30,990 nt of DNA from a virus. The notes under the pieces were generated by a model. It did no database searches, was not told where the DNA came from, and worked only from the letters and a program-made list of their open reading frames with translations. The position numbers and the translations under genes are program-made. Below are positions 1-30,990 of the stretch, one piece after another (positions within the stretch are counted from its first letter, which is position 1; the number at the start of each line of letters is the position of its first letter). The stretch lies in the IMG/VR virus record IMGVR_UViG_3300018432_000034, positions 1 to 30,990 of that record. One strand, written 5' to 3'.

Positions 1-747
1 AGCGTAGGCGCAACAGCAACGCTCCAAGAGGAGGATTTTGTCCTCGCTCTACAAGTGGTCGCCAGCACCGCCGATCTGACACTATCGACGACCACGACTG
101 GCTTGGAGAAGCTGCTCGAACTTTACGCCAACGATACCTGGGACACCAATGTCGCGCTCTACTCGAAGTTCATGGGCGCAACGCCTGACACGCAGTTCGA
201 TTTTGCGCGGTCGGGAGTGGGCACCGCCAACGACGGCAAGGCGTTCGCGATCATCGCTCTGCGCGGCTACGATCCGAGCAACCCGCCCAACATCGCAATT
301 CAGTCGAACCCTACTATCGACGGCGGCAGGCCCAACCCTCCGGCGATAACGCCATCGGGTTCAGAAGCTGCCATTGTCGTGTTCGGCGCCGCAAGCGGCG
401 AGACGATTACCGGCTTCACCAACCCCGGCGACCTCGATGCAGGGTCTTTCCGTTCCACGTCCGTATCGGCACAGAACGACGCTGGTGTTGGCGTTGGCCT
501 CAAGCTCGATTGGACCTCCGGCGAGTTCGATCCTGCGCAGTGGGGTGGTGCGTCCACCGAGAGCAATTCGTCCATTGGCATCACTATCGCGATCACGCCT
601 GCGGGTGAAGGCGGCACAACCACAGGGCAGATCAAGGTCTGGGACGGGGGCTGGACAACGAAGCCGGTCAAAGTCTGGAACGGTGCATGGGCTGTGAAGC
701 CGCTTAAGCGCTGGAACGGCAGTGCTTGGGTCGTGACGCCGTACTAG
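1..747 (+). CDS. Virion-associated protein with C-terminal WNG repeats, 5' end cut by window
   Basis: The frame is open from base 1, so the GTG at 55 is probably internal and the true start lies outside the window. At least 248 residues remain. The middle is Gly/Thr/Ser-rich beta-type sequence. The last 40 residues hold three short tandem units built on KVWDGGWTTKP, KVWNGAWAVKP and KRWNGSAWVVTPY, a pattern seen in phage structural proteins and adhesins. Its place before the gp10-like gene suggests a head-tail or decoration protein. Family not recognised; the structural role is inferred from neighbours. Confidence 0.6.
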   Translation, partial: SVGATATLQEEDFVLALQVVASTADLTLSTTTTGLEKLLELYANDTWDTNVALYSKFMGATPDTQFDFARSGVGTANDGKAFAIIALRGYDPSNPPNIAIQSNPTIDGGRPNPPAITPSGSEAAIVVFGAASGETITGFTNPGDLDAGSFRSTSVSAQNDAGVGVGLKLDWTSGEFDPAQWGGASTESNSSIGITIAITPAGEGGTTTGQIKVWDGGWTTKPVKVWNGAWAVKPLKRWNGSAWVVTPY

Positions 748-760
748 CACAGAGTTCAAT
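747..760 (+). promoter_or_regulatory. Late repeat motif copy 1 (GCACAGAGTTCAAT)
   Basis: The exact 14-mer GCACAGAGTTCAAT starts at the last base of the preceding stop codon and ends 34 nt before the ATG at 795. The same motif recurs at 2637, 8455, 28706 and 30735, always 34-36 nt before a start codon on the plus strand. The spacer lacks a strong Shine-Dalgarno sequence. A promoter or RNA-level control site is inferred. Confidence 0.65.
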
Positions 761-794
761 GGCGGCTGGAAGCCCCAGCGCGCGATAAGCGGAC

Positions 795-2165
795 ATGGCG
801 CAAATCCCGCTTCTCTCAGGCATTGTCGCTGGGCCTGCCGCCGAGTTCATTGAGACGTATCCGTTAAACCTGGAGCCGACTGCGGTTGACGCCAAGATCG
901 CGGGCAAGGGCCAGTTCAAGGCGCCTCCGGGAACGGTACAGACCGGGACCGGCAATGGTGCTGACAGAGGCGGCGTGCTGTGGGAGCGTCAGCATATCAG
1001 GGTGCTGGGAACAGAGCTTTGCGAGATCGGGCCAGATGGCTCTCGCACCGTATTGGCAAGCATCCCCGGTACGGAGCGGTGTCGTTTCGCCTACAGCTTC
1101 GATCGGCTCGGCATCGCCACGGAAACCAAGCTCTATTACTATTCCGCAAGCGAGGGGCTGACACAGGTTATCGATTTCGATCTGGGTGCGGTTGTCGATC
1201 TGGAGTGGATAGACGGCTACTTCATGAGCACGGACGGCACCTACGTTGTTGTCACCGAATTGTCAGACCCGATGGAGGTTCAGCCGCTCAAGTACGGATC
1301 GGCGGAGGAAGACCCGGACGCCATCACCGGCCTCCTCAAATATCGCGGCGAGGCATATGTCTTCGGGCGCTATACCATCCAGACATTTCGCAACGTCGGC
1401 GGCAACGGCTTTCCGTTCCAGACGGTCAGGAACAGCACGATCCCGTTCGGCTGCGTAAATCCCCGCGCCAAGACGCTGTTCGGCGACGGGTTCGCGTTCG
1501 TCGGTTCGTCAAAGGAGGGCGAGCTCAACGTCTACGTCGGCGGGCAGGGCAACGCGACCGCCTTTGGCAACAAGGGGCTGTGCGAGGCTCTGAACCGCAC
1601 CGATGAGGGGCTGATCGAGGTCGAGAACCGCGACTACGGCAACGAACAGCGGCTCTTGATCCACCTCCCCGATGAAAGCTGGTGCTTCCTCGTCGGTGTC
1701 AGTAAGGCCGTCGGGCAGCCGGTCTGGTATCGCCTTCAGAGCGACGGGGGCTCTTACCGCATCCGCAACATGACGCTGGCCCACGGCAAGCGATGGGTTG
1801 GGGACAGCCAGAGCGGCGCATACGGTTATCTTGAGGACGGGCGCTGGGATCACTGGGGCGATGAGCCCGAGTGGCAGTTTGAGGCGGGCAAGCTTTACAA
1901 CAACGGGCAGCCTTTCACCGTTCACTCGGCCGAATTGATCGGACTGCCGGGGCGGGGATCTGGAACAGGCTCGATCTTTATGTCGATGACCCGTGACGGC
2001 GAGACGTGGAGCACCGAACGCGCCATCACGGTCAAGCTGGGGGAGCGCACGAAGCGGCTTCAGTGGCGACCCCACGCTCGCTTCACGAATTATATGGGCT
2101 TTCGCTTCCGTGGGCGAGGGGCTGCTTTACCGGGTATCGCCGCGCTTGAGGTGCAGGTAGGATGA
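795..2165 (+). CDS. P22 gp10-like packaged DNA stabilization protein
   Basis: This 456-residue protein resembles the phage P22 gp10 family of tail accessory factors (P22 gp10 is about 470 residues), which plug the portal after packaging. Supporting features are the N-terminal stretch LLSGIVAGPAAEFIETYPLN, the repeated beta-strand pattern of a propeller-like protein and the segment YRGEAYVFGRYTIQTFRNVG around residues 185-205. It follows late motif copy 1 and overlaps the next gene by ATGA. Protein family is recognised from sequence pattern, not from a search. Confidence 0.8.
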   Translation: MAQIPLLSGIVAGPAAEFIETYPLNLEPTAVDAKIAGKGQFKAPPGTVQTGTGNGADRGGVLWERQHIRVLGTELCEIGPDGSRTVLASIPGTERCRFAYSFDRLGIATETKLYYYSASEGLTQVIDFDLGAVVDLEWIDGYFMSTDGTYVVVTELSDPMEVQPLKYGSAEEDPDAITGLLKYRGEAYVFGRYTIQTFRNVGGNGFPFQTVRNSTIPFGCVNPRAKTLFGDGFAFVGSSKEGELNVYVGGQGNATAFGNKGLCEALNRTDEGLIEVENRDYGNEQRLLIHLPDESWCFLVGVSKAVGQPVWYRLQSDGGSYRIRNMTLAHGKRWVGDSQSGAYGYLEDGRWDHWGDEPEWQFEAGKLYNNGQPFTVHSAELIGLPGRGSGTGSIFMSMTRDGETWSTERAITVKLGERTKRLQWRPHARFTNYMGFRFRGRGAALPGIAALEVQVG

Positions 2166-2635
2166 CGACCCGCCTTTCACGCAATCTGCTTGAGCGGGCG
2201 TTTCCCGACAACCCGATGCTGCGGGGCGAGTTCGAGGAGATCGACCAGGTATTCTCGGACGCCGAAGATAGACTGACCGCGCTGATCGCAGAGGCAGAAG
2301 CGCGGGAGGCAAGGCTGGCAGCGGTGGAAGGCGCAGGAGTGCAGCCCTACAGCGCGCTTCTGGCATCCATTGCCGAGCTACCCGCCACTGCTGGAGCAAT
2401 CGAGATTGTCGGCGCTGACGAGGCGCAGGTACGCGGCATCGACGCTGATGATCCCGCCGCACTGCCAAGCCGGGGCACTGTGGTGCTATATGCGGGCAAG
2501 GGCGCAACGGGTGCGCGTCCAGCAGTCGCGGCCGACCTTAGAGCGATGTATCTCGACACGACGCTGGCTGCTGCCGGAAAGCCTGTCTTCTGGACGGGCG
2601 GGGTTTGGGTGGATGCTACCGGGGCCACGGTTTAA
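2162..2635 (+). CDS. Hypothetical protein in the tail-needle position
   Basis: The start ATG overlaps the stop of the gp10-like gene. The 157 residues begin with a helical, Glu/Ala-rich segment (residues 20-60) that could form a coiled coil, and end with a motif common at the C-termini of phage fibre proteins, KPVFWTGGVWVDATGATV. In P22 the gene after gp10 encodes the tail needle gp26, and the coiled-coil segment would fit, but there is no direct sequence match that I can recognise. Structural role is inference. Confidence 0.6.
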   Translation: MTTRLSRNLLERAFPDNPMLRGEFEEIDQVFSDAEDRLTALIAEAEAREARLAAVEGAGVQPYSALLASIAELPATAGAIEIVGADEAQVRGIDADDPAALPSRGTVVLYAGKGATGARPAVAADLRAMYLDTTLAAAGKPVFWTGGVWVDATGATV

Positions 2636-2636
2636 C

Positions 2637-2650
2637 GCACAGAGTTCAAT
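2637..2650 (+). promoter_or_regulatory. Late repeat motif copy 2
   Basis: An exact GCACAGAGTTCAAT lies just after the stop codon of the preceding gene and ends 35 nt before the ATG at 2686 of the HNH gene. The 50-nt intergenic stretch here is filled by the motif and its GC-rich spacer. Confidence 0.65.
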
Positions 2651-2685
2651 CGCCCCGCTTTGCATCGCGCGCGTAATGTCCGGCA

Positions 2686-3378
2686 ATGGAGCCGTTCCGC
2701 GCAAAAGACATCGGACGCTTCCGCCAGAAGGTGGAGCTTATCCCGTTCTCCGACTGTCATTATTGGACGGGAGAGCTGAACGCGACCGGATACGGTATAT
2801 TCCGCGTGTACCGGGGCGACAAGCGCACGCCGTATCTGGCGCATCGGGTAGCGTTTGTGCTCGCAAACGGACCTGTACCGATCGATCGACCGCACGTTTT
2901 GCACTCCTGCGACAATCCAATGTGCGTGAATCCCGCTCATCTTCACGCCGGAACGCCTGGCGAAAACATGCGAGAGATGCAGTTGCGCCGCCGCCAGCGG
3001 TTGGGCGAGCGCCATCCGCGCAGCAAAATTTCGGACGCTGGAATGGCGACCGTGATCAGCCTGATTGATGAGGGGAGCGTCTCTGTTAGTGAAATTGCGG
3101 CCCAATTTGGCGTCGGCGTATCGCATATTTCTGCCATTCGGCACGGCAATGTGGGGCCAAACCATCCAGCGTTCGGCAGGCCCAAGCCGACGGGCAGGAG
3201 CGATCGCCGCCTCCCAGACGGCGAGGCCGCGCAAATCTATCGAAGGGCGCGGGGCGGCGAGAGAAACATTGACCTCGCAAACGAGTATGGCGTTGCCCCT
3301 AGCTTCATCGCGGACATCAAACGCGGCGTTACCTACGCAAGCGTTACTGGCCATAGGAGGCTCCAATCGGCCTCCTAG
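2686..3378 (+). CDS. HNH endonuclease with C-terminal HTH modules
   Basis: The 230-residue protein starts with an HNH-type nuclease region: CHYWTGELNATGYG (residues 22-35), AHRVAFVLANGPVP, and LHSCDNPMCVNPAHLHAGT (residues 72-90), the signature of freestanding phage HNH endonucleases. Two helix-turn-helix-like segments follow (about 133-152 and 206-222), suggesting site-specific DNA binding. It sits between structural genes like a homing endonuclease and has its own copy of the late motif upstream. Its end overlaps the start of the next gene. Target unknown. Confidence 0.85.
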   Translation: MEPFRAKDIGRFRQKVELIPFSDCHYWTGELNATGYGIFRVYRGDKRTPYLAHRVAFVLANGPVPIDRPHVLHSCDNPMCVNPAHLHAGTPGENMREMQLRRRQRLGERHPRSKISDAGMATVISLIDEGSVSVSEIAAQFGVGVSHISAIRHGNVGPNHPAFGRPKPTGRSDRRLPDGEAAQIYRRARGGERNIDLANEYGVAPSFIADIKRGVTYASVTGHRRLQSAS

Positions 3379-4001
3379 GCGGAATCCTCGGCGGCTTGGG
3401 CGGCATCTTCGGAGCGGTCATAGGCGGCAGCCAGAACGCGAAAGCCGTCAAGAAGGCTTCTGCGGCTCAACAGGCCGGCATCCAGCAGGCCATCGACGAG
3501 CAGCGCCGCCAATTCGACCTGACTCGCGGCGATTTTCAGCCCTACCAACAGGCTGGAGCCTCTGGCCTTGGCCAGCTAGGCGACATTCTCGGCATAAACG
3601 GGCCAGAGAAGCAGCAAGCTGCTCTCGGGATGATCCAGGGCAGTCCAATGCTGGCGGGCCTAATCCGAAACGGGGAAGAGGCTGTCCTTCAGAATGCGTC
3701 TGCCACCGGCGGCTTAAGAGGCGGCAACACTCAACGCGGTCTGGCAGACTTTCGCGCAGATGCCTTTAATCAAGTTCTTCAGCAGCAAATTGGTCATCTT
3801 GGCGGGCTTGCCGGTATGGGCATGGGTTCCTCCGAAGCCGTGGGCAACTTCGGTCAGAATGCCGCCAACCAGATCGGCTCAGGCCTGACGAGCATTGGCA
3901 ATAGCCGAGCAGGTTCCGTGTTGGGTCAGCAGCAGGCATGGAACAACATGAGCAGCCAGATTCAGTCGATCTTGGCTAACGTCATGGGCGGGATGGGCTG
4001 A
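3366..4001 (+). CDS. Ejection (DNA transfer) protein, gp7-like position, probable ATC start
   Basis: The open frame begins after a stop at 3354-3356. A perfect Shine-Dalgarno sequence TAGGAGG (3354-3360) lies 5 nt before an ATC codon at 3366; the only standard candidate is TTG at 3396, which has no good ribosome site. From 3366 the protein starts with a Gly/Leu-rich hydrophobic stretch (GLLGGILGGLGGIFGAVIGG), typical of podoviral internal ejection proteins. About 211 residues, rich in Gln, Gly and Ala. Position after gp10 and before two larger ejection proteins matches P22 gp7. Overlaps the next gene by one base (TGATG-type). Confidence 0.65.
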   Translation: MGLLGGILGGLGGIFGAVIGGSQNAKAVKKASAAQQAGIQQAIDEQRRQFDLTRGDFQPYQQAGASGLGQLGDILGINGPEKQQAALGMIQGSPMLAGLIRNGEEAVLQNASATGGLRGGNTQRGLADFRADAFNQVLQQQIGHLGGLAGMGMGSSEAVGNFGQNAANQIGSGLTSIGNSRAGSVLGQQQAWNNMSSQIQSILANVMGGMG

Positions 4002-5299
4002 TGCAGCCGTTTGTTAGCGCCGATGCGAGCGCTTATCAGCCGTTGCTCAACTCAATGCCTGACCCGCTGAAGATCATTCAGCAGCAGATCGCCTTCAAGA
4101 CGGGCATCGAGTCACAACAGGTCGATAATCAGTTCAAGCAGGCGCAGATGGGCGCTCAGCAGAGCAAGGTTCAGCGTCAGCAGCAATTCGCCACCGCAAT
4201 GCAAGGTTATCTCGGCAATCCCACTGCCGAGGGGCTGGCATCGCTGATGGGTGCGTTCCCTGAGTTCTCGGAAGAGGCGAAGGTCGCATACCAAGCTCTC
4301 GACAAGAACAAGCGCACCTCTGACCTCACGCAGATGGGCGAGATCGCAACGCTCGTGCGGGGCGGCAACGTCGGCAAGGCGACCGAGCTGATGCGTGCCC
4401 GCGTCATGGCCGACAAAGAAGCTGGCGATAACGACCAGACCGACGATCTCATCCTTGAAGCGCTGGAGAGCGGCGATCCCGCCCGCGTGAAGCAGGCTCA
4501 GGGGCTGCTGGCTTACGGCATCGGTATTGCCGTTGGGCCGGAGCACGCGAAAAGCTTCCTCGGCGCTACCGACCTCAGCCAAGAGCCTGATCTAATCGCG
4601 GCGGGTCCGGGCGTAGACATCCTCGACAAGCGCAACATTGGCGCTGGGCCGGTTTATTCCTCACCCTACAAGCCCACGACCATTACTGATCCGGCGACGG
4701 GGCAAGTGTTTCAGATGGTGCCGAAGGGCGGCGGCGCGACGACGGCTGCACCTGCTGGCCCGCTGCCGGGTGGAACGCCCATGCCGCAGTCGGTGGGAGC
4801 AACCTTGGCTTCGTCCGGCTGGGCAGCTCCGGTGATTGCTGGCTTTCTGGGCAACTTCCACGTTGAAGGTGGACTAGGCGGCGCTAAGGGCGACGGCGGC
4901 ACGGCGCACGGCCTCGCGCAATGGCGCGGTGAGCGCGTGACCAATTTCCAGCGGGTCATTGGCAAGGCGCCGACGCAGGCTACCCCTGAAGAACAAGCGC
5001 GCTTTGTTATGTGGGAGATGCAGAACCCCCAAGCCGCAGGCATGACGGTAAAGCAGCGTGACGCTATTCTCGCCGCCAAGACGCCGGAGCAGGCCGCTAT
5101 CCTCATCGACAAGTTCTATGAGCGGTCGGACGGAAAGCACCGCAGTCGGCGTGTGGAAGCTGCAAGGGGCTATGCGAGCGGCAAGGCTCCGGTAACTGGC
5201 GGGCCCATCAAGGTCGCCAGCAAGCAGCAGTACGACGCGCTGAGTGCCGGTCAGCAGTATATTCATCCGAACGACGGTTCGTTGAGGGTGAAGGGCTGA
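4001..5299 (+). CDS. Ejection protein with C-terminal lysozyme-like domain
   Basis: A 432-residue protein in the P22 gp20 position. Residues 1-90 are Gln-rich and helical. Residues about 261-395 resemble phage tail-lysozyme domains (Phage_lysozyme2 type): IAGFLGNFHVEGG with a candidate catalytic Glu289, then GTAHGLAQWRGERVTNFQ. The likely job is local peptidoglycan opening during genome delivery. Pro/Gly/Thr-rich linker separates the two parts. Starts one base inside the previous stop and ends one base into the next ATG, so it is co-translated with both neighbours. The domain assignment is by motif only. Confidence 0.75.
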   Translation: MQPFVSADASAYQPLLNSMPDPLKIIQQQIAFKTGIESQQVDNQFKQAQMGAQQSKVQRQQQFATAMQGYLGNPTAEGLASLMGAFPEFSEEAKVAYQALDKNKRTSDLTQMGEIATLVRGGNVGKATELMRARVMADKEAGDNDQTDDLILEALESGDPARVKQAQGLLAYGIGIAVGPEHAKSFLGATDLSQEPDLIAAGPGVDILDKRNIGAGPVYSSPYKPTTITDPATGQVFQMVPKGGGATTAAPAGPLPGGTPMPQSVGATLASSGWAAPVIAGFLGNFHVEGGLGGAKGDGGTAHGLAQWRGERVTNFQRVIGKAPTQATPEEQARFVMWEMQNPQAAGMTVKQRDAILAAKTPEQAAILIDKFYERSDGKHRSRRVEAARGYASGKAPVTGGPIKVASKQQYDALSAGQQYIHPNDGSLRVKG

Positions 5300-8124
5300 T
5301 GGCGCAGCAGTGGGGAATGAACGATCAGGTCGTCACGCCTGTTGGCGCGCCGGGGCCAGACCCCATGGCGGACTACGATCTCATTCCGGTTACTCGGGCC
5401 GATCCTCGGCGGGGTGCTGAGCTGGTGCAAACTTATGCTCAGACGGGGCAAACGGAAGCTCAGACCGAGCGCATTCAAACCGAGACCGAGCAAACCCGTC
5501 AGCAGATGCAGATGGGCAATATTCCGCCTGGCTGGCGTCTCAAGGAAGACGGTTCGGGCATTGAGCCGATCGCTGGCTGGAAAGAAGACCCTAATGCCCC
5601 TGCTGCGATCCGTATGGATGCCAAGGACCGCAGCGCGCTAACGAAGCAAGAAAGCAAGCTAAGGTTTGCCCAAGGGAGGATTGCTGAACTTCAGAAGCTC
5701 TACAAAGACGATTTGAAGGGCTTCAGGCTCCGCGAGATACCCGAGTCTATCGGCCTACAGGGCATCATTCCTGACGCGTGGCGCGGGAAGGCCCAGCGCT
5801 TCGATGCCGTCGGCGGCACCTTCATGGGTGAGCTGAAGGAAGCGATGGGGATGACGGGCGGAGAGGCCAATAACGCAGTGGAAATCACGCTGCGCTTCGG
5901 CCCCTACATCCCGAAGGCATCGGATTCTGATGAGACGATCGAATACAAGATCAAGATGCTCAACGATCTTCTGGAAAACGAGATCACGGGCGTCTCAAAG
6001 CGCTTGGGCACTGAAGGCGACATAGGCTTCAACACGCCCGATCAAGACCCGCGTGGTAATCCTCTGACGCCGGAACAGCAGGCTGCTTATGATGCCTTCC
6101 TGAAGGCCCGCCCGGATGCCACTGCGGCTGATCTAGATGCCTTCGCGAAGAGCATGGATTTGGGCGGGATGCCCAACGCTCAGGAAGTGCTTGATGCGTA
6201 CAAGGAGACGGGCCAGTTCGTGCCTGGCTCGGAAGCGCAGATGGCGCCTGTGGATATATCAGACGTGCGCGGCGAAGGTGGTGCTCTGGAGACGCTGGAC
6301 GCGGGCGTTCGCGCGGCAGCCAACACCGTTACCGCTGGAGCTGCCGATCGGATACAGGCTGCGGGCAGCACCCTATTTGGGGGCGGCACCTATGACGAGA
6401 ACCTTGCTCGTCAGTTCGAAATCACGAACTACGATTGGCAAAATCACGCTATCGCCAGCACCGTTGGCACCGTTGCCGGAGCCCTAGCCATCCCTACGGG
6501 CGTTCGGAACGCTGCTTCGGTTGCTGCTAAGCAGGTGATGCGTTCGGGTGGGACGAGGGAGGCCGCAGTTACTGCCGCCCGCAATGCCGCTGCACTCCGG
6601 CTCGGCAAAGAGGGTGGTGCATACGGAGTGGTCCAAGGCGGCATGACCAGTCAGGGAGACTTGGCAGACCGCGCGGCTCAAGCGGCTGTATCTGGTCTAG
6701 TAGGCGCCGCCACAGGCGCGGTTCTTCCGTTCGCAGGGGCGGGGGCGGCAAAGGGTGCGCGGGCCGTTAAGTCGGTATTTGAGGGAGCTCCCGAGCTCGC
6801 CAATCGCGTCGTCTACACAGCGATCAAGGCTGACGGAAACACGCCCCGCGACGTAGGCCGCATGGCCGGCGCTGCTAACGAAAACGGCGTGCCGTTCATG
6901 GTGGCGGATAGCGGAGAGAATGCCCGTGGATTGATGTCGGCCAGCGCACGCGCGCCGGGTCCGGGCCGCACGAAAGCCATCGGCGCCTTGGACGAACGCC
7001 AAGGGGCTCTGGGTGATCGCGTCGTAAAGCATATTGAGCGCGACTTGGGACCGATCGCCAACCCCCACAAGATCGCGGACGACCTGATGTCAGAAGCCGC
7101 TTCTAACGCGGGGCCGCTCTATGCATCTGCTTACGCCAAGCCAGGTGCCGATGCTTTCGGAACGAAGATTGCGCCGCTGCTGGGCCGCCCCTCCATGCAA
7201 CGTGCGCTTGCCAACGCTCAGCGCCTAGTAACGGAAGAGGGTGGAGACCCTACGGCGCTTGGCTTTGACTTCAATGAGGCCGGCGATGTGATCCTCAAGC
7301 GTGTCCCATCGTGGCAGACGCTCGATTACGTCAAGCGCGGCATGGATGACGTTGTTGAGGGCTACCGCGACAAGACGACCGGCAAGCTGGTCCTCGACAC
7401 CGAAGGCCGGGCTATCAACAACACCCTTCGCCAGTTCCTCGGCGCGTTCGACAAGGCAAATCCCGACTATGCCGCCGCTCGCTCAGCCTACGGTGGCCCT
7501 GTTCGCGGCATTGAGGCGATGAACCAGGGCCGCAAGGCTCTCTCTATGACCGCAGACGACCTTGAGGCGCGGATGCGTGATATGACGCCGTTCGACCGCG
7601 AGATGTTCGCGTTGGGCACTCGGCGCGCGATGGCAGAGCTTGTGGAAAGCAAAGGCGACTCTGCCAATATCGTCCATGCTCTTGCTGGCACCGGTAAGAA
7701 GCGAGCTATGATGGCGCGCCTGTTCGGAGGCCGGAAGGAGTTCACCCGCTTCGTCAACACGCTTGGAACCGAAGAAGAGGCATTCCAGACGTTCAAACGG
7801 GCTCGAACCGGCTCCCCGACCGCCCCCAACGCGAAGGACGATACGGAGCTGGCGGTGGCGACTGGCATAAGCGATCTTGCGACCACGGGCGTTCCAGTCG
7901 TGACGGCCCTCCGGATGGCGGCAAGAGCAAAATCAGCGTCTGCCCGGAAAGACGCTGAAGACGTGATCGCTGCGATGCTCGGTGAGACCGATCCCGATCA
8001 GGTGCAGGCGCTAATCCGTCGTTTCCGTCAGGAAGAGACCAAGCTCGCCAAGGCCAAGAAGCGCAACCCTGCCGCCTCAACGGTCAGCAAGAGCGCGGCG
8101 GCCCTTACCCCTTCGACCGAGTAG
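5299..8124 (+). CDS. Large ejection protein, gp16-like position
   Basis: At 941 residues this is the longest gene in the window. The N-terminus (residues 1-75) carries Gln/Thr-rich helical sequence (TGQTEAQTERIQTETEQTRQ). The middle (about 330-500) has several Ala/Gly-rich amphipathic or membrane-active segments such as AAVSGLVGAATGAVLPFAGA. This composition and position match podoviral internal proteins that are ejected to form a channel through the envelope. No catalytic motif was recognised. It ends convergently with the reverse gene at 8105. Confidence 0.7.
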   Translation: MAQQWGMNDQVVTPVGAPGPDPMADYDLIPVTRADPRRGAELVQTYAQTGQTEAQTERIQTETEQTRQQMQMGNIPPGWRLKEDGSGIEPIAGWKEDPNAPAAIRMDAKDRSALTKQESKLRFAQGRIAELQKLYKDDLKGFRLREIPESIGLQGIIPDAWRGKAQRFDAVGGTFMGELKEAMGMTGGEANNAVEITLRFGPYIPKASDSDETIEYKIKMLNDLLENEITGVSKRLGTEGDIGFNTPDQDPRGNPLTPEQQAAYDAFLKARPDATAADLDAFAKSMDLGGMPNAQEVLDAYKETGQFVPGSEAQMAPVDISDVRGEGGALETLDAGVRAAANTVTAGAADRIQAAGSTLFGGGTYDENLARQFEITNYDWQNHAIASTVGTVAGALAIPTGVRNAASVAAKQVMRSGGTREAAVTAARNAAALRLGKEGGAYGVVQGGMTSQGDLADRAAQAAVSGLVGAATGAVLPFAGAGAAKGARAVKSVFEGAPELANRVVYTAIKADGNTPRDVGRMAGAANENGVPFMVADSGENARGLMSASARAPGPGRTKAIGALDERQGALGDRVVKHIERDLGPIANPHKIADDLMSEAASNAGPLYASAYAKPGADAFGTKIAPLLGRPSMQRALANAQRLVTEEGGDPTALGFDFNEAGDVILKRVPSWQTLDYVKRGMDDVVEGYRDKTTGKLVLDTEGRAINNTLRQFLGAFDKANPDYAAARSAYGGPVRGIEAMNQGRKALSMTADDLEARMRDMTPFDREMFALGTRRAMAELVESKGDSANIVHALAGTGKKRAMMARLFGGRKEFTRFVNTLGTEEEAFQTFKRARTGSPTAPNAKDDTELAVATGISDLATTGVPVVTALRMAARAKSASARKDAEDVIAAMLGETDPDQVQALIRRFRQEETKLAKAKKRNPAASTVSKSAAALTPSTE

Positions 8125-8467
8125 CTGCTCTCCAGAGCCGGGATAGAACGAACCGGGCCTCGAAAAGCTGGGCTTCAGGCCCGCACAAGCCATCAGACGA
8201 CCTTGCCCGCATGGTGCTCGTGACGCTGGGAAGGGGATCGGCGTCAATGACCGGGTTGGCTTCCATGCGCCAGAATACCGGGTGCTGGCAGATGCCCTTG
8301 GCACTCTTGGCAGGGCCGTGGACGCAATAGAGGCACGACGGACCTAAGCGGCTGAGGCTTAGCGCCTTGTCCCGCTGCACTTCGATCTGCCGACGAAGGG
8401 CTTCCCGACGGTCATTAGTGAGCTCGTACACCTGCTCAGCATACACCCTGACCGGCACAGAGTTCAA
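8105..8467 (-). CDS. Hypothetical Cys-containing phage protein on the reverse strand
   Basis: This reverse frame fills the 378-nt gap between two plus-strand virion genes. It carries CLYCVHGPAKSAKGICQHP and the ending RARSSDGLCGPEAQLFEAR, a pattern I associate with small phage proteins of unknown function with paired cysteines. The start is uncertain: TTG at 8467 (after GGGAG) or GTG codons at 8458 or 8446. It overlaps the end of the large ejection gene by 20 nt. The putative start lies inside late motif copy 3, which is read on the opposite strand. About 113-120 residues. Confidence 0.6.
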   Translation of the reverse strand: MNSVPVRVYAEQVYELTNDRREALRRQIEVQRDKALSLSRLGPSCLYCVHGPAKSAKGICQHPVFWRMEANPVIDADPLPSVTSTMRARSSDGLCGPEAQLFEARFVLSRLWRAATRSKG

Positions 8468-8468
8468 T
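8455..8468 (+). promoter_or_regulatory. Late repeat motif copy 3
   Basis: An exact GCACAGAGTTCAAT ends 34 nt before the ATG at 8503. Unlike copies 1 and 2 it does not touch a preceding plus-strand stop codon, since the nearest upstream plus gene ends 330 nt away. This shows the motif is kept for its own sake next to the tailspike gene. Confidence 0.65.
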
Positions 8469-8502
8469 CGCTCCCGTAGGCGGCAAGCGGCAAAGTCCCG
8501 CC

Positions 8503-9102
8503 ATGCTGCGGGTAAGCAATCCCTATCCCCTGTTTCTCGACCTCCGGGGTGCGCTGCTGGACAGCGGCTACATCTACATAGGTGAGGCTGGCGCTGACCC
8601 TGAGGTATCGCCTCTCACCGTCTATTTCGACGAAGCCAAGACCATTGTTGCCACTCAGCCCCTACGGACGCGTGGCGGCTATGTGGTCAACGGCTCAACT
8701 CCTGTCGCGATCTGGGTCGATGAGGAAGATTACAGCCAGCGCGTAGAGGATGCTGACGGCAACCAGGTGTTCTTTGCTCCCTCGGCCGCAGCAAGTGGCG
8801 CTGGTGCCTCCTATCAGCCGCTGGACAGCGATCTGACGGCCATTGCGGCGCTGACCACCACTGCTTTCGGACGGGCTCTGCTGGAGACCGCAAACGCTGC
8901 TGGGCTGAAGGCTGCTGCCGGGATCGTCGATGCACTCCCGCTGACGGGCGGCACGGTCTCGAACAACATCAACCGCTCGGGAGCGGGTCCACACATCTAC
9001 CACAACGACAGCGCCTTCACTTCAGGCCGCCTCTTTCCGACCGACGTTGGCGCTGCCGATCCCACTAGCCAGCCAGGCGACATCTGGTTGAAGCTGACAT
9101 GA
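8503..9102 (+). CDS. Tailspike-type head-binding protein
   Basis: A 199-residue protein whose first 100 residues resemble the P22 tailspike head-binding domain: VSNPYPLFLDLRGALLDSGY, then YIGEAGADPEVSPLTVYFDE and TQPLRTRGGYVVNGSTPVAI. This fold attaches receptor-binding proteins to the tail hub. The remainder (about 105-199) has the phage fibre signature SDLTAIAALTTTAFGRALLE. It lacks an enzymatic domain, so it may anchor a separate spike, perhaps the protein at 9575. Start chosen because it lies 34 nt after the late motif. Confidence 0.75.
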   Translation: MLRVSNPYPLFLDLRGALLDSGYIYIGEAGADPEVSPLTVYFDEAKTIVATQPLRTRGGYVVNGSTPVAIWVDEEDYSQRVEDADGNQVFFAPSAAASGAGASYQPLDSDLTAIAALTTTAFGRALLETANAAGLKAAAGIVDALPLTGGTVSNNINRSGAGPHIYHNDSAFTSGRLFPTDVGAADPTSQPGDIWLKLT

Positions 9103-9578
9103 GCGCCGTTCGCACTGCGACTGGCCTTCGGACGATCGCTGGCATTCACATTCGTGATGCTGACAACGTGTTGCGCGAAGTTACGCAGGGACAAATCCGC
9201 AACGCCGCCAACGCACTGAAGACCTTCTTTTCCGGCTTTCAGGGTGGCGCCGGGGGTTCCGTTCGAGCGCGGCCATTCACCGTAACCTCGACGCTCAACA
9301 GCGGCTATCCAGTCCTGATAACGACAAGGCCCGCAGAGGTGACTGTCGAGGGCGGTGTCGCGCCATACACCTATTCATGGGCTGCCACCGCCTCCACTGG
9401 CCCCTGGACGATCAACAGCCCGACGCTGGCTACCACCACCTTCTCCTGCACTGCCGACAAGGGCGACCAGTTCGACGCCACTTTCGTCTGCACGGTGACT
9501 GACGCTGCCGAGCGTGAGGTCGAGTCCAACCCCGTCATCGCGACAGTCCGCAATAATTACGGGGGCTTCATCCTGTGA
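9099..9578 (+). CDS. Small virion protein with Ig/PKD-like domain
   Basis: A 159-residue protein, ATGA-overlapped at both ends. Residues about 65-155 have the layout of an Ig- or PKD-like domain: VEGGVAPYTYSWAATASTG followed by beta strands and FVCTVTDAAEREVESNPVIA. Such domains in phage tails help surface adhesion. The N-terminal 50 residues (RDADNVLREVTQGQIRNA) look like the connector found in siphophage and podophage small tail proteins. Function as adhesion accessory is inferred. Confidence 0.6.
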   Translation: MSAVRTATGLRTIAGIHIRDADNVLREVTQGQIRNAANALKTFFSGFQGGAGGSVRARPFTVTSTLNSGYPVLITTRPAEVTVEGGVAPYTYSWAATASTGPWTINSPTLATTTFSCTADKGDQFDATFVCTVTDAAEREVESNPVIATVRNNYGGFIL

Positions 9579-11506
9579 CCCAACGCGAGAGCCAGGTTCT
9601 CGACGAATATTCGCGTCCGGTTCCGGGGGCGAGTATCTACGTCTTCAATCAAGACGGGAGCAACGCCTCGCTTACCAGCGACGGCTCAACTCCTCTGATG
9701 CAGCCCGTTTCGACGGACGAGTACGGCATTTACAGCTACCATGCCCCTAGCGGGATTTACCGCGAGGACACCTACTTCGGCGGCAAGCTTCGCCATCGGG
9801 AAGTTCTGACAACGGGACTGGACGGCTTTTACCCGCCGACCCGCGCAGGGAAGTTCTTCGCCTTCGACGCGGAGGGGCAACCGATTGCTTCCGCCGGCAC
9901 TGGCTCGGATGCAGCGCTAAGAACGGACCTGGCTGCTGGTTCAGGCGCGGCTTTGTCGGGTTTCATTCAGACCGGCACTGGAGCCGTCTCTCGCTCTGCT
10001 CAGACCAAGCTCCGCGACACCGTTTCGGTGAAGGACTTCGGCGCGGTTGGTGACGGGACGACCGATGACAGCGCGGCTTTTCAGGCGGCCCTCAACACCA
10101 AGAAGAAGGTTCTCGTTCCTTATTCGGCTGCGGGCTACAAGACGAAGGGTCTGCAATTCACCGCCGACACCTCGCTGGTGGCCGAGCAATACACCCGCAT
10201 CATCGCCAGCGACACATTCGCGACGATTGGAGAGGCGGGAGCCAACATCAAGACCGCCTCGGTCGAGATTCGCAACCTCAATATCGACATGCGGACAGCC
10301 GTAAACACGGCATCGGCTGCGTTCGTCTTTGCTGCTGGAACGGGCGGAAACCGCAACCGCCAGTGGAACATCACGATCGACAACATCAACGTGATAGGCG
10401 CCTACTGCACGGTCAAGCAGGCGAACGACACAGCCCTGTCCTACATGCTCCAGACCTACTTCACGCGGGTCAATTCCTACTTCCCGCGCGGCACTTCCTG
10501 GAACCTGCCTAACCTCCAGGGCTTCGTCATGTTCTGGTCGTGCCAGGTCGATTGGACCGCTGACACTGACATCACTCTGCCGATGGTCGGGGAGGTCGTC
10601 AGCACTCCTTTCGCGGCGAACTATCCGGCCTTTCTCCTTGGGGGTTCCAGCGCTCGCTCCGCAGGGGTGCAGCTTCACTGGTGCGCCGTATCCTCCAGCA
10701 GTCTCAATGACACATCGGTCGGGCACGGCTTTGTGATCCGCAACATGACCGCCGCTACGCTCAAGAACTGCGAAGCGGATGGCGTCACCGGGACCGGCTT
10801 CAAGATCGGTGATGCCGCATATACCAACGCCCATCCTGACGTTCTGTCGGTGTCGCATCTGGTGATGACCGACTGCGTAGCCTTCTCCCACGGTGAGAAC
10901 GGCTTCGACTTCGACAATGTAGCCAGCGCTCAGATCACGAACATGCGTGCCGTTGGCAGAAACGGGGTGACGACGGGCAACGCCGCTCAGATCGGCGTCA
11001 AGTTCAGCAACAGCCACGACATCGTTCAGGATGGGACGGTGATCCTCAACCAGAGAGGCGGCGGCTTCTACTCGTACAACTGTCACGACATCACCGGCTC
11101 GCCAATGCGGGTCCGCAACTGCGGTGGCAAAGCGGCTCAGCTAACAGATACAACCGATTGCATCATTCCGATGGCCCTGAAGGCTTGCAGCGGCGGGCTG
11201 CACCTGAGCGGGTTCTGCACCGACAACCTGTTCCCCGGCCTTAGTTCACGCGAACACACTGGTGCGGGCCTTACCTTCGATGGAACGTCGGCGCGCAACA
11301 CGGCAACGGCAGTCGCTCTGATCGGCAATGGAACGTATGGCCGCCAAGACCTGAGCGCTGCGAACTACAATGTGGTCTCCGGCGGGAGCATCGTCGGCAA
11401 TGCCAGCGGCAACATTGTTCAGCTCGGAGCCGGGTCAGCCACGACCAATTATGTGAACGACGCCGAGGTGTTCGTAGCCTCCTCGGTTGGCGCGGGCACG
11501 TTCTGA
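9575..11506 (+). CDS. Beta-helix tailspike / receptor-binding protein
   Basis: A 643-residue protein. The N-terminus (about 5-90) is a beta-rich anchor (SRPVPGASIYVFNQDGS). Residues about 150-170 carry VKDFGAVGDGTTDDSAAFQA, the signature of the pectate-lyase-3 type beta-helix found in phage spikes that bind or cleave surface polysaccharide. The following 450 residues have the repetitive pattern of a right-handed helix, with many N, G and aromatic positions. Probably the host-specificity determinant. The substrate cannot be told from sequence. Overlaps both neighbours by 4 nt or 1 nt. Confidence 0.8.
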   Translation: MTQRESQVLDEYSRPVPGASIYVFNQDGSNASLTSDGSTPLMQPVSTDEYGIYSYHAPSGIYREDTYFGGKLRHREVLTTGLDGFYPPTRAGKFFAFDAEGQPIASAGTGSDAALRTDLAAGSGAALSGFIQTGTGAVSRSAQTKLRDTVSVKDFGAVGDGTTDDSAAFQAALNTKKKVLVPYSAAGYKTKGLQFTADTSLVAEQYTRIIASDTFATIGEAGANIKTASVEIRNLNIDMRTAVNTASAAFVFAAGTGGNRNRQWNITIDNINVIGAYCTVKQANDTALSYMLQTYFTRVNSYFPRGTSWNLPNLQGFVMFWSCQVDWTADTDITLPMVGEVVSTPFAANYPAFLLGGSSARSAGVQLHWCAVSSSSLNDTSVGHGFVIRNMTAATLKNCEADGVTGTGFKIGDAAYTNAHPDVLSVSHLVMTDCVAFSHGENGFDFDNVASAQITNMRAVGRNGVTTGNAAQIGVKFSNSHDIVQDGTVILNQRGGGFYSYNCHDITGSPMRVRNCGGKAAQLTDTTDCIIPMALKACSGGLHLSGFCTDNLFPGLSSREHTGAGLTFDGTSARNTATAVALIGNGTYGRQDLSAANYNVVSGGSIVGNASGNIVQLGAGSATTNYVNDAEVFVASSVGAGTF

Positions 11507-11871
11507 TGGACGCTCAAAGTGTAGCAATTCTGGTCGGCGCGGTAATGACGATCTTGACTGCGCTGGGCGGTGCTGTGGCTTGGGCCGTGGCGAAGATGAA
11601 CGCCTACGCGGCCCGCTTCGACCGCCTCGAAGAGCGCTACAATAAGCTTCACCGCGAACACACTCTGGTGCTGGTCCAAGTTGAGCGTTTCCGCCTCGCT
11701 CTTCAGATCGCCGTCGCAACCATTGCACGCCTCAATCCCGGCGATGCCGCGCTCGCGCATATTCAAGCGCTGCTCGTGGACCATTTCGTGTTCCCGACCG
11801 ACGCTCAGACTAAAACGCCGTCCGACATGAAAGAGGTGTTGGACGAGTTGGACGAAAAGGCAAAGTCGTGA
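11506..11871 (+). CDS. Single-span membrane protein with coiled coil, lysis cassette
   Basis: The 121 residues start with a transmembrane helix (about 5-29, VAILVGAVMTILTALGGAVA) followed by a charged helical region (FDRLEERYNKLHREHTLVLV) that would form a coiled coil in the cytoplasm or periplasm. It overlaps the spike gene and the endolysin gene. Position suggests a lysis regulator or holin-like protein, but one transmembrane span and the coiled coil do not match a standard holin. Specific role unknown. Confidence 0.6.
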   Translation: MDAQSVAILVGAVMTILTALGGAVAWAVAKMNAYAARFDRLEERYNKLHREHTLVLVQVERFRLALQIAVATIARLNPGDAALAHIQALLVDHFVFPTDAQTKTPSDMKEVLDELDEKAKS

Positions 11872-12512
11872 CCGACAAGCCTCTCTTCGACCAGTTGCGC
11901 ATCTTCAAGCGCCGCTGGAGCCGCAATCAACGGGCATCTCTCACCACGGAAGACGTGCGCGAGACCAACACCGCTCTAGGGCGTCCTGCTCCGCTCAGCA
12001 CTGGCGCAACGGCGACGGTCGGTAGCGGCAGAGGCGCGTTGGCTGCGATTGTCGGCTCACTGGCTGCAACAAGCCTGTTTGCGACCGTTCCGGAGGACGA
12101 AGGCTATCGTTTAACCGCCTACAGAGATGTGGCCGGAATCCCGACTTTATGCTTCGGCGATACGAAGAACGTCCGCATGGGAATGGTCGAAACTCCTGAA
12201 GGCTGCATGAGGCGTCTTGAGGCCCAACTTCTCGCCCACGCCAAGCCCGTCATGGCTTGCAGCCCGCGACTGAGCGAACCGGGACGCGACTGGCAACGGG
12301 CCGCAGCAGTCAGCCTTGCCTATAATATCGGTGTGGCTGGGTACTGCCGCTCCAGCATCGACCGTCGCTTCGATGTTGGCGACTGGCGAGGCGGCTGCAA
12401 CGCCATCCTTCTTTACGACAAGGCTAGAGTGCGCGGGAAGCTTCAGCCCGTGCGCGGCCTTACCCTCCGTCGTCAGCGCGAGAGAGCGCTTTGCTTGAAA
12501 GGCATAGCATGA
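11868..12512 (+). CDS. GH24 (T4/P22-type) endolysin with N-terminal hydrophobic segment
   Basis: A 214-residue lysozyme. The catalytic pattern E-x8-D-x5-T is exact: Glu78, Asp87, Thr93 in DEGYRLTAYRDVAGIPT. Later motifs AAAVSLAYNIGVAGYCRSS and LTLRRQRERALCL fit the glycoside hydrolase 24 family, which cleaves the glycan strands of peptidoglycan. Ahead of it, residues 57-73 form a weak Ala/Gly/Ser-rich hydrophobic segment, suggestive of a signal-anchor-release mode, preceded by about 55 charged residues. The GTG start at 11868 overlaps the stop of the gene upstream. Confidence 0.85.
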   Translation: MTDKPLFDQLRIFKRRWSRNQRASLTTEDVRETNTALGRPAPLSTGATATVGSGRGALAAIVGSLAATSLFATVPEDEGYRLTAYRDVAGIPTLCFGDTKNVRMGMVETPEGCMRRLEAQLLAHAKPVMACSPRLSEPGRDWQRAAAVSLAYNIGVAGYCRSSIDRRFDVGDWRGGCNAILLYDKARVRGKLQPVRGLTLRRQRERALCLKGIA

Positions 12513-12799
12513 AGTTCATCAAAGATTTGCTGTGGGGAGCGGATAACAAGTTCGCGGACTTGGGCCGCATCCTCGCCGCCCTATCGCTCCTAGCCACGCT
12601 CGCTGGAGCGGTCTGGAACGTCCTTCTGGGTCTGCCACTGGAATTGGGGCCAGCGGGATTCCCCGGAGGGCTAGGCGTCGTTCTCGGCGGCTGTGCTGCA
12701 CTGATCTACGCTAAGGACCGGGCGCGCTCAGAGAACACAGTAGCCAATGCGCTCGATTGCCCGCCTGAGGCCCCTGCTCGCAAGGCTAGGAGTAGGTGA
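12509..12799 (+). CDS. Holin-like small membrane protein
   Basis: The ATG at 12509 overlaps the endolysin stop (ATGA); a TTG at 12491 is less likely. The 96-residue product has two hydrophobic spans (about 20-43 and 50-67) and a charged C-terminal tail (PPEAPARKARSR), the usual build of a class II phage holin. It would form lesions in the inner membrane to time lysis. Assignment rests on topology and on sitting beside the endolysin. Confidence 0.6.
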   Translation: MKFIKDLLWGADNKFADLGRILAALSLLATLAGAVWNVLLGLPLELGPAGFPGGLGVVLGGCAALIYAKDRARSENTVANALDCPPEAPARKARSR

Positions 12800-13017
12800 T
12801 GACCGCCACCCGCACCGCGATCCTCGCCATCCTCTTTCTGATGATCCTGCTTGGCGCTGTGTTCGCAGTGAGCCTCTGGGCAGCAGAGGAAACGCGGGAA
12901 CCTTCGATAATCGATCCGACGCCAGCACACGCCTGCATCCCGACACGCCCGCTGCTTGGACCGAAGCCGGGTGAGCCGGTGGAGTATCGGGCACCACGGA
13001 AGGAGAGTTGGGCGTGA
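12799..13017 (+). CDS. Small single-span membrane protein
   Basis: ATG at 12799 shares its A with the stop of the holin-like gene (GTGATG; GTG at 12796 is the alternative). About 72 residues: one N-terminal transmembrane helix (AILAILFLMILLGAVFAVSL) and a Pro-rich tail. No family recognised. Lies in the lysis cassette, so a membrane-associated lysis role is possible but unproven. Confidence 0.5.
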   Translation: MTATRTAILAILFLMILLGAVFAVSLWAAEETREPSIIDPTPAHACIPTRPLLGPKPGEPVEYRAPRKESWA

Positions 13018-13122
13018 AGGGTGGTTGTGGGCGGGGGATAGTTCGCATCGCAGCAGAACTGCCATCCGCAACAGCCGTCCGTTCTGCGCAACGGGGTCGT
13101 CTGCCACTTCCACAACCTATCT

Positions 13123-13239
13123 GTGCGCCGACTTATCCGGTTCCACCTAGCCTTTTACGGCAGTGCGCGTTGGCACTTGTTGGCGGGGCATTACGACGAC
13201 ACCAGAACAAGAGCGCTTCTAGCACGAACGGAGGGATGA
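13123..13239 (+). CDS. Possible small basic protein (38 residues)
   Basis: Between 13018 and 13243 no long gene is convincing. A frame from GTG 13123 to the stop at 13237-13239 gives a protein-like 38-mer including RFHLAFYGSARWHLL and ending LLARTEG. A competing frame from GTG 13014 (GTGA overlap) to 13259 codes for 81 residues of less natural composition. Neither is certain. Confidence 0.3.
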   Translation: MRRLIRFHLAFYGSARWHLLAGHYDDTRTRALLARTEG

Positions 13240-13243
13240 CGCA

Positions 13244-13384
13244 ATGTTCGCCAAGCTAATCGAGCGCATCCTGCCGCGCTGGAAGTATCGCAATACCGAC
13301 ACAGGGCGGTTCATCTCCAAGGCGGCATATGATCTCTTGCCGGAGAACCGGCGCGCCAAGAGCCTGGGCTGGGGACGGCCATGA
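13244..13384 (+). CDS. Small conserved-looking phage protein (46 residues)
   Basis: ATG 13244 has a Shine-Dalgarno GGAGG at 13230-13234. The product contains KYRNTDTGRFISKAAYDLL, a pattern that recurs in very small phage proteins in lysis regions. Its stop overlaps the next ATG (ATGA at 13381). Function unknown. Confidence 0.65.
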   Translation: MFAKLIERILPRWKYRNTDTGRFISKAAYDLLPENRRAKSLGWGRP

Positions 13385-13695
13385 CGCTGCCGTTCAAACT
13401 CCCGCGCTGGGCGTGGTATGCTCTAGGCGCACTGGTCCTGCTTGCAGCCTTCTGGTTCGCTCTCGACCAGTACGGCGACAAGCGGTTCGCCCAAGGCGAG
13501 GCCAAGGCCAACGCCGCATGGCAAGCCGCCAGCGACAAGCTGCTCGACAAGGCCGCCAATGCCAAAACTGAAGCCGACAAGAAAGCCAATGCCCGTGCTG
13601 CTGAATATGCGGCCGCAGTCGAAACCGAAAAGGAGAAGATTGATGCAGCGACTGCTAATGGCGGTAGTGCTTTCGACGTCATGTTTGGCAATTAG
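13381..13695 (+). CDS. Rz-type inner-membrane spanin
   Basis: A 104-residue protein with a short N-terminal cytoplasmic segment, one transmembrane helix (residues about 11-28, WYALGALVLLAAFWFAL) and a long Ala/Lys/Glu-rich periplasmic helix (residues 35-90) likely to form a coiled coil. This is the build of the i-spanin that joins an outer-membrane lipoprotein partner to fuse the two membranes in the last step of lysis. The partner gene starts within its 3' end. Confidence 0.7.
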   Translation: MTLPFKLPRWAWYALGALVLLAAFWFALDQYGDKRFAQGEAKANAAWQAASDKLLDKAANAKTEADKKANARAAEYAAAVETEKEKIDAATANGGSAFDVMFGN

Positions 13696-13939
13696 CGCCT
13701 GTCAGCCGAAGCGTATCGTCACAGCCCTGCCAATCCCGCCTGAGCGTATGGATTGCAAGGCCGCCGGTGCGCGCCCGACGATACCGCCTGAAGCCACAGG
13801 CAGCCACGATGCCTTCGTTAAAAGCGTCCGCGCTCGCGAAGGGGTGATTGCCAGTTACATCATCGAAATTGAGGGTAAACTCTTCGACTGCGCCAGCGAT
13901 GCTCAATGGCTGCGCGAGTGGCAGGCGGCGACGAAGTAG
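13643..13939 (+). CDS. Rz1-type outer-membrane spanin lipoprotein
   Basis: ATG 13643 lies inside the Rz-type gene in another frame, after AAGGAGAAG. The N-terminus MQRLLMAVVLSTSCLAISAC is a lipoprotein signal with lipobox ISAC, so Cys20 would be lipidated. A Pro-containing region follows (VTALPIPPERMDC), as in Rz1 proteins. At 98 residues it is longer than lambda Rz1. Overlapping Rz/Rz1 arrangement strongly supports the pair. Confidence 0.75.
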   Translation: MQRLLMAVVLSTSCLAISACQPKRIVTALPIPPERMDCKAAGARPTIPPEATGSHDAFVKSVRAREGVIASYIIEIEGKLFDCASDAQWLREWQAATK

Positions 13940-14134
13940 CTAGTCCTTCCGCGTGCCAGTCGAGATGCTGTGTCCTAAGTTCGGCCCGCGACTGACCGGC
14001 ACCATTCCCTCCGGCACTCCGCCCTTCAGCTTGGGGAATAGGCACTTGGCACAAAGCCACTCGCTGTTGACGTGGCGGGCTGTCTTGCGTGTCAGGCGCT
14101 TGTCGCAGCGGTTGCAGTGGAGGGAGGTGGTCAC
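13940..14134 (-). CDS. Small zinc-ribbon protein
   Basis: GTG 14134 is preceded on its strand by GGAGG, 7 nt away. The 64-residue product has CNRCDKRLTRKTARHVNSEW then CAKCLFP, two CxxC pairs suited to bind one zinc. The stop abuts the stop of the o-spanin gene, so the lysis and leftward operons converge here. Last gene of the leftward operon. Function unknown. Confidence 0.7.
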   Translation of the reverse strand: MTTSLHCNRCDKRLTRKTARHVNSEWLCAKCLFPKLKGGVPEGMVPVSRGPNLGHSISTGTRKD

Positions 14135-14138
14135 ACCT

Positions 14139-14276
14139 CTAAACCTCCGTTCTGCCAGCGTCCTCGCTCTCAAGCGCCATCGCATAGCACCCGCCGACGA
14201 ACAGCGCGGCGAGCGATAGACCGCCAACGATCTGCGCGACAGTGAGCAGCATCGCAATCATGGGCCTGCGTACCAT
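14139..14276 (-). CDS. Small membrane protein (45 residues)
   Basis: Start ATG 14276 (or 14261). One transmembrane helix (MLLTVAQIVGGLSLAALFVG) followed by a short acidic tail. Its last codons contain the GGAGG ribosome site used by the zinc-ribbon gene, and 4 nt separate the two. A frame starting at 14309 in another register looks less protein-like. Function unknown. Confidence 0.55.
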   Translation of the reverse strand: MVRRPMIAMLLTVAQIVGGLSLAALFVGGCYAMALESEDAGRTEV

Positions 14277-14333
14277 GTATTTGCTTGCGGAACAAGGCGA
14301 CTTGTGCCATTCTCGGTTTTCCAGACTGAGACC

Positions 14334-14351
14334 GGGCCGTCATAACGGCCC
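14334..14351. other. GC-rich hairpin in the 14277-14466 gap
   Basis: GGGCCGT-CATA-ACGGCCC forms a perfect 7-bp stem with a 4-nt loop. On the plus strand it is followed by AACCTTGTTT, a weak T-rich run. It may be a terminator or processing site, but the T tract is poor. The surrounding 190 nt hold no convincing gene. Confidence 0.4.
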
Positions 14352-14431
14352 AACCTTGTTTCCCGCTCTGCGCGGAGTTCGTGCTTCTAGAGCGCGCCGC
14401 ATATCGGGCTAGGCGGCACCTGCCTTGTGTA

Positions 14432-14445
14432 AGCTCGCGCGAGCT
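14432..14445. other. Perfect 14-bp palindrome
   Basis: AGCTCGCGCGAGCT is self-complementary over all 14 bases and sits in the only long intergenic gap of the lower leftward operon. A protein-binding site or a hairpin is possible; no flanking promoter was recognised with confidence. Confidence 0.35.
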
Positions 14446-14466
14446 AAGCACGAAAAGGTGCAACTC

Positions 14467-14619
14467 TCACCCATCACCACGCTCCTGATAATCCCTTTGT
14501 GCAAGCCACTGAGACATTAGCTCACAAGCTTCAGCTTCAGTACCGAGATTGATTCCGGTATTGCCTGCGATGATCCAGACATGGCCGTCTTCGTCGGGTT
14601 CGGAGATTGTGGGTTCCAT
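14467..14619 (-). CDS. Small acidic hypothetical protein (50 residues)
   Basis: ATG 14619 follows a GCGAG stretch, 9 nt after the stop of the upstream gene. The product includes MEPTISEPDEDGHVWIIAGN and ends with WLAQRDYQERGDG. Amino-acid make-up is natural and codon use resembles its neighbours. Function unknown. Confidence 0.6.
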   Translation of the reverse strand: MEPTISEPDEDGHVWIIAGNTGINLGTEAEACELMSQWLAQRDYQERGDG

Positions 14620-14628
14620 CTCGCTAAG

Positions 14629-15030
14629 CTACTCAGGCTTGTCCTTATTGGCTAGGCGGTCTAGAACACTGCGAACGCAATCGTCGAACACATGCAGCAC
14701 GGGGCGACCCTCGACCCCCTCAAAGCTCGCCATTCGCATGCGTAGCGCATCAAACGCTTCCCCCACCGACACAGGGCTTGCCTGCTTGGCGAGGGCGAGG
14801 AGTTCACGGAGGTCGGCAGCTTCCTTCTCGAACCGTTCGGCGTTGTTCCTCGCATCCAGCGCGTTGCGGATTTGCATGACCAGCTTATCGCTCGACTTGA
14901 ACGCAGGATCACTGTTGCGGCTTTCCCACTCTGCCCATTCGGGCGCGTAGGCGGCGAAGATGCGGCGCTCGGCATCGGCGGCGACTTCCATGCTCAAGAT
15001 GCGCGCCTCTACCCGTTCAATCGCGCTCAT
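14629..15030 (-). CDS. Hypothetical protein, helical
   Basis: The ATG at 15030 follows GGGGGA by 4 nt and overlaps the end of the upstream gene; an upstream ATG at 15045 is possible. The 133-residue product is rich in Ala, Glu and Arg and mostly helical (for example NALDARNNAERFEKEAADLR). Similar unknown proteins are common in leftward phage operons. No function is suggested. Confidence 0.65.
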   Translation of the reverse strand: MSAIERVEARILSMEVAADAERRIFAAYAPEWAEWESRNSDPAFKSSDKLVMQIRNALDARNNAERFEKEAADLRELLALAKQASPVSVGEAFDALRMRMASFEGVEGRPVLHVFDDCVRSVLDRLANKDKPE

Positions 15031-15391
15031 TCGATCCCCCATCATCTACTGTGGTGCCGTTGAGGGCGGCGCGGGCGACATTGCGGGCAGCAATCGCCTC
15101 GTCCTTGGCTTGTTGGCAGACGCACAACCCATCCGCACCCATGTCGTCGAGCAATTGGTCTAGCGCTTCCTCGGCCACCTCTAGCGCACTACGGAGGGAT
15201 TGGAGTTCGTTGGCTACGTCATCGAGACGTTCGCGCGTCTCTCTGTCCACATGGCGCATTCCCGTCATCCGAAGCCACGTCACCAGATCGCCCGATGCTT
15301 CCGGCTTGGCGCGACCGTTCGGCACCCATTCGGCACCGAGCGTTTTAGCCATGCGCTGCGTAGCCTCTGAGGGCGTCTTATCCTCTGTCAT
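15017..15391 (-). CDS. Hypothetical protein, helical with Cys pair
   Basis: ATG 15391 gives a 124-residue product beginning MTEDKTPSEATQRMAKTLGA. A central helical region (RERLDDVANELQSLRSALEV) likely forms a coiled coil and is followed by GADGLCVCQQAKDEAIAARN, where CxC may bind metal. Start overlaps the end of the GIY-YIG gene by 14 nt. Function unknown. Confidence 0.65.
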   Translation of the reverse strand: MTEDKTPSEATQRMAKTLGAEWVPNGRAKPEASGDLVTWLRMTGMRHVDRETRERLDDVANELQSLRSALEVAEEALDQLLDDMGADGLCVCQQAKDEAIAARNVARAALNGTTVDDGGSNERD

Positions 15392-16073
15392 CGGTTGGTT
15401 CTCCGTTGGTGAGGGTGTTGAGACGGGCGATCTCGGCACGCACGGGCTGGCTGAGCTTGAACCACTCGCCCGCTCGCCTCCAGGCGCGGAACTCCATGTG
15501 GTAATCGTGCTCAAGCGAGCGCCCGCCGTGCCTATAAGCGAGGACTTCAATCGCTTCTGGGCAGCCGATCTGGAGCGCCTTGATGCGTTTCGCGAGATTG
15601 GTCGTGAAGCCGATCTTCACATAGTTGGGCATTCCACTGATAAAGTAGACCAGCTCGCCAGTCGGTAACGGTGGCGGCGGCGGGCTAGGCAGCCCCTTGA
15701 GCGCCACCCAATATTCGATCAGCCTTGCCGGGATTGCCTCTGGGCGGATGCGCCAAAGCTTGCCGAGCCGGAAGCCAGGCATTTCTCCCGTTGAAAGCGC
15801 ATTGTGGACAGCGCCCCGCGATACCTCAAATATCTCGCAAACGTGTCGGGGTGACAGAGCATAGCCGCGCTCAACCGCTGCCCTCCACTTCGAGCGGAAT
15901 GGATCAGGCACGGTGCCCATATCTGGGTTGGACAATGTTCCAGGGTCGCTATCGGAAAAAGAACGGACGCCAGCGACACCGTTGGTCAAATTGTCCGTTG
16001 AATCCATTCGACAAGTGCTAGACCCCTGCCCCTGCCAAGTCAATCCTCTTACAGAGGGGAAATTGGCTGTCAT
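15378..16073 (-). CDS. Excisionase-type HTH fused to GIY-YIG (T5orf172/MUG113) nuclease domain
   Basis: 231 residues if started at ATG 16073 (overlaps the integrase stop as ATGA), or 209 from ATG 16007. Residues about 70-118 form a MerR/excisionase-like helix-turn-helix (LSPRHVCEIFEVSRGAVHNA, then RLGKLWRIRPEAI). A Pro-run linker (LPSPPPPPLPTG) joins a C-terminal GIY-YIG-family domain: LVYFISGMPNYVKIGFTTNL, Arg-Ile-Lys, and EHDYHMEFRAWRRAGEWFKL with the catalytic-type Glu. Directly after the integrase, it may act as recombination directionality factor, as nuclease, or both. Domain calls are by motif. Confidence 0.75.
   Translation of the reverse strand: MTANFPSVRGLTWQGQGSSTCRMDSTDNLTNGVAGVRSFSDSDPGTLSNPDMGTVPDPFRSKWRAAVERGYALSPRHVCEIFEVSRGAVHNALSTGEMPGFRLGKLWRIRPEAIPARLIEYWVALKGLPSPPPPPLPTGELVYFISGMPNYVKIGFTTNLAKRIKALQIGCPEAIEVLAYRHGGRSLEHDYHMEFRAWRRAGEWFKLSQPVRAEIARLNTLTNGEPTDDRG
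15926..15940 (-). repeat. Integrase-region direct repeat, copy 1
   Basis: The 15-mer GGTTGGACAATGTTC (plus strand) is repeated exactly at 16093-16107, 167 nt away. It lies within the HTH/GIY-YIG gene. It may be an arm-type recombinase or excisionase binding site. Confidence 0.45.
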
Positions 16074-17158
16074 TTGTCCAACCTTTCGGAGTGGTTGGAC
16101 AATGTTCGCGCTTCGATCACGCGCTGGATAGCCGCGTCGGCAAGCTGTTTTTGGTTCGCTCCAGCAGCGTAAGTCGCCACTTCAGCATCATTTGCCCACT
16201 GCCCTAGCGCCTTGAGCTGCTGCTGAGTCGCGCCAGCATCGGCGGCGATGGTCACAAGCGCCTTCCGCAGCCCGTGGAGCGAACACTGCGGCAAGCCAGC
16301 CTCATCGCAGCGCTCCCGGAACCAGTTGCCCAGCCCGGCATCCGTGAACGGCTTGCCCTGCGAGGTGACTAGAAACGTCTCGCTGCCAGTTGGAGCCGCT
16401 TCAATCGCAGCGCCCAAGTCGGGCGCCAAGATCACGTCAACGTCCTTTGCGGTTTTCCCCGCTACGGCAGTCACGCGTCCGTTCTTGATGTTCGCTGGCC
16501 CTAGCTTGGCAACGTCGCCCCGCCGCAACCCCGTCCAGAAAGCAATCTCCAAGGCCAACCTAGCCTTCGTGCCGATCGGGTGGCGCTTCTGGAACTGATT
16601 GATCTCTTCGGCTGTCCAGATGTGATAGCCTTTGCCCTTGGCTGTGACTGGCGAATCCGCCTCGCGCGCCGGGTTGTAGTCTATCCAGCGCAGCTTCCGT
16701 TGAGCGAAGTCGAACAGGCGCGTTAGCTGTTCGTGCAGCCGCTCGGCCGCCGCCGGCCCTCCCCGCTTCCTACCATCCACGACCGTAGGCTTGGCGCGGC
16801 GCAGCAGCATCCGTTCGATGTGATAGTCCGTGAAGTCTGACACCGGGATGTGAGCCGCCTCGCTGCGGAACTCTTCCAGGGTGGAGCGGACAATGGCCTT
16901 CCACTTGTCGCTGCCGCGCTCGAACTTGGCACTGGCGTAGAAGCGGACGAACAGATCCCCGACGCTCTTGGGTATCACTCGCAGCTTGCGCGGCATGATG
17001 CCCTGGTCGCCACCCTCGACCATTTTCTTGAACTCTGGCGAGCCCAGACGGTGCGGGATGTAGAAGTCGATGCCCTTGCGGCGATAGCGGAAGCGCTCGG
17101 TTCCGTGCCGATCGACAACCGCGGTGACGCCCGTGGGCAAGTTACGCTTCCGGGCCAT
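16070..17158 (-). CDS. int: Tyrosine recombinase (phage integrase)
   Basis: A 362-residue integrase. The N-terminal half holds the arm/core-binding region; the catalytic domain spans about 175-345. Catalytic residues visible: Arg212 (FWTGLRRGD), His295 and Arg298 (LHGLRKA), Trp321 in the His/Trp position (ALGQWAND), and nucleophile Tyr330 (EVATYAAG). It would integrate the circular genome at a host attachment site. Starts inside the end of the upstream gene and is followed by an excisionase-like gene, so expression is from the leftward operon. Attachment core not identified. Confidence 0.92.
   Translation of the reverse strand: MARKRNLPTGVTAVVDRHGTERFRYRRKGIDFYIPHRLGSPEFKKMVEGGDQGIMPRKLRVIPKSVGDLFVRFYASAKFERGSDKWKAIVRSTLEEFRSEAAHIPVSDFTDYHIERMLLRRAKPTVVDGRKRGGPAAAERLHEQLTRLFDFAQRKLRWIDYNPAREADSPVTAKGKGYHIWTAEEINQFQKRHPIGTKARLALEIAFWTGLRRGDVAKLGPANIKNGRVTAVAGKTAKDVDVILAPDLGAAIEAAPTGSETFLVTSQGKPFTDAGLGNWFRERCDEAGLPQCSLHGLRKALVTIAADAGATQQQLKALGQWANDAEVATYAAGANQKQLADAAIQRVIEARTLSNHSERLDK
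16074..16107. repeat. Inverted and direct repeat at the integrase 3' end
   Basis: TTGTCCAACC (16074-16083) and GGTTGGACAA (16093-16102) are perfect 10-bp inverted arms 9 nt apart, just inside the integrase stop codon. The right arm is part of the second copy of the 15-mer found at 15926. Candidate arm-type sites of the attachment region, or an mRNA hairpin at the end of int. Confidence 0.45.
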
Positions 17159-17324
17159 ACAGCTCGTCCGCCTTGTTCTTGCGCTTGCCGAGCCTAGCTT
17201 CCCCCACCAGCACGATAAAGCCGTTGTCGTTCACCTCGACGCCAGCCACAGGCAGCCCCGCGGCGATCATGGCTTTGCATGTCCGCTCCACGTCAGCTTG
17301 CTTAAAGGCGGCGCGAGCAGTCAC
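17142..17324 (-). CDS. Hypothetical protein (60 residues)
   Basis: GTG 17324 follows GGAGGAGTAG, a strong ribosome site formed by the end of the upstream gene. The product ERTCKAMIAAGLPVAGVEVN and IVLVGEARLGKRKNKADELY looks like small phage proteins that precede integrase genes in alphaproteobacterial prophages. It overlaps the integrase start by 17 nt. Function unknown. Confidence 0.65.
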   Translation of the reverse strand: MTARAAFKQADVERTCKAMIAAGLPVAGVEVNDNGFIVLVGEARLGKRKNKADELYGPEA

Positions 17325-17546
17325 CTACTCCTCCACCGGCATATGTTTACGGGCTGCTTTGAGACCGGCGATGATTTCAAGGTCGTACTCGCCGAGCTTC
17401 TCTCCGGGCCTTGGCTCTACGCCGCGTGCTTTCCAGAACGCATCGTATGCTGGGCGCCAAGCTTCCTCATCGCTAGGCTCAGCAGGCGGTGTCCACCCTT
17501 GGTTGATAAGGGATTGGCGGAGGTGGGGGTCGATACTGTCGGTCAT
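17325..17546 (-). CDS. Hypothetical protein (73 residues)
   Basis: Starts ATGACC, sharing 4 nt with the stop of the cassette gene upstream (GCCCAATGACC), and ends one base before the next GTG. Contains INQGWTPPAEPSDEEAWRPA and DAFWKARGVEPRP. Soluble, Pro- and Glu-rich. No family recognised. The junction with the cassette gene is the same as at 21734-21737. Confidence 0.6.
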   Translation of the reverse strand: MTDSIDPHLRQSLINQGWTPPAEPSDEEAWRPAYDAFWKARGVEPRPGEKLGEYDLEIIAGLKAARKHMPVEE

Positions 17547-17929
17547 TGGGCAATCCCCTTACGGGGCCGCGCTGTCGCCCTACGGGTCGAGCCAGTCTTT
17601 GCTGTCTCGCCGCTTCGCGCTTCCATCGCTATCGCGGCAGCCGCTAAGAACATATGCCCGCCCTTGGTCAGCTTGAAATAGCGAGAATCCGTCAGTGAAG
17701 TCCCGCAGTCTCGACAGGGTTTCTTGATCTCGTGTTCCATGATGAAGCCTGACAAGACTAGCTCCCAGTGAAGGTTATCCATCGGCGGCTTGCCGTTCGC
17801 GGGGAAGTTCGCGAGAGCCGAAGCCAATTCCTCAAGCGAGAACGCGCTAGGGATCGAAGGCTTTGCTGGAGACGCGTCAGCGGCCCCACCCGTAGGGCGA
17901 GAGCCCGACCGCGCAGCGGGAGCGCCCAT
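17543..17929 (-). CDS. Inverted-repeat cassette gene A (CxxC protein)
   Basis: A 128-residue frame with unrelated core between two shared flanks. Residues 2-28 (GAADASPAKPSIPSA) are encoded by the right repeat arm and the last about 30 residues (AIAMEARSGETAKTGSTRRA) by the left arm. The core (about 29-95) holds LHWELVLSGFIMEHEI and CRDCGTSLTDSRYFKLTKGG, a single CxxC motif. Start ATG overlaps a mini-ORF stop (TGATGG) and the stop overlaps the next ATG. Function unknown; the arrangement matches gene B at 21734. Confidence 0.65.
   Translation of the reverse strand: MGAPAARSGSRPTGGAADASPAKPSIPSAFSLEELASALANFPANGKPPMDNLHWELVLSGFIMEHEIKKPCRDCGTSLTDSRYFKLTKGGHMFLAAAAIAMEARSGETAKTGSTRRATARPRKGIAQ
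17548..17630 (-). repeat. Cassette repeat, left arm of A
   Basis: Read on the minus strand this arm ends at GCCC, immediately before the AATGACC stop/start junction. Its 42-nt core (17548-17589) holds two mini-hairpins, CCC-GTA-GGG and CCCC-GTAA-GGGG, separated by CGACAGCGCG. It is an inverted copy of 17849-17927 (about 32 of 42 core bases identical by hand count) and a direct copy of 21739-21818. Confidence 0.7.
17849..17927 (+). repeat. Cassette repeat, right arm of A
   Basis: Read on the plus strand: AGGGATCGAAGG, then GAGACG, a CCC-GTA-GGG hairpin, CGAGAGCCCG, a CCGC-GCA-GCGG hairpin and GCGCCC. The GCGCCC end abuts the CAT (reverse ATG) of gene A. Inverted relative to 17548-17630. Confidence 0.7.
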
Positions 17930-17988
17930 CAGGCGACCCTCACCACAATAGGCTCACCAGCAACACCGTTGCGTAGTCGATAGGTCAT
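17929..17988 (-). CDS. Coupled mini-ORF (19 residues)
   Basis: ATG 17988 overlaps the stop of the upstream zinc-ribbon gene (GCATGACC) and its own stop overlaps the ATG of cassette gene A. The peptide is MTYRLRNGVAGEPIVVRVA. The double overlap favours real translation, at least as a coupling link; function unknown. Confidence 0.45.
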   Translation of the reverse strand: MTYRLRNGVAGEPIVVRVA

Positions 17989-18185
17989 GCTGCCACCGAG
18001 ATGCGGCTGATCTTGCCGCCGCCCTTTCCGAAGCGCTGGATGCGAAACGCCCTGTGGCTGCTATCCGCCAGAGGAAGCGCGGTGTGGCAAAAGGCGCACT
18101 CCGCAGTGGAGCGCCCGATAAGCCATTGAGACCGACCGCAGCCGGGACAATGGTTGTGCTCGCCCTGTTGGTAACGAAGAATCAT
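17985..18185 (-). CDS. Zinc-ribbon protein (66 residues)
   Basis: Starts MILRYQQGEHNHCPGCGRSQ; with a second pair AECAFCHTALPLA it has two CxxC motifs (spacing about 16 residues) and would bind zinc. The Arg/Lys-rich tail (RFGKGGGKISRI) may contact nucleic acid. This type of ribbon protein is familiar from alphaproteobacterial phage leftward operons. Both ends overlap mini-ORFs. Confidence 0.7.
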   Translation of the reverse strand: MILRYQQGEHNHCPGCGRSQWLIGRSTAECAFCHTALPLADSSHRAFRIQRFGKGGGKISRISVAA

Positions 18186-18238
18186 GAGCGGCTTCCTAGA
18201 TGCCGGGTAAGGTTGATGAACTTGTGGGAGGGGGTCAT
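18182..18238 (-). CDS. Coupled mini-ORF (18 residues)
   Basis: The ATG at 18238 overlaps the stop of the acidic gene upstream and its stop overlaps the start of the zinc-ribbon gene. The peptide is MTPSHKFINLTRHLGSRS. It bridges 50 nt between two genes without a gap in translation. Possible real peptide or coupling device. Confidence 0.45.
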   Translation of the reverse strand: MTPSHKFINLTRHLGSRS

Positions 18239-18483
18239 GTTGCCAGCCCCGCCACGAGCCGGAAGAAGTCGGCGGCCGTCCCGTTCGCCATCTCCTGGTC
18301 AAACTTCTCGAAACCTCGCCGCTGCGCGTCGTCGTCGTCATAGCCAAGGTTTGCAGCAGGGCGGACGCCACGCACATACGCGCCGATCACGCGGATGCTG
18401 GGGCGTTCCTCTTCATCGTCATCAAGATAGGCGAGCAACTGCCCGTGTGGCGTATCAAATAGCTTTGCGAATGGCTCGCTCAT
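18235..18483 (-). CDS. Acidic hypothetical protein (82 residues)
   Basis: Starts MSEPFAKLFDTPHGQLLAYL and contains an acidic run (DDDEEERP) and RPAANLGYDDDDAQRRGFEK. Overlaps its neighbours on both sides by 4 nt. Acidic phage early proteins often bind host proteins or mimic DNA, but nothing here shows that. Function unknown. Confidence 0.65.
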   Translation of the reverse strand: MSEPFAKLFDTPHGQLLAYLDDDEEERPSIRVIGAYVRGVRPAANLGYDDDDAQRRGFEKFDQEMANGTAADFFRLVAGLAT

Positions 18484-18728
18484 CCCTCTTGTCCTTTCGC
18501 TTCCTGACTGCCGATAGAATTGGAGTCTGGGCGCAGCACGATCATGGTGCTGTCTTCGTTTGCGCCCTGCCGAATGAAGCCGCCGCGAGTGTGGTAGAAG
18601 CTGTTGCGGGCGATATTGAGCTGGCGTGAGCCGTCGTGCAGCTTGCCAAGAATGTTCTTCTCGGTGGGCGTCTCGGGCGTCAGGACGATCTGCTCCAAGC
18701 CCTCTTCGATGTAGAGCGCGATCTTCAT
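18480..18728 (-). CDS. Hypothetical protein (82 residues)
   Basis: Starts MKIALYIEEGLEQIVLTPET and contains DGSRQLNIARNSFYHTRGGF. A mixed alpha/beta make-up with no transmembrane segment. Overlaps the NinB-like gene upstream and the acidic gene downstream by 4 nt each, so it is part of the leftward operon. Similar proteins occur beside recombination genes in Sphingomonas-type phages (from memory). Function unknown. Confidence 0.65.
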   Translation of the reverse strand: MKIALYIEEGLEQIVLTPETPTEKNILGKLHDGSRQLNIARNSFYHTRGGFIRQGANEDSTMIVLRPDSNSIGSQEAKGQEG

Positions 18729-19129
18729 GCTGCTTCCTCATAAGGGTTCGGCTCAGACCAGCGGACATTCCGCTCGTCACCGTATTTGCGGACAACCTCC
18801 AGCAAGAGGCTGAACTGCGCTTTCGTGAGGTCCGACGACTTCAGGCCGACCGGGAACATCCCCTCGCCCTCCAGCTTGGGTAGGAAGCGCAGCTCAGTGC
18901 CGAGCGCGTCCATGAACCGCAGCTTCATGTCCTTCATGTTGTAGGTCCGCATCTCGTCCACTTGCTGCTGCACATCTCCGAGCATCGCGTGGAGGCGGGC
19001 GTTCTGGTCGAGGCTCCGCGTGGGGGCGGCGATCTGGACAATCCACCCAGGAGGCGCGTCGTCGATGCAACGCTTGGCGAAGTCGCGCTGAGCCTTGCCG
19101 ACAAGGCGGACGAAGTGGCGCTCGTTCAT
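18725..19129 (-). CDS. NinB-like recombination protein
   Basis: ATG 19129 gives 134 residues, close to lambda NinB (about 146). The signature RSLDQNARLHAMLGDVQQQV (residues about 38-57), then MKDMKLRFMDALGTELRFLP and LTKAQFSLLLEVVRKYGDER, fits the NinB/Orf family, which loads or replaces single-strand binding protein in phage recombination. It overlaps the HNH gene upstream and lies three genes from a Rad52/ERF-like annealing protein, forming one recombination set. Confidence 0.85.
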   Translation of the reverse strand: MNERHFVRLVGKAQRDFAKRCIDDAPPGWIVQIAAPTRSLDQNARLHAMLGDVQQQVDEMRTYNMKDMKLRFMDALGTELRFLPKLEGEGMFPVGLKSSDLTKAQFSLLLEVVRKYGDERNVRWSEPNPYEEAA

Positions 19130-19464
19130 AATCCGCGCTCCCGCTGAACCTGTTGGATTTCCATTCGCTTCGGCGACGCTTGAACGAAGGCTCCGATAAG
19201 CGCCTCTACGTCCCGGCCTTTCCAGAAGGACTGCTCGCCCAGCGTGTGCTGCTGCTGGTGGCAGTCTCGGCAGAGCGATACCGTGCGCCAATCGTCGGGC
19301 TTCTGACCGATCCCAGCACCCGATCCGAGCCGCACATGCGCGACCTCGATCCCCGCCATGCTTCCGCAGTTGGAGCAAACGTGGCCCCTGACGTGGTTGC
19401 AGTGAGCCTGCGACCGCCAGCGGGTTGCCCTCTTGGGGGCTTTTGGGATCTTGCGGGGGAGCAT
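19126..19464 (-). CDS. HNH-type zinc endonuclease (Ref/DUF968-like)
   Basis: Start ATG 19464 overlaps the upstream stop (TAATG). The 112-residue protein has CSNCGSMAGIEVAHVRLGSG then TVSLCRDCHQQQHTLGEQ: two CxxC pairs around an H-N-H-like core, as in phage recombination-enhancement (Ref-type) nucleases. The basic N-terminus (MLPRKIPKAPKRATRWRSQA) would bind DNA. Together with NinB and the annealing protein it fits a recombination role. Confidence 0.75.
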   Translation of the reverse strand: MLPRKIPKAPKRATRWRSQAHCNHVRGHVCSNCGSMAGIEVAHVRLGSGAGIGQKPDDWRTVSLCRDCHQQQHTLGEQSFWKGRDVEALIGAFVQASPKRMEIQQVQRERGL

Positions 19465-19745
19465 TAGCCGACACGCCACTCCATCGACGGATCGTTGCTG
19501 ATGAATGGAACGTCGTCATCCAAATCGGTTGATGCGGGCTGACGCTGCGTTGGCGTTCCCTGTGAACCATCGCGCTCACGCGGCTCGAACAGGTTGGCGA
19601 CGCAGCGCCCCTCCGCATCCGGCAGCGGCAAAGCGTCGAAGATTAGCTGGATGCCCTTGTCGCCCTCGAACGCCGTGCCGATGCGCGTCCAGAAGGTCTT
19701 ATCGCGCCCCTTGCGCGGGGCCATGATGTCGTATCGCTTCGCCAT
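19464..19745 (-). CDS. Hypothetical protein (93 residues)
   Basis: Starts MAKRYDIMAPRKGRDKTFWT and continues RIGTAFEGDKGIQLIFDALP, LFEPRERD. Proteins with this start are common in phages of alphaproteobacteria. The C-terminal third is low-complexity and acidic (DLDDDVPFISND), like single-strand binding protein tails. Between the annealing protein and HNH gene with TAATG overlaps. Function unknown; a DNA-metabolism role is inferred from place. Confidence 0.65.
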   Translation of the reverse strand: MAKRYDIMAPRKGRDKTFWTRIGTAFEGDKGIQLIFDALPLPDAEGRCVANLFEPRERDGSQGTPTQRQPASTDLDDDVPFISNDPSMEWRVG

Positions 19746-20614
19746 TACTTCGCTCCGATGCTTTCAAGTTGTTCGAGGTCGCGCTTCTTCTGGTCGATGC
19801 GGATTTCCAGCGGCACGAACTCAGCTGGTACCGAAGGCCCGCCCCGCCACCAGTCGGGCATGTCCCGCTCGAGCTGGGTGCAGAACTCGTTGAAGTCCGA
19901 CGTTGCTTGCCAGGCCAGAAGCTCGCCAAGATCGCCCATGCTCTCGAGCGTGCGGACGAACTCCTTGGCAGCCGTCTTGAGCTGCGTGGCGGATGTGTAA
20001 GGCCCATCGAGCGGGACGCGCTTGGCGGGTGGCGTCTCACCCGTCGCCGGATTGTCCGGCTTGGGCTGGAACTGCTCGCGGACTTCAGCGACATACTTGC
20101 TGTCGTCGAAGAGGCCCATGTGGACATCAGCGCCGACGCCGACGAACTTGAAGGCATTGCCCAGCGCATCCGTGAAGGCCTTCTTGAAAGCCTCGTCGTC
20201 GTTCTCCCAGCGCTCCGGTCGATTGTATTGCTGGTTTGCCTTGATGTGGGTGATGACCTTATCGCCGCCGACGCCGTGAACATCGTGCCGATCGCCGTCC
20301 TCGACATACCAGGCCGTGATGGTGCAGAAGACCAGCAGCTCCTTGTTGTCGCCGTTCACAAGCTGGAACTCGGGCTTGTCGAAGCCCCAACCAGTTCCAC
20401 AGGGGCCGAAGCGTTCCGTTAACCGCTTGTTGACCCACATCGGCTTGAGCGCAGTCCCGGTGAACCCGCCACCGCGCTTGAACGATTTCGTGTGGGCCGG
20501 ATCGGTCGTGCCGAGCTCGTTCCAGATGCGAAGGTTGGTTGAGCGCTGCTCGTCCATCTTCCTCAGCACGTCCTCGACCGTCTCAGCGGCTTCGGGTTTC
20601 TTGTGCACATTCAC
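19745..20614 (-). CDS. Rad52/ERF-like single-strand annealing protein
   Basis: GTG 20614 is chosen because GGAAGGAG lies 8 nt upstream; about 289 residues. Motifs like the Rad52-fold annealing proteins of phages: RFGPCGTGWGFDKPEFQLVN, TITAWYVEDGD and EAFKKAFTDALGNAFKFVGV, the last resembling the conserved helix with AxTDALKRA in Rad52/Sak proteins. It would anneal complementary strands during phage recombination and genome circularization. Exact subfamily is uncertain; in other phages such genes are annotated ERF or Sak. Confidence 0.7.
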   Translation of the reverse strand: MNVHKKPEAAETVEDVLRKMDEQRSTNLRIWNELGTTDPAHTKSFKRGGGFTGTALKPMWVNKRLTERFGPCGTGWGFDKPEFQLVNGDNKELLVFCTITAWYVEDGDRHDVHGVGGDKVITHIKANQQYNRPERWENDDEAFKKAFTDALGNAFKFVGVGADVHMGLFDDSKYVAEVREQFQPKPDNPATGETPPAKRVPLDGPYTSATQLKTAAKEFVRTLESMGDLGELLAWQATSDFNEFCTQLERDMPDWWRGGPSVPAEFVPLEIRIDQKKRDLEQLESIGAK

Positions 20615-20772
20615 TTGCTTTGCTCCTTCCACTGAGCAGCGGTTGCATCCAGTTGTTCGTCTTCCTCGCGCCATTTGCGGATCTGTGCTCCAGCTTCGTA
20701 GAGCCAGGCATGGCGGCGATCCTGCTCGGCGAGCATCTGATCGATTGCGCGAAGAATGGGGTTCTCAGCCAC
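20611..20772 (-). CDS. Small helical hypothetical protein (53 residues)
   Basis: GTG 20772 after GGGAAGAGCC. The product ILRAIDQMLAEQDRRHAWLY and IRKWREEDEQLDATAAQWKE is a single helical, charged protein. Overlaps the upstream gene by 8 nt and the annealing gene start by 4 nt. Function unknown. Confidence 0.6.
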   Translation of the reverse strand: MAENPILRAIDQMLAEQDRRHAWLYEAGAQIRKWREEDEQLDATAAQWKEQSK

Positions 20773-21058
20773 GGCTCTTCCCTCCTGATGTGTTGAGGGC
20801 TGCTTCGAGGCGGTCGTAAGTCGCTGGGAAGGATCTGCGATCCACGAGTTGCAGCATCTCGAACGCTGCATCCTTTAGGTCATTGCTGGTGGTGAGGGTG
20901 GCGCGCTTAGCCACGATAATCCGACCAGCGATAAAGCCACGCCTGCCCGCGCTGATGTCGTGGCGTGCTAGCTCGGTGCAGATCACATCAAAGAGCGGAT
21001 CATCGGATAGCTCCACATCGTCTCCGCTCATGGAGGTGTTGCAGTATTGGCAGGTCAT
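20765..21058 (-). CDS. Hypothetical protein with N-terminal CxxC (97 residues)
   Basis: Starts MTCQYCNTSMSGDDVELSDD, with one CxxC pair. The remainder is helical with RRGFIAGRIIVAKRATLTTS and ends in a basic tail. Overlaps the gene upstream (CATGACC). No family recognised. Confidence 0.6.
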   Translation of the reverse strand: MTCQYCNTSMSGDDVELSDDPLFDVICTELARHDISAGRRGFIAGRIIVAKRATLTTSNDLKDAAFEMLQLVDRRSFPATYDRLEAALNTSGGKSRG

Positions 21059-21387
21059 GCTGCCACCCGATCAGAATCTGGTCGTCGGATAATTTCGTCG
21101 CAGTTGCATAGCCCCGGCACTTCCGCAGGAGCGCTATGCGTTGCACATTCTAGTTGATGCCTGTCGCCATACCCGCGTGTGGAGAGCGCCTGATACCCAA
21201 CGGCCAGAACTTCGCGCCAATCGGCCGCTAGTTCGCTCTCGATCCCCGCGAGAACCAAGCGTTCATCGCGGTCGCAGCTGCATGTTTTTTCGCTCTCAGT
21301 GTATAGAGCCTGATCCCAGTCATCCATGCCGAGAACACAGTCGGGCGAGTGTGTGACGCCTTCTGAGATTTCGCGCAGATTGCTCAT
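21055..21387 (-). CDS. Cys-rich hypothetical protein (110 residues)
   Basis: Contains SPDCVLGMDDWDQ, TCSCDRDERLVLAG, LECATHSA and GLCNCDEIIRRP. The two CxC pairs plus single cysteines suggest metal binding. Overlaps its neighbours by 4 nt. Not recognised. Confidence 0.6.
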   Translation of the reverse strand: MSNLREISEGVTHSPDCVLGMDDWDQALYTESEKTCSCDRDERLVLAGIESELAADWREVLAVGYQALSTRGYGDRHQLECATHSAPAEVPGLCNCDEIIRRPDSDRVAA

Positions 21388-21737
21388 GCTGCCTCTCCAT
21401 ATTTTCGCAGAGGATCGCCTTCACGAATGGTCAGTTGCTCGGCAGCCGCCAGCAGTCGCTCGATCAGCTTGTCAGCATCCTCTCGCGTGGCGTCGATCAC
21501 CGCTTGGCGATCCATGCGGCTTGCCGACCACTCTTCGAGCAGGCGGTCACATTCGACGTTGTGCAGCTTCCGCAGCTTGCGTGCGGTATCGCCCTGGTAG
21601 CGGTATTCACGCTGTCCGAACCCGTATGCGCTCGGCACGGTGGTGAACTCTGGCTCGCTTGCCAGTATCTCGGCAATGAGACGCTGCGCCTCGCGTGTTT
21701 GCGCCCATGTGGGGAGTTGGGTGGGCGGGTTGGTCAT
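21384..21737 (-). CDS. Hypothetical helical protein (117 residues)
   Basis: Starts at the ATGACC junction that also ends cassette gene B (GCCCAATGACC), as gene 17325-17546 does for cassette A. Contains FTTVPSAYGFGQREYRYQGD and a long charged helical region (DREDADKL-type, residues 80-105). Function unknown. Confidence 0.6.
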   Translation of the reverse strand: MTNPPTQLPTWAQTREAQRLIAEILASEPEFTTVPSAYGFGQREYRYQGDTARKLRKLHNVECDRLLEEWSASRMDRQAVIDATREDADKLIERLLAAAEQLTIREGDPLRKYGEAA

Positions 21738-22147
21738 TGGGCGTCCCCAGCTTCGCTGGTCGCGCTCTCGCCTTCGGCTGAGCCGCTACGTGTCTCATCG
21801 CTCCGCGCTTCGATCGCTGACGCGGCAGCCTCAAGCATCTCCTCGAGCTGATCGTACTCGCTGACGTGTTGGCGGGGCCACGGCGAGAACTCGCAAGTGA
21901 ACCCATGAAAGCCATCCACTGCCATTACGGCAGCGCTGCGGGCATCGCCGGCCGAGTCCTCCCAAGCCCGCCGGAGTCGCGCTCCAGTGAACTGTTTGTT
22001 GTCAACCAGCACGGCAATGTATGGCTGGAACTCAGCAGCAATACTGTCGAACTCAGCGCAAGGGATTGAAGCCTTTGGTGAAGACGCCTTGGCGGCTTCA
22101 TCGCGAAGCGACGAAAGCCCGATCCCGCAGGGATGCGCCCCGCTCAC
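21734..22147 (-). CDS. Inverted-repeat cassette gene B
   Basis: GTG 22147 overlaps the upstream stop (GTGA), so the first codons (VSGAHPCGIGLSSLRDEAAK) come from the right repeat arm; the last about 30 residues (AIEARSDETRSGSAEGESAT) come from the left arm. The 75-residue core differs entirely from gene A and includes FTGARLRRAWEDSAGDARSA and GFHGFTCEFSPWP. Length 137 residues. Same start-arm-core-arm-stop plan as 17543-17929. Function of the core unknown. Confidence 0.65.
   Translation of the reverse strand: MSGAHPCGIGLSSLRDEAAKASSPKASIPCAEFDSIAAEFQPYIAVLVDNKQFTGARLRRAWEDSAGDARSAAVMAVDGFHGFTCEFSPWPRQHVSEYDQLEEMLEAAASAIEARSDETRSGSAEGESATSEAGDAQ
21739..21818 (-). repeat. Cassette repeat, left arm of B
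   Basis: Minus-strand reading: AGCGATCGAAGC, GAGACA, hairpin GCC-GAA-GGC, GAGAGCGCG, hairpin CCAGC-GAA-GCTGG, then ACGCCC right before the stop/start junction. The 42-nt core is 21739-21780. Direct copy of 17548-17630, inverted copy of 22061-22140. Confidence 0.7.
22061..22140 (+). repeat. Cassette repeat, right arm of B
   Basis: Plus-strand reading: AGGGATTGAAGCCTTTGG, GAAGACG, hairpin TCGC-GAA-GCGA, CGAAAGCCCG, hairpin ATCCC-GCA-GGGAT, GCGCCC. Its core is 22099-22140. It begins four codons inside gene B's start and mirrors 17849-17927. Confidence 0.7.
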
Positions 22148-22410
22148 AGCGAAAGCCCCAGACACAGGCCAATCACCGCAGCACACACCAGCATCACCAC
22201 AAGCTGAAGCGTCGGAATGTTTATGGACGCAGACGGATGCTCAGCATTGAACTGCTCAAGCTCAGCGAAGACGTAATCGCCTTCAGCTTGGAGATCGTCC
22301 TGATAGATACCGGGGTTGGCGCCGTTCAGATGCTTCGGGCTGATGAAGGGCTTTGCACCCGTGATGACGGGGCGGTGGAGAAGCGCGGGGCGGGTGGACT
22401 GCGAAGCCAT
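22144..22410 (-). CDS. C-terminally membrane-anchored protein, first gene of leftward operon
   Basis: ATG 22410 follows GTAGAGG by 5 nt. The 88 residues are mostly soluble and end in a transmembrane helix with no tail (LQLVVMLVCAAVIGLCLGLS). It is the first gene after the left operators, the position of lambda N-region genes, so it should be among the earliest expressed. No family recognised. Its stop overlaps cassette gene B. Confidence 0.6.
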   Translation of the reverse strand: MASQSTRPALLHRPVITGAKPFISPKHLNGANPGIYQDDLQAEGDYVFAELEQFNAEHPSASINIPTLQLVVMLVCAAVIGLCLGLSL

Positions 22411-22445
22411 CGAAACCTCTACGGCAGGAATTGCCTATAGAGGTT

Positions 22446-22462
22446 GTTTAGAACCGCTAAAC
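22446..22462. promoter_or_regulatory. Left operator 1
   Basis: GTTTAGAACCGCTAAAC: perfect 6-bp arms around 5 nt. On the minus strand it overlaps the -10 region of a candidate promoter (TTGCAA, 17 nt, TAAACA) driving the leftward operon. Likely bound by the CI-like repressor. Confidence 0.7.
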
Positions 22463-22480
22463 AGTGATTGCAACAGTTTT

Positions 22481-22497
22481 GTTTAGTTCATCGAAAC
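22481..22497. promoter_or_regulatory. Left operator 2 (imperfect)
   Basis: GTTTAGTTCATCGAAAC: same 17-bp frame with one changed base in the right arm. It overlaps the stop codon of the repressor gene and lies upstream of the candidate leftward promoter. Confidence 0.6.
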
Positions 22498-22797
22498 TTT
22501 TTTGTCGCGTCCCACTAGCACAGGCCCCTTCTCGTTCTCGTGCGCGAGACGAATCATATCGTCGCGGAGACGGCGGATCGCGTGGGCCTCGTCCGGGTGC
22601 ATCAGCAGCTCGTGCGGACGGATGTTTAGATATTCGGAAAGCTCATTTACCTCATCGCGCGTGTAGGGCTGCTTACCATTAGCCATGAGGCTGATCTTGG
22701 CTTTGTTCCAGTCCAGGTCTTTCACCACGTCGGCCTGCTTCTTGCGGCACGACGCGAGCCACTCTTTCAGGAACCAATCAAAGCGGGGCGGGGCCAT
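22483..22797 (-). CDS. CI-like repressor, short, no peptidase domain
   Basis: ATG 22797 gives 104 residues. Residues about 18-60 form a helix-turn-helix of the XRE/CI type: KKQADVVKDLDWNKAKISLM then ANGKQPYTRDEVNELSEYLN. The rest is a short charged tail. The LexA-like self-cleaving domain of lambda CI is absent, so induction must work differently. An upstream ATG at 22893 would place the operators inside the gene and is rejected. Operators lie on both sides (22446, 22481, 22831, 22867). Confidence 0.8.
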   Translation of the reverse strand: MAPPRFDWFLKEWLASCRKKQADVVKDLDWNKAKISLMANGKQPYTRDEVNELSEYLNIRPHELLMHPDEAHAIRRLRDDMIRLAHENEKGPVLVGRDKKVSMN

Positions 22798-22830
22798 ACG
22801 CGGATAGTAGCGGTTGCCGCCATCAGTTGC

Positions 22831-22847
22831 GTTTCGATTACCTAAAC
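22831..22847. promoter_or_regulatory. Right operator 1 (imperfect)
   Basis: GTTTCGATTACCTAAAC: the 17-bp operator frame with one mismatch in the left arm, 33 nt upstream of the repressor start. Likely controls repressor expression. Confidence 0.6.
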
Positions 22848-22866
22848 TTTTAGCTTGCGCTTCGAG

Positions 22867-22883
22867 GTTTAGATAGTCTAAAC
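22867..22883. promoter_or_regulatory. Right operator 2
   Basis: GTTTAGATAGTCTAAAC: perfect palindrome (7-bp arms, 3-nt centre), ending 8 nt before the Cro-like ATG at 22892, so it must overlap the rightward early promoter. Confidence 0.7.
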
Positions 22884-22891
22884 GAACAGGC

Positions 22892-23107
22892 ATGACGCTC
22901 AGCAAATACCTATCGCGTGACGGCGCGCTCTCGCTCACCGACCTAAGCCTAAAGATGGGCGTCTCCAAAGGTCGCCTCTCTCAGCTTCGCGATGCGACCG
23001 ACTGGCCGCCGGAACTGGCGATGAAGGCGGAAGAGCATACGGCAGGGGCGCTAGACGCCGCCATTCTGTCCCCGTTGGTCGCCCGCGCTCGAAAGACCGC
23101 AGCATGA
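22892..23107 (+). CDS. Cro/YdaS-type HTH regulator
   Basis: A 71-residue protein, first gene of the rightward operon and divergent from the repressor. The HTH is in residues about 14-35: LSLTDLSLKMGVSKGRLSQL, then WPPELAMKAEEHTAGALDAA, the usual form of YdaS/Cro-like antirepressors. It probably binds the same operators. Overlaps the next gene by ATGA. Very short leader after the operator. Confidence 0.8.
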   Translation: MTLSKYLSRDGALSLTDLSLKMGVSKGRLSQLRDATDWPPELAMKAEEHTAGALDAAILSPLVARARKTAA

Positions 23108-23268
23108 GCGTCCGCTTCCTCCCTGTCGCTGGCCTCGCGAACATCGGCATCCTGCGCCAGACCGGCCACAAGCCCGTCGCTGCGCGCTTTATGACCCCCG
23201 CCGAGGCCAAGGCCCGACTGGGGCCACATCGGACCCAGCTCGTCTCCCGCGATGCGGAGGCAGCTTAA
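23104..23268 (+). CDS. Small hypothetical protein (54 residues)
   Basis: ATG overlaps the Cro-like stop. Product MSVRFLPVAGLANIGILRQT, then AARFMTPAEAKARLGPHRTQ. Basic and Ala-rich; no membrane span. Ends TAAATG at the next gene. Function unknown. Confidence 0.6.
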   Translation: MSVRFLPVAGLANIGILRQTGHKPVAARFMTPAEAKARLGPHRTQLVSRDAEAA

Positions 23269-23505
23269 ATGACTGGCCCCTACATCTTCATCACCATTGT
23301 CGCCCTCGCTCTCATCGGCGGCATCTGGCTCACGCATCACCTCGACTCTCTCCATGACCCTAACCGCGACTTCACCAAGGGTAAGCGTCCTGTTGGCTCG
23401 CGCCTCTCGCTGAGCCTCAGCGATGAGATGTCTCGCGTGACCGGGGATGTTCCTTCTTTGCATTTCACCGTGACTAGCCCCGAAAGGCAACACGATCATG
23501 CGTGA
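23269..23505 (+). CDS. Single-span membrane protein (78 residues)
   Basis: N-terminal transmembrane helix (PYIFITIVALALIGGIWLTH) followed by a soluble, His/Asp-containing tail. Immediately follows the small gene at 23104 and overlaps the CII-like gene. Early membrane protein of unknown role, possibly superinfection exclusion (speculative). Confidence 0.55.
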   Translation: MTGPYIFITIVALALIGGIWLTHHLDSLHDPNRDFTKGKRPVGSRLSLSLSDEMSRVTGDVPSLHFTVTSPERQHDHA

Positions 23506-23920
23506 CGAAACCACTATCGTGCGTGAGCGCCAGAAACTCATCCGGCGCGAGATGGATCGCCGCAAGATACCGTTGAAGGCGGTTCAGCTTGATGGCGGGT
23601 GGAAAACCGTTTCCACCGTCGCGTCCTATTTCCCGCAAGAGGGCGGCGAAGAACCGGCCACCATGTCGGCGGCGGCACTGTTCCGCCTGCTGGATACCAA
23701 GGCGCTTCCGGCTGATCTGCTCTCGCTGCTGCTGCCGGATGGATACGCCATTATCCAGACGCCCGAGGGCATCGACCACGACGATTGTGAACAGGCGTGC
23801 TTAGATTTTCTGGCGACCAAAGGCGCGGCGCATCACCCTGAAAGCCCCGCTGGTCGCGAGATAGCGCCGTGTGAGGACGCCACGCTTCGCGGCAAGGTCG
23901 TGCGGCTGAGGGCGGCATGA
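23498..23920 (+). CDS. CII-like/HTH regulator of the rightward operon
   Basis: ATG 23498 gives 140 residues. The HTH-like segment is LKAVQLDGGWKTVSTVASYF, and the strongly conserved-looking helix SAAALFRLLDTKALPADLLS followed by LLLPDGYAIIQTP matches a common alphaproteobacterial phage regulator family of CII-like position. Acts probably on promoters of int or the repressor. Overlaps membrane gene upstream by 8 nt and next gene by ATGA. Target sites not identified. Confidence 0.6.
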   Translation: MRDETTIVRERQKLIRREMDRRKIPLKAVQLDGGWKTVSTVASYFPQEGGEEPATMSAAALFRLLDTKALPADLLSLLLPDGYAIIQTPEGIDHDDCEQACLDFLATKGAAHHPESPAGREIAPCEDATLRGKVVRLRAA

Positions 23921-24057
23921 GGCACCTTCTCACCTACGCTGTGCTGATCCCCGCTGCATGGGTAAGCGCTTGGGGCTTCCCCTGGAACCTGCCGATCATC
24001 TTGGTTGCAGGAGCATTTGCTGGCGTGTGGCTCGCTTCAGCGGAGGCGCGCGCATGA
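23917..24057 (+). CDS. Small membrane protein (46 residues)
   Basis: ATGA overlap at both ends. Two hydrophobic stretches (LLTYAVLIPAAWVSAWGF and LPIILVAGAFAGVWLASA), so it probably spans the membrane twice. No family recognised. Confidence 0.55.
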   Translation: MRHLLTYAVLIPAAWVSAWGFPWNLPIILVAGAFAGVWLASAEARA

Positions 24058-24209
24058 ACTGGCCCTTCCGTCGCAAGCACGAAGAGACGCCAGAGCAACG
24101 CTTGGAACGCCTAGTCCACGAAACATACTACCGCCAAGACATCGTTCAGTATCGTGAGAAGCGCCGCGCTGGAAAGCTCGGATGGGCACGGAAGCGGGCG
24201 GGCGCGTAG
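24054..24209 (+). CDS. Basic hypothetical protein (51 residues)
   Basis: MNWPFRRKHEETPEQRLERL, then ETYYRQDIVQYREKRRAGKL; highly charged and helical. Starts inside the upstream stop (ATGA) and ends at TAGTG, where the RusA-like gene begins. Function unknown. Confidence 0.55.
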   Translation: MNWPFRRKHEETPEQRLERLVHETYYRQDIVQYREKRRAGKLGWARKRAGA

Positions 24210-24565
24210 TGTCGGTTCTGATCGAGCTTCCTTGGCCCCCAGCGAGCCTGAGCGGGCACAACAAGGGTCGCTGGGTATCCAAGAGCCCAACCGTCTCAAA
24301 GCACCGCGAATGGGCCGAGAAGGCCACCCTTGCTGCGGCGGGGCAAATCGACACTAGCGGCGATGGCGACATTCGCGTCGTGATGACTTTCTATCCCCCG
24401 AACAAGCGGGGCGATCGGGTCAACTTCCCAATCCGCGCCAAGCCGCTCTGGGATGGCATCGCTGATGCGCTCGGAGTCAATGACAAGCGCTTCCTGCCAG
24501 CATTCTACTTCGGTGAATGCGTGGCTGGCGGCAAGGTTGTTGTCGCGATCGGCGGCCTGTCGTGA
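24209..24565 (+). CDS. RusA-like Holliday-junction resolvase
   Basis: GTG 24209 (TAGTG overlap) gives 118 residues; ATG 24182 adds 9 residues and is possible. Motifs: VLIELPWPPASLSGHNKGRW at the start, then MTFYPPNKRGDRVNFPIRAK and LWDGIADALGVNDKRFLPAF, the spaced acidic residues typical of RusA (Asp in GDRVN, DGIADAL, VNDKR). It would cleave Holliday junctions during phage replication and recombination. Confidence 0.75.
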   Translation: MSVLIELPWPPASLSGHNKGRWVSKSPTVSKHREWAEKATLAAAGQIDTSGDGDIRVVMTFYPPNKRGDRVNFPIRAKPLWDGIADALGVNDKRFLPAFYFGECVAGGKVVVAIGGLS

Positions 24566-24807
24566 ACGCCCCCTTCACCATGACGCGCTCACAGCAGCGC
24601 ATTGAGCAGCTTCTCGCTCTCAAGCGTCCATTGATGGCTGAAGAGCAGGACGACCTCTACAAGGCTCTCCACGCCGATTACATGTGGCATTGGCGGCAGG
24701 AGCGTGCCGCCAAGGCACGGCGAGCTGCGGGCCGCTTTGTTGCCGACGAGGTGCGGAAGGAAGAGCTGCGCCTGCTGGAGAGCGTTCAGCGGGAGGCTGG
24801 GCGATGA
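24562..24807 (+). CDS. Helical hypothetical protein (81 residues)
   Basis: GTG 24562 overlaps the RusA stop (GTGA). Contains RSQQRIEQLLALKRPLMAEE and MWHWRQERAAKARRAAGRF; Arg/Ala-rich helices. An upstream start at 24517 is in another gene's range. Function unknown; next to the replication gene. Confidence 0.55.
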   Translation: MNAPFTMTRSQQRIEQLLALKRPLMAEEQDDLYKALHADYMWHWRQERAAKARRAAGRFVADEVRKEELRLLESVQREAGR

Positions 24808-25544
24808 GCGGCTACGTCCGTATCCATCGCTCGCTGGTAGGACACCCTGCATTCCGTAACGACGCAGAAGCGATGGCCTTCGCCTGGCTAGTCATCCGCG
24901 CTCAGTGGAAGCCTACCCGTGTCCGCTACAAAGAGCGCGGCATCATGCTCCAGCGCGGGCAGGTAGCCATCTCCCAGCGCGACATGGCGCGGGCTCTCGA
25001 TCGTGACAAAGCATGGATTGAACGACTTTGGAAACGCCTCAGAGGCGAGGCAATGATTAACGTCGCTAGTGAGGCAGGCGTAGCTGTCATAACCATCTGC
25101 AAATACGAAGAATATCAGGCCGAGCGAGGCAGTCGTGAGGCACTAGATGAGGCGCCGCGTGAGGCAGACGCAAGGCAGGCGCAAGGCACAGAACAAGTAA
25201 GGGAAATAAGGGAAGAAGAAAGTTCACAACCTAACGGTTGTTCACCGCGCGCATGGTCGTGCCCGCCGGGGGTTAACCCGCAGCACTGGACTGACTTCAA
25301 GCGCAACCGCCGGACGAAGCGCCTCACGAACAGCGAAACTGCCTACCGTGGTCAACTGAAAGCCATTGCCGAGCTTACTGACGACGAATGGCCGCCTGGT
25401 CGGCTCGTGGAATACGCCGCCGAAAAAGGATGGGGTTCCATCAATGACCCTCGCACCACGCTGAACGGAAAAAGCCATGAACGATCTGACCGCGATCCCA
25501 CCACAGCAGCCCTCGAACTACTTAGGGCAGGCGCTCCACACTGA
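24804..25544 (+). CDS. Phage replication-initiator-type HTH protein
   Basis: A 246-residue protein. The N-terminal half resembles winged-helix phage replication proteins: GYVRIHRSLVGHPAFRNDAE (residues 3-22), then QRGQVAISQRDMARALDRDK and WIERLWKRLRGEAMI. A low-complexity charged linker (about 110-165) follows, then a C-terminal domain (WTDFKRNRRTKRLTNSETAY). Such proteins bind the origin and recruit host helicase loaders. The 68-nt overlap with the next gene is unusually long. Confidence 0.7.
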   Translation: MSGYVRIHRSLVGHPAFRNDAEAMAFAWLVIRAQWKPTRVRYKERGIMLQRGQVAISQRDMARALDRDKAWIERLWKRLRGEAMINVASEAGVAVITICKYEEYQAERGSREALDEAPREADARQAQGTEQVREIREEESSQPNGCSPRAWSCPPGVNPQHWTDFKRNRRTKRLTNSETAYRGQLKAIAELTDDEWPPGRLVEYAAEKGWGSINDPRTTLNGKSHERSDRDPTTAALELLRAGAPH

Positions 25545-25935
25545 GCTGGCCAAGATGCTGAAGCTGGTGGCGCCGATTTCGATGTCGCCTGAGGCTCAGG
25601 CCGTCTGGATGATGGCTGCGGCTGACGCGCTGGAGGACATCCGCGTTGAGGAGGTTGCGGCCGTGTCCGCTGAAGTGCGCCGATCGGTAACGCGCGCCTC
25701 GCAGATTGTTCCGGAGATTGCTCGCCTGGTCAGTGAGAAGCGCGCCCGAGCTTCCCGTATCAGCTCGATTGCGGACGGTGTGAAATACGATGAACCGCCC
25801 AAGCCGAAACCCTGCCCGCCGTTCACGCAGCGCGAGCTGGATTCGATGCCGCCAGCGATGATCTCGCTTGGGATGAAATACGGCTACCTGGAGCGCCGCG
25901 AAGGCAGGCTTGTCGAGATACGGTCGGCAGCATGA
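25477..25935 (+). CDS. Hypothetical protein beside the replication gene (152 residues)
   Basis: Starts MNDLTAIPPQQPSNYLGQAL. Helical central part (VWMMAAADALEDIRVEEVAA, VRRSVTRASQIVPEIARLVS) and a C-terminal PFTQRELDSMPPAMISLGMK. In other phages a protein like this follows the initiator; a helicase-loader partner is possible but not shown. Overlaps its neighbours on both sides. Confidence 0.6.
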   Translation: MNDLTAIPPQQPSNYLGQALHTELAKMLKLVAPISMSPEAQAVWMMAAADALEDIRVEEVAAVSAEVRRSVTRASQIVPEIARLVSEKRARASRISSIADGVKYDEPPKPKPCPPFTQRELDSMPPAMISLGMKYGYLERREGRLVEIRSAA

Positions 25936-26006
25936 ACAGCGAAAGCCTTGGAGCGACCGCCCGCTATCGGCAGGACGGCTCGCGATACTCGGTGGCGATG
26001 TCCTGA
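25932..26006 (+). CDS. Coupled mini-ORF (24 residues)
   Basis: ATGA overlap with the gene upstream and TGATGG overlap with the methyltransferase start. Peptide: MNSESLGATARYRQDGSRYS plus VAMS. Probably translated as a link; function unknown. Confidence 0.4.
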   Translation: MNSESLGATARYRQDGSRYSVAMS

Positions 26007-26249
26007 TGGGCAAGCGTTCGTCATTTGAGCGGGTGCCGCGTGACTTCTACCCGACGCCGCGTGAGGCGGTTGTGCCCTTGCTCGCGCATATTCAGCCACG
26101 TCAGCAGTTCATTGAACCGTGTGCGGGCGACGGTCAGTTAGTGCGGCACCTCCAGAAGGAGGGTCGTGTGTGCATCGCCGCTTATGACATCGAGCCTCGC
26201 GGCAATGACATTTGTGCGGGAGATGCCAAGGCATTCACGATCGCAGAGA

Positions 26250-26257
26250 CAACTTAC
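26250..26257. repeat. Left target-site duplication
   Basis: CAACTTAC, immediately outside the left end of the element; repeated exactly at 27903-27910. Confidence 0.85.
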
Positions 26258-26345
26258 GGGACTTATATACTTGACTCCCGAAACGCTTTCGGGTAGATAA
26301 CTTCTTGTCATGTGGATAACCCTGTGACCTAGAAGGAGATTTAAG

Positions 26346-26609
26346 GTGGCAAAAACTAGACTGACCGATCATCAAGCGGGCATCCTTATCTCGCTCGAAG
26401 AACTCCACAATGACGGGATCAGCCGCTTCGGGCGGCCCCTCGGCATCACTGCACTCACGCTCGGCGGCGCTGGTCCGGGCGGTGCTGGATTGCTCAAACG
26501 CGGGCTTATGCGGGAAAGTGAAAGCGGCGGGCTTTACTACATCACAGACAAGGGGATTGAGACGCTTAAACAGTGGTCCGAAGCCCCCGTTCCCATGAGG
26601 ACGTTCTGA
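26346..26609 (+). CDS. Element passenger protein 1, winged-helix-like (87 residues)
   Basis: GTG 26346 follows AAGGAGAT. Product: LTDHQAGILISLEELHNDGI, GPGGAGLLKRGLMRESESGG and LYYITDKGIETLKQWSEAPV; the layout of a winged-helix domain (helices then a beta hairpin). Its stop abuts the transposase ATG. It shares a general plan with passenger 2 (ending in a T-x-x-G-x-E helix). Role unknown, possibly control of transposition. Confidence 0.6.
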   Translation: MAKTRLTDHQAGILISLEELHNDGISRFGRPLGITALTLGGAGPGGAGLLKRGLMRESESGGLYYITDKGIETLKQWSEAPVPMRTF

Positions 26610-27527
26610 ATGTCCCGCTCCACCATCAGCACGTTCGAGCTGTTCCAGATGTTCCCCGATGCGGAGAGCGCCCGTGCCTATTTCGAGGCGCGGCGCTGGC
26701 CGGACGGGGCTATCTGTCCAGCTTGCAACGAAGCCGAGCGCATCGGCACTCGCAAGGGCGGCTTCTATCGCTGCAATGCTTGTCTGACTGACTTCACCGT
26801 CCGCACCGGCACCGTTTTTGAGCGTTCGAAAATCCCGCTGCACAAGTGGATTTACGCCATGTATCTGCTGGTCACGTCGCGGAAGGGCATCAGCAGCCTT
26901 CAACTCGCCAAGCAGATCGGCGTCACGCAAAAGTCGTCCTGGTTCATGCTCCAACGGCTGCGCGAGGCTTGCGGCAACGATCCGACCACGCTGGCAGGGA
27001 TTGTCGAGTGCGACGAAACCTATGTCGGCGGCAAGGAAGCGAACCGGCACGAGTATAAGCGCAAGAGCTTGGGGCGCGGCTCCATCGGCAAAACACCTGT
27101 CCTCGCTGCCCGTGAGCGCGGCGGTCGCGTCCGCGCCAAGGTTGTCGCTGAAACCACGTCGCGCAGCGTCTACAGCTTTATTCGCGGCGCAGTTGACGTT
27201 GGCGCGGAACTGCACACCGACGAGGCCGCTGTCTATCGCCCGTTGAACGGCCTCTACTATCGTCAGCGGAGCATCAATCACGGCATCGGCGAGTATGTTC
27301 GCGACGGCGTGACCACGAACGGCGTGGAGAGCGTCTTCGCCGTCCTCAAGCGTGGTATTGTGGGGACGTTCCACCATGTCAGCCCGAAGCATCTGAACCG
27401 CTACGTTGGCGAGTTTGCGTTCCGCCTCAATGATGGGGACGTGAGCCGCCACACGATGCAGCGCCTCGCCAGCCTGTTCAGTGCGGCAATTGGCCAGCGC
27501 CTCACCTATAAGGAGTTGATCGCATGA
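26610..27527 (+). CDS. IS1595-family (ISXO2-like) transposase
   Basis: A 305-residue transposase. N-terminal zinc ribbon CPAC (36-39) and CNAC (55-58), then the ISXO2-type DDE/N domain: Asp135 in VECDETYVGG, Asp204 in LHTDEAAVYR and Asn237/Glu240 in TTNGVESVFAVLKRG, with HHVSPKHLNRYVGEFAFRLN near the end. All catalytic positions are present and the frame is intact, so it may be active. Confidence 0.92.
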   Translation: MSRSTISTFELFQMFPDAESARAYFEARRWPDGAICPACNEAERIGTRKGGFYRCNACLTDFTVRTGTVFERSKIPLHKWIYAMYLLVTSRKGISSLQLAKQIGVTQKSSWFMLQRLREACGNDPTTLAGIVECDETYVGGKEANRHEYKRKSLGRGSIGKTPVLAARERGGRVRAKVVAETTSRSVYSFIRGAVDVGAELHTDEAAVYRPLNGLYYRQRSINHGIGEYVRDGVTTNGVESVFAVLKRGIVGTFHHVSPKHLNRYVGEFAFRLNDGDVSRHTMQRLASLFSAAIGQRLTYKELIA

Positions 27528-27745
27528 GAAAGCTAACTGTTTTTCAGCTTGAGTTGCTGCGCAAGGCGGCAAAAGCGGAAGGCCACCTTTGCAATCAGTG
27601 TCGCGATACCCCCCTCGGCTACGAGCGGGAGTTTGTGGGCCTCGTCCAACGCGGACTACTGACAGAGGATAAAGGCTTCCACCGGCTGACCGGCGCTGGT
27701 TTGGAGGTGGCATCAGACCCCCTCCAATTTGGCCGCCAGTCGTGA
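27524..27745 (+). CDS. Element passenger protein 2 (73 residues)
   Basis: ATG overlaps the transposase stop. Contains VFQLELLRKAAKAEGHLCNQ, CRDTPLGYEREFVGLVQRGL and FHRLTGAGLEVASDPLQ; a CxxC pair plus winged-helix-like C-terminal part. Probably a DNA-binding accessory of the element; not recognised. Confidence 0.6.
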   Translation: MRKLTVFQLELLRKAAKAEGHLCNQCRDTPLGYEREFVGLVQRGLLTEDKGFHRLTGAGLEVASDPLQFGRQS

Positions 27746-27873
27746 GCGAAGCCATTAAGCGCATCCTCGACGCTGTGACGGACAAGGTGCTGTCATATCG
27801 GCCTGTGGAGAAGGGCCTCGCTGCGAAGAAAACGAAGCGCAAATTGGCCCGCAAGGCGAAGCGCGATGACTAG
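27742..27873 (+). CDS. Element passenger protein 3, small basic (43 residues)
   Basis: GTG 27742 overlaps the upstream stop (GTGA). Product MSEAIKRILDAVTDKVLSYR, then AAKKTKRKLARKAKRDD, with a strongly Lys/Arg-rich tail suited to nucleic-acid binding. Its stop lies 8 bp before the right inverted end. Confidence 0.6.
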   Translation: MSEAIKRILDAVTDKVLSYRPVEKGLAAKKTKRKLARKAKRDD

Positions 27874-27902
27874 AGGGAAAGGGAGTCATGTATATAATTC
27901 CC

Positions 27903-27910
27903 CAACTTAC
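27903..27910. repeat. Right target-site duplication
   Basis: CAACTTAC, immediately after the right end of the element, identical to 26250-26257. Confidence 0.85.
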
Positions 27911-28188
27911 CCCACCGCAATTTTCATTACGAATCCGCCTTGGGATCGGCGTGAGCTGCATCCGATAATTGAGCGGCTTTCCTCGCTTCGCCCCACTTGG
28001 CTGCTTTTCGACGCCGACTGGATGCATACCAAGCAGAGCGCGCCGTTCATGCCGTTCCTGCACCGCATTGTGAGTGTCGGACGGGTGAAGTGGATTCCCG
28101 ATTCCAAGATGACCGGCAAGGATAACTGCTGCTGGTATCTGTTCGACCAGACCAGTGAGGCGCCAGCGCAATTCATTGGGAGGGCGGC

Positions 28189-28362
28189 ATGAGTGCAGAA
28201 CTTCTCCGCGACCTTGCCCGCGCCAAAGCCGTGTTTCAGCTTCGCGCGATTGAGGCGGTCATTCGCGGGCCAGCGTTAGCGGCAGCGGCCTTTGGCGGAG
28301 ACGTGAAACAGGCTCCGGGCGAAGCCCCGCAGAGCGGCGGCGACAAGCCGCAACGCCCATGA
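28189..28362 (+). CDS. Small protein ending in a cassette-type repeat arm (57 residues)
   Basis: ATG overlaps the methyltransferase stop (ATGA). The first 30 residues (MSAELLRDLARAKAVFQLRA) form a helix. The C-terminal part (AFGGDVKQAPGEAPQSGGDK) is encoded by a repeat like the cassette arms of 17543 and 21734. Its stop falls at CGCCCATGA, like the other arm-stop junctions. Function unknown. Confidence 0.55.
   Translation: MSAELLRDLARAKAVFQLRAIEAVIRGPALAAAAFGGDVKQAPGEAPQSGGDKPQRP
28288..28358 (+). repeat. Likely fifth cassette repeat arm, unpaired
   Basis: GCCTTTGGCGGAGACG matches GCCTTTGGTGAAGACG of the arm at 22061 in 14 of 16 bases. It continues with hairpin GGGC-GAA-GCCC, CGCAGAGCGGCG, a GGC/GCC pair around GACAA, and ends CGCCC at the stop. 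More diverged than the other four arms, and no inverted partner is seen at the start of this gene. Confidence 0.5.
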
Positions 28363-28430
28363 TCCGTCCCATGAACAACCCCCATCCGAGTAACCCAATG
28401 ACCAAGCCAAGTAAGCGGGGTAACACATGA
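28359..28430 (+). CDS. Coupled mini-ORF (23 residues)
   Basis: ATG overlaps the previous stop (ATGA) and its stop overlaps the next ATG (ATGATGG). Peptide starts MIRPMNNPHPSNPMTKPSKR. No ribosome site of its own; likely a translational bridge. Confidence 0.4.
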   Translation: MIRPMNNPHPSNPMTKPSKRGNT

Positions 28431-28741
28431 TGGCGAGCAAGGTCGAAGGCACGACCGTTGTAGACCTGCTCATCGAGATCGGACGCACTCGCGCCTTGAC
28501 CGAGAGCGAAAGCCGCCGGTTGTCATATGCGCTGCGCAAGACCGAAAAGGCGGGACAGCGCTGGTGGACCCGCTTCGACGACAGAAGGCTCAAGGAGATG
28601 CTGGCCCAAGGCAAGAAGCCACGCCACATCTGCCATGTCTTGGGGCGCACCGAGCGAGCGGTATGGCGCCGCATCTACAAGAAGGGCTGGACCGTCAAAG
28701 GACTGGCACAGGGTTCAATCGCTATTCGGCGCGGGATGTAA
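28427..28741 (+). CDS. HTH-like hypothetical protein before terminase (104 residues)
   Basis: Starts MMASKVEGTTVVDLLIEIGR. The C-terminal half (RRLKEMLAQGKKPRHICHVL, GRTERAVWRRIYKKGW) has the form of a SANT/HTH DNA-binding domain. Late motif copy 4 is within its last codons. It could be the late-gene activator, since it is the last gene before the late block, but this is inference. Confidence 0.6.
   Translation: MMASKVEGTTVVDLLIEIGRTRALTESESRRLSYALRKTEKAGQRWWTRFDDRRLKEMLAQGKKPRHICHVLGRTERAVWRRIYKKGWTVKGLAQGSIAIRRGM
28706..28719 (+). promoter_or_regulatory. Late repeat motif copy 4 (one mismatch)
   Basis: GCACAGGGTTCAAT, differing from the other copies by one base, ends 36 nt before the small-terminase ATG at 28756. 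Unlike the others it lies mostly inside an upstream coding sequence. Confidence 0.6.
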
Positions 28742-28755
28742 GAGGGTAAGTGGTT

Positions 28756-29142
28756 ATGGGTCGCCCATCCAAATACCGCGAAGAGTTTTGCGAGCGCGTG
28801 ATCGAGCTCGGGCAGGGCGGCGCATCCGTAGTGGAGATGGCTCATGCTCTCGGCGTTGTTAAGCAAACGCTATACGATTGGGAGAAAGAGCATCCTGCGT
28901 TTCTGGACGCCTTAACGCGCGCGCGGGAAGCCAGTCAGGTGTGGTGGGAGGCTGCTGGCAGGATTGGCCTGACCGCTGACAAGTTCAATGCTTCAGTGTG
29001 GTCGCGGTCGATGGCGGCTCGCTTCCCTAATGACTGGAGCGAGAAGCGGTTGCTCGGCTCTGACCCTGACAATCCCCTGCCTTCCGGTTTCGTCGTGGAG
29101 TTTGTGAAGGCTGGCGATGAAGCCGAAGACCCGACTTCCTGA
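28756..29142 (+). CDS. Terminase small subunit
   Basis: ATG 28756 (GTG 28750 is the alternative) gives 128 residues. N-terminal HTH: GRPSKYREEFCERVIELGQG, GGASVVEMAHALGVVKQTLY, DWEKEHPAFLDALTRAREAS, the standard DNA-recognition fold of phage small terminases, followed by a helical oligomerization part. Overlaps the large subunit gene by 26 nt. It selects the phage packaging start. Confidence 0.8.
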   Translation: MGRPSKYREEFCERVIELGQGGASVVEMAHALGVVKQTLYDWEKEHPAFLDALTRAREASQVWWEAAGRIGLTADKFNASVWSRSMAARFPNDWSEKRLLGSDPDNPLPSGFVVEFVKAGDEAEDPTS

Positions 29143-30340
29143 TTACGCCACCGACCTGTGGAAACCCTTCAGGCACCTTGCATGGTATGGAGGGCGTGGT
29201 GGCGCTAAAAGCCATTCGGCAGCAACCGGACTTGTTCTCCAGGCAACAGAGCGGCACGAGCGGGTGTTGTGCGGCCGTGAGCTCCAGAAGAGCATCCGTG
29301 ATTCATCCAAACGCCTGATCGACGACGCCATTGCTCGGTTGAAGCTGGGGGCTGCGTTCACGAGTACGGATACTGAGATCAGAGGGCCGAACGAAAGCCT
29401 GTTCCTGTTCTCAGGCATCAAGGGCAATGCGAACGGCATCAAGTCGATCGAGGGCATTACGACGTTCTGGGGCGATGAGGCCCAGGCGTTCAGTCAGGCA
29501 AGCATCGACACGCTCATACCGACTATCCGTAAACCCGGCAGCCGGCTCATCTGGACGTGGAACCCTGACCTTGAGACCGATCCAGTCGATGCGATGTTTC
29601 GAGGCGATGAGGTGCCGCCCAACTCCATAGTCCGCCATGTCAATTACAGCGACAACCCCTGGTTTCCCGACGTGCTGCGACTTGAGATGGAGTTCGACCG
29701 CACCCGCGACATCGACAAGTTCAACCACATCTGGCGCGGCCAGTATCGGCAGAACAGCGAGGCTCGCGTCTTCCGCAACTGGAAGGTCGATAGCGAGGTG
29801 GAGAGCCCTGCTGGCGCAGAGTATCGGCTAGGTGCTGACTTCGGCTTCTCCATCGACCCGTCATGCGCGCTCAGGTGTCGTATCGAAGGGCGGCAGATAT
29901 TCGTCGACTATGAGGCTTGGGGTTTGCAGGTCGAGATCGTGAACCTGCCCGCGCTGTTCATGTCGATACCGGATGCCGAGAAGTATTGGATGACGGCGGA
30001 TTCATCGCGGCCTGAGACGATCAGCCACCTTCGCTCGCACGGCTTCCCGCGCATCGCACCCGCGATCAAGGGTGCACGGTCAGTTGAGGAAGGGGTTGAG
30101 TTCCTGAAGAGCTATGACTTGGTGATCCACCCCCGTTGTCAGCATCTCATCGATGAGCTGACGCATTATAGCTACAAGGTGGACAGCCTCACAGGACAGG
30201 TGACGGCGGTGCTTGAGGACAAGGACAATCACATGATCGATGCACTGCGCTATGCCGTTGAGGGTGCGAGGCGGGCGCTGAAGGCCAAGCCAGCCAACGA
30301 CAGCAGCTACAGCATCCCGACGCTGGCGATGAGGAGATGA
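29117..30340 (+). CDS. Terminase large subunit
   Basis: A 407-residue packaging motor and nuclease. ATPase: Walker-A-like GGRGGAKS (25-32), Walker B TTFWGDEA (115-122, Asp120/Glu121). Nuclease: acidic residues Asp241 (LGADFGFS), Asp295 (TADSS) and Asp375 (NHMIDALRYA), the RNase-H-like triad. The group is that of headful-packaging (Terminase_3/PBSX-like) enzymes, consistent with a P22-like life style. ATGA overlap with the next gene. Confidence 0.9.
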   Translation: MKPKTRLPDYATDLWKPFRHLAWYGGRGGAKSHSAATGLVLQATERHERVLCGRELQKSIRDSSKRLIDDAIARLKLGAAFTSTDTEIRGPNESLFLFSGIKGNANGIKSIEGITTFWGDEAQAFSQASIDTLIPTIRKPGSRLIWTWNPDLETDPVDAMFRGDEVPPNSIVRHVNYSDNPWFPDVLRLEMEFDRTRDIDKFNHIWRGQYRQNSEARVFRNWKVDSEVESPAGAEYRLGADFGFSIDPSCALRCRIEGRQIFVDYEAWGLQVEIVNLPALFMSIPDAEKYWMTADSSRPETISHLRSHGFPRIAPAIKGARSVEEGVEFLKSYDLVIHPRCQHLIDELTHYSYKVDSLTGQVTAVLEDKDNHMIDALRYAVEGARRALKAKPANDSSYSIPTLAMRR

Positions 30341-30750
30341 GTGCGATGTATGGGAACGCCCTTGGCTCGATTGGGGGCCTCTTAGGCGGGCTTCAGCAGG
30401 CGAGGCTAGGTGAGCTCAACCAAATGGGCATGGCTCAGTCTCAGATGAACATGATGCAGGCGCAGCAGGTGCAGATTAACGGCCTAAGCAATGCCGCAAC
30501 CGTCTGGACGGTCGATTACGGCTGCACCGTCGCTTCCTCCTACAGCGACCTGTATGAGGAATCCCGGGCCAGAAGCCGTCTCAAATACTTCGTTGAGGAG
30601 GGCGAACGGCTATATGATCGCATAGCCTTCTGGCAGTCGTTCGGGTGGCTGGCGATGCCGCTGCTACGCCGGCTGTCTAACGAATTGGAAGAGGCTTGCA
30701 CTCGCATCGAGCAATGGGCGCCGCTCGCCAAGCCGCACAGAGTTCAATAG
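30337..30750 (+). CDS. Hypothetical protein between terminase and portal (137 residues)
   Basis: Starts MSAMYGNALGSIGGLLGGLQ, then a Met/Gln-rich segment (NQMGMAQSQMNMMQAQQVQ) and a helical C-terminal part ending AKPHRVQ. The N-terminal Gly-rich, Met/Gln-rich make-up resembles ejection proteins. The stop codon lies inside late motif copy 5. Function unknown; possibly a minor virion protein. Confidence 0.6.
   Translation: MSAMYGNALGSIGGLLGGLQQARLGELNQMGMAQSQMNMMQAQQVQINGLSNAATVWTVDYGCTVASSYSDLYEESRARSRLKYFVEEGERLYDRIAFWQSFGWLAMPLLRRLSNELEEACTRIEQWAPLAKPHRVQ
30735..30748 (+). promoter_or_regulatory. Late repeat motif copy 5
   Basis: Exact GCACAGAGTTCAAT, ending 35 nt before the ATG at 30784. 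It encodes the last codons of the gene before it (RVQ and stop), which shows the DNA sequence itself is constrained. Confidence 0.65.
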
Positions 30751-30783
30751 CCCCACGCCAAGGCCAAGCGGTAACACCGCAGC

Positions 30784-30990
30784 ATGGCCGACATCGACCC
30801 GCAGCTAGACGAAGAGCGCACAACCGATGATGCGCGGGATGAGCTGCACAAGAAAGCGCTCGAACGCTTCGACGAGGCCGTTCTCCCCCAGCTAGAGCAG
30901 CGCGCCCTATCGCTGGCCGCTCGCCGGTTTGTATCCATCGCTGGCGCTCAATGGGAAGGCGAATGGGCCGACCCGTACGAGAACGCGATC
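30784..30990 (+). CDS. Portal protein, P22-like, N-terminus only
   Basis: The frame runs to the window edge (69 codons, no stop). It reads MADIDPQLDEERTTDDARDE, then a helix (HKKALERFDEAVLPQLEQRA) and RFVSIAGAQWEGEWADPYEN. P22-like portals have a similar start, and the AGAQWEGEW segment is typical. The portal is expected right after the terminase. The rest is outside the window. Confidence 0.65.
   Translation, partial: MADIDPQLDEERTTDDARDELHKKALERFDEAVLPQLEQRALSLAARRFVSIAGAQWEGEWADPYENAI

Follow-up and report, generated by a model that had tools for sequence, protein, structure and literature searches.

Probable exchangeable in-frame gene cassettes in phages, bounded by outward-facing copies of a structured element that recurs in conjugative plasmids

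How can two genes of one phage share the sequences at both of their ends and differ in everything between? The question is raised by IMG/VR record IMGVR_UViG_3300018432_000034 (30,990 nt; hereafter the window, meaning the whole stretch of DNA that was analysed), which encodes a terminase and an integrase and is therefore a temperate tailed phage. An unbiased repeat search ranked first, as the longest inverted repeat of the whole window, a 47-nt pair matching at 77% (17547-17593 and 17882-17928) within gene A, a minus-strand ORF of 128 aa (17543-17929) without family match. Gene A carries at each end a copy of one discrete element, designated E, of ~81-98 nt (~88): a head arm lying on the template strand (17842-17928, plus strand), which ends at the ATG (start 17929), and a tail arm lying on the coding strand (17547-17637, minus), with core A, the unique part of the gene, between them (17638-17841, minus). 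Gene B (21734-22147, minus; an ORF of 137 aa with a GTG start) has the same kind of head arm (22054-22141, plus) and tail arm (21738-21825, minus) around core B (21826-22053, minus). The original prediction of an inverted pair of ~80-nt arms at gene A, and of the same arms around an unrelated core in gene B, is borne out, the size estimate being about right (exact lengths of 87-91 nt). Both tail arms end in GCCCAATGA; these left arms also both finish with GCCCAATGACC, in which the stop codon TGA and the ATG that follows overlap. On the plus strand the right arms finish with GCGCCC. That the arms abut start codons and stop/start junctions holds for the ATG of gene A and for both left arms, but not for the GTG of gene B at 22147, which lies 6 nt beyond its arm.

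Ordinary paralogy, which would have A and B align along their whole length, had been set against this reading. Alignment of the two proteins is confined to the C-terminal arm (the last 47 aa, 43%) and the cores do not align; core A has no blastp similarity to core B or to other cores. The two genes are therefore not ordinary paralogues. Rfam, Pfam, PHROGs and PDB supplied no family for A, B or most of the cores. Scored with a covariance model of E, termed R1, the head and tail arms gave 55.4 and 67.4 bits for gene A and 66.2 and 61.0 bits for gene B, with rough E-values of 1e-8 to 6e-11 in a search of 650 kb, although all four are among the 34 training sequences of R1 and match by construction. 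A possible fifth copy, degenerate and weak (28271-28359, plus; 19.5 bits, E 0.1-0.3), lies at the 3' end of the ORF at 28189-28362, with the TGA stop directly after it.

What the arms have in common was defined from an alignment of 34 sequences in one orientation, comprising the four arms of the window, two arms of Microcystis phage Mvi-Yong1342-1 and 28 IMG/VR copies found by pattern scan. E follows the pattern GCGN.AGSGATNGAAG...GCGANAGCSCG...NCGCCCA, with the consensus GCGN n A GSG A TN GAA G [P3] [P4] [P5] GA N'A G CSC GR [P6] N'CGC CCA; it is GC-rich, its termini are GCGN...NCGCCCA, and its GCG and CGCC columns are invariant. The fold is a branched structure of six helices and 25 pairs: GCGN and N'CGC form the closing helix, GSGATN and N'AGCSC pair over a long range, and most hairpins carry a C-GNA-G triloop as their cap. 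In the 34-sequence alignment 95.1% of cells are paired, double-change cells number 172 against 56±6 after shuffling, covariation scores 0.518, compared with 0.156, and pairing drops to 34-45% when the structure is slid, counts that lean somewhat towards structure since the alignment was padded by hand before counting. The varying pair of the closing helix is CG in 18 sequences, TA in 14 and AT in 2; one pair of helix P2 is GC in 19 and CG in 15, and another is CG in 20, GC in 10 and TA in 3. This covariation leads to the rejection of pure homologous recombination without structural selection. A shorter, 69-nt variant of E, seen at two loci (L015 and L019; for example, L015:997-1065), dispenses with helix P4 and keeps P1, P2 and P6.

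Is the fold one of DNA or of RNA? On the E strand, 220 of 397 hairpin triloops have the sequence GNA, most of them closed by C, as against 8% in shuffled sequence, and the complementary TNC occurs 14 times; C-GNA-G loops form extraordinarily stable DNA minihairpins, as the work of Yoshizawa et al. (1997) is represented in PMC6479982. GNA triloops can occur in RNA too. Folding with DNA parameters favoured the E strand over its complement in 100 of 105 copies, compared with 70 of 105 under RNA parameters, a strand preference that in part may be the loop bias over again. The first alignment held G.T and A.C appositions in equally small numbers (8 and 7), and the larger, model-fitted alignment held 40 and 19, a weak excess of G.T that would be expected also from an RNA role. 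The triloops, the scarcity of G.T pairs and the DNA-parameter folding favour DNA over RNA, short of proof, and the E strand likely folds as single-stranded DNA.

In 64 loci R1 returned 80 matches (E≤0.5); of the loci that stemmed from chance or partial pattern matches, most held no E by the model. Copies were present in 26 of 41 whole viral records, with up to 14 in one phage (G017) and about 100 in the regions taken around them in the 26 phage records, a census biased by the exact patterns that seeded recovery. A scan of genome contigs with the strict pattern yielded a single chance match (L009), not an E by the model, and 60 Acidobacteriota genomes yielded no match, a weak control of specificity with few candidates scored. 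One E-bearing phage, PP496355.1 (L004), is named for Microcystis and carries proteins like those of proteobacterial phages; a proteobacterium present in the culture may be the actual host.

Arms scattered singly and at random had been named as an outcome that would speak against cassettes. Solitary arms do occur, yet pairing is systematic: neighbouring copies less than 1.6 kb apart formed 32 outward inverted pairs (minus then plus), 14 inward pairs and 9 in the same direction. A single ORF spans both arms in 19 of the 32 outward pairs, by mechanical ORF calls chosen without regard to arm type. As the original prediction anticipated, such inverted pairs are found around unrelated cores in many phages; among 21 spanned ORFs the cores are mutually unrelated by BLASTP, save for one paralogous pair within G017. 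The cores examined gave no informative Pfam match, and one ORF, L041, has a match in a phage primase family. Head arms read like ..SIPNA or ..SIPSA and tails like ASAIEARS.ET..ESA..GDAQ. The arms are nevertheless read in two codon phases, and therefore selection at the protein level is rejected and the thing conserved is the nucleic-acid fold, not the reading frame. The further proposal that the arms preserve start, stop and frame fares less well: many units have their start codon outside the head arm, at a distance of 5-45 nt or more, the arms are read in either of two phases, and E is found outside genes as well.

The two arms of a pair are not equivalent. In 26 of the 32 outward pairs they differ at one covarying base pair of P2 (permutation 0/2000), whereas none of the other 24 base pairs of E shows such a difference between arms; in the remaining six pairs both arms are of the same type. 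When pairs are oriented by the spanning ORF, head arms are of the G type (GGG/CCC) in 19 of 19 cases and tail arms of the C type (GCG/CGC) in 17 of 19. The window conforms, with AGGG..AGCCC in the head arm and AGCG..AGCGC in the tail arm of gene A, and a G-type head and C-type tail in gene B. Exchanging the types in silico left the ORF open in 38 of 38 arms. As a swap of type never breaks the ORF and the arms are read in two phases, neither stop codons nor a fixed peptide explains the rule of head G and tail C.

Evidence that cores change places comes from close relatives. Phages G005, G008 and G010 are 95-99% identical over long structural stretches, but in the early region short conserved pieces make up a mosaic. 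At the same locus in G008 and G005, arms 82% and 92% identical enclose different cores of 479 and 792 nt. Around a second G008 unit (4636-5468) the conserved boundaries end at 4627 and resume at 5473, and the interval is filled in G005 and G010 by other, E-free sequence of ~111 and ~381 nt. In G017, two units have cores 83% identical with arms only 69-75% alike, the change falling at the arm edge, while two others have head arms 92% identical with unrelated cores and upstream flanks. Cores and arms are accordingly separable units, in line with the original prediction. The cassette-like swap of cores between fixed arms that had been proposed thus gains from the unrelated cores, the G005/G008 replacement and the G017 combinations, and core exchange between arms is well supported. 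Neither excision nor an empty site exact to the base was seen, and in G005, G008 and G010 the replacements differ in content and do not amount to a clean presence or absence. The same three relatives also share a second conserved in-frame linker (..LSARPVAQT.., ..PSQPTEPAQP..), unrelated to E, which brackets different cores (G008:4560-5540, G005:39380-39640, G010:36300-36810). In G005 an HNH-endonuclease-like ORF lies in-frame within an E head arm (G005:37540-38200, L116) that is intact in G008 (6484-6552, L111).

Between units A and B of the window lies a gene for a RAD52-like single-strand annealing protein (19745-20674, minus), identified by tblastn to phage RAD52-like annealing proteins and labelled exonuclease by PHROGs; it is a candidate exchange enzyme. 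Its relatives had too few common neighbours to reveal empty sites. A tyrosine integrase gene (16070-17158, minus; PF00589, 5e-13) lies just downstream of unit A. A GIY-YIG (T5orf172/MUG113) gene (15378-16073, minus) and an HNH endonuclease-like gene (2686-3378, plus) are possible homing drivers of exchange, and the phage record also contains a transposase gene of the IS1595 family (ISXO2-like; 26610-27527, plus).

E is not confined to phages. Its consensus matches 983 PLSDB plasmids, mostly IncN and other MOBF conjugative plasmids, and in E. coli genomes 490 of 494 places with E are on plasmids. The plasmid copies are intergenic, near ssb, ardA/ardR, DUF932 and methylase genes and antisense to them; within the leading region they occupy a single strand, the one opposite to the early genes, and all confident copies (ten loci) have the same orientation. 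Because stbABC adjoins oriT in the established gene order, the E-bearing strand would be the transferred strand. Plasmid pNDM-ECS01 has two copies, 99% identical 85-mers, located 150-260 nt upstream of the 300-nt CUP repeat. IncN copies thus lie within or beside the region controlled by the CUP regulon, but CUP is described as promoter and ArdK-site repeats (PMC5371602, PMC6289460), and E stands apart from it at ~150-260 nt upstream. Two plasmid loci (L106:8390-9130 and L107:8400-9100) have a GC-rich stretch of ~550 nt between E and a leading-region gene, with long imperfect inverted repeats such as GTGACACCGTGTACCTATCGCC..GGCGATAGGTACGCGGTGTCAC. The plasmid copies may have been described earlier, outside the open-access literature.

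These data have led us to propose that A and B are probably exchangeable in-frame gene cassettes, each bounded by two outward-facing ~88-nt copies of E that fold as DNA. A unit would have the layout TGGGCG-(reverse E, G type)-core ORF-(E, C type)-CGCCCA, and the fold would likely act at the DNA level, on the single-stranded E strand. Recombination or annealing at the conserved arms would transfer the cores, plausibly aided by phage annealing proteins such as the one encoded between A and B, and the fold may serve a single-strand DNA role common to phages and to the leading regions of conjugative plasmids. Lambdoid phages exchange genes between conserved short boundaries by phage recombination; the boundary here differs in that a single element with a covarying structure recurs around many unrelated genes and is read in-frame. 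Integron cassettes, which are known from phages too (PMC9892861), resemble the units in that small ORFs are exchanged beside a folded single-strand DNA site. However, attC has RYYYAAC/GTTRRRY boxes, one site per cassette in direct order and IntI, in contrast to two inverted copies within the ORF; the 34 aligned copies of E show no conserved GTT or AAC from these boxes. A tyrosine integrase domain, whether or not of the IntI kind, is present in 21 of 26 E phages.

It is rather unlikely that the unit is instead a non-autonomous transposon-like element, with a G-type E as left end and a C-type E as right end, both recognised in their folded DNA form by a transposase or recombinase of host or phage that acts in trans, as in REPINs or MITEs with cargo. 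REP/REPIN elements with their RAYT (PMC3116915) likewise consist of short foldable repeats in inverted pairs, have a left and a right end and probably fold as single-stranded DNA, and the 32 outward pairs, the two distinct ends with fixed ORF orientation, the C-GNA-G hairpins on one strand and the copying of E in G017 as a discrete piece with unrelated sequence on either side would all suit such an element. REPs, however, are extragenic and chromosomal and measure 20-40 nt, whereas E is ~88 nt, branched and borne by phages and plasmids, and its arms enclose an ORF and lie in-frame inside it at both ends in 19 pairs. The Y1/RAYT transposase (PF01797) was found in 0 of 30 E-bearing records, against control matches in 5 of 14 genomes, and no obvious target duplication was seen at unit A or B. 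The tyrosine integrases of the E phages are expected of temperate phages anyway, and the swapped units of G005 and G008 stay at the same locus.

An initiation site on single-stranded DNA, be it a promoter or priming site of the Frpo/ssi kind or a hairpin promoter of the N4 type, whose head copy on the template strand would start synthesis into the gene, is unlikely; Frpo, at ~300 nt, is the longer sequence, with -35/-10 boxes in its stem. In plasmids, ssb/ard-type early operons have E upstream of them on the opposite strand, as described for Frpo (PMC11541004); the Frpo/ssi promoters (PMC11541004, PMC9849209) can fold as single-stranded DNA, adjoin ssb in the leading region and occupy the strand opposite to the early genes, a placement shared by E in plasmids only and not in phages. 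Promoters of the N4 vRNAP depend on SSB and on a template-strand loop that is closed by C-G and has a 5'G and a 3'A (PMC4496689); the triloops of E are of this type. Against initiation, E is GC-rich, no -35/-10 boxes are visible in its aligned copies, and the window between 17000 and 23100, which includes A and B, has no sigma-70-like -35/-10 pair; tail copies would drive antisense synthesis, and initiation alone does not explain the core swaps.

Independent insertion of a palindromic repeat, like the Rickettsia palindromic elements, tolerated at gene ends and without cassette function, is improbable. It would account for the solitary copies, and E is free of in-frame stops in several frames, although its sense strand is so no more often than shuffled sequence; set against it are the systematic outward pairing, the asymmetry of head and tail types and the swapping of cores between conserved arms. 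A role as RNA, with hairpins at the ends of the ORF insulating or coupling translation or protecting the message, agrees with the arms at start and stop/start junctions and with the conserved fold, yet is very improbable given that the head copy is antisense in the message while the conserved loops and the better folding belong to the E strand, that G.T pairs are few, that plasmid copies are intergenic and antisense, and that the 12 kb around the arms contain no Rfam match at E≤1.

The reading of A and B as in-frame cassettes with folded-DNA boundaries can be extended, tentatively and with more doubt than belief, to an undescribed mobile-gene system: non-autonomous in-frame cassettes whose non-identical ends (G head, C tail) would be recognised as folded single-stranded DNA, common to double-stranded DNA phages and to the region in which plasmids enter as single-stranded DNA, with accessory genes moving between both and becoming fused in-frame on arrival. 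For phages, the cassettes would provide a concrete and testable mechanism for the mosaicism of early regions, namely a structured in-frame boundary at which unrelated accessory genes are swapped. E would also serve as a signature of sequence and structure for finding such cassettes, whose cargo is almost wholly uncharacterised and may include anti-defence genes. The element further links phages to conjugative plasmids, at the very region of the plasmid that enters the recipient first, and raises the question of what reads the folded single-stranded DNA in both. Its recurrence in phages and in the first-transferred region of plasmids suggests that mobile DNA exchanges genes by a route not described before.
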